The notes beneath the pieces were generated by a model. The model saw only the letters and a program-made list of their open reading frames with translations. It was not told the DNA's origin and searched no databases. DNA of 64,000 nucleotides from Bacteroidales bacterium (GTDB lineage Bacteria; Bacteroidota; Bacteroidia; Bacteroidales; BM520). Positions 1-64,000 of this stretch are shown here, one piece after another (position 1 is the stretch's first letter; each line of letters starts with the position of its first letter). A program made the translations under genes and the position numbers. Where the stretch lies: the NCBI GenBank assembly GCA_016285515.1, contig JAEEQW010000010.1:1-64000 (forward strand), in the 5' to 3' direction.

Positions 1-147
1 CGAGTCAATCTCCTCTAAAGCCTCGAGCGCGGCAGTCCCACTCTGAGAGGGGGTGCCCGTCCGGGCGGAGGAGCCAGGAGAATCTCCACACTTCACCATC
101 ACTGCAAGCAGAAGCCCCAAACCTAATATGTGATTCAAGCATTTCAT
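1..147 (-). CDS. Lipoprotein-like secreted protein, N-terminus only (runs off window)
   Basis: From ATG at 147 on the minus strand the frame is open for 49 codons to the window edge. The N-terminus has a short basic start, a hydrophobic stretch (LGLGLLLAVMV) and a Cys at residue 20 followed by a Ser/Pro/Gly/Thr-rich stretch. This resembles a Bacteroidetes lipoprotein signal and linker, although the box (VMVKC) is not canonical. The coding DNA is clearly more GC-rich than the rest of the window. A TAATTTTG promoter-like box lies about 6 bases before the ATG. The mature domain lies outside the window, so the function is unknown. Confidence 0.45.
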   Translation of the reverse strand, partial: MKCLNHILGLGLLLAVMVKCGDSPGSSARTGTPSQSGTAALEALEEIDS

Positions 148-250
148 GCCTGCAAAATTAGTGAAAATCCGTCAAACTCAATCAAAAATCTCCTCCTTTC
201 AAAAGGTTCAGCCGCTATTTGACCCGAGGCTCAAGGAAAAGGTAAACCAA

Positions 251-285
251 AGGGCTGAAACCTGAAACTGGTATCAGCCCTTTTT
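251..285 (+). terminator. Stem-loop with T-run (possible terminator)
   Basis: AGGGCTGA (251-258) is complementary to TCAGCCCT (274-281) and is followed by TTTTT (281-285). The T-run favours plus-strand termination, but the flanking genes are on the minus strand. There it would read as a hairpin followed by only a weak T-rich stretch. It lies between the T9SS-cargo gene and the lipoprotein-like gene. The rest of 148-389 holds no gene that I can see. Confidence 0.5.
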
Positions 286-389
286 CACGACCTCGTCACC
301 TATTATAGATGTATAATAATCCCAAAATTAGCGCATTAAATATTTTGTGTGCCCTATTTTGGGGTACGCAATGACGAAGTCAGGAGAAA

Positions 390-3300
390 TTAGTTCTGCG
401 TTTTTATTATCGACTTGGTAATCACTCCATTCCTACCTGTTATCCTGATTATGTACATTCCTGGTTCAAGCTCTGAGATGTCTATGCTTTCCGAAAGTTC
501 ATTGAACTTATATTGCTTCAGGGTTCTGCCCATGACGTCGATAATCTGACAATGGTATGGAATCATGTCGCTGCCGACTTTTATGTGTAAATATTTATCT
601 GCCGGATTGGGGTATGCAATGAATTGGTTTGTCTTCGAATCTGGAATCCCGACCGGTGTCAGAAAAAGTTTGTCAATTAATGTAAAACCATCAGCAACAA
701 ACAAATCGTAATTGATTGTGTTTCTGCTGAAAAGATAACCCAAAGAGTAATCTGCCCCGGCTCGTCTCAGATAAAAAAACATTTTTTCACTGTCGGTCAT
801 TCCGTCTGTTTCTGCAGTGGTCGGGTCATCTCCATATACTTTGACAAACATCTTTCCATCTGTTGCAGCCACTCCGAAACCGAAGCATCTGCCTGAATTT
901 GAGAATACTACGACTGTGTCACTGGTAAAAATTGAGACTGTGTCTTCCATTGCTACTATATGGTCGATGGGAGTTGGTTTGATTGTTTTGCCATCAAAGA
1001 CTATGTCAGGAGTGGAGTCTATGTTTATAATCTGAATAATGTCGTGTTGTTTTGTGTAATCGAAATTTACGGTATATGGTGCATTGAATCTCGCTTTGTA
1101 TGATTTCCCCGGCAACAGGTCGAAACTTTCAGTAACTCCCGGAACATAGATTTCATTGTTGCCGAAACCTTTTATGATATCAAGTTTGTCGGTATTGCCG
1201 AACAAACTGTCAATGCTCACAGGTTCGTCTGATTTGACTGGAAATGAAGTCCATCCTTCAGGAAAATCTATAAATGTGTTTGAGTTCACTTTTCCTGTAA
1301 AGTTCAGTACAATGCTGCTTGCAGTCTTAATGCTGTACCCTTTTTCGGCATCCCATTGTGTGATAGTGGAAGTGGAAACATCCGTCGGGAAGAAAAATCC
1401 GTCATCATTCATCAATACATATACTTCATCTTCATAATTTTCCAAAAGTGTTTCGAGTTCATTCTGGTAAGGGACTATATAGCTTGAAATTCCAGACCAG
1501 CCTTTCGGTATGATAATCATTTGTGTCACTTTTTCCATGCCTATGAAATCCAACATGGTTACTCCGTCTATGGTGAATGTTTCAGGGCCGGAGGCGTATT
1601 CCACCGCGGCATCATATTCCATTTCTGTGTATGGGTCGTATATTTTCCAGTAGATTTCAGTGCCTTCGGTAAATCCGAGTGTGTCTTGAGTGTCGGGATT
1701 TGCAGCCCATGAGCTCATGCACTGCGAAATGGTGGTGTCCACATACATTGCGCCACAGCAGTAGAAGTTGTCATTTTTGCTGTAAAATGTCCCAATCCAT
1801 GTCCCGTTGCCAATGTCGTCAAGATTCAGTGCAGACTTGGGTATGCAGAAGGTATGACTGTTGTTAGTTATGTTATAAATCCATCCGCTTGGCAGACGCT
1901 TGGCATCGAAATCAATATTCGGCATGTCTTCGTCAATACTGTAGATTTCTCTGTATGCCGGAGTATAGATGTATTGCGGATTTGCAGGCGTGACAGTCCC
2001 TGACCATCCGCTCTCAACATAAATCGTGAATTCTCCGTTCTGGTCTGTCAGTGCCGTCATGTCACCTGGTTGTATCTTAATCAGGATGTTTTCAAGGGCG
2101 GCGTTGTTTTCGGTTATTCTTCCGGTCAGACTGAATGAATTGTCGGGTCTGCTCTGAATAGAGAAATCATCGATATATACTGCATCATTGTTTGCTTTGT
2201 TTTTTACAGAAATCACACAGATTGTTTCCGACTGCCCAAGCTGCATGGTGTATTTCTTCCATGTTGTGACCTTTTTTGCCTGTATGGAAATCGACTGTAT
2301 CAAGGTGTAATCCGAATCGAAAGTTTCGACCTGTAAAACCGGTGCATTGCTTGCAGCTGATTGATTGTTGGGACAATAGTAGTAAAATGTAAGTGATGGT
2401 TGGGTGGTACTGCTTACATCGAATCTCCTTGTGTAAAGATATCCTATCCCGTTGTCCGGTGAGTTGGCACAGTCGTATTTCACTGAACTGCCACCATTGC
2501 GACCTATGGTCGCATCTATTGTCCAACTGTTTGTCTCACCTGCAACGGGATAGGAGAACCAGCAGTCGGGTAGCGAGTTGAAATCTGTTTCGTATGGCAA
2601 CTCTGTAACCGCCTCACATTCAGGAATTACAACAATGTGCTTCTCCTTTGTCAGGGTGATGTTACCATGTTCGTTTTCAACATACAGACTTACATCGAAC
2701 ATACCATTGTTATTATAAGTTACTGTTGGATTGTTCTCCTGCGACGAGGTTATGTTTCCACCTTGGAAGTTCCAAAGAAGATTTGTGAAGTTTACAGATT
2801 TGTTGGTGAAAGCCACGCTGCCGTTAAGTGAGATTATTCTCTCGGTATTTGTGAAATCCGCAATTGGCCGCTGGTTGATATTGGCCGACCCGGGCGAACA
2901 AAATATGGTCAGTGTGTCCTGACCTGATATGATATCCTTGCTTTGTTGTGATTTTTCCCAGTTTGTACCTATCGTATTGTCAACGGTATGGCTCAACAAT
3001 TCGATTGACGGTCCGCCTTTTGACGGAATAGCAGGCCATGGTGCCGAATTGTAATACGTAACGCTGTCTATGACCTGCTGATTGCTGTTGAAAAGAACAA
3101 TGTCTTTGGAGGTGTTGTTTAGAGTCTTTCCTGAATTCCATTGTAATGCACTGATATTAAATAAGCTGTTAATTGTGGTTGAATTTGCCGCGATAACAAG
3201 GTAACCGTCGGGTGCAATGGTTGTCGATTCGGGAAAGGTGAAATTGATGTTGCTGGTTCCCACACTCGGTGATTTGAGCACATAACCCTCAATGTTTATT

Positions 3301-3473
3301 GCTACAGCTGAAGGGTTGTATAACTCTATAAATTCCAACGAATCGTCGCTCGAATTGGGCGGATTGTAGAAAATTTCATTGATAACCAATGAAGTGGACT
3401 GACAAAAAAGATTTGAAACCGATAATGTCATTAACATTATGGCTACTGAAATGAATAATACATTTTTTTTCAT
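390..3473 (-). CDS. Multidomain T9SS-exported surface protein (lamin-tail, PKD, CBM-like, C-terminal sorting domain)
   Basis: A 1027-residue secreted protein. It has a signal peptide (residues 1-24, cleavage probably before Gln25). A lamin-tail domain at about 28-160 begins LVINEIFYNP and has the LEFIELYN motif. A PKD-like domain lies at about 205-285 (LWNFQGG, FDVSLYVEN), then a jelly-roll/MAM-like domain at about 290-440 and a carboxypeptidase-regulatory-like fold at about 448-520. A long middle part is unassigned. The last 75 residues form a type A T9SS sorting domain (AYPNPADKYLHI, then GMYIIRI). By family knowledge such proteins cross the outer membrane through T9SS and are anchored or released at the surface. 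No catalytic domain is recognised, so a binding or adhesive role is inferred. No partner gene is adjacent. Confidence 0.8.
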   Translation of the reverse strand: MKKNVLFISVAIMLMTLSVSNLFCQSTSLVINEIFYNPPNSSDDSLEFIELYNPSAVAINIEGYVLKSPSVGTSNINFTFPESTTIAPDGYLVIAANSTTINSLFNISALQWNSGKTLNNTSKDIVLFNSNQQVIDSVTYYNSAPWPAIPSKGGPSIELLSHTVDNTIGTNWEKSQQSKDIISGQDTLTIFCSPGSANINQRPIADFTNTERIISLNGSVAFTNKSVNFTNLLWNFQGGNITSSQENNPTVTYNNNGMFDVSLYVENEHGNITLTKEKHIVVIPECEAVTELPYETDFNSLPDCWFSYPVAGETNSWTIDATIGRNGGSSVKYDCANSPDNGIGYLYTRRFDVSSTTQPSLTFYYYCPNNQSAASNAPVLQVETFDSDYTLIQSISIQAKKVTTWKKYTMQLGQSETICVISVKNKANNDAVYIDDFSIQSRPDNSFSLTGRITENNAALENILIKIQPGDMTALTDQNGEFTIYVESGWSGTVTPANPQYIYTPAYREIYSIDEDMPNIDFDAKRLPSGWIYNITNNSHTFCIPKSALNLDDIGNGTWIGTFYSKNDNFYCCGAMYVDTTISQCMSSWAANPDTQDTLGFTEGTEIYWKIYDPYTEMEYDAAVEYASGPETFTIDGVTMLDFIGMEKVTQMIIIPKGWSGISSYIVPYQNELETLLENYEDEVYVLMNDDGFFFPTDVSTSTITQWDAEKGYSIKTASSIVLNFTGKVNSNTFIDFPEGWTSFPVKSDEPVSIDSLFGNTDKLDIIKGFGNNEIYVPGVTESFDLLPGKSYKARFNAPYTVNFDYTKQHDIIQIINIDSTPDIVFDGKTIKPTPIDHIVAMEDTVSIFTSDTVVVFSNSGRCFGFGVAATDGKMFVKVYGDDPTTAETDGMTDSEKMFFYLRRAGADYSLGYLFSRNTINYDLFVADGFTLIDKLFLTPVGIPDSKTNQFIAYPNPADKYLHIKVGSDMIPYHCQIIDVMGRTLKQYKFNELSESIDISELEPGMYIIRITGRNGVITKSIIKTQN

Positions 3474-3632
3474 AATAAACAGTTTTTAAGTTGGAATACA
3501 TAATATCTGCCTTGTCGGCTTTAATATATATTGCAGAAAAACTGTTTTTGTTACCGTTTTTTTGGGGAAAATACAAAAAAAATTCCGTTGGATGAACGGA
3601 AACTGTTTTTGTATTAATTTGTGTACCTGTAG

Positions 3633-3716
3633 TGCCCGAAACAAGAATCGAACTTGCACTCCCTTGCGAGAACTAGTCCCTGAAACTAGCGCGTCTACCA
3701 ATTCCGCCATCCGGGC
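3633..3716 (-). tRNA. tRNA-Leu (anticodon CAG)
   Basis: On the minus strand the 5' GCCCGGA acceptor arm pairs with TTCGGGC at the 3' end, followed by an A discriminator. The D-arm has GGTAGACGC, the anticodon stem CTAGT/ACTAG encloses TTCAGGG (anticodon CAG), a class II variable arm is present, and the T-arm has GTTCGATTC. No CCA is encoded. The length is about 84 nt. It lies 31 bp downstream of a second tRNA-Leu and is probably co-transcribed with it. Confidence 0.95.
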
Positions 3717-3747
3717 AAATTGTTTTTCAGGCTTTTTAGAATTATTG

Positions 3748-3831
3748 TGCCCAGGACAAGAGTCGAACTTGCACGCCCGAACGAGCACCACCCCCTCAAA
3801 GTGGCGTGTCTACCAATTTCACCACCTGGGC
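3748..3831 (-). tRNA. tRNA-Leu (anticodon GAG)
   Basis: The minus-strand acceptor GCCCAGG pairs with CCTGGGC, with an A discriminator. The anticodon stem CCACT/GGTGG encloses TTGAGGG (anticodon GAG). There is a long class II variable arm and the T-loop GTTCGACTC. No CCA is encoded. It is the first gene of a two-tRNA unit with the tRNA-Leu(CAG) downstream. Confidence 0.95.
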
Positions 3832-3854
3832 AATAATCTTTTTCAAAGCGGTTG

Positions 3855-3862
3855 CAAAAGTA
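3855..3862 (-). promoter_or_regulatory. -7 box for the tRNA-Leu pair
   Basis: TACTTTTG on the minus strand, 23 bp before the first tRNA-Leu, matches the Bacteroidetes -7 consensus TAnnTTTG. I see no convincing -33 TTTG at the right spacing. Confidence 0.6.
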
Positions 3863-3903
3863 ATACTTTATTTTGAATTGATGATTATTTTTTTGAAAAT
3901 TTT

Positions 3904-3937
3904 TTTGATTATCTTCACGGGATTTCTATTACCTTTG
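3904..3937 (+). promoter_or_regulatory. Promoter of the coaX-nnr-glycerate kinase unit
   Basis: TTTG (3904-3907) and TACCTTTG (3930-3937) form a Bacteroidetes -33/-7 pair with a slightly long 22-bp spacer. The coaX ATG follows 23 bases after the -7 box. Confidence 0.6.
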
Positions 3938-3959
3938 TATCTCTGAAATTTATAAAGTT

Positions 3960-4730
3960 ATGTTATTAATATTAGACATCGGAAACAGCAATATTGTCGG
4001 TTGCATTTATCAGCCGGCCACTGCTGAGCAACCTGAAAATTATCTTGAAGTGATGAGAGTGAAAACAGCCGATAAGTTAACATATACCGACTGTCTCATT
4101 GATATGAACTATAATCTCAGCGAGTATTTTGATAAGGTGTCAACGATAGTTCTCAGCTCTGTCGTTCCAAATCTGAACGGATTCTATATCCAGTTGTGCC
4201 ATGAACTTTTCAATAAAGAGCCATATATCATCAACTATAAACTTTACAACAGGCTTCCGCTCAGTATCCCTCAGCCGCATATCATCGGCTCAGACCTCGT
4301 GGCCAATGCCATAGCGGGATATGACAAAGCTCCTGATGGCTGTATTATAGTTGATTTCGGTACGGTCTTGACTTTTACGACAGTCTCTGACAAGGCAATA
4401 AAAGGTGTGACTTTCGTTCCTGGAGTCAGAACAGCCATCGATGTATTGTTTGAAAAGACTGCACAACTTCCAAAAATAAAGATTAATCCTCCTTCATCAG
4501 TCATAGGCCAAAATACTTGTGCTGCTGTAAACAGCGGTGTGTTCTACGGTTACGGCGGTCTGGTTGACAGGATTGTTGAAAAAATTAATGAAGAAGTGGG
4601 CTCGGATTTGAAACTGTTTGCCACAGGAGGAATGGGAGCTTTGATTTTACCTTACTGCAAAACCAAGTTCGACTATGACATTCATTTGACCGTTTCCGGC
4701 ATGAGGAAGATTTACGACCTGACAAAATAA
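3960..4730 (+). CDS. coaX: Type III pantothenate kinase
   Basis: A cytosolic kinase that phosphorylates pantothenate in the first step of coenzyme A synthesis. The 256-residue length is normal for the family. The ASKHA-fold signatures are present: the phosphate-1 loop DIGNSN at residues 6-11 and VDFGT at 131-135. The family's G-x-DR motif appears as GSDL (110-113), with Leu where Arg is usual. FATGGMG near 220-226 is the C-terminal nucleotide loop. The gene starts a tight unit with nnr (6-bp gap) and glycerate kinase. In many Bacteroidales coaX sits beside the OMP-TPR-lptC block, which here lies 38 kb away. Confidence 0.93.
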   Translation: MLLILDIGNSNIVGCIYQPATAEQPENYLEVMRVKTADKLTYTDCLIDMNYNLSEYFDKVSTIVLSSVVPNLNGFYIQLCHELFNKEPYIINYKLYNRLPLSIPQPHIIGSDLVANAIAGYDKAPDGCIIVDFGTVLTFTTVSDKAIKGVTFVPGVRTAIDVLFEKTAQLPKIKINPPSSVIGQNTCAAVNSGVFYGYGGLVDRIVEKINEEVGSDLKLFATGGMGALILPYCKTKFDYDIHLTVSGMRKIYDLTK

Positions 4731-4736
4731 TTTGCT

Positions 4737-6236
4737 ATGAAAATTCTGTCCGTTCCTCAAATACGTGAAGCCGAGCGCTATACCATTGAACATGAGCCTA
4801 TCTCAAGTTTGGACCTCATGGAAAGAGCTGCCTCTGCCGCATTCGAACATCTGAAAACCAAATATTCCGAAACTGAGAGTTTCTACATATTCTGCGGAAT
4901 CGGAAACAACGGCGGAGATGGTTTCGTAATCGCACGTATGCTCCTTCAGAACGGCTTCGACGTCAAGGTGTTCTGGCTTTGTTTTACTGAAAATGTCTCG
5001 CCTGACTGCCGCACTAATTATGAACGCCTCATACGCATCGATGATTCTGTGGTTACAATTCTGTCTGTTGATGATGCGGCAATTATCGCTGAAGATAATT
5101 TTATGTTCCCCGATGCGGAGACAGATTGCATCATTATTGATGCCATCTTCGGCTCAGGACTTTCAAGGCCTGTCTCAGAGGAATATGCTCCTGTTTTCGA
5201 GCTGATAAACAACAGTCATCACAGAATCATATCAATTGATATGCCTTCTGGCCTCTTTGGCGATATTTCTTCCGATGAGAACACACCTATTATTAAAGCT
5301 GATGAAACTCTTACTTTCCAGATACCAAGATTGTCGTTCTTTTTCCCCGACAATTATCAGTACGTTGGCGATTTCATCACTTTCAACATAGGATTGGATA
5401 AGGGTTATATCGATAATGCTAATACTGATAATCTATTGATTAACAATAGAATGTATAATGCAATCAGGAAACCGAGAAAAAAATTCGACCATAAGGGAAA
5501 GTTCGGTCATGCTTTGTTGATTGCTGGCAGTTATGATAAATGTGGGGCTGCAATACTTGCTGCAAAGGGATGTATGCGCAGTGGTGTGGGGTTGCTCACG
5601 GTTGATGTCCCGAAATCCTGCCAGATCGCTTTGAACATTTCCTTGCCGGAGGCAATGTGTGATTCTTTGGATAATCCGGATTTGGATTTCAACAAATTTA
5701 CATCTATAGGAATCGGACCTGGAATCGGCACTAACGAATATGCTCTCAACAAATTCGAGATGCTGCTCTCAAAATGTGATGAAAACACGAAACTGGTAAT
5801 CGATGCCGACGGACTGAATATGCTTTCCCAGAACAAAATGCTTTTCGACCTTTTACCTGAGAATACCATCCTTACGCCCCATCCTAAGGAATTTGCAAGA
5901 CTTTTCGGCGAGTATCCAAATGATTATGAGCGCATTATAGCCCAAAAGGAGTTGTCGGCAAAATATAATGTCATTATAGTATATAAGACAGCGCATACCT
6001 CTATCAGTATGCCCGACGGCAGAATGTATTTCAATTCTACGGGAAATCCCGGAATGGCAACTGCAGGCAGCGGAGACGTGTTGACAGGTATGATTACGGG
6101 ACTTCTATCCCGCGGATATCCTCCTGAGGATGCAGCAATTCTTGGAGTTTATCTGCATGGACTTGCAGGTGATAAGGCTTCGATAGTCGTAGGTCAGGAA
6201 TCGCTTATAGCTTCCGATATTGTAAGTTACCTGTAA
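4737..6236 (+). CDS. nnr: Bifunctional NAD(P)HX epimerase / ADP-dependent NAD(P)HX dehydratase
   Basis: A metabolite-repair enzyme. The N-terminal YjeF_N half (about 1-215) epimerises S/R-NAD(P)HX. The C-terminal ribokinase-like half (about 235-499) dehydrates it back to NAD(P)H using ADP. Visible signatures are the epimerase loop NNGGDG (57-62) and the dehydratase motif GNPGMATAGSGD (about 436-447). The 499-residue length is as expected for the fused form. It follows coaX by 6 bp and precedes glycerate kinase by 8 bp, so the three genes are probably co-transcribed. This is a housekeeping gene and nothing odd was seen. Confidence 0.95.
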   Translation: MKILSVPQIREAERYTIEHEPISSLDLMERAASAAFEHLKTKYSETESFYIFCGIGNNGGDGFVIARMLLQNGFDVKVFWLCFTENVSPDCRTNYERLIRIDDSVVTILSVDDAAIIAEDNFMFPDAETDCIIIDAIFGSGLSRPVSEEYAPVFELINNSHHRIISIDMPSGLFGDISSDENTPIIKADETLTFQIPRLSFFFPDNYQYVGDFITFNIGLDKGYIDNANTDNLLINNRMYNAIRKPRKKFDHKGKFGHALLIAGSYDKCGAAILAAKGCMRSGVGLLTVDVPKSCQIALNISLPEAMCDSLDNPDLDFNKFTSIGIGPGIGTNEYALNKFEMLLSKCDENTKLVIDADGLNMLSQNKMLFDLLPENTILTPHPKEFARLFGEYPNDYERIIAQKELSAKYNVIIVYKTAHTSISMPDGRMYFNSTGNPGMATAGSGDVLTGMITGLLSRGYPPEDAAILGVYLHGLAGDKASIVVGQESLIASDIVSYL

Positions 6237-6244
6237 TCTGTCGA

Positions 6245-7384
6245 ATGAAAATAGTTGTCGTTTCTGATTCATTCAAGGGATGCGCTTCAAGCAGGGAAAT
6301 CAATGATTTGATTGAGGAAGGTGTCAGACGTGCCATTCCTGATTCAGAAGTGGTAAAAATACCTGTTGCAGATGGCGGGGAAGGTACAGTCGATGCCTTG
6401 ATGTCTAATACTGGTGACACACGTTGTTATTTTGATGTCAGAAATCCAATGGGTGATCCAGTGACAGCTGAAGTTGGAGTCATCAATGATGATGCCGCCG
6501 TTGTGGAAATGGCTTCTGCATCTGGACTTGTCTTGGTTACTCCTGACGTTCGCAATCCCTTGATTGCAAATACTTTCGGTACTGGTCAACTGATACTTCA
6601 TGCAATGGATGTTTTGTGCCAGCATCAATCTGAATCCCGGAAAAAATTGTTCGTGGGGCTTGGCGGAAGTGCCACCAATGACTGTGGTATGGGTATGGCA
6701 AGCGCGTTGGGGTACGTTTTCATTGATAAAAATGGAAATGTTCTTCCCCCTTTCCCTTATAATATGATAAAGGTATCATCTATCGACTGCTCGCATGTCA
6801 GTAATAAATTGTTGGATTGTGATATCATCGGAATCTGCGATGTGCGAAATCCGCTTTACGGTACGCAAGGAGCGACAGTTGTTTTCGGGCGGCAGAAAGG
6901 TGTGACGGAAGATACCTGTGCTATGCTTGATGATGGACTGAAAAATATGTCTGAGGTCATTCATTCCCAGTTAGGAAAAGATGTGGCAGATATTCCGGGT
7001 GCTGGTGCGGCCGGTGGCTTGGGTGCCGGTCTGATGGCTTTCTGCAATGCAACTTTACAAAGCGGAATTGAGACGGTTCTTGATATGTCGAATTTTGATG
7101 AGATAATAAAAGATGCCGACTTGGTAATAACCGGCGAAGGGTGCATTGACAGCCAGTCGATATATGGCAAGGTGCCTGTGGGCGTGGCTAAACGTTCTAA
7201 AAAACATAATGTTCCTGTATTTGCAGTTGTCGGACAGATGAAGTGCAGCGCTGATGAACTGAAACCGTTTGGAATTGATGCCGTAGTCAGTACAGTTGGC
7301 CCTTCTGTCTTGCCAGAGGAGTCAATTGCAGAGTTTGGAAATTTGATACCCAATGTGGTAAGTCGGTATCTCTCTTGTAGGTGA
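6245..7384 (+). CDS. glxK: Glycerate kinase (GarK/GlxK family)
   Basis: A 379-residue protein of the glycerate kinase 1 family (PF02595). It phosphorylates D-glycerate for entry into glycolysis. The start MKIVVVSDSFKGCASS is the family's N-terminal signature. Other conserved stretches are VADGGEGTVDAL, FVGLGGSATNDCGMGMA and PGAGAAGGLGAGL. It is the last gene of the coaX-nnr unit. The exact product (2- or 3-phosphoglycerate) cannot be read from the sequence. Confidence 0.92.
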   Translation: MKIVVVSDSFKGCASSREINDLIEEGVRRAIPDSEVVKIPVADGGEGTVDALMSNTGDTRCYFDVRNPMGDPVTAEVGVINDDAAVVEMASASGLVLVTPDVRNPLIANTFGTGQLILHAMDVLCQHQSESRKKLFVGLGGSATNDCGMGMASALGYVFIDKNGNVLPPFPYNMIKVSSIDCSHVSNKLLDCDIIGICDVRNPLYGTQGATVVFGRQKGVTEDTCAMLDDGLKNMSEVIHSQLGKDVADIPGAGAAGGLGAGLMAFCNATLQSGIETVLDMSNFDEIIKDADLVITGEGCIDSQSIYGKVPVGVAKRSKKHNVPVFAVVGQMKCSADELKPFGIDAVVSTVGPSVLPEESIAEFGNLIPNVVSRYLSCR

Positions 7385-7400
7385 TTTTTTTGATTTTTGT

Positions 7401-7408
7401 TACTTTTG
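7401..7408 (+). promoter_or_regulatory. -7 box upstream of the C69 dipeptidase
   Basis: TACTTTTG lies 55 bp before the dipeptidase ATG and follows a T-rich tract that could help end the preceding operon. A CTTG near 7374-7377 is a possible -33 element with a 23-bp spacer. Confidence 0.55.
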
Positions 7409-7462
7409 CAGAAGATTCAAATAGCATATTGTTAATTGTAAACCACTAAATATTAAGTGAAT

Positions 7463-9064
7463 ATGAAGAGAAAACTTTTTTTGATACAATGTTTGATAAT
7501 GTTGTCCGCCATGAATGCGGTATCTCAGGAAGAATACCTTGAAGGACAAAGTTGTACATCAATAATGGTCGGATGTAAAGCATCAACTGATGGCTCGGTA
7601 ATCACATCCCATACTTGCGATGGATATTATCGTACTTGGGTGACATGGGAACCTGCTGCCGACCATGAAGAGGGAACCATGCATAAGGTTTATAAGGGAA
7701 CTATGCATACAGAGACTCCTGCAAGCATGGAGAAAGTTGAACTTGCCGGCGAAATACCGGAAGTGGCACACACATACTCTTACCTTAACACTGCATATCC
7801 GTGTTTGAATGAAAAACAACTTGCAATTGGCGAAAGCACATTTTCGGGTCCGGATACATTGGTAAACAAAAAAGGTATGTTCTATATTGAAGAACTTGAA
7901 AGAATAGTTCTGCAACGTTGTGATAATGCGCGTGATGCCATCAGGATGATAGGAGAGTTAGTCAAGCAGTACGGATATGGTGACGGCGGAGAATGTCTTA
8001 CAATTGCTGACACTAAGGAAGTATGGGAATTTGAGATAATGGGTGAAGGACCGGAAACGATAGGTGGAATTTGGGTGGCTCAGCGTGTACCTGACGATGA
8101 GGTGGCAGTTAACGGGAATATAGCACGCATCGGCAAGCTGGACAGAAAGAACAAAAACTATTTCATGTGTTCCGACAATATTGAAGCTGTTGCAAAAAAA
8201 TACGGATTGTGGGATGGCAAAGGTGATTTTATTTGGTGGAAGGTGTTTTCCACCGGCTATGGCGATGGCAAAAATCATCGTGAACGTGAATGGTACATAT
8301 TCAATGAACTTGCTCCATCGTTGAATCTTTCAATTGATGCTGAGGAACTTCCATTCTCAGTAAAACCTGAGAAGAAAGTTGACGTAAGAGATGTCATGGA
8401 ACTCTTTAGGGCAAATTATGAAGGATGTGAACTGGACGTTACGCAGAATCTTCTTTATGAGAAGAAGGTTAAAGATGAAAATGGCAATATTGTAATCGAC
8501 ACCGTTGTGAACCCATACGCCAATCCATGGATGAATTCGACTAGGATATCCATGTACAACTACCTGAAACCAGAAAGTGTGAAGTTCTATCGTGGCGTTG
8601 CAATGTCGTGGTGCGCATATTCAACAGTAATCCAGTGCCGCGGATGGATGCCGGATGAAATCGGCGGTATATGTTGGTTCTCAGTAGAAAACCCGGGTGA
8701 AAGTCCTCGTATTCCAATATATTCAGGCTCGACAAAGTTGCCGGCAGGTTTTGATATGTGTGGTAATGTAAGGTATAACGATGATGCTGTCTTATGGCAT
8801 TATCGCAAGGCCAATAAACTTGCCCAGGTCTGCTGGGGTAGAACCAAGAGTATATTGCTAAAGAATGTAATGCGTTATGAGGATAAGGCTTTTGCCGAAC
8901 TTCCTGTTTTGGAGGAACAAGTAGCCGAATTGCTGAAAGAGGGGAAGAAGGACGAAGCTGTAAACATGCTGAATAATTACACTTCGGATTTTGCCGGTGC
9001 AACACGTCAGACATGGCAGGAAATGGAACGCAAATTCTGGGAGATGTTTTGGACAGGGTTCTAA
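7463..9064 (+). CDS. Secreted C69-family dipeptidase
   Basis: An Ntn-hydrolase peptidase of family C69 (PF03577), exported to the periplasm and likely to cleave dipeptides. I take ATG at 7463 rather than the in-frame GTG two codons upstream, because a normal lysine-rich signal peptide begins there. Signal cleavage is predicted before Gln22. The catalytic Cys follows in EGQSCTSIMVG (Cys31); in this family a short propeptide is removed to expose it. KASTDGS follows as in the family. WVAQRVPDDEVAVNGN and FRANYEGCELD are further C69 signatures. It is monocistronic with a hairpin at 9095-9128 after the stop. Confidence 0.9.
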   Translation: MKRKLFLIQCLIMLSAMNAVSQEEYLEGQSCTSIMVGCKASTDGSVITSHTCDGYYRTWVTWEPAADHEEGTMHKVYKGTMHTETPASMEKVELAGEIPEVAHTYSYLNTAYPCLNEKQLAIGESTFSGPDTLVNKKGMFYIEELERIVLQRCDNARDAIRMIGELVKQYGYGDGGECLTIADTKEVWEFEIMGEGPETIGGIWVAQRVPDDEVAVNGNIARIGKLDRKNKNYFMCSDNIEAVAKKYGLWDGKGDFIWWKVFSTGYGDGKNHREREWYIFNELAPSLNLSIDAEELPFSVKPEKKVDVRDVMELFRANYEGCELDVTQNLLYEKKVKDENGNIVIDTVVNPYANPWMNSTRISMYNYLKPESVKFYRGVAMSWCAYSTVIQCRGWMPDEIGGICWFSVENPGESPRIPIYSGSTKLPAGFDMCGNVRYNDDAVLWHYRKANKLAQVCWGRTKSILLKNVMRYEDKAFAELPVLEEQVAELLKEGKKDEAVNMLNNYTSDFAGATRQTWQEMERKFWEMFWTGF

Positions 9065-9094
9065 TCGGCAAGCAATTAAACCGTATTATGTCGG

Positions 9095-9128
9095 ACATCT
9101 TCCGGGATGATTTAATGCCGGAAGATGT
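9095..9128. terminator. Bidirectional terminator hairpin between convergent genes
   Basis: ACATCTTCCGG (9095-9105) and CCGGAAGATGT (9118-9128) form a perfect 11-bp stem with a 12-nt loop. It lies midway between the stops of the dipeptidase (+) and cysteate synthase (-). There is no strong T-run. Confidence 0.65.
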
Positions 9129-9133
9129 GTGAT

Positions 9134-10420
9134 TTAGAATAATCTGTTTATAGCATTTAGTATTTCATCGTCTTTGACATCGATAGGAAATACGTGTGAT
9201 GGTTTGAGGTGATAGACAGTATGACCGCTCAGCATGCGTTTTTCACCGCCGCCGGTGATGTTTAGCATGACGATTTTGTCTTTGTCTATCATGTTGTTTT
9301 CCACGGCTTTAAACAGACTTGCCGTTGCGATTCCGGCTGCATGATATATGTCTATTCCTTCGTATTCCTCAAATATAGCCATTGCCTTGTCAGCCTCTTC
9401 ATTGGTGCATGCGAAGAATTCACCGTCTGTGGCAGATAGGGCATCAAACAATCCGCCGGCAATTCCGTATGGAGGCTTGCGGTTGGAGAGTACTTTTGCC
9501 TTTATGATGGATGCGTCGGTACGCGCCTGGTTGTCATCGTAAGGAAGCAGTGCTCTTGATTTGGCTTTCCATGAGTTGTACATTGGGATGAATGGCGAGT
9601 TCTGTGAAACCATGAGTTTCATGTTTTTAGGGATGAACCTGCCATCTTCATTCAGCCTGAGGTTTGCTTCCCATGCGGCTATGGCACCAGTACCGCTGCC
9701 AACTGCCTGGAAATAATAGTCGGGAATTTCACCTATATATGAAGCTGCTGAAAGCACCGTGGTACTCATGCCGTCGCGGCGGGCAATGTTCTTGGCGCCA
9801 CCTTCAGCCAGAAATTTTTTGTCCTTTACAGCAACGTTACCAAGATGTATGGAGTCGAAATAGTCGCTGCCATGAGCAGAACAGATGAGTTTGACGCAGT
9901 CGTTGAGCGGCTTTGTGAACCATAAGGCATCTATGTTGTCATAAGGAACACACAGCAGCAGTTTTATGTTGTTGTCGGAGCAGACTTTGGCGAAAGCCCT
10001 GCCTGTATTGCCTGCAGATGAAACTACCAGAATCCTGTCTTCTTCCGGATTCATCCTCGCACATACAGAATAAGCTTCGGTTTCCTTGAAGGAACAAGTG
10101 TTCATACATGCACCTATTTCAGGATAATAACCGCTGAAAGTAATGTATAAGTTGTTGAGACCTAATAGTCTGCCAAGACCATTGCTCTTGTATGTCACTG
10201 GAGCGGACGAACCTTGCAAGAAATGGTTGACAGGCATCCAGTCGGCAAATCGATAAATTCCCCTGTTGGTATAACTTGTGTCTAATTGCTTCTTTTCATA
10301 GACGGCCCTGATTAATGAAGGTTTTCCATTTGGTTCTTCTATGAGCCAGCCTGTATCTTCAAAAATATTACCTGATGCAACATTCATCAGTTTGTAGTTA
10401 GTCTTGTCTGATGTTTTCAT
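9134..10420 (-). CDS. PLP-dependent cysteate synthase (threonine synthase-like)
   Basis: A fold-type II PLP enzyme of about 428 residues. The PLP lysine is in TCSFKETEAYS and the phosphate-binding loop is GSGTGAIAAWE; SSAGNTGRAFAKVCSDNN is typical of threonine synthase-like proteins. The overall sequence fits the cysteate synthase branch, which makes L-cysteate from O-phosphoserine and sulfite. In Bacteroidetes this supplies the head group of capnine-type sulfonolipids; in methanogens it serves coenzyme M. I place the start at ATG 10420 because the frame upstream begins with TTG. No other sulfonolipid gene is adjacent. A threonine synthase role is the alternative. Confidence 0.75.
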   Translation of the reverse strand: MKTSDKTNYKLMNVASGNIFEDTGWLIEEPNGKPSLIRAVYEKKQLDTSYTNRGIYRFADWMPVNHFLQGSSAPVTYKSNGLGRLLGLNNLYITFSGYYPEIGACMNTCSFKETEAYSVCARMNPEEDRILVVSSAGNTGRAFAKVCSDNNIKLLLCVPYDNIDALWFTKPLNDCVKLICSAHGSDYFDSIHLGNVAVKDKKFLAEGGAKNIARRDGMSTTVLSAASYIGEIPDYYFQAVGSGTGAIAAWEANLRLNEDGRFIPKNMKLMVSQNSPFIPMYNSWKAKSRALLPYDDNQARTDASIIKAKVLSNRKPPYGIAGGLFDALSATDGEFFACTNEEADKAMAIFEEYEGIDIYHAAGIATASLFKAVENNMIDKDKIVMLNITGGGEKRMLSGHTVYHLKPSHVFPIDVKDDEILNAINRLF

Positions 10421-10579
10421 GTTCAAGTTTAAAAAAAGCGAAAATAATACTTTAAGTTTTATTATTATTTGTTAATATATCGTTTTAATTTTTTTTAACA
10501 AAATCAGTCGTGGACAATTTCATCCTGAAAGAAATTAACATTAAACAACCAACCCGCTTTGCGGATAAAAAAAAGTATT

Positions 10580-11503
10580 ATGAGAAAAAAAAATTCAATG
10601 GGCTCTGCTGACATTCAGCAAAGAGCAGATTATGTTTTAAAAAGGTTCGGTTTGATTTTCAATCATTTGGAGATAAGTCGGATTTTGACAGTCCCTTATC
10701 TTGTTCTCAAAGAGGATGAAATTACCGGAATCCTAATGTTACCGCGGCAAACAGCTATTGAGGATTTCGAAAGAATCATCAGGTTTTCTTTTGCCAATAT
10801 GTTTAATCCTATTGAAGACGAACTCAACAGAAACGCTGTTGATTTGTCACTGATATTTCTGTATTATCTGAAATCCATTGAATCGACGACGCTTCTGATT
10901 GATTATTTGCGACAGGATGTCGGATACATGTATATATGGCAGAACAACGGAGCCATCGAATCTTTCACGTGGCCGGTATTTGCTTATTGTGCCATGTATT
11001 ATCCCAAGAAGTTTGTGTCGTTTGCTTTGGAGCCGGATTTGTATTTGTGGAACAGAGTTGTGGCACCGCAATCTCTGGCCAAGGTCGCAATCATCCATCC
11101 TGAACTTTATGAGAATACCATTGAGATTTTCAAGGATTTGCTGATGAAATATTACATCAAGCATAACGACAGAAGGGTATTTGACCCTGAATTTGTCGGA
11201 ATACTCGAAAAGGAGGTTATTGAAATGGGAGCGACAGAACTTTTGACCGATTTGCAGATATTTCATGACGAAAAACTCGTTGATGAATCGTATTGGGGCA
11301 ACTTTGCCAAGGTTTCGAGAAGAACGTTCAAAGGCAAACTGTCACCTGAAGCTGTTAAACCAAAGTCAATCTTTGAAACATTGAAGAGTTTTGGAAGACA
11401 TTGTTATACCAAGGGAGATGAAGAAGGTGACTTCTTATGGATAATGAATGGGACTCATGATGTGCCGGTTGAGGAATCAGGATATGCTATGACAGGATTA
11501 TAG
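10580..11503 (+). CDS. Uncharacterised protein, predicted soluble, mostly helical
   Basis: About 307 residues with no signal peptide and no clear membrane segment. I do not recognise the family. The N-terminus is basic (MRKKNSMGS); ATG 10580 is preferred to the upstream TTG, and ATG 10601 is possible. Alternating hydrophobic helices (LIFLYYLKSIES, IFKDLLMKYY) suggest an all-alpha repeat-like fold. The last roughly 50 residues are less structured. It is monocistronic and its stop overlaps the convergent DUF6873-like gene by 6 bp. No function is proposed. Confidence 0.7.
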   Translation: MRKKNSMGSADIQQRADYVLKRFGLIFNHLEISRILTVPYLVLKEDEITGILMLPRQTAIEDFERIIRFSFANMFNPIEDELNRNAVDLSLIFLYYLKSIESTTLLIDYLRQDVGYMYIWQNNGAIESFTWPVFAYCAMYYPKKFVSFALEPDLYLWNRVVAPQSLAKVAIIHPELYENTIEIFKDLLMKYYIKHNDRRVFDPEFVGILEKEVIEMGATELLTDLQIFHDEKLVDESYWGNFAKVSRRTFKGKLSPEAVKPKSIFETLKSFGRHCYTKGDEEGDFLWIMNGTHDVPVEESGYAMTGL

Positions 11504-12169
11504 GATTATGATGCTGCCACCATCGAATAAAGGGCCGTCGTACAATTCTGTCAGTTTGCAGCTGGCAGTCTCTATGAAACATTTAATTGCATACCCATCT
11601 CTATGGAATTTAAGTCGTCCGATAACAAACACAAGGTTGTCAATGATACCGAAACAGCCGCCAATGCAGCCATTACGATAACCGGGAAGGACAATGTCTT
11701 CCGATGAAACCAATAGGTGTCTGATATGGTTTTCGTCAAGGACTTTGGATATGCCTTGATCGGAGGTTATAAAAGAGCCATCGGGTAGTGGCAGAACTGA
11801 GCATCGTGTGAAACCTTGTTTGACATTGATGAATGTCCTGCCGTTTTGCATAGATAATATTTCCGGATCGGTGTATTTCTGGTTATGGATTATGTATTTG
11901 TCAGTTACGACAGCATTGTAATGAGTGGCATCGAAGCCGAAACCAACCGGTGAAACACCAGGGACAATGTGTTCGTAATTGTTTTTTAGGAGTCGGATGA
12001 TTTGCGGGGCAGCAATCAGTTGATTGCCTACTTTGCAGCAGAATACATCCGGATGGCCCGCAATCCCTTCATCAGTAACGTCATGGGTCATAAAAGAGAA
12101 ACAGTTACCTGTGTTCTGTAACATGGTAACTGCTTCCGATGGTATTATTTCGTTGTGAATGAATATCAA
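11498..12169 (-). CDS. DUF6873-like (guanidine-modifying-enzyme fold) protein
   Basis: A 223-residue protein. Features shared with the DUF6873 family are an INVKQGFTRCSVLPLPDGSF stretch, then ITSDQGI and a glycine-rich GCIGGCFG segment. The five-bladed propeller fold is known from amidinotransferases and deiminases, but I cannot identify catalytic residues with confidence. The start is probably TTG (12167-12169): no ATG occurs until residue 15, and the family N-terminus (FIHNEIIPSEA) would be lost from that later start. It lies 2 bp after the ftsE stop, so the two are co-transcribed. The function is unknown. Confidence 0.7.
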   Translation of the reverse strand: MIFIHNEIIPSEAVTMLQNTGNCFSFMTHDVTDEGIAGHPDVFCCKVGNQLIAAPQIIRLLKNNYEHIVPGVSPVGFGFDATHYNAVVTDKYIIHNQKYTDPEILSMQNGRTFINVKQGFTRCSVLPLPDGSFITSDQGISKVLDENHIRHLLVSSEDIVLPGYRNGCIGGCFGIIDNLVFVIGRLKFHRDGYAIKCFIETASCKLTELYDGPLFDGGSIIIL

Positions 12170-12171
12170 TG

Positions 12172-12864
12172 CTAAAATGTGGAATATTCGATTTTACCTT
12201 GTTCGCACTTCAGGATTTTAGGCGAATAAAATTCTCTGAACAGCTGATATGCATGTGTTGACATCAGAATTGTAGTGCCGTTTTCCTTATTGATTCTGAA
12301 AAGCAATCTCATGATTTCCTTGGAGGTTTCAGGGTCAAGACTACCGGTAGGCTCATCGGCGAGGATGATTTCCGGCTTGTTGATGATGGCTCTGGCTATG
12401 ACAATCCTCTGTTTCTCACCATCGGAGAGAGTGGCCGGCATCTTGTCTTTTTTATGCGGCAGTCCGACAAGGTTGAGGACCTCCTCTTTACGGTGTGCTA
12501 TCATCTCTTTGTCTTTGCATCCGATGGCTCTCATTGCAAAGTCGAGATTGGCATCCACCGTTCTATCCATCAGCAGTTGAAAATCCTGAAATGCTATGCC
12601 GAGTTTTCGTCTTAAAAATGGAATGTCCTTAGTCGGGATGTCGAGAATATTGAATCCGGCAACCATTGCCTCGTCACCGTAAATATCCTCAATGTCAGCA
12701 TAAAGTGTTTCGAGGAAAGTGCTTTTCCCGGAGCCGGTTTTGCCGACAAGGTAAACGAAATCGCCCTTTTCAATGGTCAAGGTTATATTTTTGAGAAAAT
12801 CCATGCCATCACGCCTAATGGTGAGATTTCTGATGCTGATTATAGTTTCTTTCTGGTCTTCCAT
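12172..12864 (-). CDS. ftsE: Cell-division ABC ATPase FtsE
   Basis: A 230-residue ATP-binding cassette protein of the FtsE/LolD group. By homology it pairs with FtsX at the septum to control peptidoglycan hydrolases. Walker A is GKTGSGKST (about 41-49), the Q-loop is FQDFQLL, and Walker B ends IILADEPTGSLDPE. The signature loop reads LSDGEKQR instead of LSGGE, a Gly-to-Asp change. Synteny and the ERK/LRRKLGIAFQDFQLL stretch match Bacteroidetes FtsE. ftsX is not nearby; in this phylum the two are often unlinked. It has its own -7 box and is followed by the DUF6873-like gene. Confidence 0.8.
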   Translation of the reverse strand: MEDQKETIISIRNLTIRRDGMDFLKNITLTIEKGDFVYLVGKTGSGKSTFLETLYADIEDIYGDEAMVAGFNILDIPTKDIPFLRRKLGIAFQDFQLLMDRTVDANLDFAMRAIGCKDKEMIAHRKEEVLNLVGLPHKKDKMPATLSDGEKQRIVIARAIINKPEIILADEPTGSLDPETSKEIMRLLFRINKENGTTILMSTHAYQLFREFYSPKILKCEQGKIEYSTF

Positions 12865-12884
12865 AGCTTCATTTTTCGTTAATG

Positions 12885-12892
12885 CAAAGATA
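12885..12892 (-). promoter_or_regulatory. -7 box of the ftsE unit
   Basis: TATCTTTG on the minus strand, 20 bp before the ftsE ATG. It separates ftsE from the riboswitch-controlled genes upstream. Confidence 0.6.
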
Positions 12893-12919
12893 AAATATTT
12901 TTACAATAGTGATGGGGTT

Positions 12920-13501
12920 TTATGAAAGATTTGCGTTCATCATCTTCAGCCATTTCCTGTATCCGAATATCGCTATTATCACGTATAGTGCGTAAAGGCT
13001 TGCCTTGAACGGGATGTCTTTATAGAAATAAAGCGCGCAGGTCACCACATCGACTACAATCCAAATGAACCACTGCTCGAGATATTTGTGTGCCAAAGCC
13101 CATATCCCGATGATGCTCAAAGCCGTTGTGAAACTGTCGGCTATAGGCACGGTACTGTTAGTGAAGTTGACGAGTAGCAGATATATGACGAGCCATACGG
13201 CTGCTATTATTGCAAGCCATGGCAATATCAGTTTCTTTGGGAAATGACGTATTGGAAGTTCCTTTTTTTCGGAAGATCCATGCACCCATTTCCAGTAACC
13301 GTAAACGGTCATTGCGAGGTAATAAAACTCCATTCCGCAGTCGGCATAGAGTCCTTTTTGGTAATAAAGCACGATGCCGAGTGCCTGCATCATAAATCCG
13401 ACAAGCCACATCCACACGCTCGCCTTGTATTCCAAAAGGATATATGCGAGTCCGAGGACTGTGGTGACAATGTCGAGCCAGTGATTGGCGAGAAATTCCA
13501 T
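12920..13501 (-). CDS. pnuT: PnuT-type thiamine transporter (PnuC family)
   Basis: A 193-residue inner-membrane protein with about seven hydrophobic helices and the PnuC-family aromatic motifs (WMWLVGFMMQALG, YYLAMTVYGYWKW). It lies 3 bp after the TonB receptor gene, in the same TPP-riboswitch transcript. By known Bacteroidetes regulons this marks it as a thiamine carrier rather than a nicotinamide riboside carrier. Transport is probably by facilitated diffusion coupled to phosphorylation by a kinase, which is not encoded here. A second PnuC-family gene (62185-62946) lacks the riboswitch. Confidence 0.88.
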   Translation of the reverse strand: MEFLANHWLDIVTTVLGLAYILLEYKASVWMWLVGFMMQALGIVLYYQKGLYADCGMEFYYLAMTVYGYWKWVHGSSEKKELPIRHFPKKLILPWLAIIAAVWLVIYLLLVNFTNSTVPIADSFTTALSIIGIWALAHKYLEQWFIWIVVDVVTCALYFYKDIPFKASLYALYVIIAIFGYRKWLKMMNANLS

Positions 13502-13504
13502 GAG

Positions 13505-15922
13505 TTAGAATTTTAATGTTAAGTTTGCCATCATGTTGAAGCCTGCCATCGGCATGAAGCCCATCTGGTAGTAACGGTTGTCGTTAGGATGGTTTTCGCC
13601 TAAGATTGAAGACCAGACCCAGCCGCTTGCAGCATAACGTTTGTTGAAGATATTGTTGAAATTAAGTTTGAAAATGGCTTCTTTCACAACTTTCTTAGGC
13701 TTCAAAGTGTAACCCAGACTTATATTTGATACGGAATAACCAGGCAAAGAACGGTCGAGGTTCTCTGTGTTATCAAGATACATTCTCGAGACATAATTGG
13801 TATGCCAAGTCAAAGCTATTCCTTTGTGATGGAATGTGACAAAACCATTAAGTATTGTTGATGGCGAGAACGCAAGTGTTGAGTTGTCATAATGAACGAT
13901 TGTCGGCTCTAACTCGTCCCAATAATCATCGTATGTCGTCACCACTTCGTCAAAATCTTTGATTTTGTTTTGGCTAAAAGCAGCATTTGCCTCAATTGTG
14001 AGCCATTTTGTTGCGTTGACGCCTGCTTGGAGCTCGACACCCATACGGTAAGATTTCTTGATGTTCGTGGTGAGGTCTTCGCCTATATCACTTTTTTCTC
14101 CAGTTTGCACGAATTGATTGTTGTAATCCATATAATAAAGGTTCGCGCCCGCTTGCCAGATATTGCTTGCAAAGTTATAACCTAATTCATAATCAACGAG
14201 TTGTTCGGGTTTTGGATAAGGATACGAGCCATTGTCAGTGAAGTTGTTACGTTCTGGCTCACGATGACTCATTGCCACCGAGGCATAGACGTGATGGTAA
14301 CCCATGTTCCATGAGAGACCGCCTTTTGGGTTGAAGAAATCGTAAGTTTCATTGACATCAAGCTGCTGGTTTACGAATAATCCATCCTCATTTTTAACAA
14401 ATTTATCGTTGATGCCATTGGTTTTATAGTTGACATGACGATATTGAACATCGCCAAAAACAGTCCAATTATCAGTAATATTGAAGGCTGCTTTCACGAA
14501 TATGTTTCCGTCGAGTTTGCTTGCGTCAGAATCATAATATTTATAGTCACCGTTGGCAAGATATTTTTCAGCAATACTATCAATAGCTATGTATGTGATA
14601 TAACCAAAATGATTTCCTTCGAAGTTCTGCAGAGAAACGCCGCCGATAATATCCCATTTTTCGTTTTTATAGTTGGCGTTCCAAACGAAACCGTATGTGT
14701 CCTGGCGGAGACCTTTTTTACGTACAACATCAGATTTTACTGATTTACCGTTGGATTTAAACTCATTGATACCGAATTTATCGGCTAATTTGTTTTGATA
14801 CCTGAATTCCTCATAGAAGCCGTAGCCGTAGGTGTAATGAAGCGATACTGATGTTGTCCAGTTATCGTTGATATCCCAGGCAGCTGAGAGGATATTGTGG
14901 TCCTGCCAGAAATTGTCGGTGGTCTTGTTCCAATAGCTTCCGTCATTCATTATATAGCGTTCGGTGACGTAATTGCCGTTTTCGTCTTTTTTAAACAGAC
15001 CTGTATTTTCGTCATAAACGAGATGTTCGTAAAGATTGTTAAACTGTCCGAGACCGACATTGTACATATCTTCGTATGTGTGAATACCAGTATTTGCTGT
15101 ATAAGTCCATGTGCCGTCGTCGTAGCATCCATCCATCAGGGAATAGTCGTTATCGCCTGCAACTACGCCGTTCCATGCCTGGCCGGTTTTTTCGAAGTTG
15201 CCGATATTCTTATAGCGGAGTTGGAATTTGTTGTTGACGTAGGTAATTCCTCCGTAGTAGCTTCCGCTGCGACCTTGTGTGCCGTGGATGAAGCCGTCGG
15301 TGCTGGTTTGATGGTAAGCCCCGTCAATGATTAGATGGTTCCACAACAATCCTGTCGAGGCTTTCGCACCGAAATTCAGGGTGTTGAACGAACCGTAGGA
15401 GCCTGTGATTTCCCCGCCGGGATTGAGTTGTGGTGAAGCTGTTGACATGGCAACCGTACCTCCGAAGGCACCATCGCCGTTAGTTGATGTTCCCACTCCA
15501 CGCTGTATCTGTACGGAACCTAAAAGAGACCCGTAACTGTTCATGTTGGCCCAAAAAACACACTGGTCTTCCGGTGAGTTGAGAGGAACGCCGTCAAGGG
15601 TGACGTTGATACGCGAATCGCCGGCACCACGGATGCGCATATAAGAGGTGCCGGTGCCTACACCGTTATCACTCCATGCCAGAATGCCTGGCGTTTTTGA
15701 AAAAAGAAATGGAAGTTCCTTGCCGGTATTGGAAAACTCATCAAGTTCCGTCTCTTTGATGTTTGTAACTGCGTATGGCGAATTATCCTGAACCCGCACA
15801 CCGCTGACCACCACCTCCTGAAGTGATTTGATGCTGGTGGTGTCGTAAATGTAAATGATATTCTGCGCTTTCACACTAACTGCCACAAACAGGACAGCAA
15901 TAAATAAAAAGAATCTTTTCAT
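13505..15922 (-). CDS. TonB-dependent receptor, thiamin-regulated (Omr type)
   Basis: An 805-residue outer-membrane receptor. The signal peptide is cleaved before Gln20. The plug domain (about 35-155) contains LQEVVVSGVRV near the N-terminus, RIRGAGDSRINVTLDGVPLNSPEDQ, and VQIQRGVGTSTNGDGAFGG. It is followed by a 22-strand-type barrel that ends in LTLKF with a terminal aromatic. There is no N-terminal CarboxypepD-like or SusC extension. A TPP riboswitch in its leader and pnuT immediately downstream indicate uptake of thiamine or a precursor across the outer membrane. Ligand specificity is inferred from regulation only. Confidence 0.92.
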   Translation of the reverse strand: MKRFFLFIAVLFVAVSVKAQNIIYIYDTTSIKSLQEVVVSGVRVQDNSPYAVTNIKETELDEFSNTGKELPFLFSKTPGILAWSDNGVGTGTSYMRIRGAGDSRINVTLDGVPLNSPEDQCVFWANMNSYGSLLGSVQIQRGVGTSTNGDGAFGGTVAMSTASPQLNPGGEITGSYGSFNTLNFGAKASTGLLWNHLIIDGAYHQTSTDGFIHGTQGRSGSYYGGITYVNNKFQLRYKNIGNFEKTGQAWNGVVAGDNDYSLMDGCYDDGTWTYTANTGIHTYEDMYNVGLGQFNNLYEHLVYDENTGLFKKDENGNYVTERYIMNDGSYWNKTTDNFWQDHNILSAAWDINDNWTTSVSLHYTYGYGFYEEFRYQNKLADKFGINEFKSNGKSVKSDVVRKKGLRQDTYGFVWNANYKNEKWDIIGGVSLQNFEGNHFGYITYIAIDSIAEKYLANGDYKYYDSDASKLDGNIFVKAAFNITDNWTVFGDVQYRHVNYKTNGINDKFVKNEDGLFVNQQLDVNETYDFFNPKGGLSWNMGYHHVYASVAMSHREPERNNFTDNGSYPYPKPEQLVDYELGYNFASNIWQAGANLYYMDYNNQFVQTGEKSDIGEDLTTNIKKSYRMGVELQAGVNATKWLTIEANAAFSQNKIKDFDEVVTTYDDYWDELEPTIVHYDNSTLAFSPSTILNGFVTFHHKGIALTWHTNYVSRMYLDNTENLDRSLPGYSVSNISLGYTLKPKKVVKEAIFKLNFNNIFNKRYAASGWVWSSILGENHPNDNRYYQMGFMPMAGFNMMANLTLKF

Positions 15923-15951
15923 TTAATCTTAACTTTTTAATTAATAATGTA

Positions 15952-16041
15952 AAGGGGAATTCTGAACCAATATCCATTCCTACGCCGGCATTATCCGGAT
16001 CAGGTTAGAGGGTATTATCTCAGCCATAATAGGCACCCCTT
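15952..16041 (-). promoter_or_regulatory. TPP (THI-element) riboswitch
   Basis: The minus strand carries the conserved core: AGGGGTGCC, then GGCTGAGA, ATACCC, AACCTGATCCGGATAATG and GCCGGCGTAGGAA. The core lies at about 15972-16041. The leader continues to the receptor ATG at 15922. A CCCCTT at 15952-15957 is complementary to the AAGGGG at the riboswitch 5' side (16036-16041), which suggests an alternative pairing as expression platform. No intrinsic terminator is visible, so translational control is more likely. Confidence 0.95.
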
Positions 16042-16054
16042 GAATTTTCGACTG

Positions 16055-16062
16055 CAAAGATA
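16055..16062 (-). promoter_or_regulatory. -7 box of the TPP-riboswitch transcript
   Basis: TATCTTTG on the minus strand, 13 bp before the riboswitch core. Transcription would start about 7 bases downstream, so the riboswitch forms the 5' end of the mRNA. Confidence 0.7.
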
Positions 16063-16118
16063 CTGATTTTGAATGTATTTTCGTTCTATAAAATGGAATT
16101 ATTTTTTGGATAATCTTT

Positions 16119-16126
16119 TATCTTTG
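16119..16126 (+). promoter_or_regulatory. -7 box of the DUF5686 gene
   Basis: TATCTTTG 20 bp before the ATG at 16147, divergent from the riboswitch promoter 57 bp away. Confidence 0.6.
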
Positions 16127-16146
16127 CATTTGTCTTTTTCGGAAAA

Positions 16147-18477
16147 ATGAAAGGAAAAACACTGTTTCTTATAATAACTGCTATTGTATTGATAAATAGT
16201 CATTTGTGTGCGCAGGGTGTCCTCCCCAACATCCGCCTCGTAAATGTACCTTCACAATATAAGTCTGACACTCTGTATAATTCAAATGACACCTCTATTG
16301 CAGGCAGATACATCTTGGATGAGATGACAATAATTGATGAGACGAATCCTGCTTATCGGCTGATGGACAGTGTGTATGCCAACAGAAAGAAACACGATCC
16401 GGACAATATCGGGCCTATGAGATTCAAGACGTATGACAAGGCTGCTGCCGTACTTGCAGGTGATGAAGCTGTGAAAGAGTATATCACTAATGAAATAGGA
16501 TACAAAACTAACCTCTTCGTCATGGAATCAATTTCCGAAGCTGTTGTGGTCCCTCCTAATGGCAAGAAGGAGACTGTGGTCGCCAGCAAGATTTCAGGTG
16601 TCAAACAACCACAGTTCAATATCTTTCTTAGTGAACTTTCGAATGTGTCAATTTATCAAGAAGATATTAAATATATCGGTGACATCTACCTGTCACCTGT
16701 AAATCATTATGTTAGAGGAAATAATAAGAAATATTATTTCAACATTGAAGACACCATTATCAATGCTCCAGCTGATACAACGTTCGTCCTTTCATTCCGT
16801 CCTCTTCTGAAACAGGATTTTAACGGTTTCAAAGGTGTAATTAAGGTTAATTCGGTCGATTGGGCCGTTGAATCGGTTATTGCCGACTTTGTCAAGTCGG
16901 GGGCATCTTTGTATGACCTCAAAATAAACCATAAATTCAATAAACATCCGTCTGGTCAATGGCTTCCAAGCGAGTGGCTTACGGTTATTGGTATGGCTAA
17001 TGGTCTTATTGCCGTTGATACAGCCAGTTTGACGACTCCTGCTGATTCGCTTCAAGCCGATTCGGCATATCTTTTCGGTTATCCTCAAATCAATGTTGAA
17101 CGTTATTTCTATGATTATGAATACGATAGCACTTTACGGAAAAGAGATGTCGGGCACATTAAATTGGATATGGACGAGAATGCCTATTATAAAAGTGACA
17201 CTTATTGGAACAATAACCGTTATGTCCCTTTGACCGAGGAAGATGAAAATGCTTATAAGTTGGTGGATAGCATTAGCAAGGAAGCACACCTTGACAAACT
17301 TGCCAATTTATCCAGTGTCATTTTAAATGGCTATATTCCGATTTGGATATTCAACATGCCTATAGAATTTATGGCAATGCTTGACAATTACGAAAAACTG
17401 CGTCTTGGCATTGGACTTGAAACTAATTCCCGTCTGTCGAAACACATTTCATTAGGCGGTTTCTGGGGATGGGGCTTCAGGGATGCAAAAGCCAAATGGG
17501 GTATATATGCAAAAGCTCTTATTGACAAAAGAACTGATTTCAGGGCGATGTTGGGGTATTCAAAAAACATCTGTAAAACCAGTTCGTATGAGTCGATATA
17601 TTCCAGAGCGAATCTGTTTGATCCGGAGACATACAGATACTATCTTGGCTCCAATTGGAATACGGTTAAAACCGAATTTGTAGATGTGTCCATCCGTCCG
17701 TTCTCAGATTTTATGTTTAGAGCCGGTTTTTATGTGTCCAATAAAAAACCGACGTATAATTACCAATATGTTGTAAGTAATTCCGATAATATTCTTGTCA
17801 CCCGCAATGAATTCAATTTCACCACTTTAAATCTTGGTGTCATTTTCGCCTACAAAGAAAAATTTGTTATGACATCAACGGGATTAAAGTCGCGAGGAAC
17901 GAAATTTCCGATATTAACCGTTGATTATCAGCGTGGTATGAAAGGCGTTCTCCATGGTGAATACGTGTATGATAAAATTGAGGCAAGTTTGTTTGGCAGG
18001 TACAATGTCGGCGAAAAGGGGAGATTTACCTTTGAAATAAAAAGCGGATACATAGATTCCGACATTCCGTATCCTAATCTTTTCGTTCCTTTAGCAGGCT
18101 ATTCCCCTATTACTTACTTTACTCCACGGGCTTTCGGGACCATGCGCGTGGGAGAATTTGTCAGTGACTTGTACGCATATATTTTCCTCCAATATGATTT
18201 CGGCAACATCTTTAATCGTAAAGGTCTATTCCGTCCTTCGCCTTCGTTGGTCTTCAACTATGGCTATGGAAATCTTATAAATAATTCTCTCGAAAAGCAT
18301 ATCGGCATTGATGCCAGGACAATGGAGAAGGGTTTTTATGAGGCAGGTTTCCTGGTAAATGACCTTTTTGGAGTCAGCTATTTGTCGTTCGGCCTTGGAG
18401 TGATGTGTCGTTTCGGATATTATTCGTTTCCGAAGGTATTGGATAACCTGTCACTGAAATTTACAGTGACGATGTGA
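16147..18477 (+). CDS. DUF5686-family outer-membrane protein
   Basis: A 776-residue exported protein. The signal peptide ends before Gln23. The middle part carries DUF5686 features (DTTFVLSFRPL, FNGFKGVIKVNSVDWAVESV). The C-terminal half has alternating beta segments with aromatic girdles, as in an outer-membrane barrel (GVIFAYKEKFVM, FLQYDFGNIFNR, FTVTM end). Many DUF5686 proteins carry an N-terminal carboxypeptidase-regulatory-like domain. Here the region after the signal peptide is shorter and I do not see that domain. The function of the family is unknown. The stop overlaps the convergent GH2 gene by 17 bp. Confidence 0.75.
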   Translation: MKGKTLFLIITAIVLINSHLCAQGVLPNIRLVNVPSQYKSDTLYNSNDTSIAGRYILDEMTIIDETNPAYRLMDSVYANRKKHDPDNIGPMRFKTYDKAAAVLAGDEAVKEYITNEIGYKTNLFVMESISEAVVVPPNGKKETVVASKISGVKQPQFNIFLSELSNVSIYQEDIKYIGDIYLSPVNHYVRGNNKKYYFNIEDTIINAPADTTFVLSFRPLLKQDFNGFKGVIKVNSVDWAVESVIADFVKSGASLYDLKINHKFNKHPSGQWLPSEWLTVIGMANGLIAVDTASLTTPADSLQADSAYLFGYPQINVERYFYDYEYDSTLRKRDVGHIKLDMDENAYYKSDTYWNNNRYVPLTEEDENAYKLVDSISKEAHLDKLANLSSVILNGYIPIWIFNMPIEFMAMLDNYEKLRLGIGLETNSRLSKHISLGGFWGWGFRDAKAKWGIYAKALIDKRTDFRAMLGYSKNICKTSSYESIYSRANLFDPETYRYYLGSNWNTVKTEFVDVSIRPFSDFMFRAGFYVSNKKPTYNYQYVVSNSDNILVTRNEFNFTTLNLGVIFAYKEKFVMTSTGLKSRGTKFPILTVDYQRGMKGVLHGEYVYDKIEASLFGRYNVGEKGRFTFEIKSGYIDSDIPYPNLFVPLAGYSPITYFTPRAFGTMRVGEFVSDLYAYIFLQYDFGNIFNRKGLFRPSPSLVFNYGYGNLINNSLEKHIGIDARTMEKGFYEAGFLVNDLFGVSYLSFGLGVMCRFGYYSFPKVLDNLSLKFTVTM

Positions 18478-20278
18478 TTTTTTTGTTGATTTTTTCCACA
18501 CGGTCAACATCAACCTTGATGACTTTCCTGTCGTAGGTCATCAGCCCGTTGACTTCCACTTCACAGTCGGTGGTTTGGGTATAAACTGCTGCGGAGAAAC
18601 CTTTGTCGATGAGTTTAAGAAGCATTTCGCCGTATTCGACATATTTGTCGGTGACTTCCTTGCTGCTCTTGAACTCAATGTAACCCCAGTTTTTGTCGGG
18701 TACCCACAGATGATTTTCCACCGCATAGCCTATTCCGCCGTATTCGCCCAGGACAGTTGCACGATAACTGTCGAACATATACATTTGAGGCTGAGGGTAG
18801 TGATGAAGGTCGAGGATGTCACCGCATTGGAAGTGATTGCCGCCGCTGGCCGGATTTACTAACCTTGACGGGTCTTTAGCCTTTGTCCATTGCGCCACTT
18901 CCTCCGTCTTGAACTGTCCCCATGATTCGTTGAAAGGAACCCATACACAGACACACGGATACGAGTGCAGATAATCTATGATTTCACCCCATTCCTTGAA
19001 GTAGTTAGTTTCGGATTCATAACTTCTTTTGTTTGGCTCTTCGTTTGGATAGTAGTAGTTGTCAATCCAGCCATATCCTTCATTTAGTGCTCCGCTTGGC
19101 ATATCTTGCCAAACAATGATGCCTAATTCATCGCAATAACGATACCAACGTGCCGGTTCAACTTTTACATGCTTGCGTATCATGTTGAATCCCAATTTCT
19201 TGGTGATTTCAATGTCGTAACGCATCGCTTCATCGCATGGCGCGGTGTAAAGGCCGTCAGGCCACCAGCCTTGGTCAAGCGGGCCCATCATGAACAGGTT
19301 TTTGTTGTTGAGCTGCATTCTGGTGATGCAGTCATCACCACGATATGTGGAAATCTTGCGCATTGCAGTATAACTGCTGACCCGGTCAATGGTTTTTCCC
19401 TTGTTCTCGAGCGTTATTTCAATATCATAAAGGTATGGGTCGTCAGGACTCCATAATCTGAAGTCAGCCGACATCACAATTTCCACATCACTGCCGCTTA
19501 AGGCTTTTGCAGAAGCAATCACATTGCCTTTATCCAGAACTTTGACGTTAACGATGTCGTCGCCCTGATTGTTTTCAACCTTTGTCTTGACGATTACAGT
19601 ACCATTGTCGATATTTGTTGTGACTGTCAAATCAGAAATGTGACGTTCAGGGACAGGTTCCATCCAGACAGTCTGCCAGATGCCTGTGACTGCGGTGTAC
19701 CATATCGACTTCGGAGAAAACACCTGCTTTCCACGTGGCTGGTATCCATTGTTTGTCGAATCATAGACCCTTACTGTAAGTTTGTTGCTGCCTTTAGCAT
19801 TGAGGGCGGCTGTTATGTCGAAATAGAACGGAGTGTATCCTCCGGTATGGCTGCCGACTTTAATGTCGTTGACCCATACGTCCGCTTTCCAGTCAACAGC
19901 ACCGAAATGAAGCAGAATATGCTGGCCGTTCCATTTTGAAGGTATTGTGAATTCTCTTTCATACCAAAGCACTTCATTTGCAGAGACAGATTTTTGAACG
20001 CCTGACAATGAGGACTGTATTGCAAAGGGAACCAGGATTTCACCTTGAAATTCGCCATGTCCGCTACTATTTTTGTCGGTTACGGAATAATTCCATAATC
20101 CGTTGAGGTTCTGCCATTTGTCACGTTCCATAATAGGGCGCGGATATTCCTGCCATACGTTGTTGACATCAATGGTTTCAGCCCATTGGGTCTTTATTTT
20201 GTCACCTGCCGGCTCCCATTGCGAAAATGCCGGAATTGTAAGAAGTAATGTTACAGCAAGTAAAAGTGTTTTTTTCAT
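18461..20278 (-). CDS. Secreted glycoside hydrolase family 2 (beta-galactosidase/glucuronidase-like)
   Basis: A 605-residue periplasmic GH2 enzyme. The signal peptide is cleaved before Gln20. The N-terminal jelly-roll at about 45-205 has WNGQHILLHFGAVDWKADVWVN, and the immunoglobulin-like domain spans about 205-300. The TIM barrel (about 300-600) begins with the GLYTAPCDEAMRYDIE segment. The acid/base Glu is in VPFNESWGQF and the nucleophile Glu is probably in VLGEYGG. The short form lacks extra C-terminal domains. Substrate cannot be assigned beyond a beta-linked sugar. No SusCD pair is nearby. rfbD lies just upstream on the same strand with a 1-bp gap. Confidence 0.85.
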   Translation of the reverse strand: MKKTLLLAVTLLLTIPAFSQWEPAGDKIKTQWAETIDVNNVWQEYPRPIMERDKWQNLNGLWNYSVTDKNSSGHGEFQGEILVPFAIQSSLSGVQKSVSANEVLWYEREFTIPSKWNGQHILLHFGAVDWKADVWVNDIKVGSHTGGYTPFYFDITAALNAKGSNKLTVRVYDSTNNGYQPRGKQVFSPKSIWYTAVTGIWQTVWMEPVPERHISDLTVTTNIDNGTVIVKTKVENNQGDDIVNVKVLDKGNVIASAKALSGSDVEIVMSADFRLWSPDDPYLYDIEITLENKGKTIDRVSSYTAMRKISTYRGDDCITRMQLNNKNLFMMGPLDQGWWPDGLYTAPCDEAMRYDIEITKKLGFNMIRKHVKVEPARWYRYCDELGIIVWQDMPSGALNEGYGWIDNYYYPNEEPNKRSYESETNYFKEWGEIIDYLHSYPCVCVWVPFNESWGQFKTEEVAQWTKAKDPSRLVNPASGGNHFQCGDILDLHHYPQPQMYMFDSYRATVLGEYGGIGYAVENHLWVPDKNWGYIEFKSSKEVTDKYVEYGEMLLKLIDKGFSAAVYTQTTDCEVEVNGLMTYDRKVIKVDVDRVEKINKKITSSL

Positions 20279-20279
20279 A

Positions 20280-21137
20280 TTAGTTTTTATTTATAATTTC
20301 GAGACATGCTTTAAGAGAGTCCTGCCAGTAGGGAACCTCTGCACCGAGATTTTTTATTTTGTCTTTTGCAAGGACACTGTATGAAGGCCTTGTGGCAGCC
20401 GTAGGATACTGCCATGATTCGATGGCATTGACTTTCACGTTGTTTATTCCTGACAATGAATAGATTGTTTTGGTGAAATCATACCAGGATACGGCTCCTT
20501 CATCAGTAAAATGATAAATGTTGAAACCGCTGAATCCCTTTGTTATAATGGTCATGATAGCCTTTGCAAGGTCGGTGGCGTATGTGGGCGAACCGACTTG
20601 GTCATATACTACGTTGATGATATCTTTTTCTTTGGAGAGACACAGCATAGTCTTTACAAAATTGTTGCCGAACTCCGAATACAACCATGCTGTTCTGATG
20701 ATGGTAGCATCACAGCCAGAATTGCGTATCGCCTCTTCACCTGCGAGTTTTGTGCTGCCATAAACACTGTGAGGGTCAGGACTGTCTGTCTCCTTTATCG
20801 GATGACATGTTTCACCGTTGAAAACGTAGTCGGTTGAAATATGTATCAGTTTTATATTATTGGCTGCAGTTACCTTCGCTATAACTTCTGGCCCTCTGCT
20901 GTTAATTTTTCTTGCAATCTCTGCCTCACTCTCGGCCTTGTCAACCGCTGTGTATGCGGCACAATTTATGATTATGTCTATTTTGTTGATTGCCACGAAG
21001 TTATTGATGTTGTCAACATTGGTAATATCCATCTCGGGAATATCAGTGAAATAAAAATTGTATTTTGGAAATTCATTGTGAATCTTTCTAAGAGACATTC
21101 CCAACTGACCATTGCCGCCTGTAACTAAAATATTCAT
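20280..21137 (-). CDS. rfbD: dTDP-4-dehydrorhamnose reductase
   Basis: A cytosolic extended-SDR enzyme of 285 residues that makes dTDP-L-rhamnose in the last step. The Rossmann motif is VTGGNGQLG (residues 5-13). The catalytic triad region is STDYVFNG with YGSTKLAGE (Tyr and Lys). ATRPSYSVL near the C-terminus is typical of RfbD. rfbA, rfbB and rfbC are not in the window. The GH2 gene follows by 1 bp and may be co-transcribed, though a functional link is not evident. Confidence 0.92.
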   Translation of the reverse strand: MNILVTGGNGQLGMSLRKIHNEFPKYNFYFTDIPEMDITNVDNINNFVAINKIDIIINCAAYTAVDKAESEAEIARKINSRGPEVIAKVTAANNIKLIHISTDYVFNGETCHPIKETDSPDPHSVYGSTKLAGEEAIRNSGCDATIIRTAWLYSEFGNNFVKTMLCLSKEKDIINVVYDQVGSPTYATDLAKAIMTIITKGFSGFNIYHFTDEGAVSWYDFTKTIYSLSGINNVKVNAIESWQYPTAATRPSYSVLAKDKIKNLGAEVPYWQDSLKACLEIINKN

Positions 21138-21150
21138 TTTATTTTTTTTG

Positions 21151-21158
21151 CAAACTTA
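21151..21158 (-). promoter_or_regulatory. -7 box of rfbD
   Basis: TAAGTTTG on the minus strand, 13 bp before the rfbD ATG. This implies a very short leader. Confidence 0.45.
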
Positions 21159-21258
21159 GGTATTTTATTGAAAAATATATTAATTTCGTTGTTCGTTTTT
21201 GAAGAGTTTTTTTTAATAATGAATTATCAGTTTTTATAATATTAAAGTTCAATAGATT

Positions 21259-22056
21259 ATGAGAGTAATTATCAGTAAAAATTACAAGGAGATGTCGAAA
21301 TGGGCAGCAAATCACGTTGCTCAGAGAATCAACGAATTCAAGCCGACAGCTAAGCGTCCGTTTGTGTTGGGACTTCCCACAGGTTCAACTCCGTTAGGCA
21401 CGTATAAAGAACTTATCAATCTTAACAAGGCAGGCAAGGTGTCATTTGCCAATGTTGTGACTTTCAATATGGATGAATATATAGGCATTCCTGAAGAACA
21501 TCCGGAAAGCTACCATTCATTTATGTGGAACAATTTCTTCAGCCATATTGATGTCAAGAAGGGTAATGTACACATTCTCAATGGGAATGCTCCTGATTTG
21601 GAGGCTGAATGTGCAAATTATGAAGCTCAGATAAAATCATTCGGAGGCATAGACCTTTTCATGGGCGGTATTGGTCCTGACGGACATATTGCATTCAATG
21701 AGCCTGGTTCATCTCTTACTTCAAGAACGAGGGTTAAGACGCTGACCACTGACACTATTATAGCAAATTCCAGATTTTTCGACAACGATGTTAACAAGGT
21801 TCCAAAGCAGGCCCTTACAGTCGGCGTGGGTACTGTCATGGATTCACGTGAGGTGATGATTCTTGCCAATGGTCATAACAAAGCTGTTGCATTGCAACAT
21901 GCTATCGAAGGCGGGATAAGCCAGATGTGGACTGTAAGTGTCCTTCAGATGCATCCTAAGGGAATAATTGTCTGCGATGATGCCGCAACAGTCGAGATGA
22001 AGGTTGGTACCGTCAACTATTTCAAGGATATAGAAAAAAGCATTAATCGTAAGTAA
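21259..22056 (+). CDS. nagB: Glucosamine-6-phosphate deaminase
   Basis: Converts glucosamine-6-phosphate to fructose-6-phosphate and ammonia. The length is 265 residues. Family signatures are [16 protein letters not shown] (phosphate loop), [22 protein letters not shown] (catalytic Asp) and [19 protein letters not shown] (His/Glu). It is a hexosamine catabolic enzyme and can feed host or cell-wall amino sugars into glycolysis. The SPFH gene follows by 9 bp. Confidence 0.96.
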
Positions 22057-22065
22057 GCTTTCGAT

Positions 22066-22842
22066 ATGAATAAAAAAAAGATTGTGCTGACAGTAGTTGT
22101 TGCACTTTTGGTTATAATATTCGGCTTTTCGTCATTTTACACGATAAGTTCCACACAGAGGGGAATTCTGACCACCTTCGGTAAGGTGTCAAGCAAGTCG
22201 GTAAACGATGGCCTTCATGCAAAGATACCTTTTATCCAAAATGTCAAGAAAGTGAACGTTCAGACTCAGAAAATTGAAGCCAATACTATTTCCTACACCA
22301 AGGATATTCAGTCTGCTGAGTTGAGTTTTGTTGTGAACTACGATTTTCAGTTGGATAACCTCGTGGATTTGTACACTAAGGTTGGCTACAATTATGAAAC
22401 AAAAATTTTGTCGCCAATTATCGAAGGTGTCATCAAGGATGTGGTAGGCACGTTCAATGCTGCAGAGATTGTGGAGAATCGTGATAATGTGAGAAATAAA
22501 ATTGAGATTCAGCTTATTAACAAATTCCCTTCCCAGTATTTCAGCAATATTCGTTTTCAGATAGTTAATATCGACTACGATGACCAGTTCGAAAAGGCTA
22601 TCATTGAAAAGCAGGTTGCAGAGCAGAATGCTTTGAGGGAGAAGAATAACACGGTCAGAATCCAAGAGGAAGCCAACCAACAGATAATCAAAGCTGAAGC
22701 AGAGGCCAAGGCAATCCAGATTAAGGCCGACGCGTTGGCAGCCAATCCAAAGATTGTCTCATACGAGGCTGTTCAGAGATGGAATGGTGCGTTGCCTGAA
22801 TATATGCTCGGCGATGCTGTTCCGTTTATAAATTTGAAGTAA
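22066..22842 (+). CDS. Prohibitin/SPFH-family membrane protein (HflC-like)
   Basis: A 258-residue protein. The N-terminal membrane anchor (IVLTVVVALLVIIFGFSSFY) is followed by the SPFH domain (STQRGILTTFGKV to about 180). The C-terminal helical coiled-coil is rich in Ala, Glu and Lys (EEANQQIIKAEAEAKAIQIKA). Family members form large membrane rings that modulate FtsH-like proteases or organise lipid domains. No protease or NfeD partner is adjacent. The end VQRWNGALPEYMLGDAVPFI is typical of bacterial prohibitins. Its tail overlaps the convergent gene by 17 bp. Confidence 0.85.
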   Translation: MNKKKIVLTVVVALLVIIFGFSSFYTISSTQRGILTTFGKVSSKSVNDGLHAKIPFIQNVKKVNVQTQKIEANTISYTKDIQSAELSFVVNYDFQLDNLVDLYTKVGYNYETKILSPIIEGVIKDVVGTFNAAEIVENRDNVRNKIEIQLINKFPSQYFSNIRFQIVNIDYDDQFEKAIIEKQVAEQNALREKNNTVRIQEEANQQIIKAEAEAKAIQIKADALAANPKIVSYEAVQRWNGALPEYMLGDAVPFINLK

Positions 22843-24331
22843 CTCCGGTTTTTTGTAAAAACATCACCCAGCGCTTGTTTTTGTTGGCTATGGAATTATT
22901 CTTTATAAGCTGATAACCGCTTGTCAGAAAATAATTGCCGTACCATTGCTCAATGGTGGTGTTGCGCTCTTTCAGTATGACATCTTTCCTGTATCTTTTT
23001 TCAGGATAATATGTGCTTGTGGAAGTTGATTTTGTCAGCGGTTCCAAAATGGAGTATTGTATATGGTCAAATGAATAGGCCATATTTATGATATCGCCTT
23101 CACTGATGTAAGTCGTTGTGCGTTTCAATGGCTTTAATGACACCACATTTTCAAAATACGAGAGACCAGACCAGACTAAATTGCCATCAGGAAGGAAAAT
23201 ATAGTTCAGACCTGTGAATGTGGAAAAGCCGTTGAGTTCGATTCTTTGCACCGAATAGGGCCTTCCCCAGAAATCATAGTCTATGTCCGTCACTGTTCTG
23301 TAAACAGGAAAGAAAGCCTCTCCGGAAAAAAGATAACCGCGTGATTTAATACTGTTTACCGAATCAAACTCTATGGGGTCATCCCAGATGAAATATATGT
23401 CCTGACTTGTTTTGGCAGCAGGATAAATGTTTAGTTGGTCGCTTTGCAGGTTGAAGGAATAGACACCTGTTGACTTGTTGCCAAAATTGTAGTCACCCCT
23501 GATATGTCTTAGCTCACCTTTGTAATAACTGCCAACAATGGATTGAATCTGACCTGTCGTTGAGTAGAGTGGTGATGCTGACACAAATGTGACACTGTCA
23601 TTGAAATCTTTCGTGTAAAAAGTTGATTTAACGCCATTTGTATAGCTTTCGACAGTCAGTGTCTGACGGTTAAGCTTGGGCATATTCTTTATGGTGAATA
23701 TATAAAATCCGGTATTTGACTGGTTTACTGCGATGTTCATGACATCGAATCTCTTGAATGAGTTGTCGGCTTCATCTACGCTGATGATATCTTTCACTTC
23801 ACCGTTGTTGAAGTTGGCCGATAAGACACGGCCGGTATTGTTTTTAGTCCTGTATGCTACGAGAGCGACACGCTTAACTGCATCAATTTCAGTGAATCTT
23901 TCAAAAGAGTCGGAGATGTATGCCGCGTAGGAACATTTTGCTGACATCATGTTGTATTCCACAACGACAATATTGGCCTTTGATTTTTTGTTGGATGTGG
24001 TCAGTGCTGTGTAAATCATGCTGTCATTGACAGCGGATCCGTTATAGTAGATGTCGCCGGGCAGAGTGATGTTGAACTCTATCACTTTCTCAAAGTTGAC
24101 ATCAAGTTGTGTGACAGTCCACACTAAAGAGTCATGGCCGATGTTGGATGAGACATAATATGTCAGCGCTCCGTATTTCCCGCAGTTGACAATGCTGATT
24201 GGAGTTTCCTCTTCAGTGACCTGGTATTCAATTTTGAATTTGTTGTCAATTTTATTTTTCTGAGCCTGGCACAACAATGTTACTGTCAAGCAAAAAAACA
24301 GGCATGTCAATATTTTTTTAAAAAAATACAT
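22826..24331 (-). CDS. Secreted protein of unknown function, beta-rich
   Basis: A 501-residue exported protein with a signal peptide whose cleavage probably falls before Gln22 or Gln24. I do not recognise the family. The mature region has many beta-strand-like segments repeated at intervals (GALTYYVSS, TGFYIFTIKN, NLVWSGLSYFEN). This is compatible with a beta-propeller, but no defined repeat motif is seen. There is no lipobox, transmembrane helix or sorting domain. It appears monocistronic. Confidence 0.65.
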   Translation of the reverse strand: MYFFKKILTCLFFCLTVTLLCQAQKNKIDNKFKIEYQVTEEETPISIVNCGKYGALTYYVSSNIGHDSLVWTVTQLDVNFEKVIEFNITLPGDIYYNGSAVNDSMIYTALTTSNKKSKANIVVVEYNMMSAKCSYAAYISDSFERFTEIDAVKRVALVAYRTKNNTGRVLSANFNNGEVKDIISVDEADNSFKRFDVMNIAVNQSNTGFYIFTIKNMPKLNRQTLTVESYTNGVKSTFYTKDFNDSVTFVSASPLYSTTGQIQSIVGSYYKGELRHIRGDYNFGNKSTGVYSFNLQSDQLNIYPAAKTSQDIYFIWDDPIEFDSVNSIKSRGYLFSGEAFFPVYRTVTDIDYDFWGRPYSVQRIELNGFSTFTGLNYIFLPDGNLVWSGLSYFENVVSLKPLKRTTTYISEGDIINMAYSFDHIQYSILEPLTKSTSTSTYYPEKRYRKDVILKERNTTIEQWYGNYFLTSGYQLIKNNSIANKNKRWVMFLQKTGVTSNL

Positions 24332-24351
24332 TTTAGTTTCAAAAATTATAG

Positions 24352-24359
24352 TACTTTTG
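24352..24359 (+). promoter_or_regulatory. -7 box of tRNA-Lys
   Basis: TACTTTTG 20 bp before the mature tRNA 5' end. Confidence 0.65.
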
Positions 24360-24379
24360 CAGCCGAATTTTCAAGTGGG

Positions 24380-24452
24380 GACCACGTAGCTCAGCAGGTA
24401 GAGCACATGCCTTTTAAGCATGGGGTCCCGGGTTCGAATCCCGGCGTGGTCA
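24380..24452 (+). tRNA. tRNA-Lys (anticodon TTT)
   Basis: Acceptor GACCACG pairs with CGTGGTC, with an A discriminator at 24452. The D-arm is GCTCAGCAGGTAGAGC, the anticodon arm CATGC-CTTTTAA-GCATG and the T-arm GGGTTCGAATCCC. Length is 73 nt and CCA is not encoded. Confidence 0.97.
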
Positions 24453-24455
24453 CTT

Positions 24456-24490
24456 AAAAACCGTTGCCGTGCAAAGGTAACGGTTTTTTT
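24456..24490. terminator. Intrinsic terminator after tRNA-Lys (bidirectional)
   Basis: AACCGTTGCC (24459-24468) pairs with GGTAACGGTT (24475-24484) and is followed by T7 on the plus strand. On the minus strand the same stem is followed by T5 (24456-24460), so it can also end the Sua5-family gene whose stop is at 24492. Confidence 0.85.
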
Positions 24491-24491
24491 G

Positions 24492-25103
24492 TTATCTCAA
24501 AATGCCTTTTCCCTGACGGATTATTACTGGCTCCTCACTGGTGCAGTCAACAATTGTAGATGGCTGGTTGTCACCGTATCCTCCATCAATTACAATATCG
24601 ACAAGGTCGCAGTATCTTTCATAAATCAATTCCGGATCGGTCATGTATTCCACTATTTCATCCTCATCTTTAATGGACGTGGTGACGATAGGCATATCAA
24701 GGACTCTGACTATTTCACGAATGATGTTGTTGTCGGGGACACGAATACCTACGGTCTTCTTTTTGGACTTAAAAATTGAAGGGACGTTGCTGTTGGCATT
24801 TAAAATGAAGGTGAATGGTCCCGGAAGATTAGCCTTCATCGTCTTGAAAATGTTATTGGGTATTGGTTTTGTCAGTTCGGAAAGGTTGCTAAGGTCATGG
24901 CAGATAAGTGAGAAATCGGCCTTTTCAACCTGTACGCCTTTAATCTGAGCTATTCTCTGTACGGCTTTCTGGCAATGGATATCGCATCCAAGACCATAAA
25001 TGGTATCGGTGGGATAAATGACTATTCCGCCGTCGTTGATACATTCAGTTACCATGCCGATGTGCCGCGGATTGGGATTCTGAGGATAAATTTTCAGAAG
25101 CAT
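24492..25103 (-). CDS. Sua5/YciO/YrdC-family protein (threonylcarbamoyl-AMP synthase-like)
   Basis: A 203-residue protein. The YrdC-fold signatures are PTDTIYGLGCD and a KGVQVEKADFSLICHDLSNLSEL stretch; the canonical KxR is altered here. GPFTFILNA and TVGIRVPDN follow. The family makes threonylcarbamoyl-AMP for the t6A37 modification of tRNAs that read ANN codons. The single-domain length and sequence are closer to YciO than to TsaC/Sua5, so the biochemical activity is uncertain. It is flanked by the SRP RNA upstream and tRNA-Lys downstream. Confidence 0.82.
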   Translation of the reverse strand: MLLKIYPQNPNPRHIGMVTECINDGGIVIYPTDTIYGLGCDIHCQKAVQRIAQIKGVQVEKADFSLICHDLSNLSELTKPIPNNIFKTMKANLPGPFTFILNANSNVPSIFKSKKKTVGIRVPDNNIIREIVRVLDMPIVTTSIKDEDEIVEYMTDPELIYERYCDLVDIVIDGGYGDNQPSTIVDCTSEEPVIIRQGKGILR

Positions 25104-25140
25104 TTTATATATAGGGTATTGATATCCAATAACAAAAAAT

Positions 25141-25237
25141 GGGTAAGCTACTTATATCGCACTGCTACAACCGCCTACCCTTGCTGCCTTCCGGCCCTGG
25201 GGGATTCAGCAGGAGCTAGTCGTATAAGACTTACCCG
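25141..25237 (-). ncRNA. ffs: Signal recognition particle RNA (small bacterial type)
   Basis: The minus strand reads GGGTAAG at the 5' end and CTTACCC at the 3' end, closing a long hairpin. The apical domain has CCAGGGCCGGAAGGCAGCAA, containing the universal GGAAG tetraloop region and the asymmetric AGCA bulge that binds Ffh. Length is about 97 nt. It probably starts a transcript that could read on into the Sua5-family gene 37 bp downstream. Confidence 0.93.
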
Positions 25238-25240
25238 CCG

Positions 25241-25270
25241 CAAAAGTACTACTTTTTTTATTATACTCAA
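25241..25270 (-). promoter_or_regulatory. Promoter of the SRP RNA
   Basis: TTG (25268-25270 on the minus strand), a 19-bp spacer and TACTTTTG (25241-25248) make a near-ideal Bacteroidetes promoter. The RNA 5' end lies about 4 bp after the box. Confidence 0.8.
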
Positions 25271-25281
25271 GAAAAAATAAG

Positions 25282-25289
25282 TACTTTTG
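25282..25289 (+). promoter_or_regulatory. -7 box of the DUF4199-GT2-heptose operon
   Basis: TACTTTTG 13 bp before the DUF4199 ATG, divergent from the SRP RNA promoter. The leader would be only a few bases long. Confidence 0.6.
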
Positions 25290-25302
25290 TAAAATTTTTT
25301 TT

Positions 25303-25836
25303 ATGAAAGACAAAATATTGAACAAATGGCAGAACCGCCTCGTGTATGGCGCTGTTGCGGGAGGGATATTGTTAGTTTACAAAATACTGATGATAGTGTT
25401 TTTCGGAAATTCACAAACGAATTCATCCCTCAATATAATAGATATGATATTCGTTGCATCGCTGCTCGTTGTCACAATGACAAAAGGTATCAACCGCTAC
25501 AGGGAAGAACAGCTTGGAGGTTTTATCACTTATAGCCAGGGCTTTGGACAAGGTTTCTTCATCAGTCTGATTGCCTGCGTGTTACACGATTTGCCCACTT
25601 GGGTTTATAATTCTTTCATCTCCGCTACTTACAAGGAAGAATATCTTGAACAATCATATAATATGATGTATGAGATGTATGGCTCCGAAATGGCCGACAG
25701 CATGTCAACCATTCTCGAAAACACTATTTTGACACCAGCATATATGTTTTTTGCCATGCTTTTGTCAGCCGCTCTTACATCGCTGATACTCAGTGCTGTA
25801 GTCGCTATTTTTACAAAAAAGGAAAAGGTTTTTTAA
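25303..25836 (+). CDS. DUF4199-family inner-membrane protein
   Basis: A 177-residue protein with four predicted membrane helices (about 12-34, 45-60, 78-100 and 145-170) and the DUF4199 segment GGFITYSQGFGQGFFISL. The function of the family is unknown. In Bacteroidetes it commonly precedes a GT2 glycosyltransferase, as here with a 1-bp gap. This suggests a supporting role for that membrane-bound transferase. It is the first gene of the unit ending in gmhB. Confidence 0.85.
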   Translation: MKDKILNKWQNRLVYGAVAGGILLVYKILMIVFFGNSQTNSSLNIIDMIFVASLLVVTMTKGINRYREEQLGGFITYSQGFGQGFFISLIACVLHDLPTWVYNSFISATYKEEYLEQSYNMMYEMYGSEMADSMSTILENTILTPAYMFFAMLLSAALTSLILSAVVAIFTKKEKVF

Positions 25837-25837
25837 A

Positions 25838-26785
25838 ATGCAGATATCTATTGTTGTACCTCTTTTCAATGAGGAGGAATCGTTACACGAACTTTATGAT
25901 TGGATTAAAAAAGTCATGACGGCAAATGATTTGTCGTATGAGGTTATTTTTGTCGATGACGGCAGCACTGACGGTTCATGGAAGATAATTTCGGATATTG
26001 TTGCCGCTGAAAACAATGCGATAGGTGTCAAGTTCAGAAGAAACTACGGCAAGTCGGCAGCTTTGAACGAGGGTTTCAGAATCGCTAATGGTGATGTCGT
26101 CTTTACTATGGATGCTGACCTTCAGGATAGTCCCGAAGAAGTGCCTGAAATGTACAGGATGATAGCTGAAGACGGCTGGGACATAGTCTCAGGATGGAAG
26201 AAAAAAAGATACGATCCTTTCATCAAACGTTCAACTTCAAAATTCTATAATAGCGTAACTCGCAAGATGTCAGGAATCAAACTTCATGATTTCAATTGCG
26301 GACTGAAAGCGTATAAAAAAGAAATAGTTAAGGAAATAGAAGTCTATGGTGAAATGCATCGATATATACCGCTTATCGCCAAAAAAGCCGGATTTAACAA
26401 GATAACCGAGAAGGTCGTTCATCATCAGGCACGCAAATATGGTGTGACAAAATTTGGAATGAACCGATTCATAAATGGCTTTCTTGACCTTATAACTATC
26501 ACATTCCTGAATAAATACGGTAAAAATCCAATGCATATTTTCGGTGCTATCGGTGCACTGGTTTTCTTAATAGGTTTCATCATATTTCTAATCCTTGTCA
26601 TAGAGAAGTTCTTCGGACATGTATATGGCATGACTTCCAGACCTTTATTCTATTTCGGCCTTCTTTGCATGGTTCTTGGAACTCAGCTGTTTACAACGGG
26701 TTTCATAGGAGAAATGATCAGCCGTGAATCACCGGACCGCAATGTTTACAATGTGGAGAAGGTGATTGGTAAAATTGAAAAATAG
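25838..26785 (+). CDS. GT2 glycosyltransferase, polyprenyl-phosphate sugar synthase-like
   Basis: A 315-residue protein. The N-terminal GT-A domain has SIVVPLFNEEESL, the nucleotide-binding FVDDGSTDGSW, and the metal-binding DxD as TMDADLQDSPEE. Two C-terminal membrane helices (about 230-256 and 268-292) and the layout resemble DPM1/ArnC/GtrB enzymes that load a sugar on undecaprenyl phosphate. The sugar is not identifiable. It sits between DUF4199 and the heptose genes, so a surface glycan or LPS role is inferred. Confidence 0.9.
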   Translation: MQISIVVPLFNEEESLHELYDWIKKVMTANDLSYEVIFVDDGSTDGSWKIISDIVAAENNAIGVKFRRNYGKSAALNEGFRIANGDVVFTMDADLQDSPEEVPEMYRMIAEDGWDIVSGWKKKRYDPFIKRSTSKFYNSVTRKMSGIKLHDFNCGLKAYKKEIVKEIEVYGEMHRYIPLIAKKAGFNKITEKVVHHQARKYGVTKFGMNRFINGFLDLITITFLNKYGKNPMHIFGAIGALVFLIGFIIFLILVIEKFFGHVYGMTSRPLFYFGLLCMVLGTQLFTTGFIGEMISRESPDRNVYNVEKVIGKIEK

Positions 26786-26791
26786 TTGAAA

Positions 26792-27367
26792 ATGGAAAAT
26801 AGAATATCGGAAGCCATAATGCAATCTGTCAATGTGAAGAATGACATCTTGAAAGATTCTCATTTCCTGAAGACCATTGAAGACGCCAAAAACGCAATCG
26901 TTTCGGCTTATAGAACGGGACATAAGGTGCTGTTTGCCGGCAACGGTGGCTCCGCGGCTGACGCACAACATCTGGCTGCAGAATTGTCCGGAAGGTTTTA
27001 TCTTGACCGTTCGCCTTTGGATGCCGAGGCTCTTCATGTCAATACATCATACCTCACTGCCGTGGCTAATGACTACTCGTATGATAATGTCTATCTCAGA
27101 GCTGTCATGGCAAAGGCAGAGCCTGGTGATGTATTGGTGGCTATCTCTACATCAGGGAATTCCGCCAACATCCTCAATGCCCTGAAATACTGTAAGGAGC
27201 ATGAAATCATTATCATTGGACTCACCGGAAAAACTGGAGGCAAAATGAAGGATTGGTGCGATTTTCTTCTCAATGTGCCGTCAACAGATACACCACGTAT
27301 TCAGGAAGCACATATTATGATTGGACATATCATCTGTGAACTTGTTGAAAAGGAACTGTTTGCGTAA
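26792..27367 (+). CDS. gmhA: Sedoheptulose-7-phosphate isomerase (SIS domain)
   Basis: A 191-residue SIS-domain enzyme that converts sedoheptulose-7-phosphate to D-glycero-D-manno-heptose-7-phosphate. Motifs are FAGNGGSAADAQHLAAEL (phosphate and metal site), LVAISTSGNSANIL, and EAHIMIGHIICELVE near the end. I use ATG 26792; an in-frame TTG six bases upstream directly follows the GT2 stop. The stop overlaps the hddC start (TAATG), so translation is probably coupled. Confidence 0.92.
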   Translation: MENRISEAIMQSVNVKNDILKDSHFLKTIEDAKNAIVSAYRTGHKVLFAGNGGSAADAQHLAAELSGRFYLDRSPLDAEALHVNTSYLTAVANDYSYDNVYLRAVMAKAEPGDVLVAISTSGNSANILNALKYCKEHEIIIIGLTGKTGGKMKDWCDFLLNVPSTDTPRIQEAHIMIGHIICELVEKELFA

Positions 27368-28059
27368 TGGATACCATAATTCTTGCCGGTGGTTTCGGAA
27401 CTCGTTTGCAGTCAGTTGTGAGTGATTTGCCCAAACCTATGGCTCCAGTTCAGAACCGTCCTTTCCTCGAATATCAGCTTGACTATCTCAAACAGTCTGG
27501 AATAAATGACGTGATTCTGTCTGTGGGTTATCTTCATGATGTGGTGATTAGGCATTTTGGCGACTGTTACAACGATATCAGACTAAAATATGCAATTGAG
27601 AACCATCCGCTGGGGACAGGCGGCGGCATTAAATTCGCAACATCTTTAATGTGTGGCGAAGATGCACTTGTCCTTAACGGTGACTCTTTTTTTAATATCA
27701 ATATCGAAAAATTCCATTCCTTTTATGAAAAATATCATCCTGATATTCTGCTGGCTCTCAAGTATATGGATGATTTGTCAAGATATGGCGGCGTTGAAAT
27801 AGACAATGAAGGCAACATCGTGGCGTTTCGTGAGAAAGGTTTGATAAAGGATGGAGGCTATATCAACGGTGGTATTTATCTTTTCAACAAAAATATCCTT
27901 AACGACTTCCCTGAAAGATTTTCCTTCGAGAAAGAATTGTTGGAAAATCCTGATGGCCTGAAAGTTATGGGGTTGCCATTTGATTCAGATTTCATTGATA
28001 TTGGAATTCCTGAAGATTATAATAAGATTCAATCATGGAACTGGTCCCAACTGAAATAA
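27367..28059 (+). CDS. hddC: Heptose-1-phosphate guanylyltransferase-like nucleotidyltransferase
   Basis: A 230-residue nucleotidyltransferase. The signature is ILAGGFGTRLQSVVSDLPKPMAPV, with LVLNGDSFF as the metal site and GGIYLFNK near the acceptor site. Between gmhA and gmhB it fits HddC, which makes GDP-D-glycero-alpha-D-manno-heptose. It overlaps gmhB by 25 bp. The pathway also needs a heptose-7-phosphate kinase (HddA), which is absent from this operon. Confidence 0.85.
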   Translation: MDTIILAGGFGTRLQSVVSDLPKPMAPVQNRPFLEYQLDYLKQSGINDVILSVGYLHDVVIRHFGDCYNDIRLKYAIENHPLGTGGGIKFATSLMCGEDALVLNGDSFFNINIEKFHSFYEKYHPDILLALKYMDDLSRYGGVEIDNEGNIVAFREKGLIKDGGYINGGIYLFNKNILNDFPERFSFEKELLENPDGLKVMGLPFDSDFIDIGIPEDYNKIQSWNWSQLK

Positions 28060-28580
28060 CTAAATGCAAATATCTTTTTCTCGATAGAGATGGAGTGATA
28101 AATGTCAGAATAATAGGCGGTTATGTGACTTGTAAGGAGGAATTTGCCTTTATCGACGGAGTTCTTGATGCGATGTCAATTCTTGCAAAACATTTCGATT
28201 ATATCTTCTTGATTACCAACCAACAAGGAATAGGAAAAGGCCTGATGACCGAAGATGCTCTGGCCGAGATTCACAGGAATATGACCGATGAAATCGAAAG
28301 TCATGGCGGGAAGATGACTAAAATCTACTATTGTCCTTATCTCGCAAGTGAACATCATCCCGACAGAAAACCCGATATTGGAATGGGGTTGAAGGCCAAG
28401 CATGATTTTCCTGAAATCGACTTCAAGGAAAGTGTGATGGTGGGGGATGGAATAACAGATATTGTCTTTGGCAAACGTTTGGGAATGAATACAGTATATA
28501 TAGGTTCCGATGAGGATGACTCCGGTGCAGACTATTGCTGCAGTAATCTCAGAGAATTTGCCGATTTGTTTAATCATTAA
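28035..28580 (+). CDS. gmhB: D-glycero-D-manno-heptose-1,7-bisphosphate 7-phosphatase (HAD-IIIA)
   Basis: A 181-residue HAD phosphatase. Motif I is FLDRDGVIN, motif II ITNQQGIGKG, and the late motif VMVGDGITDI. Zinc-binding-like residues occur around YYCPYLASEHH, although the usual Cys cluster is reduced. It removes the 7-phosphate from heptose bisphosphate. The 25-bp overlap with hddC is real: the D-x-D motif starts at residue 17 and no later ATG is usable. Confidence 0.88.
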   Translation: MELVPTEITKCKYLFLDRDGVINVRIIGGYVTCKEEFAFIDGVLDAMSILAKHFDYIFLITNQQGIGKGLMTEDALAEIHRNMTDEIESHGGKMTKIYYCPYLASEHHPDRKPDIGMGLKAKHDFPEIDFKESVMVGDGITDIVFGKRLGMNTVYIGSDEDDSGADYCCSNLREFADLFNH

Positions 28581-28592
28581 CAGTTACTGACA

Positions 28593-30077
28593 ATGCCAAC
28601 TTGGTTAATACTTATTGCTTTTTTATCGTTTACGATTGCGTTATTTGTTGTTTCGTATTTCACATCTAAGAAGGCTAAAACCGACACGTTTTTCGTCGGT
28701 GAGAGAAAGATGCCGTGGCCGCTTGTCGCATACGGCATGATAGGCGCATCGCTGTCAGGAGTCACGTTCATATCTATCCCTGGCGATGTCTATAATTCGC
28801 ACATGTCGTATCTTATGGTCGTTTTCGGCAATATGATTGGCTACCTTGTGATAGCATACGTTCTGTTGCCGATATACTACAAAATGCATGTGACCACCAT
28901 TTATACTTATTTGCAGCAGCGTTATGGGAACATTTCATACAGGACGGGTTCCACATTTTTCATCATTTCCAAGCTGCTCGGTGCCGGCGGACGCCTGTAT
29001 CTTGTTGCATTTGTACTCCATACGTTCATTTTCAAGGAATGGAATTTGCCTTTTGTTCTCACAGCGGTGATTTTCATCGGACTAATAATGTTTTATACAT
29101 ACCGAGGTGGCATCAAGACCGTAATCTGGACCGACACTCTTCAGACAACATTTATGATATTGTCGCTGATATTGTGTTTTGTATTTATTGCCAAATTGCT
29201 GAATATCAGCTTTGGAGGTCTGCTCAGACAAGTGTTCAATCATCCATATTCCGAACTGATAATCACCGATGTCGGCAGCAGGTATTATTTCATGAAACAG
29301 TTCCTCAGCGGCATTTTCATAACCATAGCAATGAATGGTCTCGACCAGGATATGATGCAGAAGAATCTGAGTTGCCGGAATCTGAAATCTGCACAGAAGA
29401 ATATCATTTCGATGAGTCTGACGATGATTCCTGTTGTTGCTCTGTTTCTGATACTTGGTGTTGCACTCTACATCATGGCTGAATCGCAGGGTATTCCTAT
29501 TCCTGCAAGCACTGACCAGCTGTTTCCTGAAATAATGCTTCATCATCTTGGCCCTGTGGCAGGAATAGTTTTCCTCATTGGTCTCATCTCTGCTGCCTAT
29601 TCCAGCGGTGATGGTGCGCTGACTGCTCTGACGACAAGTTTTTGTGTTGACTTTCTCGGTTTTGAAGGCAAACGAGCAGATCTTCCTGAATCGGAAAAGA
29701 AGAAACTTCGCACGAAAGTTCATTTTTCATTCGCATTTATCATGATATTGCTGATGCTTGCATTCAAAGCACTTAACAACCAGTCGATTATAACAACAAT
29801 CTTCGATATTGCAGGATATACATACGGACCTCTTCTTGGCTTGTTTGCTTTCGGTTTGTGCAGCAGGTCAAAGTTGCGTGACAAGTATGTGCCGGTTGTT
29901 GCAATTCTCGCACCGGTGATAACTTATATCGTATGTTACATCAGCCCGCGCTATTGGAATTATTCTTTCGGATTCGAGAAGATATTGCTCAATGGTGCAT
30001 TGACTGTTATCGGACTGATATGCATTATTGACCGATCGTCAACAAAGTCGTCATCAGTTTCTCCGGATAGTTTGTAG
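28593..30077 (+). CDS. Solute:sodium symporter (SSS family)
   Basis: A 494-residue inner-membrane protein with about 13 helices and LeuT-fold SSS signatures. These are GVTFISIPGDVYNSHMSYL near TM2, YRGGIKTVIWTDTLQTTFMI, DQDMMQKNLSCRNLKSAQKN, and the Na-site region LIGLISAAYSSGDGALTALTTSF. The substrate is unknown; relatives carry sugars, sialic acid or organic anions. It lies 12 bp after gmhB and may be in the same transcript. Its 3' end overlaps the convergent GDPD gene by 53 bp. Confidence 0.88.
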   Translation: MPTWLILIAFLSFTIALFVVSYFTSKKAKTDTFFVGERKMPWPLVAYGMIGASLSGVTFISIPGDVYNSHMSYLMVVFGNMIGYLVIAYVLLPIYYKMHVTTIYTYLQQRYGNISYRTGSTFFIISKLLGAGGRLYLVAFVLHTFIFKEWNLPFVLTAVIFIGLIMFYTYRGGIKTVIWTDTLQTTFMILSLILCFVFIAKLLNISFGGLLRQVFNHPYSELIITDVGSRYYFMKQFLSGIFITIAMNGLDQDMMQKNLSCRNLKSAQKNIISMSLTMIPVVALFLILGVALYIMAESQGIPIPASTDQLFPEIMLHHLGPVAGIVFLIGLISAAYSSGDGALTALTTSFCVDFLGFEGKRADLPESEKKKLRTKVHFSFAFIMILLMLAFKALNNQSIITTIFDIAGYTYGPLLGLFAFGLCSRSKLRDKYVPVVAILAPVITYIVCYISPRYWNYSFGFEKILLNGALTVIGLICIIDRSSTKSSSVSPDSL

Positions 30078-30792
30078 TGATGTAATCCACCCCTTGTTCT
30101 ATAAAATACCGCATATCCGGTTTGTTGTCGATGGTCCAGACGTTAACTTCTAATCCCAGGTTGTGGCATTCTTTAATCCATTCTTCATGGAATTTCAGAA
30201 CTAACCCGTTGTAGTCGGCACCGGCAAAGTTTAAGTCTTTGAGCTCCTGCGGACTGAGGTCTCCGTTGAGATAATAGACTTTTGTATCGGGAAGCAATCT
30301 TATTGCCTCCTTGCATATATCCAACGAAAATGAAATGATGTCTGTACGGTCGAGGAGACGGTATTCGCGCAGTTTTGCGACGGTGAGTTCTACAGCCTTC
30401 ATCTCACGTTCCGTGGTCTTTAATGGTTTGATTTCAAGGATAAGTCTCAGGTCGGGATACTTCAATGCTTCTGAAAAATATTGGTCTATGGTTGGCAGAT
30501 GCTCACCATTGCTGAGCACTATTGCTGTGGCAACCATAGCGGTCGCTTCGGGTATTACGACACCTTTGAACTTATCATCGTGATTGACAACCAATTCGTC
30601 ATCGGCAGTCAGAATCACGTCAAATTCAGAGCCGTAGCAGCCTGCTTCTGCTGCCTTTCTCAGCGATGTGAGCGAGTTCTGTGCTGAATTTTCAGTTTTC
30701 CAGTAACCTCTATGCGCAATTACCTTTGGCTGCGCCATGCTTTCCAAAATGGAAAACGCCATAATTATCAGTATTGTTATTTTTTTCATCAT
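30025..30792 (-). CDS. Secreted glycerophosphodiester phosphodiesterase
   Basis: A 255-residue periplasmic GDPD. The signal peptide is cleaved before Gln21. The catalytic motif KVIAHRGYWKTENSAQNSL carries the HR and E-N pair. GSEFDVILTADDELVVNHDDKFK has the metal-binding E-x-D and the general His. EIKPLKT is also conserved. It hydrolyses deacylated phospholipid headgroups to glycerol-3-phosphate. Its last 53 bp overlap the symporter gene on the other strand. Confidence 0.92.
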   Translation of the reverse strand: MMKKITILIIMAFSILESMAQPKVIAHRGYWKTENSAQNSLTSLRKAAEAGCYGSEFDVILTADDELVVNHDDKFKGVVIPEATAMVATAIVLSNGEHLPTIDQYFSEALKYPDLRLILEIKPLKTTEREMKAVELTVAKLREYRLLDRTDIISFSLDICKEAIRLLPDTKVYYLNGDLSPQELKDLNFAGADYNGLVLKFHEEWIKECHNLGLEVNVWTIDNKPDMRYFIEQGVDYITTNYPEKLMTTLLTIGQ

Positions 30793-30815
30793 TTTCTCTG
30801 TTATAGTTTTGTGCT

Positions 30816-31256
30816 TTAAAAGGTTATCGAATAACTGTACACTTCACCTTTATTTTTGTCATCATTATTGTCACTGTCCTTTTTCGGGGTTGTGACGTAA
30901 GTGTATTGAATGTTTATTGTTTCAAGCAACTGTTTCTCTGTTTTGTCGATGCGGAAGAAGATGTTTATCTTGAAATTTGATTTGATTCTAAGCCCTCTGT
31001 TACGTACTGGGCAGTATTTCAGAGAGTTGACAAGACGAAGCGCTTCTTCATCACATGAAGGATAAAGTCCTGTGATAATCTTTGATGAAACCACATTGCC
31101 GTCATCGTCAACTTCATATGAAACAGCCACAACACCTTGAATCTTGGCTTCGAGAGCATCGTTGGGGTATCTCAGATTATCGTGGATGTATTTCTTCAGA
31201 GCCTCCTTGCCACCAGGGTATTCAGGCTTTTTGATGAACTCTTTCTTTTTTTGCAT
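30816..31256 (-). CDS. TonB C-terminal-domain protein without membrane anchor
   Basis: A 146-residue protein whose first 100 residues are a TonB C-terminal domain (PEYPGGKEALKKYIHDNLRYP, GVVAVSYEVDDDGNVV, SCDEEALRLVNSLKYCPV). There is no signal peptide, N-terminal transmembrane helix or proline-rich linker. It would be cytoplasmic unless the start is wrong, and upstream sequence is filled by the YfcC-type gene 3 bp away. The C-terminus is charged (DSDNNDDKNKGE). It cannot transduce energy in the classical way; its role is unknown. Confidence 0.8.
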   Translation of the reverse strand: MQKKKEFIKKPEYPGGKEALKKYIHDNLRYPNDALEAKIQGVVAVSYEVDDDGNVVSSKIITGLYPSCDEEALRLVNSLKYCPVRNRGLRIKSNFKINIFFRIDKTEKQLLETINIQYTYVTTPKKDSDNNDDKNKGEVYSYSITF

Positions 31257-31259
31257 ATA

Positions 31260-32855
31260 TCAAAAACCGTTTAATTGTAATTTAATAGTGGGTATCAGCA
31301 GGATAAAACCGAGGAAAAACATTACTACTATGAATTTCCAGAAGAATTTGAACCAGCGTTCGTATGGTATCTTCGCCATTCCCAAAGCACCCATCAGCAC
31401 TCCTGATGTCGGGGTTATCATGTTGGTGAATCCGTCACCGAACTGGAATGCCATTACCGTAGCTTGTCGTGAAATCTCTAACAAATCAGAGAAAGGAATC
31501 ATGATTGGCATGGTCAGTGCCGCTTTTGCCGAGCCTGATGGCATTATGAGGTTAAGACCGGTCTGGATGACATACATGATACCGAGAGACCAGGTTTTGC
31601 CGACGTTTTTCATGGTCCCTGTCAGATAGTACATTATTGTATCAATAATTTTACCATCATTGAGTATTATGATAATGCCGCCTGCAAGACCGACTATCAT
31701 TGCAGCTGAAAGGATGTCCTTGGCACCGGATACAAACAGTTTGGCGGTTTCGTTGGCTCCAAATCCTGCTGCAATTCCGGAAAAAATCCCCATTGCAAAA
31801 AACAACGCACCTATTTCAACAACATACCAGTTGTATCCCATTACTCCGATGATAAGATATATGACTGTAAACAGCAGCATGTCAAGTATGTAGAAATGCA
31901 CTGACTTGCGTAGGGCGAAGAATCCGGAGATGACAAGTAAGGCTGAAACTGTCGGAACAGCTGGCCATGTAAGCTCCGCAGAACCTATTTTCATTGCCGT
32001 TATTGGAAATATTATGGAAATAATCACCAATAATATTGACATCACAGCCCATGAAATCCATGCTGATTTCGGAGTGAAGTATTTTATTTCTTCTGTTGGG
32101 TTAAATTGCTGTTTGCGCCAATAGTCATCCAGATCATACATCGGTGATTTTTTTGGGTTCTTCTTGACGTTGTTGGCATACATTAATATAAATGCAAATC
32201 CTATAATATTGATAATCAGCCAACAAAATATTCTGTATCCGATTCCTGAAAACAGTGGAATGCCTGCAATTCCCTGTGCGATTCCTATGGTGAACGGATT
32301 TAGGATTGCTCCTGCGAAACCGAGGTGTGCGGCGACATAAACTATGCAGAGACCGGTTATGGAGTCATAGCCCATGGAGATTGCAAGTGGGATGAAAATC
32401 ACAATGAACGCAATGGTTTCCTCACTCATACCGAAGATTGCTCCGAACAGACTGAAAATCAACATTATCAGTGTCAATATGATGTTGTTGACACCGATTT
32501 TTTTCAGGAATTTGTATTTCTCAAGTTTTACCACTGAATTGCAGAATGTGTTTATTCCGATACTCAGAGCGTTTGAAGCATTAAGAATCCAGAAGGCGCC
32601 ACCGATGAGGAGTATGAAGATAATGATGTGAGACTGTGATTGGAACCCTTTTGCGAATGAAGTGAATATCTCCCAAAGCTGCGGCGATTGGTCCACGAAA
32701 TGAAATGAATCTTCCACTACCACACTGCGAGTGCTGCCGTCGGGCATATTTATCGATTGGCGTTCGAATTCTCCCGCTGGAATTATCATGGTCAATATTG
32801 CACTGATGATGATAATTGAGAATATTATCACGTATGTATGTGGTACTTTCTTCAT
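31260..32855 (-). CDS. YfcC-family inner-membrane carrier (ArcD/DcuC-like)
   Basis: About 531 residues with 11-13 hydrophobic helices. The start MKKVPHTYVIIFSII (ATG 32855) fits the YfcC family (PF03606). A longer reading frame upstream would cross the divergent promoter and is rejected. Family signatures are MIIPAGEFER near the N-terminus, GMSEETIAFIVIFIPLA, NPFTIGIAQGIAGIPLFSG, and MPSGSAKAALTMPIMIPFSDLL. Substrates in the family include basic amino acids, dipeptides or dicarboxylates. It is divergent from nfnAB, so an amino-acid fermentation role is possible but not shown. Confidence 0.85.
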   Translation of the reverse strand: MKKVPHTYVIIFSIIIISAILTMIIPAGEFERQSINMPDGSTRSVVVEDSFHFVDQSPQLWEIFTSFAKGFQSQSHIIIFILLIGGAFWILNASNALSIGINTFCNSVVKLEKYKFLKKIGVNNIILTLIMLIFSLFGAIFGMSEETIAFIVIFIPLAISMGYDSITGLCIVYVAAHLGFAGAILNPFTIGIAQGIAGIPLFSGIGYRIFCWLIINIIGFAFILMYANNVKKNPKKSPMYDLDDYWRKQQFNPTEEIKYFTPKSAWISWAVMSILLVIISIIFPITAMKIGSAELTWPAVPTVSALLVISGFFALRKSVHFYILDMLLFTVIYLIIGVMGYNWYVVEIGALFFAMGIFSGIAAGFGANETAKLFVSGAKDILSAAMIVGLAGGIIIILNDGKIIDTIMYYLTGTMKNVGKTWSLGIMYVIQTGLNLIMPSGSAKAALTMPIMIPFSDLLEISRQATVMAFQFGDGFTNMITPTSGVLMGALGMAKIPYERWFKFFWKFIVVMFFLGFILLIPTIKLQLNGF

Positions 32856-32869
32856 ATAACCATTTTTTG

Positions 32870-32898
32870 CAAAAGTATTTAAAAAAAATTTTAATTTT
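32870..32898. promoter_or_regulatory. Divergent promoters for the YfcC carrier (-) and nfnAB operon (+)
   Basis: TACTTTTG on the minus strand (32870-32877) faces the carrier ATG 14 bp away. TAATTTTG on the plus strand (32891-32898) precedes the nfnAB ATG by 26 bp. The two -7 boxes are only 13 bp apart, so the two promoters overlap. Confidence 0.65.
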
Positions 32899-32924
32899 GC
32901 ATTTTTCATAAAATAGTTAAAGAT

Positions 32925-35192
32925 ATGTTCAAAATACTTCACAAACACTTTTTCACGCATGATACATGCCTTATGGTTATCAATTCACCTCGTATTGCAC
33001 AATCAGTTTTGCCTGGACAGTTTTTGATTGTGAAAGTTGATAAGGAAGGTGAACGCATTCCGCTTACTGTAAGCGATTTTGATGTTAATAAAGGCACTGT
33101 TACCCTTGTCTATAAGGTTGTAGGAAATACGACCCGCGCGATGAGTGAGATGAATGTTGGTGATAGTTTGGAAGATGTAGTGGGACCGCTTGGCAGACCA
33201 TCTGATTTCTATTATCTCACAGATGAACGGCGCAAGTCGAAAAACTATGTGTTTATTGGCGGTGGCATTGGAATTGCACCTATCTATCCGCAGGTCAAGT
33301 GGCTTTATGAACATGGTGTGAAGGTTGACTGTATAATCGGTGCCAGAACCAAATCGATGCTTTTTTATGTCGATGAATTGAGGAAAGTTTCAAATCTGTA
33401 TATTACAACTGACGATAATTCTGGCGAAAATCAAGGACTTGTTACAGATTTGCTCCGCAAGTTGGTTGAGGGCGGGAAGCATTACGATGAGGTTGTGGCA
33501 ATAGGCCCGATGATAATGATGAAGTTTGCTGTAAAGACCGCTCAGGAGTTAGGCATTCACAGTGTGGTGAGTATGAATTCCATTATGGTTGACGGAACAG
33601 GAATGTGTGGTGCATGTCGTGTTTCTGTTAACGGAAAGACCAAGTTCACCTGCATTGACGGTCCTGAATTTGACGGCGCTTTGGTGGATTTCGACAACGC
33701 GATGAAGCGTCAGGCGATGTATGACAACTATGAAACACGGAAAGTCCTTGAGGATGAGGAACGTAATGAAGGTCACGAATGCTTTATAGGCGGTGTTTCG
33801 GATGAAGCCCGTGATAAGAAGAAACGTGTGCCGATATTGGAACAGAAACCTGAAGAAAGAGTTAATAATTTCAATGAGGTCTGTCTCGGGTACAATGCCG
33901 AGGAAGCGATGGAAGAGGCAAGACGCTGTTTGCAGTGCAAGAATCCTCAGTGTGTCAGGAATTGTCCTGTGGAAATCAATATTCCAAAATTTATCAAGGA
34001 AGTTGCTGCCGGCAATTTTGAGGAGGCTGCAAAGATTATAGCCAAAGATTCGGCTTTGCCTGCGGTATGCGGCAGAGTATGTCCGCAGGAAACCCAGTGT
34101 GAAGGCAGTTGTGTTATGGGAAAAAGATTCGAGGCGATCGCTATCGGCAAACTTGAACGTTTTGTTGGCGACTGGTCAAGGGAGCACAATATATCTCTCG
34201 GTACACCGGCACCTTCAAATGGTCACAAAGTTGCAGTAATAGGCAGTGGTCCTGCCGGAATAACATGTGCAAAGGAACTGCTCATGAAAGGTTATGACGT
34301 GACAGTATTTGAGGCTTTGCATGAATACGGCGGTGTGCTTGTCTATGGTATTCCATCATTCCGTCTGCCAAAGGATACGGTAGTGAAAAGCGAAATTGAA
34401 AATGTACGCAGATTTGGTGCCAAATTCGAAAAGGATGTTGTTGTCGGCAGAACTGTCTCAATTGACGATTTGATGGACAATGAAGGCTATGAGGCGGTTT
34501 TCATCGGAACTGGTGCCGGATTACCTATATTTCTGAATATCAAAGGAGATAATTTGTGCGGCGTAGTTTCTGCCAATGAATTTCTTACACGCAACAATCT
34601 TCTGAATGCTTATCGTGAGGGTTATGAAACCCCGAATTATGTCGGTAGGAAAGTTGTGGTTGTCGGTGGTGGTAATGTCGCGATGGATGCGGCCAGAACC
34701 GCTTTGCGTCTTGGAGCCGAAGTGCATGTCGTATATAGACGTTCGGAAGAGGAGTTGCCGGCGAGAGCTGAGGAAGTGCATCATGCCAAGGAAGAAGGCG
34801 TTATATTTAATTTGTTGTGCAATCCTGTTGAAATTATCGGTGATGAAAAGGGCTGGATGAAATCGGTGGTGTGCGTTAAAACTGAACTTGGTGCACCGGA
34901 CGAATCCGGACGCAGAAGACCTGTCGTCATAGAAGGTTCCGAATTCACCTTGGATGCTGACATGATGATTGTTGCTTTGGGAACATCGCCCAATCCGTTG
35001 ATTTCGTCAACCACACCTGGACTGGATACCAACAGATGGAACTGTCTTGTCGCTGATGAAAACGGACAGACAACACGCAAGGGCGTGTTCGCCGGCGGTG
35101 ATGTCGTCAGCGGTTCCGCCACTGTTATCCTCGCTATGGGCGCCGGCAAGAAAGCTGCCGCTGCAATTGACAGGTACATCAGGCAATTATAA
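32925..35192 (+). CDS. NfnAB fusion: NADH-dependent ferredoxin:NADP+ oxidoreductase
   Basis: A 755-residue fusion of both Nfn subunits. Residues 1-270 are NfnA: FAD/NAD-binding FNR-like (GGGIGIAPIYPQ near 112) with a [2Fe-2S] site. The site's residues Asp223, Cys228, Cys231 and Cys243 match the unusual Asp+3Cys ligand spacing known in NfnA. Residues 310-755 are NfnB, a glutamate-synthase-small-subunit-like flavoprotein. It has eight Cys for two [4Fe-4S] clusters (335, 338, 343, 347, 382, 386, 392, 396), FAD motif GSGPAG (440-445) and NADP motif GGGNVAMD. It bifurcates electrons between NADPH, NAD and ferredoxin. It is the first gene of the operon with the hydrogenase-like sensor. Confidence 0.92.
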   Translation: MFKILHKHFFTHDTCLMVINSPRIAQSVLPGQFLIVKVDKEGERIPLTVSDFDVNKGTVTLVYKVVGNTTRAMSEMNVGDSLEDVVGPLGRPSDFYYLTDERRKSKNYVFIGGGIGIAPIYPQVKWLYEHGVKVDCIIGARTKSMLFYVDELRKVSNLYITTDDNSGENQGLVTDLLRKLVEGGKHYDEVVAIGPMIMMKFAVKTAQELGIHSVVSMNSIMVDGTGMCGACRVSVNGKTKFTCIDGPEFDGALVDFDNAMKRQAMYDNYETRKVLEDEERNEGHECFIGGVSDEARDKKKRVPILEQKPEERVNNFNEVCLGYNAEEAMEEARRCLQCKNPQCVRNCPVEINIPKFIKEVAAGNFEEAAKIIAKDSALPAVCGRVCPQETQCEGSCVMGKRFEAIAIGKLERFVGDWSREHNISLGTPAPSNGHKVAVIGSGPAGITCAKELLMKGYDVTVFEALHEYGGVLVYGIPSFRLPKDTVVKSEIENVRRFGAKFEKDVVVGRTVSIDDLMDNEGYEAVFIGTGAGLPIFLNIKGDNLCGVVSANEFLTRNNLLNAYREGYETPNYVGRKVVVVGGGNVAMDAARTALRLGAEVHVVYRRSEEELPARAEEVHHAKEEGVIFNLLCNPVEIIGDEKGWMKSVVCVKTELGAPDESGRRRPVVIEGSEFTLDADMMIVALGTSPNPLISSTTPGLDTNRWNCLVADENGQTTRKGVFAGGDVVSGSATVILAMGAGKKAAAAIDRYIRQL

Positions 35193-35207
35193 TACATATA
35201 TTCCATT

Positions 35208-37076
35208 ATGAATCAACAATTACCGCATCCACCAACACCGCTTTTCAGAATCGATTCCGACAGATGCGTGAACTGTGCAGTACCGGTATGTACAAAGGTA
35301 TGCCCAGTCAGCGCCGTATCAGGAAATTCAGGTAATGCTTACCGGATAGACCCCAACCGCTGTATAGGTTGCGGTGACTGTCTTGTGTACTGTCCCAATG
35401 ATGCTGTAAAGTTCAGAAACTCAATTAATGAGGTAAAAAATCTTATAGCCGGCCACAAGACAGTTGCACTGCTTGACCCGTCAATATCCGGCGAATTTGA
35501 AGACATCACCGACTACCGTAAGTTTGTCGCCATGATAAAATCATTGGGCTTTTCCAATGTCCATGAAGTCGCTTTCGGCGTGGATATGATTGCGGAAAAG
35601 TATAATGATTTGATTAACAACTACCAAGGTAAATATTATATCTTTTCTACCTGCCCGGCTGTTGTCAACTATGTCCGCAAATTCCATCCCGACTTGATAG
35701 ACAACCTTGTTCCTTTCGTTTCACCTTCCATAGCTATGGCGAAATATCTGAGGACCAAATACGACAAGGATACAAAATTTGTTTTTGTGGGACCTTGTAT
35801 TGCGAGTAAGGATGAAGAATTTTATAATGAGGAGAAATATATAGATGCCAATATCACCTTCAGGGAACTGCGACAAATGTTCAATGAGTCTGACATCCAG
35901 GAACTCAAAGTGAAGTTTGACGATTTCGATGAGCCGTATGGCAACAGGGGAGCACGATACCCATTGGTTGACGGCCTTCTGTATGCTGCTGAATGTGAAG
36001 ATAGCCCAGTCTTTTCAATGGCTGCCGGACGCACGTCTCTTGATGCTGTTAAGACTTTCGCCAATGAAATAAACAAGGTGAAAAAACATTTCAACCTGAT
36101 TTATTGTCGCTGCTGCTCTCTTGGTCCAGGAACAACCGGCGGCAACTTTATCATGAGCGACAATGCAGTAAGAAATTATGAGAAGAAACGCTGCGAGATG
36201 CTCAATATTGATCTATGGAAGAAATGGCTTAGGGACTCTTCAAATGTCGATCTGAAGACTTCTTTTGTGGTTGATGACCAGAGAACCCCGGAACCTGCTA
36301 AGGAGAAAATTGAAGAAGTGCTGGATAGAATCGGCCACAACACCAGCGGTTGCCGTCTCTGCGGTTTCAATTCCTGTTTCGATTTTGCGACCAACGTCGC
36401 CAGAGGTCATGTTGATATTTCCGACTGTACATTCTATGAGGTCGAAAATCGTGAAAAGCTTCTTGCCAACCTTGAAAGGGAAAAAGAACAGCTGACGGCT
36501 GAAAGAGACAGATTCCACGATAACGAAATAAAGCTCCATGAAAGTGTTGAACGACTCGATACAGAGGCCCAACTGATGAATATATTGCTTGACAATCTCA
36601 ATTCTGCTGTGGTTGTTGTGGATTCGGAATTGTCGATAGTGAAAACCAACAGTGTATTTGTGAATATGCTTGGCGAAGATGCTGCCGAGATAGCCGAGGT
36701 GATTCCTGAACTTGTCGGTGCGGCCTTCGATGCACTTATGCCGCCGCAAGTTGTCGATCTTTTCAATAATGTGCTGAATGCCAATAAAGTAATCAGCAAT
36801 AAGGATATCATCATAGATGAAAAATTCTACAATATTTCCATTTTCCCAATAGGTGAAGGCAGGATGGCTGGTGGCATTTTTCGTGACATGCATTCTGCCG
36901 GAATACAGAAAGAGCAGATTATCAAGAAGATAAATGATGTGATAGACGAAAACCTGGAAATGGTGCAGAAAATAGGATTCCTTCTTGGTGAAGGTGCATC
37001 ACAAACTGAAAAAATGCTGAATTCAGTCATCAATTCGTATAAGATTATTGGCGGCAAAGGCGAGGATAATAAGTAG
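35208..37076 (+). CDS. HydS-like [FeFe]-hydrogenase-related sensor with PAS domain, degenerate H-cluster site
   Basis: A 622-residue cytosolic protein. It has two [4Fe-4S] ferredoxin motifs (Cys20/23/28/32 and Cys52/55/58/62) and an H-cluster domain (about 75-340). A Fes-type [4Fe-4S] domain (Cys382/385/390/407, spacing CX2CX4CX16C) is followed by a coiled coil (about 412-455) and a PAS domain (about 455-560). This order is that of sensory group C hydrogenases. L1 is FSTCPA (Cys149), with Thr where catalytic enzymes have the proton-relay Cys. L2 is GPCIASKDE (Cys197), with Ser at the usual Lys position. L3 is CRCCSLGPGTTGG: Cys303 aligns, but the bridging Cys aligns with Pro307. H2 binding is therefore doubtful. 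The SpoIIE phosphatase follows after 6 bp. Confidence 0.85.
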   Translation: MNQQLPHPPTPLFRIDSDRCVNCAVPVCTKVCPVSAVSGNSGNAYRIDPNRCIGCGDCLVYCPNDAVKFRNSINEVKNLIAGHKTVALLDPSISGEFEDITDYRKFVAMIKSLGFSNVHEVAFGVDMIAEKYNDLINNYQGKYYIFSTCPAVVNYVRKFHPDLIDNLVPFVSPSIAMAKYLRTKYDKDTKFVFVGPCIASKDEEFYNEEKYIDANITFRELRQMFNESDIQELKVKFDDFDEPYGNRGARYPLVDGLLYAAECEDSPVFSMAAGRTSLDAVKTFANEINKVKKHFNLIYCRCCSLGPGTTGGNFIMSDNAVRNYEKKRCEMLNIDLWKKWLRDSSNVDLKTSFVVDDQRTPEPAKEKIEEVLDRIGHNTSGCRLCGFNSCFDFATNVARGHVDISDCTFYEVENREKLLANLEREKEQLTAERDRFHDNEIKLHESVERLDTEAQLMNILLDNLNSAVVVVDSELSIVKTNSVFVNMLGEDAAEIAEVIPELVGAAFDALMPPQVVDLFNNVLNANKVISNKDIIIDEKFYNISIFPIGEGRMAGGIFRDMHSAGIQKEQIIKKINDVIDENLEMVQKIGFLLGEGASQTEKMLNSVINSYKIIGGKGEDNK

Positions 37077-37082
37077 GACAAG

Positions 37083-38321
37083 ATGGAATCCCAGACAATA
37101 AATACAATTGGAAGAAAGTCCGTACCGGTAAAAAGCAGGGACTTTTTTGTGGAAGTGTTCTGCAAACAACGGAATTACAACGGCGAGCATATCTGTGGCG
37201 ATGTGTTCAGAGTCAAGCGCATAAAAACGGAGAACAGAATGATAATCGTGCTTTCCGATGGCATGGGACATGGCGTCAAGGCTAATGTTATGGCAACCCT
37301 GACATCTTCATTCGCATTGAATTTCACAGAGGAACATAAGGACTTTGAGAGGATTGCTGACATAATAATGAATACGCTGCCGGTAAATGCTGAGACATCA
37401 ACGAGTTATTCCACCTTTACAATTGTCGATATTGATTTTGCAGGCTCTGTCAAGGTGATGGAGTATGACAATCCTCATGCTCTGATTTTACGCGGTTTTG
37501 AAGAGCTTGACATACCATGGTCAAAGTTGGTAATGGATACTGAAAGAAATAAGGGCAAGGTGTTGAAGATGACCACGTTTATCCCGCGCAATGGTGACAG
37601 AATCATATTCGGCTCTGACGGCATTGTGCAGTCAGGTCTTGGAATCCTCAACAACAATGTGGGATGGCCGGTTGAAAAAGTCAAGGAATATGTGTTGCAG
37701 CTGATGATGAACAATCCATACATTTCTGCCAGCGAACTTGCTCAGAAAGTGGTGAACCAGGCTCATAGAAATGACGGTTACGTGTCGAAAGACGATATGA
37801 GCTGTGTTTCGATATATTTCAGAAATCCGCGCGAATGTATGATTTGCACAGGACCACCTTATGACAAGTCACGTGATGTGGAATATGTGCAGACTTTGAA
37901 GAACTTTAAAGGTAAAAAGATAATCTGCGGAGGAACAACTGCTAAAATCATAGCCAAATACCTGAATTTGAATGTCGAAACCGACAGAAATGCAGTTGTT
38001 GACCCAGACTTGCCACCTTTGCATATAATGCCAGGTATCGGAATTGTGACAGAAGGCATACTGACTCTTACAAAGGTCTATAATCTGCTTGAACAGGACA
38101 GCAGCAATTCGCCCGATGCAGATGCGGGACCTGCCGGCAGAATAGTTTCAATCATCCACGAATCCGACATGGTTCATTTTCTTGTAGGGACAAGTCTTAA
38201 CTCAGCACATCAGGATCCGGAATTGCCAGTGGAACTTGAAATACGCAGAACTATCGTGAAACGTATCGCAAAACTGCTTGACGAAGTGTTTATGAAGGAT
38301 GTTAAAATCACATACTATTGA
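37083..38321 (+). CDS. SpoIIE-family PP2C phosphatase with extra C-terminal domain
   Basis: A 412-residue protein. The phosphatase domain (about 20-245) has intact metal-binding acids in VLSDGMGHG, IFGSDGIV and SKDDMSCVSI. From about residue 250 there is a further domain beginning CTGPPYDKSRD, with a KKIICGGTTAKIIAKYL glycine motif, of a type that accompanies hydrogenase-linked SpoIIE proteins. The likely substrate is a phosphorylated anti-sigma-factor antagonist or another Ser/Thr-phosphoprotein. The gene follows the PAS-containing hydrogenase-like sensor by 6 bp, so it is the probable output of that sensor. No kinase, STAS protein or sigma factor is adjacent. Confidence 0.85.
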   Translation: MESQTINTIGRKSVPVKSRDFFVEVFCKQRNYNGEHICGDVFRVKRIKTENRMIIVLSDGMGHGVKANVMATLTSSFALNFTEEHKDFERIADIIMNTLPVNAETSTSYSTFTIVDIDFAGSVKVMEYDNPHALILRGFEELDIPWSKLVMDTERNKGKVLKMTTFIPRNGDRIIFGSDGIVQSGLGILNNNVGWPVEKVKEYVLQLMMNNPYISASELAQKVVNQAHRNDGYVSKDDMSCVSIYFRNPRECMICTGPPYDKSRDVEYVQTLKNFKGKKIICGGTTAKIIAKYLNLNVETDRNAVVDPDLPPLHIMPGIGIVTEGILTLTKVYNLLEQDSSNSPDADAGPAGRIVSIIHESDMVHFLVGTSLNSAHQDPELPVELEIRRTIVKRIAKLLDEVFMKDVKITYY

Positions 38322-38331
38322 CAAAAAGTTG

Positions 38332-38339
38332 TATCTTTG
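38332..38339 (+). promoter_or_regulatory. -7 box of the barrel protein gene
   Basis: TATCTTTG 58 bp before the ATG at 38398. It starts 10 bp after the phosphatase stop and marks a new transcription unit. Confidence 0.6.
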
Positions 38340-38397
38340 CAGTTTAGTTTTTAAATACATTGTCAGTTAAGTGAATTATTATTATATTTAATAAAAA

Positions 38398-39237
38398 ATG
38401 AATGAAATGAAAGAAAGAAAATTAAGACTGTTTTTAATGGCTGTACTTGTAATGTTTTGTGTATCAGCCTTTTCTCAAGATAAGATTTATCTCGTAGGCA
38501 ATAATGAGCCTATCGAATGTGAAGTTAATGAAATAGAAGGGACAACTATTTTCTATACTCTTCCTAATAGTAACGCAAAGTTGAGGATTGACAAGTCGCA
38601 AGTAGATATGATAAAATACGAAGGTGGAGTTGTTCTTTCTATGAATGACCTCGTTACTGAAGAGGAATATTACAAGGATGCAAAGCGCAATGCCTTGAAA
38701 TTAAATGTACTGTCACCAATATGGAATGTGGTGGAAATCGCTTACGAACATGCATTTTCCCCTACCAAGTCAATTGAAATCACAGCCGGTTATATCGGTA
38801 TTGGAAGAGATGCATACGACGACGTTGCCGAGAAATGGGATTTCACATACGAGCCGAAAGGTTTTATGGCAACTATCGGCTATAAGTTTATGGGTACCAG
38901 ACGCACATACAATCTGAATGACAAGTATCGCTCGATATTGCAGGGTGGTTATATAAAACCTGAATTTGCTATCAGTTATGCCAATAAACTTGAAAGAGTA
39001 TATGTTTATGATGATAATTATAATGTAAGAAGTTTTAAGGATGTAAACAAGATTATGATGTCGTACTCGTTGATGGCTGTAGGTGGTTACCAGTGGAATT
39101 TCGGCGGTTTCATCCTTGATCTCTACGGTGGTTTGGGATATGGCATTGGTTCATATACCAGCTATGGATATCTCATGTTCAATGACGGTTTTTCCGTGGT
39201 GTTGTCAGCTGGGGTGAAACTTGGATTTGACTTTTAA
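38398..39237 (+). CDS. Predicted outer-membrane barrel protein, unknown function
   Basis: A 279-residue exported protein. The signal peptide ends before Gln27; the start could be ATG 38398 or the ATG three codons later. Residues 28-85 form a small domain (KIYLVGNNEPIECEVNEIEG) found at the start of several Bacteroidetes surface proteins. From about residue 98 there are amphipathic strands with aromatic ends (VLSPIWNVVEIAYEHAFS, GFMATIGYKFM, VVLSAGVKLGFDF), and the protein ends in Phe as porins do. No ligand is known. ptb lies 31 bp downstream; co-transcription is possible. Confidence 0.65.
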   Translation: MNEMKERKLRLFLMAVLVMFCVSAFSQDKIYLVGNNEPIECEVNEIEGTTIFYTLPNSNAKLRIDKSQVDMIKYEGGVVLSMNDLVTEEEYYKDAKRNALKLNVLSPIWNVVEIAYEHAFSPTKSIEITAGYIGIGRDAYDDVAEKWDFTYEPKGFMATIGYKFMGTRRTYNLNDKYRSILQGGYIKPEFAISYANKLERVYVYDDNYNVRSFKDVNKIMMSYSLMAVGGYQWNFGGFILDLYGGLGYGIGSYTSYGYLMFNDGFSVVLSAGVKLGFDF

Positions 39238-39268
39238 ATGGAATTAATAACCCTAAATATGCAAAATC

Positions 39269-40168
39269 ATGATAAAAAAATTAGATGATCTTTTTGATGA
39301 ATTGAAATCACGTCCTACCAAGAGAATTATAGGAGCATATGCTTGTGACTCTCATACTATTGGGGCAATTTATAACGCGGTAAAAAAAGGTATCGTAAGT
39401 GCAACGCTTGTTGGCGATGAGAAAAAAATTGCCGATGTTTGTAAAAGTGAAAATATTGACATTTCGTTGTTTGACATTGTAAATGAGCCTGTTGACACAA
39501 AGGCTGCAACAAAGGCTGTCGATATGATAAACAAGGGTGAGGGTGATATTTTGATGAAAGGCACGCTGAGTACCGACAGATATATGAGAGCTATTCTCAA
39601 CAAGGAAAACGGGCTTGTTCCACCTAAGGCTGTGCTTAGCCATGTAACGGTTATCGAGAATCCGGCATACCATAAACTCCTCATAGTGGGTGATGTCGCT
39701 GTGATTCCGGCTCCGGACCTTGACCAGAAGATAGCTATAACCAATTATCTTATTCGTACAGCTCATGCTCTCGGCATTGACAAGCCTAAGGTGGCAGCCA
39801 TTGCTGCAACTGAACAGATGCTGCCAAAAATGCCGGCTTGCGTTGATGCCGCTATCATTTCAAAGATGTCAGACAGAGGTCAGATAAAGGGAGCCATCGT
39901 TGATGGACCTTTGGCTTTCGATGTGGCTATCGACAAGGAAAGTGCTGAGATAAAGGGTGTTCAGAGCCCTGTTGCAGGCGATGCCGACTGTCTGCTGTTC
40001 CCGAACATCGAGACAGGCAATGTCTTCTACAAGACAAGCACAAAGTTATGCAAGGCTGAACTGGGTGCATTTGTGGCAGGTGCAAAATGCCCGTGTATCC
40101 TATCATCACGTGGAGATACAGTCAACACTAAATTATATTCAATTGCAATAGCTGCAATGCTCGCATAA
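39269..40168 (+). CDS. ptb: Phosphate butyryltransferase, copy 1
   Basis: A 299-residue phosphate acetyl/butyryltransferase-family enzyme (PF01515). It exchanges CoA for phosphate on butyryl-CoA or a branched-chain acyl-CoA. Conserved features are GDILMKGTLSTD, the PAPDLDQKIAI segment, GAIVDGPLAFDVA and GDADCLLFPNIETGN. It is followed by a paralogue with TAATG stop-start coupling and then butyrate kinase. The two copies differ at many positions around the acyl site, so they may differ in acyl preference. Confidence 0.9.
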   Translation: MIKKLDDLFDELKSRPTKRIIGAYACDSHTIGAIYNAVKKGIVSATLVGDEKKIADVCKSENIDISLFDIVNEPVDTKAATKAVDMINKGEGDILMKGTLSTDRYMRAILNKENGLVPPKAVLSHVTVIENPAYHKLLIVGDVAVIPAPDLDQKIAITNYLIRTAHALGIDKPKVAAIAATEQMLPKMPACVDAAIISKMSDRGQIKGAIVDGPLAFDVAIDKESAEIKGVQSPVAGDADCLLFPNIETGNVFYKTSTKLCKAELGAFVAGAKCPCILSSRGDTVNTKLYSIAIAAMLA

Positions 40169-41085
40169 TGGAACCTATCAGATCTTTAACGGAACTGACT
40201 GACTTTCTCAAAAGTAAGAATCAGAAATTTAAGATAGCAGTGGCGTGCGGGCATGACTCAAATACGATTCATGCCCTGCATGAGGCTGCAAATCAGGGAT
40301 TTGTACATCCAATTCTCGTTGGAGACGAACAACAGATTAACGATATTGTGAAAGCTGATGGCCTCAACGGTAACCTCTTTGAAACAATAAATGAGAAAAG
40401 TGATTCCAAAGCTATGGACATTGCTCTGTCAATGGTGAAAAACGATGAGGCTGACATTCTGATGAAAGGTCTTATCGGTACCGACAAATTTCTTCATGCT
40501 GTCCTTAACAAGGAAAAAGGCCTGATGAAACCAAAGGCAGTGTTGAGTTATGTCTGTGCCATAGAGGTCCCGAAATATCATAAGCTGTTGTTTATAAGCG
40601 ATACTGCTGTAATTCCTTTCCCCGATCTTGACCAGAAGATTGCCATGTTGAAATATGCTGTGAAAATGGCTAACCGTTTTGGTATCAATCGTCCGAAAGT
40701 GGCTTTGATAGGAGCTTCAGAGAAGGTGAGCAAGGGAATTTCTGATTCACAGGACTATGCAATAATGTGCAAGATGGTTCAACGCGGACAGTTGCCAGAC
40801 TGCATCATTGACGGTCCGCTTGATATCTTTCTCGCATGTGATAGGAACAGCGTTGAAATCAAGGGCGTTGACACACCGATAAACGGTGATGCCGACATTC
40901 TTCTGTTTCCCAACCTTGAGGCTTGTAACAGTTTCTACAAAGGGCTCATGCTTTTCGCAGACGGTGAACTTGGCGGTCTGATTCAGGGTACCGAAAAACC
41001 TGTGGTCGTAATGTCACGCAGCGAAAGCGAAAAATCAAAATATTATTGTATAGAAATGGCATGTATTGAATGCCTGAATAGTTAG
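40168..41085 (+). CDS. ptb: Phosphate butyryltransferase, copy 2 (tandem paralogue)
   Basis: A 305-residue PF01515 enzyme collinear with the preceding gene and clearly homologous to it along its whole length (ADILMKGLIGTD, FPDLDQKIAMLK, IIDGPLDIFLA, GDADILLFPNLEACN). By eye roughly 40 per cent of positions are identical, so this is an old duplication rather than a recent one. The start overlaps the copy 1 stop by one base. Butyrate kinase follows after 24 bp. The active-site stretches look intact, so I do not regard it as a pseudogene. Confidence 0.9.
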   Translation: MEPIRSLTELTDFLKSKNQKFKIAVACGHDSNTIHALHEAANQGFVHPILVGDEQQINDIVKADGLNGNLFETINEKSDSKAMDIALSMVKNDEADILMKGLIGTDKFLHAVLNKEKGLMKPKAVLSYVCAIEVPKYHKLLFISDTAVIPFPDLDQKIAMLKYAVKMANRFGINRPKVALIGASEKVSKGISDSQDYAIMCKMVQRGQLPDCIIDGPLDIFLACDRNSVEIKGVDTPINGDADILLFPNLEACNSFYKGLMLFADGELGGLIQGTEKPVVVMSRSESEKSKYYCIEMACIECLNS

Positions 41086-41109
41086 TAACCAATATTTCAG
41101 ATAATAACT

Positions 41110-42195
41110 ATGTTTAGAATTTTAGCAATAAACCCCGGGTCAACATCAACAAAGATTGCCGTATATGATGATGACAAGGAAATATTCATAAAAACACTCA
41201 GACACTCTTCTGAGGAAATATCCAAATATGAAAGAGTAACCGATCAGTTTAATTTTAGAAAGAAACTTATCGTAAGTGAAATTGAAAAAGCCGGAATACC
41301 TGTGGATTCGCTCAATATGATAGTCGGACGCGGCGGATTGATCAAACCTATCCCAAGTGGTGTCTATGAGGTGAGCGATGACCTCAAGGATGACCTGCTG
41401 ACTTGCCGTCAGGGTGAACACGCAAGCAACCTTGGCGGACTTATAGCAGATGAAATAGCAGATGATATCAACATCAAACATGGCAACGAAGATGTGAAAG
41501 CTGTTATTGTTGACCCAGTCGTTGTCGATGAACTACAGGATGTGGCAAGGATTTCCGGTCACCCGCTTTTCGAAAGGAAGTCAATATTCCACGCACTGAA
41601 CCAGAAGGCAATAGGTCGTCAGCATGCAAAGAAACTCGGTAAAAAATACGAAGACCTCAACCTTATCATAGCACACATGGGTGGTGGCATTTCCATCGGC
41701 GCACACTGCAAAGGCAAGGTCATTGATGTCAATAATGCTCTCGATGGCGAAGGCCCGTTCACACCGGAACGTTCAGGCACATTGCCTGCCGGACAACTTG
41801 TAAAACTCTGTTTCAGCGGTGAATACACCCAGAAAGAAATACAGACATTTATTAAAGGCAAAGGCGGACTTGTTGGTCATATTGGTACCAATAGCGCTCT
41901 TGAACTTGATGAAAGAGCAGACAAAGGTGATGAAAAATGCAGGCTGATAAGAGATGCAATGTCATATCAGGTCGGCAAAACCATCGGAGAAATGGCAACA
42001 GTCCTCAAGGGAGATGTTGACGGCATTCTTATAACCGGCGGTATTGCATATTCAAAATATATTGTGAACTACATTGCTGATATGGTAAAGTTCATAGCAC
42101 CTGTAACCGCTTATCCTGGCGAAGACGAAATGGGCGCTCTTGCTTCAAATGCGCTTATGGTTCATTACGGTGAACTCAAGTTGCAGACATATTAA
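41110..42195 (+). CDS. buk: Butyrate kinase
   Basis: A 361-residue ASKHA kinase that converts butyryl-phosphate and ADP to butyrate and ATP, the energy-conserving last step of the Ptb/Buk route. Signatures are ILAINPGSTSTKIAVYDD at the N-terminus, VVDPVVVDELQDVARISG, LIIAHMGGGISIGAHCKGKV, and DGILITGGIAYSKYI. Branched-chain acid kinase activity is an alternative. It lies at the end of the ptb-ptb-buk unit. Lysine aminomutase genes at 58-62 kb suggest amino acids as a butyrate source. Confidence 0.95.
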   Translation: MFRILAINPGSTSTKIAVYDDDKEIFIKTLRHSSEEISKYERVTDQFNFRKKLIVSEIEKAGIPVDSLNMIVGRGGLIKPIPSGVYEVSDDLKDDLLTCRQGEHASNLGGLIADEIADDINIKHGNEDVKAVIVDPVVVDELQDVARISGHPLFERKSIFHALNQKAIGRQHAKKLGKKYEDLNLIIAHMGGGISIGAHCKGKVIDVNNALDGEGPFTPERSGTLPAGQLVKLCFSGEYTQKEIQTFIKGKGGLVGHIGTNSALELDERADKGDEKCRLIRDAMSYQVGKTIGEMATVLKGDVDGILITGGIAYSKYIVNYIADMVKFIAPVTAYPGEDEMGALASNALMVHYGELKLQTY

Positions 42196-42267
42196 TGTTT
42201 TTTAATATATATATATCAGAATATTTACGAACTTTGCAAGTTAGGTTTAAATAATTAAAAGAAAAGT

Positions 42268-43533
42268 TTGAAGAGTTTTAAACTGTTGATATTGTTGTTA
42301 TTGGTGACAGCTGGTCTGCATGTGAAAGGGCAGACCAGTTATTCACCGTATTCGAATTTCGGACTTGGGAATATTTCAGGTCCGACGAATGCTGCATTAA
42401 GGTCTCTTGGAGGCTGCTCCGCTGCTTTCAGAGATTATATGGTGATTAATACCGACAATCCGGCGTCATATACTGCCTTTGATACTTTGTCGTTTGTCCT
42501 GGATGCAGGTATATCAATAGATTCGAGAACTTTTTTTTCCGTCAGGGAACAGTCATCTTATACCTACGGCGGATTGAACAATGTTAATGTTGGATTCCCT
42601 ATTTGCAAGTTCATTAAGGCGAGCGCTGGATTGGTCCCGTTTTCCGAACTCGGTTATTCCATAACCCAGACGGTGACGGATACTTTAATAGGCGAAATGA
42701 AACTCGGTTATGTGGGTAAAGGCGGTCTCAGCAATGCATATTTCGGATTAGGCATAGAGATAGGTCCTGTGTCTATAGGTGCAAACGCATCCTACATATT
42801 TGGAAATCTTGTCAGAAGCCATTCTCTTCTTTATCCAGATTCAACATATTTCTTTTGCGTCAAACAGCTTGATGAGTTGAATGTCAGCTCTTTTTACACT
42901 AATGCCGGTATTCAGTACAATGCAAAGCTTTCCACTTCGATGTCACTGTGTCTCGGTGCGACTTATGCTCCTACGATGAAACTCAATTCAACTGAGTATA
43001 AGGCTGCATATACATATACTGAAACAAACAACATCGAAGTGCTTCGAGATACGGTTTCACTGTACAGAGGCAACGGCGGGGTGGTGTTACCTATGAAGAT
43101 AGGTGGAGGCTTTATGCTCAAGAAACTTAACTCTTTTAAAATCCTCGGTAACTTCGAATGGCAGCAATGGTCCAAATTCCAGGCATACGGAATTGATGCC
43201 GGCACATATAATGATTCTTACAAGATAGCACTTGGCTATGAGCATTCTCCACGTAGTTCGTCAGTGTCGAGCTATTTCAAATGGATAAAGTACAGAATGG
43301 GAGCTCATTTCGAAAAATGCTTCTATACCGTCGATGGGAACAACATAAATCAGTTTGGCGTGACAGTAGGGGCATGTTTCCCTATAATTCGCTCAGCATC
43401 AACGGTTAACCTTTCAATTGATGTGGGTAACCGTGGAAAAAGAAGCGGAAAAATGATACAAGAAACTTACATTAAGGCTACTTTGGCATTTTCTTTGTAT
43501 GATACTTGGTTTTATAGAGTGAAGTATAAATAA
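42268..43533 (+). CDS. Outer-membrane barrel protein (FadL-like context), TTG start
   Basis: A 421-residue exported barrel. The signal peptide is cleaved before Gln22. YSPYSNFGLGNISGPTNAALRSLGGCS and NTDNPASYTAFDTLSFVLDAG are typical of a Bacteroidetes family located next to TPR-lptC genes and often labelled outer-membrane transport protein. The start codon is TTG at 42268: the signal peptide begins directly there, an A/G-rich stretch precedes it, and no ATG fits. It is the first gene of a long operon running to about 49.1 kb. The ligand is unknown. Confidence 0.8.
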   Translation: MKSFKLLILLLLVTAGLHVKGQTSYSPYSNFGLGNISGPTNAALRSLGGCSAAFRDYMVINTDNPASYTAFDTLSFVLDAGISIDSRTFFSVREQSSYTYGGLNNVNVGFPICKFIKASAGLVPFSELGYSITQTVTDTLIGEMKLGYVGKGGLSNAYFGLGIEIGPVSIGANASYIFGNLVRSHSLLYPDSTYFFCVKQLDELNVSSFYTNAGIQYNAKLSTSMSLCLGATYAPTMKLNSTEYKAAYTYTETNNIEVLRDTVSLYRGNGGVVLPMKIGGGFMLKKLNSFKILGNFEWQQWSKFQAYGIDAGTYNDSYKIALGYEHSPRSSSVSSYFKWIKYRMGAHFEKCFYTVDGNNINQFGVTVGACFPIIRSASTVNLSIDVGNRGKRSGKMIQETYIKATLAFSLYDTWFYRVKYK

Positions 43534-43548
43534 AATTCAATATTCAAA

Positions 43549-44886
43549 ATGAAAACGAAACTTTTAATATCGATTTTAGCTTTGGTTCCTTTTATCTCAA
43601 TGGGACAAGTTAATGACAGTATCAAGGCTTTACCTAAATACGGTAATGACAGTGTTACCTGCGTTACTAACCTATCTCTTTACAGAGAGGCTTTCAAACA
43701 GTGGAAGGATGGCAAGTTCCCGGCAGGAGGTTTCGACCAGTCTTACCATTATTGGAAATGGGTTTATGAAAATGGTCCAAAGGCTTCTCTGAACACATAC
43801 GTTGACGGTGTCACAATTATGGCAAATTATGCCAAAAATGCCGCTACAGCAGAGGAGGCAGAAGCTTATATCGATACCATAATGCAGATATACGACAAAC
43901 GTGCGATGTATATGGGTAAAGAAGGCTATGTCCTCGGCAGAAAAGGTCTTGATTATATGAAATACAGACCTAAAGAGTTGAAGAACATATATGACATTCT
44001 TGACCGGTCAGTCGCACTTGAGAAGAATAACTCTTCCGATGCTGTCCTTGACGCTCTCTTCAAAGTATCAATACAGATGTATCAGGAAGGACTGGCAGAA
44101 AAGTCTGTAATAATCGACAACTATGACAGAATTAGTGAAATAATAGAATATAATGTAAAGAACAACACAAAGGAAAAGGATAAATATCTCAACCTTCGTG
44201 AAGGTATTGAAGGCAATTTTGAGCCTTATGCATCTTGCGAAAACCTCATTCCTATCTATGAAAAGAAATTCAATGAAACTCCTGAAGACATAGATCTTCT
44301 CAAGAAGATTTCCTATATGCTGGATAAGAAAGGCTGCACTTCCGACAAACTCTTCGAAAAAGTTTCAATTCAGTATCATAAACTCAACCCTTCTCCTGAG
44401 TCTGCATTCATGCTTGGTAAACTTATGCTGAAAAATGAGGATTATGATAAGGCAATTGTTTATCTCCTTGAATCTCTTGGCATGGAAGATGACGCTAAGA
44501 AATACACGGCATGCACTATTCTTGCTCACTGCTATCAGCAGAAAAACAATTTCCCTGAAGCTCGCAACTATGCTCTTAAGGCTGCTTCATTCGACCCTTC
44601 AAAGGGTGAGCCTTATATTCTGATTGGCCAGCTCTATGCAATGAGCAACAACAGCTGCAACGATCCGAAACTTCCAGGTGCAGTTTTCTGGGTGGCAGTT
44701 GATATGTTTGAAAAGGCTAAACAGGTTGACAGCTCCGTTGCCAGTGAAGCTAATGCACTTATCAGAGATTATTCACGCTACTTCCCGTCAATGGACAAGA
44801 TATTCTTCAACAGTCTGCAGGAAGGTGACACCTACACAGTAGGCTGCTGGATTAACAGGACTACTAAGATTAGAGCAGCAAAGTAA
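43549..44886 (+). CDS. Periplasmic TPR-repeat protein
   Basis: A 445-residue exported protein. The signal peptide ends before Gln20. TPR-like helical pairs are clearest in residues 285-400 (SAFMLGKLMLKNEDYDKAIVYLLES, AHCYQQKNNFPEARNYALKAASFDP). The Cys residues Cys273, Cys327 and others could form disulfides. It lies between the OM barrel gene and lptC, an arrangement conserved in Bacteroidales that suggests a role in envelope assembly. No enzymatic domain is present. Confidence 0.82.
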   Translation: MKTKLLISILALVPFISMGQVNDSIKALPKYGNDSVTCVTNLSLYREAFKQWKDGKFPAGGFDQSYHYWKWVYENGPKASLNTYVDGVTIMANYAKNAATAEEAEAYIDTIMQIYDKRAMYMGKEGYVLGRKGLDYMKYRPKELKNIYDILDRSVALEKNNSSDAVLDALFKVSIQMYQEGLAEKSVIIDNYDRISEIIEYNVKNNTKEKDKYLNLREGIEGNFEPYASCENLIPIYEKKFNETPEDIDLLKKISYMLDKKGCTSDKLFEKVSIQYHKLNPSPESAFMLGKLMLKNEDYDKAIVYLLESLGMEDDAKKYTACTILAHCYQQKNNFPEARNYALKAASFDPSKGEPYILIGQLYAMSNNSCNDPKLPGAVFWVAVDMFEKAKQVDSSVASEANALIRDYSRYFPSMDKIFFNSLQEGDTYTVGCWINRTTKIRAAK

Positions 44887-44887
44887 C

Positions 44888-45475
44888 ATGAAATACTTAA
44901 ACAAGCGCAGATGGTATTACAGCTGTCTGCGCTTTTGTTGTTTATTGAATATTGTAATTGTTTTGTTATCATCATGTTCTGATAGCGAAAAAAATGGTGT
45001 GTCCGTTATTGGACCTTATTCTGATTCCATACCTGAAGAGGTATTCCACAACGTGGAGATGAAGTACAGCGAACAGGGCAGAATCATTTTTGTTATTATT
45101 GGCAATGATGTTGAGAGCTACTTGAATCAGGATAAACTGGTGTTTGAAAATGGCATGAAAGTGAATTTCTTTGAACGCGATATGAGCGTTAAGACTTCAC
45201 TTACAGCCGATTATGGCATCAATGTCGAAAGCAAAAAAATAGTGGAGGTACGTGGTAATGTGATTCTCACCAATCATCAGTCGGGTGAAACTCTTTATAC
45301 TCAACACCTGCGTTGGGAACAGAACAAAAAGATGATATTTTCCGATACGCCTGTGAAAATAGTGACACCTGACCAGACAATTTATGGCGCCGGCGGCATG
45401 GAAGCGGACGAGACGTTCGACCATTGGACTATATTACAACCTTCGGGAAATTTTAAAATAGACGAAAATGAATAA
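44888..45475 (+). CDS. lptC: LPS-transport protein LptC (lipoprotein form)
   Basis: A 195-residue LptC/YrbK-family protein. The N-terminus has a hydrophobic segment ending in the lipobox-like LLSSC, so it is probably a lipoprotein. The beta-jellyroll region is recognisable (VFENGMKVNFFERDMSVKTSLTADYGI, then EVRGNVILTN and ETLYTQHLRWEQNKKMIFSD). It carries LPS across the periplasm with LptA and LptBFG, which are not in this window. Its stop overlaps the downstream M28 gene by 8 bp. Confidence 0.88.
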   Translation: MKYLNKRRWYYSCLRFCCLLNIVIVLLSSCSDSEKNGVSVIGPYSDSIPEEVFHNVEMKYSEQGRIIFVIIGNDVESYLNQDKLVFENGMKVNFFERDMSVKTSLTADYGINVESKKIVEVRGNVILTNHQSGETLYTQHLRWEQNKKMIFSDTPVKIVTPDQTIYGAGGMEADETFDHWTILQPSGNFKIDENE

Positions 45476-46487
45476 TATACTATATCTGACACTTATTTCT
45501 CTGATATGCATGTCAATGGTTGGCTGTGACAACAATTCCAAACATTCGCAAAAGCCGGTGACACATAATGAAAAACCTGCTGAAACCGTGAAGGCATTCA
45601 AAGATTTTGACGAGGAAATGGCTTATCAGTTCGTCAAGGATCAGGTTGATTTTGGACCGCGTGTTCCAGGGTCGAAGGCCCATAAGGACTGTGCTGACTA
45701 TCTGTATGGACAGCTTAGAAAATTCTGCGACACTGTTTTCGTTCAGAACTTCAAGTCACGCGTGTTTGATGGCAAGGAATTCGATGCAAAGAACATCATA
45801 GGCTCTTTCAACCTTGAGACCGGAAAGCGTCTTCTTCTCTGTGCACACTGGGATTCGCGCCCTTTTGCCGACTATGATGAAAACCCTGAAAACCATAATA
45901 CACCAATAGATGGTGCCAATGACGGCGCAAGCGGAGTGGGTGTCCTGCTCGAAGTAGCCCGCCAGTTGTCGATTTCCCGCCCGAATGCTGGAGTGGATAT
46001 AATATTCCTTGATATGGAAGATTACGGACCTACGGAAGATTATAAACTCAACTCCAACACTTCCACTGAATTGTTGTGGGGACTTGGAGCGCAGTATTGG
46101 GCGAAAAATCCGCATGTCCCTGGATATGATGCTTCCTACGGCATTCTGCTCGATATGGTGGGTAACAGTAATCCGACTTTTCTGCGCGAACAGTATTCCG
46201 ACTATTTCGCGAAACGAGTTGTGGATAAAGTGTGGAAAAACGCAGCAGCTATCGGTTATGGCAATTATTTCGTCAATAAGACCGGCGGTATCGTTACCGA
46301 TGACCATGTTTTTATCAATCAGATTATGATTATACCGACCATCGACATAATACACCAGGATTTCAATTCACCGAATGGCCTGTTCCATGATAATTGGCAT
46401 ACACTGAAGGATGACATCAACTGCATAGATGCCAAAAGTCTCAAAATTGTCGGGGATGTGGTACTGACAACAGTCATGAACGAATAA
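45468..46487 (+). CDS. M28-family glutaminyl cyclase-like lipoprotein
   Basis: A 339-residue protein with lipobox SMVGC (Cys20). The metallopeptidase fold has the zinc-site motifs LCAHWDSRPFAD, GANDGASGVGVLLEVARQL, IFLDMEDYGPT and a late His (NWHTLKDD). The sequence follows glutaminyl-peptide cyclotransferases of Bacteroidetes, which turn N-terminal Gln of exported proteins into pyroglutamate at the inner membrane. All ten clear Sec signal peptides in this window leave Gln at +1, which supports that role. A plain aminopeptidase is the alternative. Confidence 0.82.
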   Translation: MNNILYLTLISLICMSMVGCDNNSKHSQKPVTHNEKPAETVKAFKDFDEEMAYQFVKDQVDFGPRVPGSKAHKDCADYLYGQLRKFCDTVFVQNFKSRVFDGKEFDAKNIIGSFNLETGKRLLLCAHWDSRPFADYDENPENHNTPIDGANDGASGVGVLLEVARQLSISRPNAGVDIIFLDMEDYGPTEDYKLNSNTSTELLWGLGAQYWAKNPHVPGYDASYGILLDMVGNSNPTFLREQYSDYFAKRVVDKVWKNAAAIGYGNYFVNKTGGIVTDDHVFINQIMIIPTIDIIHQDFNSPNGLFHDNWHTLKDDINCIDAKSLKIVGDVVLTTVMNE

Positions 46488-46505
46488 ATATTAAATAATA
46501 CCCTT

Positions 46506-47621
46506 ATGGATACTGTAACTATAGAAGACAAGACATTCAATGTCTATATGCGGGAAGATGAAATACAGTCGGCTGTAAAGAAAGTCGCTTCTGAAATCAA
46601 TGAGAGATACAAAGGGAAAAAACCGCTTTTTCTCGGTATTCTCAACGGCGCCTTTATGTTCGCCGCTGACCTTCTGAAGAATATCCACCTTGACTGTCAG
46701 ATATCTTTTGTGAAGGTTTCAAGCTATTCCGGAACCAAATCGACTGAACATATCAACCAGTTGATAGGCTTTGATATCCCTTTGACAGGAAGAGATGTCA
46801 TCATTACGGAAGACATTATCGACACAGGGCTGACTATAGAATATGTGCTGCAGCAGTTGAAGAATATGAACGTTGCAAGTGTTGCAATTGCAACGCTACT
46901 TTTTAAGCCTGCTTCCTTCAAAGGCACCTATAAGATAGATTTCATTGGAAAGTCTATACCTAATGATTTTATAATAGGGTATGGCTTTGATTACAATGGT
47001 TATGGACGTAATTATAAAAACATATATCAATTGAAAACACAATTAACAGCGTTTGCATTGACAGGCGCACCTGGTGCCGGAAAAGGTACGCAGGCAGAAA
47101 TACTTAGACAGAAGTATAACATAGGTTACATCTCTACAGGAGATGCATTGAGAAGTGAAATAGCAGCAGGGACCGAACTTGGCAAACAGGTCAGTGGTCT
47201 TATCAACAACGGTCAGCTTGTCCCTGATGATGTTGTGCTGTCGATTATTGTCAACTTTATGAAAAAGGCTAAGGAATCAGGCGTTGAAAGCGTGCTGCTC
47301 GATGGATTTCCAAGGACACTGCGTCAGGCCGAAATGCTTGATGGCGTATTGAAAAAGGAAGATGTTCCTTTCGTTGGAATGATTAACATTGTGGTTGACG
47401 AACAGGTGCTTGCCGACAGGATTTCCAAAAGAGCCGAGAAAGACCACCGTGCCGACGATGACCTTGAGACTCTGAAGAAACGTCTTGATGAATATCATAC
47501 CAAGACTGTCCCTATCGTGGAATATTACCGCAGACAGAACAAGTTGTATGAAGTCAACGGAGTTGGTGCCATTGAGGACATAAATAAAGAGATCTGCAAG
47601 ATAGTGGATGCGATAATTTAG
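46506..47621 (+). CDS. Fusion of hypoxanthine phosphoribosyltransferase and adenylate kinase
   Basis: A 371-residue two-domain enzyme. Residues 1-178 are an HPRT with the PRPP motif VIITEDIIDTGLT (98-110) and the LFLGILNGAFMFAADL loop, for purine salvage to IMP/GMP. Residues 182-371 are an adenylate kinase with P-loop GAPGAGKGT (187-195), GYISTGDALRSEI, LLDGFPRTLRQAE, and a short LID (RAEKDHRADDDLETLKKR). There is no stop or frameshift between them: the linker is YQLKTQLTAFAL. In Bacteroides the two genes are adjacent but separate; a similar fusion is known in Flavobacteriia. obg follows. Confidence 0.92.
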   Translation: MDTVTIEDKTFNVYMREDEIQSAVKKVASEINERYKGKKPLFLGILNGAFMFAADLLKNIHLDCQISFVKVSSYSGTKSTEHINQLIGFDIPLTGRDVIITEDIIDTGLTIEYVLQQLKNMNVASVAIATLLFKPASFKGTYKIDFIGKSIPNDFIIGYGFDYNGYGRNYKNIYQLKTQLTAFALTGAPGAGKGTQAEILRQKYNIGYISTGDALRSEIAAGTELGKQVSGLINNGQLVPDDVVLSIIVNFMKKAKESGVESVLLDGFPRTLRQAEMLDGVLKKEDVPFVGMINIVVDEQVLADRISKRAEKDHRADDDLETLKKRLDEYHTKTVPIVEYYRRQNKLYEVNGVGAIEDINKEICKIVDAII

Positions 47622-47647
47622 TTTGTTTGTAATTTTTTGATAGCGAT

Positions 47648-48667
47648 ATGGCACAATCCAATTTCGTAGATTATGTGAAGATATTCTGTCATTCCGGCAA
47701 GGGAGGCAGCGGTTCGAAGCATTTCTTCAGGTCGAAGCACAATGCCACTGGAGGTCCGGATGGCGGTGACGGCGGTAATGGCGGAAGTATTATTGTTCGT
47801 GCCGTACCACAGAAATGGACTTTGCTTCATCTGAAATACACGAAACATATTTCGGCAGGTGACGGTGGCAACGGCGGTGAACAGTTCAGCACAGGCAAAA
47901 CTGGCGAGAATGTCTATATCGATGTTCCGCTCGGAACTGTGGCAAAGGATGCTGAAACAGGCGAGTTAATGGGGGAAGTGACACAGGCTGGAGATGAGTT
48001 TGTCCTACTCAAGGGCGGACGTGGCGGAAAGGGAAACAGCTTCTTCAAATCTTCCACTATGCGTGCCCCTAAGTTTGCACAGCCTGGTGAGGAAGGCTCC
48101 GAAAAATGGATTATTCTTGAACTTAAAGTCCTCGCTGATGTCGGGCTGGTTGGATTTCCCAATGCAGGCAAATCGACATTGCTGTCTGTGGTGTCGGCAG
48201 CCAAGCCTGAAATTGCAGATTATCCGTTCACTACTCTGGTTCCGAATCTCGGCATGGTTCAATATCACGGTGAAAATTCTTTTGTTATAGCTGATATTCC
48301 AGGTATAATCGAAGGTGCTCACGAAGGCAAAGGTCTCGGACACAGATTTTTGCGACATATCGAACGAAATTCGGTACTGCTTTTCATGGTCCCGTGTATA
48401 ACCACAAGAACTCTGTCGCAGGAATACCGCATTCTCCTCAGAGAACTTGAGAAGTTCAATCCTGAACTACTCGACAAACCGCGTCTGCTGGCTATAACAA
48501 AATGTGACCTTATCGATGAAAAACGTCAACGGGAACTGCATCGCCAGCTGCCAAGGAATGTCGATAGTATCTTCATATCCTCAGCTATGCAATACAACAT
48601 TGAGACACTGAAGGATAAACTGTGGCTCATGCTCAACAAGGACGATTTCACAAGTCTCGGACGTTAG
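47648..48667 (+). CDS. obg: GTPase Obg/CgtA
   Basis: A 339-residue ribosome-associated GTPase that acts in 50S maturation. The glycine-rich Obg fold (about 1-158) has GGPDGGDGGNGGS and GGRGGKGN. The G domain starts near residue 159 with G1 GFPNAGKST, G2/switch YPFTTLVPNLG, and G3 ADIPGIIEGA. G4 is TKCD, a variant of NKxD seen in this phylum. The C-terminal OCT domain of longer homologues is absent, as is normal for this length. It is in the same operon as the HPRT-Adk fusion. Confidence 0.95.
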   Translation: MAQSNFVDYVKIFCHSGKGGSGSKHFFRSKHNATGGPDGGDGGNGGSIIVRAVPQKWTLLHLKYTKHISAGDGGNGGEQFSTGKTGENVYIDVPLGTVAKDAETGELMGEVTQAGDEFVLLKGGRGGKGNSFFKSSTMRAPKFAQPGEEGSEKWIILELKVLADVGLVGFPNAGKSTLLSVVSAAKPEIADYPFTTLVPNLGMVQYHGENSFVIADIPGIIEGAHEGKGLGHRFLRHIERNSVLLFMVPCITTRTLSQEYRILLRELEKFNPELLDKPRLLAITKCDLIDEKRQRELHRQLPRNVDSIFISSAMQYNIETLKDKLWLMLNKDDFTSLGR

Positions 48668-48754
48668 AGGATGCTGCTTCTGACCGACATTATGTCATAG
48701 AATGTCATGGCACGATGTTTGATGATATCTAAATAATCAATTAATACAGAAGAA

Positions 48755-49105
48755 ATGGAATTTTCATCACCAATGCTTTCAGACTTGCTGAACAGAATAA
48801 AGGCTCTTTCGAAAAGATTGGGCCGCAAGGCAGTGCGCCCATTGCTGCTTCTATATTATGTGCTTACAGACTCTGATGTGCCTCTTAAGGACAAAGTATA
48901 TATCTATTCGTCAATTGCATATATAGTCCTCCCGATTAATCTGCTGTCATTCAAACGTTTTCATCTGTTGGGAATACTTGATGAGGTGGCTTCATTTGCT
49001 GTAATCTACGACAACGTTAAAAAACATGTCACCATTGAGATGGAGATGAAAGCTGATGATACGCTTGATTCGTGGTTCGGCAGCCAATATTCAATTGTTG
49101 ATTAA
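48755..49105 (+). CDS. DUF1232 (YkvA-like) small membrane-associated protein
   Basis: A 116-residue protein with the DUF1232 core DVPLKDKVYIYSSIAYIVLPINLL and a moderately hydrophobic helix. The function of the family is unknown. It is the last gene of the run that starts at 42268, with an 87-bp gap after obg. A strong inverted repeat at 49126-49158 follows. Confidence 0.78.
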   Translation: MEFSSPMLSDLLNRIKALSKRLGRKAVRPLLLLYYVLTDSDVPLKDKVYIYSSIAYIVLPINLLSFKRFHLLGILDEVASFAVIYDNVKKHVTIEMEMKADDTLDSWFGSQYSIVD

Positions 49106-49125
49106 TCTTCAAATAATAATATACG

Positions 49126-49158
49126 TATGCGGCATATTCCATATGATTATGCCGCATA
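49126..49158. terminator. Bidirectional terminator-like perfect inverted repeat
   Basis: TATGCGGCATA (49126-49136) and TATGCCGCATA (49148-49158) form an 11-bp perfect stem with an 11-nt loop, between the convergent DUF1232 and mnmA genes. Confidence 0.7.
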
Positions 49159-49166
49159 TAGTGTTT

Positions 49167-50255
49167 CTATCCGGATATGATTCCTCCGCCGATTAAATCA
49201 TCCCCTTCGTAAAATACGGCACTTTGGCCGGGAGTTACGGATTCGACCGGAGCGGCAAAATCAACTCTTATCCTGTTGTCTTCTGTGAATAAATGAGCGA
49301 GGGCTCCCTTGTTTCTGTATCTTATTCTGCAAGTCACTTCCATATTGTTGCTGACAGAAGGGTATTTCATCATGTTGATGTCGCTGACATACAGCGAATT
49401 GCTCATAAGGTCGTTTTTGTTTCCAAGAACGACTTCGTTTGTGTCTTTCCTTAGAGCCACAACGTATGCCGGTTCGCCGAGAGCTATGCCGAGTCCTTTG
49501 CGCTGACCGATGGTGTAGTTGTAAAGACCGTTATGTGTCCCGAGAATACGACCGTCAGTGCTGACAAAATTACCCGGCTTGTGCAGTTCGTTAATGTTTG
49601 GGACTTCGTCAATGAGAAAACTGCGGTAGTCGTTGTTTGGGATGAAACATATCTCTTCGCTTTCCTTCTTTTGTGACAATTTGATAAAGCCGTGTTGGGC
49701 AGCGATTTCGCGGACTTCCATCTTAGTGAGGTGCCCCAAAGGGAACAGTGTTCGTGACAGAAGGTTCTGTGGAATTTTCCATAGAAAATACGACTGGTCT
49801 TTGGCAGTGTCCTTGCCGCGTTGCAGAAAATATCGTTCGTTTTGGTTTCCGATGCGTGCATAATGTCCGGTTGCGAGGTAATCGCATCCGAGTTCGTTGG
49901 CCATGTCAAAGAGTAATCCCCACTTAATCACAGGATTACAAATAACGCAAGGGTTGGGCGTTCTGGATTGGAGATATTCGTCAATGAAGTTCTTTATCAC
50001 CGTCTCACGGAACTTCTTACGGACATCGAGAATATGATGTTCAAAGCCGAGCTGTTCTGCGAGATGCTTTGCTTCCATTATGGAATCTATTGAGCAGCAG
50101 CCTTTTTCACGGGCTATGCAGCTTTCGGTTATGTTGTCGAAAGTCCTGAAGGTGGCACCGATAATGTCATAACCCTGTTCCTTGAGCAGGATGGCGGAGA
50201 CACTGCTGTCGATTCCACCACTCATTGCCATCAAAACGCGTTTGTTCTTTTCCAT
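49167..50255 (-). CDS. mnmA: tRNA-specific 2-thiouridylase
   Basis: A 362-residue enzyme that thiolates U34 of tRNA-Lys, -Glu and -Gln. The PP-loop is AMSGGIDSSVSA near the N-terminus. The two catalytic Cys are in TPNPCVICNPVIKW and EEICFIPN. The GIGQRKGLGI-type stretch reads YTIGQRKGLGIALGEP. The usual insert between catalytic Cys is present. It is convergent with the Obg operon and divergent from ychF. Confidence 0.96.
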   Translation of the reverse strand: MEKNKRVLMAMSGGIDSSVSAILLKEQGYDIIGATFRTFDNITESCIAREKGCCSIDSIMEAKHLAEQLGFEHHILDVRKKFRETVIKNFIDEYLQSRTPNPCVICNPVIKWGLLFDMANELGCDYLATGHYARIGNQNERYFLQRGKDTAKDQSYFLWKIPQNLLSRTLFPLGHLTKMEVREIAAQHGFIKLSQKKESEEICFIPNNDYRSFLIDEVPNINELHKPGNFVSTDGRILGTHNGLYNYTIGQRKGLGIALGEPAYVVALRKDTNEVVLGNKNDLMSNSLYVSDINMMKYPSVSNNMEVTCRIRYRNKGALAHLFTEDNRIRVDFAAPVESVTPGQSAVFYEGDDLIGGGIISG

Positions 50256-50391
50256 GTTATAATCCTATTCTCTGATAAAATATCTGTATGTCTCTGCTTT
50301 TGCGAGCGGTATGCTTTTGTTTGTAATTACAAAATTACTATTTATTTTGATATAACTCTTTTTTTGTCGGATTAATTAATTTCAAGATTAT

Positions 50392-50423
50392 TTTGATTAA
50401 TAAGAGATTTATTTCTAACTTTG
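50392..50423 (+). promoter_or_regulatory. Promoter of ychF
   Basis: TTTG (50392-50395), a 20-bp spacer and TAACTTTG (50416-50423) match the Bacteroidetes -33/-7 consensus well. The ATG follows after 22 bp. Confidence 0.8.
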
Positions 50424-50445
50424 CAAATTACTAAAAAATAGACTT

Positions 50446-51549
50446 ATGAGCTTGAAATGCGGAATAATAGGACTTACCAATGTGGGCAAGACTACAATAT
50501 TTAATTGTATATCAAAGACTAAGGCTGATGTGACCAATTTTGCATTCAGCAATAACACTTCAAATATTGGTGTGATAGACGTGCCTGATTCGAGGCTTAA
50601 CGAACTTGACAAAATAGTGCATTCTGCCAAGATAGTTCCGGCTACCGTCGAAATAGTTGACCTTCCCGGACTGGCCAAGGGTGCAAGCAAGGGTGAGGGC
50701 TTCGGCAACAAATTTCTTGCCGAGGTGCAGCAGACCGATGCGCTGATACATGTTTTGCGTTGCTTCGATGATCCGAATCTGCCTCATGTGGAAGGCTCCG
50801 TTGATCCTGTCAGGGATATAGAACTCGTCGATTTTGAACTTCAGGTGCGAGATTTGGAACTTGTGGAACGTAAAATCCAACGTCTCGAAAAGGCTTTCAA
50901 GAGCGCAGGCGACAAAGATGCGAAACAGGGTATCGAAGTTCTCGAAAAATATCAGGACACATTGAGCAATTTCGGAAACGCTCGTGATGTCGATACTTTA
51001 CCGGAACTGTATGACAAATATGTTAAGGATTTGCTGCTGCTTACCGACAAGAAGGTGATGTATGTCTGCAATGTTGATGAGGATTCGGCAGTCAATGGCA
51101 ATAAATATTCCGATGCAGTCAAGGAGTCATTGAAGGATAAAGATGCATTGGTGCTAATCGTTGCAGGTAAACTTGAATCTGAGATTGCCGAATTCGATTC
51201 TGAAGAAGACCGTAATTTGTTCCTTCACGAGGCAGGACTTACTGAACCTGGCGTCAACCGTATGATACGCGGAGCTTACGACATGCTCAACCTAATGTCG
51301 TTCTTCACGGCAGGTCCGAAGGAAGTCAGGGCATGGACAATTCATAAGGGCATGACTGCTCCTGAAGCTGCCGGTGTTATACATTCAGATTTGGAGAGAG
51401 GTTTCATCAGGGCCGAAGTGCTAAAATACAAGGATATGGTGGAACTTGGCAGTGAAGCGGCATGCAAGGATAAGGGAAAACTGTTCGTCGAAGGGAAAAC
51501 GTATGTCGTTGAGGATGGTGACATCCTGAATATAAGGTTCAACGTATAA
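50446..51549 (+). CDS. ychF: Redox-regulated ATPase YchF (Obg family)
   Basis: A 367-residue ribosome-binding P-loop ATPase. G1 is LTNVGKTTIFN, the G3 region is IVDLPGLAKGASKGEG, and the ATP-preferring NVDE motif replaces the NKxD of GTPases (VMYVCNVDEDS). The C-terminal TGS domain (about 282-367) has the FFTAGPKEVRAWTI start. It marks the left edge of the accessory island, since the following 2.5 kb is mobile or broken DNA. Confidence 0.96.
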   Translation: MSLKCGIIGLTNVGKTTIFNCISKTKADVTNFAFSNNTSNIGVIDVPDSRLNELDKIVHSAKIVPATVEIVDLPGLAKGASKGEGFGNKFLAEVQQTDALIHVLRCFDDPNLPHVEGSVDPVRDIELVDFELQVRDLELVERKIQRLEKAFKSAGDKDAKQGIEVLEKYQDTLSNFGNARDVDTLPELYDKYVKDLLLLTDKKVMYVCNVDEDSAVNGNKYSDAVKESLKDKDALVLIVAGKLESEIAEFDSEEDRNLFLHEAGLTEPGVNRMIRGAYDMLNLMSFFTAGPKEVRAWTIHKGMTAPEAAGVIHSDLERGFIRAEVLKYKDMVELGSEAACKDKGKLFVEGKTYVVEDGDILNIRFNV

Positions 51550-51607
51550 ATACTGCGTTAGAGATTCATATTATTTGCTGGTTGCCGCCCATTTTAAATA
51601 AGACCCA

Positions 51608-51854
51608 TTAGAAGTCGTAGCTTTTTGTTTCAGCCACGAAGTAGATGTGCTTAATGTCACTTCCCTCATGGAATACCACAGCCAAGGTTGTAGTGTCCCA
51701 CAGGCGTATTGATATAGAAACCATTTGGCAGCTTTGTATAGACAGCCACCTCGTTACGAGATTTCAACTGATTAGCGGAATCCATCTCAATGCCTTGTGA
51801 GTCAACCACTACAAGGTCGTACTTCACACGGCTGCTGGTTCTTGAATTATAGCT
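51608..51854 (-). pseudogene. Remnant of a type III restriction enzyme (Res subunit), frameshifted
   Basis: The minus strand encodes SRVKYDLVVVDSQGIEMD and then NEVAVYTKLPNGFYINTPVG, followed after a one-base frame change by AVVFHEGSDIKHIYFVAETK. This is the C-terminal region of type III restriction endonucleases (canonical order TPVGxYNPDWAxxF, then AETKGS). The frame breaks at the NPDW motif and stops at 51608. The remaining Res sequence and the Mod methyltransferase are absent. It directly follows the DUF4143 ATPase gene on the same strand, so that gene's 3' boundary may be a deletion junction. Confidence 0.75.
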
Positions 51855-53120
51855 TTATTGATTTATTAGGTTATTGTCAGTTAAAAACTGAAATAGTCCC
51901 ACGGTTATTATACCATTATCATCAAGCATTGGTGGATAATGGCCCGAAACGACTATTATTTTTCTAAAAGAGTCTCTTATTTGAAGCAAGGAATGTTTCT
52001 CCTGCGCTTCCTTTGTTTCATCCTGCAATTGATAGGCAGATTGTATATAGTAGCGACGGCTGTCTTTCTCTGCAATAAAATCCACTTCAAGCTGCGTCCG
52101 CGTGCCATTGCTCATGCGTGCCTCAACTCCGCCTACATCTACTCTGAAACCAAGAATACGAAGTTCATTGTAGATGATGTTTTCCATTACGTGACCACGA
52201 TCCAACTGTCTGAATGAAAGTAAGGCATTTCGCAAACCTATATCCTGGAAATAATATTTTGACTGAGCACCTATATATTGTTTACCTCTGATGTCATATC
52301 GCAGGGCATGTTCCAATATAAAAGACTCTTCAAAATATTTGATATACGTGTTAACGGTCTTGTTGGTCAATGACAAGTGCTTCTTGCTGTTAAACGTGTT
52401 TGTCAGATTGTTGACATTTGTCAGGGACCCAACTCCAGATGCCATCACACGAATCAGTTCCTTTATTTCAGGAACGTTTTCTATACGATTACGTTCCTTG
52501 ATGTCTCGTAAATATACTGTATTAAACAATTGTCTCAGGTATTCTGACTTCCTCTCTCTGTTTGTTATGTGTAGAAGAACCGGCAAACCGCCAAACAAAG
52601 AATACTCATCCCAAGCCTCTTGCAACGTGCCACCACAGGCGCTCACATATTCACTAAATGATAGTGGATAGAGATGTATTTCATAGCTTCGCACTCGAAA
52701 TTCGGTGGCCACATCAGTTGACAGGAAACGAGAATTGCTTCCAGTGACATAGATGTCAATGTTGTCAAAGTGAAGCAAACTGTTGAGCGCATCCACAAAG
52801 TGGTTGATCATCTGAACCTCATCGATGATAACATAGTATTTCTGCTTTTGGTCGGCTGCGAAATCTTCTATGCGAGTAAGTAAGACATCTGCTTCCCGAT
52901 ATTTCCGCATACGCCAATCCTCCATATTCAAAAACAGTATGTTATGCTCGCTAACGCCATCAGCCAAGAGCCGTGCGCGGAAAAGTTTATTCAACAGAAA
53001 AGATTTGCCGCATCTGTGGATCCCTGTAATCACTTTTATGAGGCCATTGTCCTGTGCTTCAACTAGTTGTTCTACGTACTTTTCCCTGTTTGCTATCATG
53101 TCTTTCCAAATTTTAGCCAT
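51855..53120 (-). CDS. AAA ATPase with DUF4143 domain
   Basis: A 421-residue protein. The N-terminal P-loop domain has Walker A GIHRCGKS near residue 33 and Walker B YYVIIDEVQMI. SEYVSACGGTLQEAWDEY and NTFNSKKHLSLTNKTVNTYIKYF lead into the DUF4143 domain, whose nuclease-like RTQLEVDFIAEK segment is near residue 350. The family is widespread, often variable between strains and of unclear role. Its isolated position between restriction and transposon remnants suggests horizontal origin. No clear promoter was found. Confidence 0.88.
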   Translation of the reverse strand: MAKIWKDMIANREKYVEQLVEAQDNGLIKVITGIHRCGKSFLLNKLFRARLLADGVSEHNILFLNMEDWRMRKYREADVLLTRIEDFAADQKQKYYVIIDEVQMINHFVDALNSLLHFDNIDIYVTGSNSRFLSTDVATEFRVRSYEIHLYPLSFSEYVSACGGTLQEAWDEYSLFGGLPVLLHITNRERKSEYLRQLFNTVYLRDIKERNRIENVPEIKELIRVMASGVGSLTNVNNLTNTFNSKKHLSLTNKTVNTYIKYFEESFILEHALRYDIRGKQYIGAQSKYYFQDIGLRNALLSFRQLDRGHVMENIIYNELRILGFRVDVGGVEARMSNGTRTQLEVDFIAEKDSRRYYIQSAYQLQDETKEAQEKHSLLQIRDSFRKIIVVSGHYPPMLDDNGIITVGLFQFLTDNNLINQ

Positions 53121-53834
53121 ATTTGGCTGATTGTTGGCACAAAGTTACTGCTTTCCATCGTAATAACCAAATGTTTTGCCACTTTTCTTGACGAATATTT
53201 TGCCTTTTCTGCCAATTTTCCGTGAGAATGTCATATCACTCTGACGTTGTTCTTTACCTCTTCATCCGTCCAACTGCATTTTTGTTTGAACAGTTCAAAG
53301 AGATTCATTTTGTAGACTGCCTTAAACTGAAAAAAGTTGACACTTTTGGGAGCAATAACCAAAAGGTTGTCGTATCTTTGCAGCCGGAAAGCAGAAGAGA
53401 TGCTGGAAAAATCCATGTGACAAAACCTGCAAATCGGACAAAACCGCTATCTTTGTCCCGCCAAACAAAAGCCACTCTGGATTGTCCCGCGGTAATGGAA
53501 CGGGGGTGACAACCGTTTTAGGGATATGGGCCTAAGATTGTAAACCGGAACAGTGATGACGTAAACCAAGTTAGGGATAGGATGAATGAGACGTCAACCT
53601 TTTTCAGGAAAAGTCAATATATCAACTGTTTATGATATCTTTTGCCTGTTTGTATTACGGGTTTTTGGCAATATTACCGTAAATCTGTTGCAAACAGTAA
53701 TCATAATATTTGATCTGAACAAGAATAGTTCAAGCAAATCATAAAATCTAATATTATCCAGTCATTTAAAACATTATCAGCGTTCCACAAACAAGTTATC
53801 CAATGTGATTGACTGATTGAAAATACTGGCATGT
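53121..53834. other. Non-coding accessory stretch with transposon-like repeats
   Basis: About 710 bp with no supportable gene. 53121-53326 is plain AT-rich sequence. 53327-53607 is a repeat-bounded element described separately. 53608-53834 is AT-rich, with no hairpin of note and no conserved coding signal. Small open frames at 53222-53509 (+) and 53231-53416 (-) cross the repeat boundaries and look accidental. Confidence 0.6.
53327..53607. mobile_element. MITE-like or internally deleted IS element with phased repeats
   Basis: The left end CTGAAAAAAGTTGAC (53327-53341) and right end GTCAACCTTTTTCAG (53593-53607) are inverted copies with 14 of 15 matches. If trimmed by one base, the ends are TG...CA as in IS21-type elements. 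Near the right end four direct copies of a G[AT][AC]AACC motif end at 53514, 53546, 53567 and 53599 (spacing 32, 21, 32). Near the left end AGTTGAC and GGTTGTC are 30 bp apart. Two TATCTTTG boxes (53373-53380 and 53448-53455) lie inside. There is no transposase gene and no target duplication that I can see. Confidence 0.6.
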
Positions 53835-54066
53835 TCACCCCTTGCTATTACCATTTTCATCCGGATCGTCAATCACGATACTACATTTATCTGGTTGGAA
53901 CTTGAAGTCGCGGATGCTGTCAAGATTCATGTCCATGAAGATGTTGAGGAACATGCTCTTAATGAAATCGGTCCGGACATAGCCTCTGTAGTCATTCTTG
54001 CCGTCCAGTCGTTCACCGATGTTCCAAACGAAGTGGCGGAGATCAACGATGTTCAGTCTCTGTTTC
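53835..54066 (-). pseudogene. Coding fragment of unknown family without a start
   Basis: The minus-strand frame ending at 53835 reads RLNIVDLRHFVWNIGERLDG, then NDYRGYVRTDFIKSMFLNIF and DFKFQPDKCSIVIDDPDENG. It has protein-like composition and predicted helices and strands. It has no own start: the open frame continues upstream only by overlapping the 54065-54520 gene out of frame. I do not recognise the family. It is most likely the 3' end of a gene cut by rearrangement at the island's right edge. Confidence 0.45.
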
Positions 54067-54520
54067 AAACGGACTGGTGCCGGAGTGTGATTTTCTGCTT
54101 CGCAAACCATTCTTCGTGGAAAATTGCACCGAAATAATACGTCTCGATACTGAGTCCGGCATTCTTGGTGTCCATTTCCTGATTCCATTGTTGTAATGTT
54201 GCAGGGGATTCGTTGATGTTCAAATAAATAACGATAACATTGTCATCATTTTCATACTTAAAGTTGCGGTTATTGTCTTTTTTCAGCCTTTCAAGGTCGC
54301 CTGTGTCGGATAAATCATAGTTGACGAAAGTGCATTCGGGAAAATTTTTCCTACACCATTTCTGAAAATCTTCAATGACATTAACATGTCCTGAACGGAT
54401 TGTCTGTAGGTAAGACGTTGTATAGTAGTTATATACATGCGGTGAATGTAAGCCATAGGCATTTTTGCCGTGAAATCTGTAGAAAAGCCGCCTCCGTATC
54501 TTGAACCACTTGTGGGACAT
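54065..54520 (-). CDS. Short methyltransferase-like protein lacking the SAM-binding core
   Basis: A 151-residue protein whose start overlaps the mfd stop (TAATG), so it is translationally coupled. The N-terminus (YRFHGKNAYGLHSPHVYNYY) matches the N-terminal arm of Bacteroidetes class I O-methyltransferase-like proteins. The end (YYFGAIFHEEWFAKQKITLR) matches their C-terminal strands. The central glycine-rich SAM loop and acidic motif are missing. The final residues after KITLR may come from sequence joined at the island border. It is either a minimal degenerate paralogue or a decayed gene. Confidence 0.6.
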   Translation of the reverse strand: MSHKWFKIRRRLFYRFHGKNAYGLHSPHVYNYYTTSYLQTIRSGHVNVIEDFQKWCRKNFPECTFVNYDLSDTGDLERLKKDNNRNFKYENDDNVIVIYLNINESPATLQQWNQEMDTKNAGLSIETYYFGAIFHEEWFAKQKITLRHQSV

Positions 54521-57500
54521 TATGCTTCAGTGACAGTTATTTCGTTGATAATCGTAAGAACATCGTGGAAATCGTATGGATGCGCTTTGTCATACTCGAA
54601 CTGCAGAGTCATTCTGCCATTTTTCTCGCCGATTTTTGTGATACGGTGTGTCTGCTGTACATATTTGAATATTTTGTTGCACGTTGCCGACTGGTAGAAG
54701 GCTGTGTTTTCAGTAGGAAGGAAATAGAATTTGAGTATTTCACCTTTAAAAAGAATTTTTTCAATTCCGAGGTTTCTAGCTATGCTTTTGACTTTCAGTA
54801 CGTTGAATAGAGCTTTGACTTCTTTTGGAATTGGGCCGAAACGGTCGGTCAGTTCACTTTGTATCATGGCGAATTCTTCATCATTCTTCACCTCGTTCAT
54901 TTTCCGGTATGTGAGCATTCTTTCGGACAGGCTGGAGATGTATTCGTCAGGAATAAGTGCTTCGATATCAGTATCGATTTGGCAGTCTTTTGCGAAACTG
55001 ACATCAATCAGTTCTGAGTTGGCAGTCTGTATGTTCTCTTCAAGTTTAAGTTCTGACATGGCTTCATTAAGAATCTTCTGGTACATGTCGAATCCTATGT
55101 CGGAGATGAATCCTGACTGTTCGGCACCGAGGATGTCACCTGCTCCGCGGATGTCAAGGTCACGGAGTGCAATGTTGAAGCCGCTGCCCAGGTCGGAGAA
55201 TTCCTCAATGGCACGCAGACGTTTTGAGGCTTCTTCTGTGAGTGTCTGAAACGGTGGAGAGATGAGGTAGCAGAACGCTTTCTTGTTGGTGCGTCCTACA
55301 CGCCCCCTAAGCTGGTGCAGCTCGCTGAGGCCGTAGTTCTGTGCATCGTTGATGATGATGGTGTTGACGTTAGGTATGTCAAGGCCTGATTCTATGATGG
55401 TGGTACACAGCAGAATGTCGTATTTGCCGTCAATAAAATTTATCATAATCTGTTCCAATTCGTTGCCGTCCATTTGTCCGTGGCCGACTGCGATGGAAAC
55501 ACCGGGCATGATTCTGAGAATCATGTCCTTGACGAGTTCTATCGTTTTGATTTTATTGTGAACGAAGAATACTTGACCGCCGCGGTTGAGTTCGAATTCG
55601 ATTGCATTGCGGATGATGTTTTCATCAAACTGACAGACTTCGGTCTGCACTGGTTGTCGGTTGGGTGGCGGTGTCTGCAGAATGGAAAGGTCTCTTGCCC
55701 CCATAAGTGAAAATTGCAGGGTACGGGGAATTGGGGTGGCTGTTAGTGTCAGAGTGTCAACATTGACCTTCATTTTTTTGAGTTTTTCCTTTGCCGACAC
55801 CCCGAATTTCTGTTCTTCATCGATAATGAGCAGTCCCAAGTTTTTGAATTTGGCTTTCTTGCCAAGGAGGATGTGAGTTCCGATGAGTATGTCGATTTTG
55901 CCGTTTTCAACGTTGTTCCAGATTTCGGTTTGCTGTTTTGTCGTTCTGAAACGGTTGATGTATTCAACGTTTGCAGGGAAATCTTTAAGTCTGGATTTGA
56001 ATGTGTTGTAGTGCTGCAGTGCGAGGATGGTGGTAGGGACGAGGACAGCCACCTGCTTTGAGTCGCTTACTGCTTTGAAGGCGGCACGGATAGCTATTTC
56101 TGTTTTGCCGAAACCTACGTCTCCGCAGATGAGACGTTCCATAGGATATGGCTTCTCCATGTCGGCTTTGACATCATTTGTGGCTTTCACCTGGTCAGGC
56201 GTGTCCTCATACATGAATGATGCTTCAAGTTCGTGCTGCATGTATGTGTCGGGGGAAAATGCGAAACCCGGATTGGCCTTGCGTTCTGCGTAAAGGTTGA
56301 TCAGTTCTTTGGCAATGTCTTTTACTTTTTTCTTTGTGTTGTTTTTTAGCGTAGCCCATGCCGAGGAACCAAGTTTGTTGAGCTTTGGCGTATGACCTTC
56401 ACTGCCAGAATATTTTGATATCTTGTACAGAGAATGGATGTTCACGTACAGTAGGTCGTTGTTGGCGTACGAGATACGAATGGCCTCCTGTTCCTTGCCC
56501 CCGTTGACAATTTTCTGCAAACCTTCAAAACGACCGATACCATAGTCAATGTGGGTTACGTAATCGCCAGGATTAAGCGAAGTCAACTCTTTTATGGTTG
56601 CAGCCTGACGTCTATTGAACCTGTCCTTTATCTGGTATTTGTAGTAACGTTCGAAAATCTGGTGGTCAGTCAGAAATGTGATTAGGGTTTTATTGTCGAT
56701 GAAACCTCCAGTTAACGACAATTCCATGAATTTTGCTTCTATGATGATATTGTTGTCCGACTGTTTGACGAGCTCATCGATGATGTTCTGGATTCGTTTG
56801 GTTTGCGATGCCGTTTCGGAGCAGATGTATATCGTCTTTCCGGCAATAGTCTCATCTTCAAGATAATTCACCAACATTTCGGAGCTTTTGTTGAATTCGG
56901 GCTGAGGCTGTGTGTCGAAATCGAACTGCGTGTCAATACTAAGAGTGCTGTTAAGTCCTGTGACTGCTATTTTGTATTTGAGCAGTGATTTCGCGAAGTC
57001 GTCCTGATTGATGGCCTCATCGTTGCCTGTGTTGTTGCAATACTCTTCGATGTGCGAAAAGACCAAGTCGGGATCGCTGATAAGAATCCGTGAAGATGGC
57101 GGCAGCACTTCGATTAGTGATTTCCTGTCAATGTCATCATCGAAGGCAGGTATGATGGTGATGCCTTTATGTTTTTTTACTGACAGCTGGTCAACAGGAT
57201 TGAAGCTGCGCAGTGATTCGATGCTGTCGCCAAAAAACTCGATACGATAAGGATATTCGTTGTTGAAGGAATAAACGTCGAATATGCCTCCGCGAATGGA
57301 GAACTGTCCCGGTTCAAGGACAAAATCCACACGCTCGTAGCCGTGGTCCTGAAGATAATCGGAGAGCTCGTCGAATGAGAGACTTTGTGATGTGCGGATG
57401 TTGAATCCGTTCTTTTTGATATCCTGTGGTGTCACGGACTTTTCAGCCACCGCTTCTGGATAAGTTACGATGGTCACCTGTCGGGATGAATTTGAAAGTC

Positions 57501-57852
57501 GTGACAGCACTTCAAGTCTGGACAGTTCGTTCAGAGAATCTTTTTCGGAAAGGGTGTTGAGTGTTTTATGGGAATTTGGGAAAAACAGGATATGTTTTTT
57601 CTCGATGTCAGCATCGGTTTCCTCGAAGATGTTTTCGAGGTCGTTGAAAAAATATGAGGCTGTTTCCTTGTTGTCCATTATGATGAGATTGCATTCCCTG
57701 CTGACTGTTATATGTGTGGCATAATATACTGCGAGGGCGGAACCTGCCAGCCCTTTCAGCCTGATATGTGCGGCATCGGATGTGAGTGCAGATTCAAACT
57801 TTTTGAAGTGTTCTGTTTCCTTGTATAGGTCAGTGATCATCGGCTTTGTCAT
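54520..57852 (-). CDS. mfd: Transcription-repair coupling factor Mfd
   Basis: A DNA translocase of about 1110 residues that removes stalled RNA polymerase and recruits UvrA. In order it has UvrB-homology domains (about 30-330), the RNAP-interaction domain with GDYVTHIDYGIGRFEGL, helicase motifs (MERLICGDVGFGKTEIAIRAAF, LIIDEEQKFGV, TLTATPIPRTL, QLRGRVGR) and the C-terminal UvrA-masking domain. I place the start at ATG 57852. The frame also has an upstream TTG, but that codon lies inside the promoter box. ATG 57840 is a third possibility. Confidence 0.95.
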   Translation of the reverse strand: MTKPMITDLYKETEHFKKFESALTSDAAHIRLKGLAGSALAVYYATHITVSRECNLIIMDNKETASYFFNDLENIFEETDADIEKKHILFFPNSHKTLNTLSEKDSLNELSRLEVLSRLSNSSRQVTIVTYPEAVAEKSVTPQDIKKNGFNIRTSQSLSFDELSDYLQDHGYERVDFVLEPGQFSIRGGIFDVYSFNNEYPYRIEFFGDSIESLRSFNPVDQLSVKKHKGITIIPAFDDDIDRKSLIEVLPPSSRILISDPDLVFSHIEEYCNNTGNDEAINQDDFAKSLLKYKIAVTGLNSTLSIDTQFDFDTQPQPEFNKSSEMLVNYLEDETIAGKTIYICSETASQTKRIQNIIDELVKQSDNNIIIEAKFMELSLTGGFIDNKTLITFLTDHQIFERYYKYQIKDRFNRRQAATIKELTSLNPGDYVTHIDYGIGRFEGLQKIVNGGKEQEAIRISYANNDLLYVNIHSLYKISKYSGSEGHTPKLNKLGSSAWATLKNNTKKKVKDIAKELINLYAERKANPGFAFSPDTYMQHELEASFMYEDTPDQVKATNDVKADMEKPYPMERLICGDVGFGKTEIAIRAAFKAVSDSKQVAVLVPTTILALQHYNTFKSRLKDFPANVEYINRFRTTKQQTEIWNNVENGKIDILIGTHILLGKKAKFKNLGLLIIDEEQKFGVSAKEKLKKMKVNVDTLTLTATPIPRTLQFSLMGARDLSILQTPPPNRQPVQTEVCQFDENIIRNAIEFELNRGGQVFFVHNKIKTIELVKDMILRIMPGVSIAVGHGQMDGNELEQIMINFIDGKYDILLCTTIIESGLDIPNVNTIIINDAQNYGLSELHQLRGRVGRTNKKAFCYLISPPFQTLTEEASKRLRAIEEFSDLGSGFNIALRDLDIRGAGDILGAEQSGFISDIGFDMYQKILNEAMSELKLEENIQTANSELIDVSFAKDCQIDTDIEALIPDEYISSLSERMLTYRKMNEVKNDEEFAMIQSELTDRFGPIPKEVKALFNVLKVKSIARNLGIEKILFKGEILKFYFLPTENTAFYQSATCNKIFKYVQQTHRITKIGEKNGRMTLQFEYDKAHPYDFHDVLTIINEITVTEA

Positions 57853-57861
57853 AATGAGGTG

Positions 57862-57869
57862 CAAAGATA
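57862..57869 (-). promoter_or_regulatory. -7 box of mfd, almost touching the start codon
   Basis: TATCTTTG on the minus strand. Transcription about 7 bases downstream would begin within about 3 bases of ATG 57852. This implies a leaderless mRNA or use of ATG 57840. Confidence 0.55.
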
Positions 57870-57921
57870 GACATTTTGCCTTTTTTTGTCATTAATATAT
57901 GAAAGATAAATTTTTGATGTC

Positions 57922-58299
57922 ATGGAAGAAAATCATTTTACCGAGTCACAGCTTTTGGGGCGTGACGGAGAGCAGATTGCAGCGGATTATCTGGTTTTCG
58001 CTGGCTATAAGATAATTGAAAGAAACTGGGTGTGTGGCAGATACGAAATCGATATCATCTGTACTAAGGATGATGAGCTGGTATTTGTAGAAGTGAAATC
58101 CCACAACAAAAATCCATTTTTTAATTTGGGGAATATGGTTAATACTGAAAAACAAAGAAAAATCATTTATTCCGCCAACAAATACATTCATCTGCATCGA
58201 CTGGATATGAATGCACGTTTCGATATTATAGAGGTGTCGTTTACATCTGATGATGAATTTGAGGTTAATCATATCACTGATGCGTTTTACGTGAGTTGA
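57922..58299 (+). CDS. YraN/UPF0102 endonuclease-like protein
   Basis: A 125-residue PD-(D/E)xK-fold protein. Signatures are LGRDGEQIAADYL, YEIDIICTKDDELVFVEVKSH (acidic residues and VEVK), and FDIIEVSF near the end. The biological role is unknown; a DNA-processing function is inferred from the fold. It is divergent from mfd and convergent with kamC. Confidence 0.9.
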   Translation: MEENHFTESQLLGRDGEQIAADYLVFAGYKIIERNWVCGRYEIDIICTKDDELVFVEVKSHNKNPFFNLGNMVNTEKQRKIIYSANKYIHLHRLDMNARFDIIEVSFTSDDEFEVNHITDAFYVS

Positions 58300-58324
58300 T
58301 GTAAACGAAGTTGGCAAGCAGCAG

Positions 58325-59704
58325 TTAACTGTCCTCACATAATTTAATGAATTCCTTGTCAACTCCAAGTAGTTCTGCAATGCGCAGCGCTTCCTGCGGT
58401 ACGTCATCGTCATATATTTCGGTCAGGGAATAATCGATATACATGTTGATATTGTTGATTGTCAGAGTGACACCTTTAGGAATGGAGGTCAGTCCCTTGA
58501 CTCGCAGTCTTCTTGTTGGATAGCTGATATCGCTGTAGTGTGAGGATATAAGCCCTCTTATGTTATGTCTGTCAAGAAAATTAAGCGTGGCGCTCACTAT
58601 CTTTTTACCTTCCACAGGATTTGTTGTGCGTGCCAGTTCGTCAATCAGTACAAGTGCGTTAATCCCGTTATTGACTTGCGAGACGATTTCGTTCACCTTC
58701 AATATTTCTGCGGCAAATGACGAGAGCCCTTTCATGTCGTTGTCGTTTTCGTCCATGCATATTGCTATTGCATCCACCAATGAAACCGACGCTTTTGAGG
58801 CTGGAACGAAGAAACCGTACTGAGTGAGATATTGTGCCATGGCTATTGTTTTCAGAAGAACTGTTTTACCCGACATATTGGCACCGGTTATCAGACATGG
58901 TTTTTTGTACAGTGTAATGTCAATTGGCTGAAATTTCAACGCCTTTTCTTCCAATGCACAGGCAATCATCGGATTAAATAATCCTACAAACGATGTCGGA
59001 TTATCTGTGCCCACAATGTCCGGACGTGTCAGATTACGGTCAAATGCCTGTTCCGCTTTGGCAAGCAGTATGTCAAGTTCAACGATGGCATTGATGGCTT
59101 CACGGATAGGCTTGACATGTTGTTTGAGTTTTTGTGAAAGTACAGCCCTTATTTCGTCTTCCTTGACTCCTTCCTCAAAGCGGAGCTGCTCTTCTTTGTC
59201 CCTGTCCTTGTCAGCTACGGCAATGCGTATTTTCTTGCGTATGGCTGCAAGTTCCTCTGAGTATGAGTCGTAAACGTAAAAACTTGGTATGTTGGTGTGG
59301 TCTGGGTCGAGTATTTCAACGGTTTCGGACAGGTTGGGGAAGTTGACTATGGCAATGTTTAGCGAATTGTAGATGTTTCTGATTTCATTGCTGAGGATGC
59401 AGAAACTTTTTACTTCAAACAACTCTATATCGCCAAGTATGGTATTGTTTCCGATGTTTGCAAGAGTGCCGTCAATATCTCTGACTTGGCATAGCTTCAT
59501 CCCGAAATCGCTGATTATCTTGTTGTTCCGTTTAATTATATTAAATAGTGTTTCTATTTTGTCGTATGTGTCGTTGATATATGTTGAATCTGAACAGAAA
59601 GGAGTGTCAAGCAGGTGTTTCAGTGTTATCGGTGACTGGATATTGAGGTTGTCAACCATATATTTGAACGACGGTAGGGTGTTGTAAGTGTTTCTTAGAA
59701 GCAT
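58325..59704 (-). CDS. kamC: MutS-related ATPase of the lysine-fermentation cluster
   Basis: A 459-residue protein with a MutS-like C-terminal ATPase: Walker A GANMSGKT (274-281), Walker B LVLIDELAR (about 351-359) and an SSHYSD segment like the MutS H-loop. It lacks the mismatch-binding domains of MutS1. The order kamA-kamB-kamC, with 6 bp between kamB and kamC, is that of lysine fermenters. KamB/KamC are thought to support the cobalamin-dependent beta-lysine 5,6-aminomutase, perhaps as a reactivating factor; that role is inference. A general MutS2-type DNA role is less likely because there is no Smr domain. Confidence 0.8.
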   Translation of the reverse strand: MLLRNTYNTLPSFKYMVDNLNIQSPITLKHLLDTPFCSDSTYINDTYDKIETLFNIIKRNNKIISDFGMKLCQVRDIDGTLANIGNNTILGDIELFEVKSFCILSNEIRNIYNSLNIAIVNFPNLSETVEILDPDHTNIPSFYVYDSYSEELAAIRKKIRIAVADKDRDKEEQLRFEEGVKEDEIRAVLSQKLKQHVKPIREAINAIVELDILLAKAEQAFDRNLTRPDIVGTDNPTSFVGLFNPMIACALEEKALKFQPIDITLYKKPCLITGANMSGKTVLLKTIAMAQYLTQYGFFVPASKASVSLVDAIAICMDENDNDMKGLSSFAAEILKVNEIVSQVNNGINALVLIDELARTTNPVEGKKIVSATLNFLDRHNIRGLISSHYSDISYPTRRLRVKGLTSIPKGVTLTINNINMYIDYSLTEIYDDDVPQEALRIAELLGVDKEFIKLCEDS

Positions 59705-59710
59705 AGTTGG

Positions 59711-60727
59711 TTATTGTATTCTTTTAATATCATAAACGGGAATGTTGATGGCATTGCTTAGTGCGTCACGCATTTTGTCGGAGTTTAGAAAATAACCGGA
59801 AGGGGAGAACGGATTGATAGTGATTGCAATAAGGTTGGATTTTTCCACAACGGAGATTTTACCGCCTTTTCTCATGAACGTACTTATGGTTTCCGGTGCG
59901 GCAAATAATCTTGTGAAGTCTTTGGCTATCAGTGTGAAACTTTCGGTGTTCTTTTGGGTTTTCAGTTTGTTTATCAAAGAGTCAGAGATGATCCCTGGTG
60001 TGTAAATGGTATGTCCGTACCTGAAGATGTCGGATGTGGTTGAGTTGAGCATAAGAGCTGACTTTACGTGCAGGTCATGAATTTCGTTATCGGTGTCGAT
60101 GGCATAAAGTCCGTTGGGTAAGTCTTTAAGTTTTTCGCATAGGCTTTCATCTGCTTGTGGCAGCGATATCATGTTAAAGACGAATTTAGTTTTGTTGACA
60201 AGCTCCTGGATGTTTATTGAAACAGCGGCTCCCGTAGCCAATATCATGGCATCTGTGACGGCTGGTGCGCCAAGGCTCAGACGTGACAATGCTCCATCAA
60301 CGATTGTCAGGTCGCAGTTGTATTTGTTCTTGATTTCGTTGAGCAGTCGTTTGAGGTTGTGGGTGTCGGGTGGTCCTGACAGCATCACTTTACCTGTATT
60401 TATGGCTTTGGCCACAACCAGACGTCCCATGGCAGTGGATGCGTAGTTGAGGATGTCGATGATTTTGGCGGTGATTCTTTTCTGTCTGTAAAGTTTTTCT
60501 GAGGTGACGAAGATGTCGCCATCGTAGATTGTGACCTCGGGTTTTTGCGTTTTGTAAACTTGGTCAACGGTTTCGCCGTCAATGCCTATTGAAGTAACGG
60601 CTACAGAGCATGGGTAGTTCTGTAGCCGTTTAAGAGTATAGTTGAGGCATTCTGTTTTGCCTGTGTTCTTTTCGAGTCCTACAATGGAAAGGCTGTTATA
60701 TTTTAAGATTCCTTCGATAAACGGCAT
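59711..60727 (-). CDS. kamB: KamB-like P-loop protein of the lysine-fermentation cluster
   Basis: A 338-residue protein with an N-terminal P-loop-like motif ([10 protein letters not shown], residues 16-25) and an internal [15 protein letters not shown] and [10 protein letters not shown] stretch. It starts 25 bp inside the end of kamA and is followed closely by kamC. Position and sequence fit KamB, an ATP/GTP-binding protein of the lysine pathway with no firmly established activity. A partner role with KamC in maintaining the 5,6-aminomutase is inferred. Confidence 0.78.
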
Positions 60728-61983
60728 TTGAATCTTTCTTTTCTATCGAGTATTGTGGGTTCGAGTGACATTCTTTGCCCTTCATGGAGTGAGGCCACGC
60801 CTTCGCTGAAGCCTGCAATGTTTTCCTTTCTCTTTCGTTCACATTCAGGGCAATGGCATTCTCCCACGTAATCGGCAGGTTCGGTGTATGTGGTGATTAC
60901 CCCTTCAAAGTTGCGCAATACCACCTTATGTGGACTCTGTGAGATGACGTAGTTAGGCATGACAGGGGTCTTGCCGCCTCCGCCTGGAGCATCGATGACG
61001 AAAGTTGGTACTGCAAAGCCTGAGGTATGACCTCTGAGAGCTTCGATGATTTCTATGCCTTTGGAAACAGGTGTGCGGAAGTGCTCAAGTCCCATAGAAA
61101 GATCGCATTGGTAAATGTAGTACGGACGGACTCTGATTTTTACGAGCTTGCGTACCAAGTCTTTCATTACGTATGTGCAGTCGTTGACACCTCTGAGCAG
61201 TACCGACTGGTTGCCGAGAGGTATGCCTGCATTGGCAAGACGTTCACACGCAGCTGATGATTCCGGAGTTATTTCATGCGGATGGTTGAAGTGAGTGTTG
61301 ACCCATATCGGATGATATTTCTTCAGCATGTTGCAGAGATTGTCGGTAATTCTTTGTGGACATACGACAGGAGTACGAGTGCCAAGACGGATTATCTCAA
61401 CGTGTGGGATGGCTCTCAGTCTTTGAATTATCGATTCGAGCATGTTGTCATTGACCATGAGTGCATCACCGCCTGAAAGAAGGACATCCCGGACCTGTGG
61501 AGTGCGTGCGATGTAGTCAATGCCCTGCTGAATCCTGTCGGCAGGTGACTGGCAGTCGTGTTGCCCTGCAAACCGTCTTCTTGTACAGTGACGACAATAC
61601 ATCGAACACATGTCGGTTATAAGGAACAGAACTCTGTCGGGATATCTGTGAGTAAGTCCCGGTACTGGTGAATCCTCGTCTTCACTTAACGGGTCCAGCA
61701 AATCGGCCTTTGATATATGGGTTTCGGTGATGGTTGGAATACACTGTCTTCTGATTGGGTCATACGGATCGTTCTGGTCAATGAGACTGAGATAATAAGG
61801 TGTAATTGCCATACGGAGAGTCTTCAGTGATTCTCTGATGCCCTCTTCTTCCTCTTCGGTGAGTTTTACATACTTTTTCAGCTCATCTAACGTCTCTATA
61901 CGATTCTTAACCTGCCATTTCCAGTCGTTCCACTGTTCATCGGTGACATCTGGAAATAACTGTTTTCTTCTGTTTTCTACCAT
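60703..61983 (-). CDS. kamA: L-lysine 2,3-aminomutase
   Basis: A 426-residue radical-SAM, PLP enzyme that converts L-lysine to L-beta-lysine in the first step of lysine fermentation. The radical-SAM motif is CSMYCRHC (Cys126, 130, 133). Asp294 and Asp331 correspond to the two acids that hold the lysine side-chain amine, and Lys338 (APGGGGKTP) to the PLP lysine. The C-terminal Zn motif is CHCPEC. These mark it as a true KAM rather than EpmB or a glutamate mutase. It leads the kamA-kamB-kamC operon. kamD/E, kdd, kce and kal are not in the window. Confidence 0.93.
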
Positions 61984-62030
61984 AATTTATATAATTATAT
62001 TAACTACTAATAATATTTTGGAACAATCTG

Positions 62031-62061
62031 CAAAGATATACTTTTTTTTTCAATCTTCCAA
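62031..62061 (-). promoter_or_regulatory. Promoter of the kamABC operon
   Basis: On the minus strand TTG (62059-62061), a 20-bp spacer and TATCTTTG (62031-62038) fit the Bacteroidetes consensus. The kamA ATG is 47 bp downstream. Confidence 0.75.
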
Positions 62062-62132
62062 TTTTCTCGAACACAATCATTGTACCGTAATGTGGATGGT
62101 TGGAGCTTAAATTGCCAAAGGAATTGTCACAA

Positions 62133-62162
62133 TTGGGCTCATTAAAAATTTTCCTATATTTG
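62133..62162 (+). promoter_or_regulatory. Promoter of pnuC
   Basis: TTG (62133-62135), a 19-bp spacer and TATATTTG (62155-62162), 22 bp before the pnuC ATG, give a near-ideal Bacteroidetes promoter. Confidence 0.78.
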
Positions 62163-62184
62163 CAATGTAAAATAATTATCCATA

Positions 62185-62946
62185 ATGAAGAAATTTCTGA
62201 AATTTTTCACACCATTCGAGTGGTTCTTGTTGCTGACAATCATAACGTTGACTATAATCGCTTCATCATTCACCCCAAACTCTACATTTGCTGAAAGCTT
62301 CTTCACAATTGAAACCCTTTCGGCAATCTGCGGTGTCATAAACGTTGTCCTTGCCGCCAAAGGCCATATTTCCAATTTTGCGTTTGGCATAATCCAGTGC
62401 GCTCTGTATGCTTTCTGCTGCTACAGGGAAAGTGTCTATGGCAACGCCGTCTTGTATTCTCTGTATTTCCTGCCGATGCAGTTTGTAGGCTATTTCTCGT
62501 GGAGAAAGAAATTGAAAAGCGACGGCAGTAATGAGGTGGTGTCGAGATTTATGAACCTCCGACAGTCGATAATCGCTTATTCCATAACTCTTGCCGCCAT
62601 CGTTGCATTGTATTTCATACTGAAATATGTTAACGGCCAGGCTGCCATTTTCGATGCCGCGTCAACAGTTTTCAATATCGTTGCCATGGTGATGATGGTA
62701 AAAGGCTTTACCGACCAGTGGTATCTTTGGATTCTGGTCAATATCTCCTCCTTGGGTATATGGGCTTATAAGGCCTTGAAAGGTGATGCAGAGGCAGTTT
62801 CACCTACCAATTTGATTTTCTGTGCAATGTGGTTTGTATATCTGCTCAATTCCATCCACGGACTTATTGTTTGGAAACGTAATGCGGTTTCCAATGAAGA
62901 ATATAAAAGCATTGACACGTCAAAGAAAATTGTAAGAAATGAATAG
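62185..62946 (+). CDS. pnuC: PnuC-family transporter (probably nicotinamide riboside)
   Basis: A 253-residue inner-membrane protein with about seven helices. PnuC-family motifs are VINVVLAAKGHISNFAFGI, FLPMQFVGYFSWRKK and the late TDQWYLWILVNISSLGIWAY. Full-length PnuC size, and the absence of a thiamine riboswitch, favour nicotinamide riboside uptake for NAD salvage. The kinase NadR/NrK is not adjacent. The stop overlaps the downstream glycosidase start by 8 bp. Confidence 0.85.
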   Translation: MKKFLKFFTPFEWFLLLTIITLTIIASSFTPNSTFAESFFTIETLSAICGVINVVLAAKGHISNFAFGIIQCALYAFCCYRESVYGNAVLYSLYFLPMQFVGYFSWRKKLKSDGSNEVVSRFMNLRQSIIAYSITLAAIVALYFILKYVNGQAAIFDAASTVFNIVAMVMMVKGFTDQWYLWILVNISSLGIWAYKALKGDAEAVSPTNLIFCAMWFVYLLNSIHGLIVWKRNAVSNEEYKSIDTSKKIVRNE

Positions 62947-64000
62947 AAGAACCTTTTTGAAAAGCAGCCTGATGCTGTCGTTAGGTATGATGCTTGAATC
63001 GAGGATGAGACTTGTGGCTGGAAATGCTGATAAGATTGTGAATGCTGTTGGTGACAAGGGACTGAGTGCAAGGGAATTATATGGATTGTTCCAAAATCCA
63101 ACTTCCGAATACAGACCTTTTGTACGCTGGTGGTGGAACGGTGACAAAGTGGAACCCAAAGAGATTATACGGGAACTGCACCTGCTTAAGGAAGCGGGAA
63201 TCGGTGGCGTTGAGATTAATCCGGTGGCGTTTCCTTCCGATACTGATGACTTAGGAATAAGGTCTTTGACATGGCTCAGCAATGAGTGGATTGACATGCT
63301 CAAAGTCGCTTTCGATGAAACCAAGTCTCTTGATATGATTGCCGACTTGATAGTAGGTTCCGGCTGGCCTTTCGGAGCTGAATATCTTGAGGGCGATGAA
63401 CGGGCTTCCATTGTCGTCAATTATGCTGAAAAGGTTACCGGCCCGGTCGATTATGAAATATCACGTGACGGAATTTTCGCCTCCGCTGACCCGAATATCA
63501 GCTCACCATTTCAGGGAAGGAAGATGAAACTCCTGTCTTTAAGGTTGTACCCGAATCCTTGTAACAGCATCAGCGAAGGCATCGACATGATGCAGTATGA
63601 AAACAACGGGTCCTTCAAAATCAGAGTTCCTGAAGGCAGGCATACTGTGGCTGCGTTGGTGGAAATTTCCGGTTTCCTGCAGGTTATTCTCGGTGCTCCC
63701 GGAGCAAGCGGTCCTGTCCTCAATCATTTCAACAGGGAGGCAGTGAGCAAGTATCTCAACAATATGTCCGACACTATCCAGAACAGAATCGGTCCGCTTT
63801 CAAATTATGTAAGGTCTTTGTTTACGGACAGTATGGAACTCGAGGGTGCCAACTGGTCGTTCAATATGAGAGAGGAATTCAGAAAACGCTGTGGCTACGA
63901 TGTGCTTCCGTATCTGCCTTTTATCTTGTTTAAAATAGGTAGCATGGGCAATGCAGTAAATTACGATGCAGTTGTGCCTGTGACTGACGATTTCAATGAG
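62939..64000 (+). CDS. GH106-like glycosyl hydrolase (alpha-L-rhamnosidase family), 5' part with Tat-like signal
   Basis: Open from ATG 62939 for 354 codons to the window edge with no stop. The N-terminus MNRRTFLKSSLMLSLGMML has the twin-arginine motif RRTFLK followed by a hydrophobic stretch, as in Tat signals. FRPFVRWWWNGD-like (YRPFVRWWWNGDKV), KEAGIGGVEINPVAF and IVGSGWPFGAEYL are typical of the GH106 and related rhamnosidase-like family. Rhamnose release from plant or bacterial glycans is inferred. The catalytic C-terminal part is outside the window. Confidence 0.8.
   Translation, partial: MNRRTFLKSSLMLSLGMMLESRMRLVAGNADKIVNAVGDKGLSARELYGLFQNPTSEYRPFVRWWWNGDKVEPKEIIRELHLLKEAGIGGVEINPVAFPSDTDDLGIRSLTWLSNEWIDMLKVAFDETKSLDMIADLIVGSGWPFGAEYLEGDERASIVVNYAEKVTGPVDYEISRDGIFASADPNISSPFQGRKMKLLSLRLYPNPCNSISEGIDMMQYENNGSFKIRVPEGRHTVAALVEISGFLQVILGAPGASGPVLNHFNREAVSKYLNNMSDTIQNRIGPLSNYVRSLFTDSMELEGANWSFNMREEFRKRCGYDVLPYLPFILFKIGSMGNAVNYDAVVPVTDDFNE

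Follow-up and report, generated by a model that had tools for sequence, protein, structure and literature searches.

A group C-type [FeFe]-hydrogenase-like sensor of Bacteroidales that retains the bridging cysteine and may have dispensed with the [2Fe] site

Introduction

The way in which sensory [FeFe]-hydrogenases signal is debated, as the signal might be carried by the H-cluster or by the accessory clusters (PMC13104023). A gene found in a 64,000-nucleotide stretch of DNA from a Bacteroidales bacterium (the window) belongs to a subfamily that amounts to a natural mutant series, in which the H-domain is intact, has shifted ligands or has none, and the accessory clusters, the PAS domain and the phosphatase stay constant. 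A comparison of its members would directly show the contribution of the H-cluster. In a first-pass annotation, the product of this gene was said to carry Pro307 where the cysteine that bridges the two parts of the H-cluster should be, and was proposed on this ground to have lost the [2Fe] site and become a pure Fe-S redox or O2 sensor. The locus therefore raises two questions: is the bridging cysteine missing, and has this hydrogenase fold left hydrogenase chemistry?

Domain organization and descent of the sensor

Sequence and translation establish a genuine 622-aa open reading frame, in which Pfam recognizes two ferredoxin-type sites, an FeS domain (PF04060) and, at residues 84-306, the hydrogenase domain Fe_hyd_lg_C (PF02906, E 1.3e-38). 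In structural alignments, residues 1-356 of an AlphaFold2 model, which was built on 33 family members and has a mean pLDDT of 82.9, match [FeFe]-hydrogenases with Z up to 35. Beyond the H-domain come a domain with four cysteines, a helix of 55 residues and an alpha/beta domain that resembles PAS. Pfam makes no PAS call in the window protein itself, where the PAS-like order of elements is seen only in the model, and PAS_8 scores above cut-off in two homologues (L121 and L100). A PAS domain is the hallmark of group C. The parts of the sensor, outside its H-cluster motifs, are as follows.

35208..37076, + strand: group C-type [FeFe]-hydrogenase-like sensor, 622 aa (PF02906, Fer4 and FeS matches; hydrogenase fold in the model)
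35265..35306, + strand: first [4Fe-4S] ferredoxin site, formed by C20, C23, C28 and C32 and carrying two inserted residues particular to the genus (Pfam, alignment)
35361..35396, + strand: second [4Fe-4S] ferredoxin site, C52-C55-C58-C62 (Pfam; essentially invariant in 158 homologues)
36351..36428, + strand: C-terminal Cx2Cx4Cx16C [4Fe-4S] site, C382, C385, C390 and C407 (Pfam, alignment)
36429..36593, + strand: long signalling helix, residues 408-462 (AlphaFold2 model)
36606..36887, + strand: PAS-like domain, residues 467-560 (beta/alpha order in the model; PAS_8 in homologues)

The accessory sites had been described as intact, and this holds for the second ferredoxin site and the C-terminal site, whose cysteines are essentially invariant among the 158 family sequences. 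The first ferredoxin site departs from it by two extra residues, CVNCAVPVCTKVC, which the homologue alignment confines to the window genus; C23 of this site is also the sole variable accessory cysteine of the family, and 37 of the 158 have Ser, Asn or Ala there. The C-terminal cysteines match exactly the Cx2Cx4Cx16C motif by which groups C and D are recognized (PMC8163306).

A 97% identical copy with the same L3 motif is present in an independent metagenome-assembled genome (MAG) of the same genus, and the H-domain dN/dS between the two genes is 0.018, which together argue that the sensor gene is not an error. The nearest named relative, at 97%, comes from a water-buffalo abomasum MAG. Orthologues were found in about 76 of the 247 Bacteroidales genomes searched, and a scan of 84,980 species with the family alignment returned 474 related stretches, 80 of which were kept, all 80 from Bacteroidota. 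On a tree from which the Thermotoga maritima sensor TmHydS itself was left out, the subfamily is monophyletic (99/97) and lies within a group C clade (97/97) that includes a C3-like PAS sensor and sensors linked to histidine kinases (HK). By architecture, cluster motif and phylogeny, the window protein is thus a PAS-type sensor of group C. A congener carries two diverged sensor copies on one contig (L062, G220:C31), whose identities to the window protein are 66% and 35%.

The architecture is that of TmHydS (group C/M2f), which likewise has two N-terminal ferredoxin clusters, an H-domain, a Cx2Cx4Cx16C cluster and a PAS domain, lacks C299 and has Gly at the position of M353 (PMC10055695, PMC8163306). 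TmHydS binds [2Fe] despite the loss of C299 and M353, and it retains cofactor-stabilizing residues (PMC10055695).

Register of the H-cluster motifs

The three H-cluster motifs, numbered against the hydrogenase CpI, were placed by alignment.

35646..35666, + strand: L1, S147-T148-C149-P150; Cys149 is the cubane ligand C300 of CpI and Thr148 stands at the proton-relay position C299 (multiple alignment)
35790..35810, + strand: L2, G195-P-C197-I-A-S200-K201; Cys197 is C355, with Gly at M353 and Ser at K358 (multiple alignment)
36102..36137, + strand: L3, Y299-C300-R-C302-C303-S-L-G-P307-G-T-T (family, group B/C and structural alignments)

The L3 letters had been read correctly, as had the Thr that precedes the L1 ligand and the Ser at the usual Lys of L2; the group A marks C299, Met353 and Met497 are replaced by Thr, Gly and Ile. 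It is the register of L3 that differs from the earlier reading, since Cys303 occupies the position of the bridging C503, Cys300 lies one residue closer to it than C499 does, and Pro307 falls at the position of CpI G507. The typical L3 of homologues is [FY]-[FY]-C-[EDQN]-G-C-[LIM]-M-G-P-G-[TM]-S, and as GPG comes after the last cysteine in these proteins, Cys303 is that cysteine in the window protein. This GPG after a conserved cysteine is a family signature, with P307 in 136 and the bridging Cys in 134 of 158 members. In group B and C3-like hydrogenases, too, proline comes after the Gly that follows an ordinary, intact bridging cysteine: L3 is T-C-Q-D-S-C-V-N-G-P-C in L059, a conventional group C sensor, and A-C-E-G-G-C-L-N-G-P-L in the group B enzyme L056.

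Structural alignment leads to the same register. Aligned with DdHydAB (1hfe_L), the model can be followed as far as its residue 305, which corresponds to chain residue 384; Cys303 thus coincides with Cys382, the bridging ligand of that enzyme. L3 belongs to the loops in which the model is weakest (pLDDT about 54-62) and some rows of the structural alignment are off by one residue, but none puts Pro307 at the bridging cysteine. Other comparisons stopped short of L3: the profile-profile alignment of the family with HydA ended at residue 266 (in open-frame numbering, which includes 5 residues before the Met), and pairwise alignments from a PDB search near residue 261. All that speaks for a proline in place of the bridging cysteine is the raw spacing of the downstream TTGG glycines, which is not conserved in the family. 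The first-pass annotation had itself named an alignment with Cys300, Cys302 or Cys303 at the bridging position as grounds for rejection, and the alignments put Cys303 there. We regard that explanation as very improbable, and the argument that [2Fe] was lost because of Pro307 fails with it.

Loss of Lys358 and altered spacing of L3

Lys358 holds a cyanide of the [2Fe] site. This residue is Lys in all 26 canonical group A HydA proteins, all 22 HK-linked group C sensors, all 4 group D-like proteins, the group B enzyme and the C3-like sensor, and it is kept in 1 and lost in 157 of the 158 Bacteroidales subfamily members, Ser200 being its replacement in the window protein. A fourth class of HydA-like proteins, class B, also varies at this position. 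These class B proteins (L064, L065, L067, L070, L121 and other loci) are about 580 aa long and are paired with an HK-linked sensor; the C299 relay is missing in about half, and 7 of 27 have Arg at K358.

The second departure is in L3, in which canonical proteins have a cysteine at -4 from the bridging Cys (CxxxC) and the subfamily has Tyr or Phe at -4 and Cys at -3 (CxxC). In the window protein, Tyr299 takes the C499 position, so the canonical cubane-ligand spacing is not kept, and a third L3 cysteine, C302, has been added in the window genus. About 30 homologues have Asn, Asp or His at -3 instead of Cys, and three subfamily members regain a Cys at -4 through one extra L3 residue.

These features separate the window protein from TmHydS, in which the cubane ligands and [2Fe]-stabilizing residues are kept; the window protein has Ser at K358 and L3 ligands in CxxC spacing, and some of its relatives have lost H-cluster ligands. 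The HK-linked sensors of the same bacteria (class T) form a sister lineage with the same CxxC-type L3 and GPG in most members, and since Cys is at -3 in 21 of 21 of them (and also at -4 in 18), the shortened L3 loop is common to both lineages. Unlike the window subfamily, however, the HK-linked sensors keep K358 in all cases, have Asp at C299 in nearly all, and direct their output through HisKA/HATPase domains of the same chain.

Loss of H-cluster ligands among relatives

The three main cubane ligands, including the bridging Cys, are kept in 133 of the 158 homologues. Loss of individual cysteines among the 158 affects C300 in 17 sequences, C355 in 25, the bridging Cys in 24 and the first Cys of L3 in 53. 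When a tree of 99 rows was built with the motif columns excluded, cubane or bridging ligands proved to have been lost three separate times, in 25 sequences, of which 24 have lost the bridging Cys. Family f7 (22 rows) has Leu, Val or Ile for C355 and Phe for the bridging Cys, and most of its members also have Asp for C300; in family f42 (two genomes) all H-cluster cysteines are gone; and in one f94 genome C355 is Ser. The bridging Cys is therefore among the lost ligands in two of the three lineages, and the residues that replace the cysteines include Asp, Leu, Phe and Ala, among others.

It might be asked whether these H-domains are decaying remnants, with signalling carried by the ferredoxin and PAS parts only. 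The repeated loss of ligands in three lineages would fit such a relic, but the ligand-less genes have full-length open reading frames, the model of one of them (L121) retains the hydrogenase fold with Z 38, and H-domain dN/dS is 0.05-0.08 for most ligand-less pairs and 0.17 for one pair with few changes, values that are rough because dS is often saturated. With these values, and the still lower ratio of the window gene, the H-domain is under strong purifying selection despite ligand loss, pseudogenes are ruled out, and a functionless relic is an improbable account of the domain.

Phosphatase partner and gene neighbourhood

The genes on either side of the sensor provide a context for its function.

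32925..35192, + strand: NfnAB-like fused ferredoxin:NAD(P)H oxidoreductase (PRK12778), the upstream neighbour in the window genus
37083..38321, + strand: SpoIIE/PP2C-type phosphatase, 412 aa (domain search), 6 nt downstream of the sensor

A phosphatase lies directly downstream of the sensor in 90 of 104 homologues, and this partner was kept in all 23 ligand-less relatives checked. In most relatives' loci with enough flanking sequence, the sensor-phosphatase pair and the HydC and HydB genes lie in divergent orientation, and HydA-like genes, an HK-linked sensor, a response regulator or Rex are often nearby, an arrangement that points to control of fermentative hydrogen metabolism. In the window genus, the NfnAB-like gene adjoins the sensor in place of HydC/HydB. 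Downstream of the pair, the window also contains two adjacent diverged phosphate-butyryltransferase genes followed by a butyrate kinase gene (39269-42195). Among open-access papers, none was found on SpoIIE proteins with sensory FeFe hydrogenases.

Maturases and canonical HydA

No HydE, HydF or HydG scored over threshold in the window genome, which is 98.4% complete, and no HydF or HydG was found in a congener (G249); both genomes carry a canonical HydA with intact active-site motifs. The same holds for other families, as HydF and HydG were not found in f43 or f50 although HydA is present (canonical with intact motifs in f43, and a less typical best hydrogenase in f50). In f22, HydG was found in 0 of 12 and HydF in 0 of 11 genomes, and canonical HydA with intact motifs in 10 of the 11 searched; several f22 genomes with HydA and no detected maturases are 99-100% complete. 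HydE was looked for in only part of the maturase-less genomes. Either an unknown maturation route or apo-hydrogenases could account for canonical HydA where these maturases were not detected, and because the same genomes keep HydA with intact motifs, the lack of HydEFG cannot alone prove that the sensor is without [2Fe].

Across Bacteroidales, HydF is present in 69 of 76 genomes with the sensor versus 77 of 171 without it (p 1e-12), but this association is confounded, since the adjacency of the sensor to HydABC explains it too. A link between maturase loss and ligand loss was also looked for and not seen: maturase-less genomes (G000, G043, G050, G136, G154 and G233) keep the ligands, and the ligand-less lineages sampled (G007, G042, G094, G153 and G223) have HydF and HydG.

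A subclass of canonical HydA has the motif T-S-C-S-P-G-W, in which the C300 cubane ligand is Ser and the relay C299 is kept (L034, L036, L037, L042, L046, L055, L078, L091, L092, L279-L283, L285, L286 and L289); this suggests a serine-ligated [4Fe-4S]H in these proteins.

Possible function of the H-domain

We lean towards a view of the window protein as a redox sensor of group C (PAS-type, M2f) descent, in which a [4Fe-4S] cluster would occupy the former cubane site and a working [2Fe] is probably lacking; such a sensor would relay the redox state of the ferredoxin pool to its PAS domain and the phosphatase. The sensor and the adjoining SpoIIE-type phosphatase would act as a two-gene module. 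Electrons from ferredoxin or H2 may enter through the two N-terminal [4Fe-4S] clusters and reach an H-domain predicted to hold a [4Fe-4S] cluster through C149, C197, C303 and probably C300 or C302. A redox change could then pass through the C-terminal [4Fe-4S] domain and the long helix to the PAS domain, which would switch the partner phosphatase. The phosphatase, in turn, may regulate fermentative redox disposal, its neighbours being a hydrogenase operon in most relatives and NfnAB-like and butyrate genes here.

The proposal in the first-pass annotation that the fold was repurposed for Fe-S sensing thus stays plausible for the window protein on grounds other than Pro307, namely the loss of K358, the altered L3 spacing, the lack of detected HydEFG in its genome and the disappearance of ligands in three lineages; although the bridging cysteine is present, the [2Fe] site is probably either absent or no longer needed. 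For some relatives, a departure from hydrogenase chemistry is well supported. Nothing in these data points specifically to O2 as the signal. The broader claim that the whole Bacteroidales subfamily, the window protein included, no longer uses [2Fe] and consists of pure Fe-S redox (or other ligand) sensors that control a phosphatase, having shed ligands at least three times and in some lineages to the point where no H-cluster is possible, appears to us evenly poised.

The same protein could instead be a conventional H2 sensor of group C whose H-cluster is complete: C149, C197, C300 and C303 would be the cubane ligands, with C303 as the bridge to [2Fe], and the altered second sphere would do no more than lower activity, as it does in TmHydS. 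Bridging and cubane cysteines are indeed present in the alignments, the sensor co-occurs strongly with HydF, TmHydS and TamHydS hold [2Fe] without C299 and the methionines (PMC10055695, PMC8163306), and the retention of the three main cubane ligands in most homologues is what continued use of a full H-cluster would predict, which counts against a protein without working [2Fe]. This H2-sensor explanation is nonetheless less probable, as K358 is lost in all but one subfamily member, whereas the canonical, group B and remaining sensory H-domains examined retain it, L3 spacing has changed, the window genome and its congener yielded no HydEFG and no HydF/HydG, respectively, and other subfamily members do without the ligands altogether.

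Hydrogenase folds that work outside hydrogenase chemistry have a precedent in the eukaryotic hydrogenase-like Fe-S assembly factor Nar1/IOP1/CIAO3, which has a [4Fe-4S]H-type site, no [2Fe] and no maturases (PMC12621388). The likeness is at the level of the fold, which is where the two were compared, as Nar1/IOP1/CIAO3 acts in a different pathway and has a different domain layout with no PAS domain and no phosphatase partner; the window protein, for its part, ends in ...GGKGEDNK and has no C-terminal Trp of the Nar1/CIAO3 CIA-targeting type. If [2Fe] is gone from the window protein, it would be a bacterial counterpart to Nar1, with a hydrogenase fold retained for a non-hydrogenase job. The family is also a caution against taking group C matches in gut and rumen metagenomes for H2 sensors.

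Group D (M2e) offers a further comparison, since TamHydS is a putative sensor that shares the C-terminal cluster motif and likewise lacks the proton relay of group A (PMC8163306). Unlike the window protein, TamHydS has no PAS domain, and the group D-like proteins checked keep the canonical L3 spacing and Lys358. The window genome separately encodes one such protein of 452 aa (L003:6-3191, G000:C6), and its gene adjoins a HATPase anti-sigma-like gene, DRTGG-like genes and a PHP gene.
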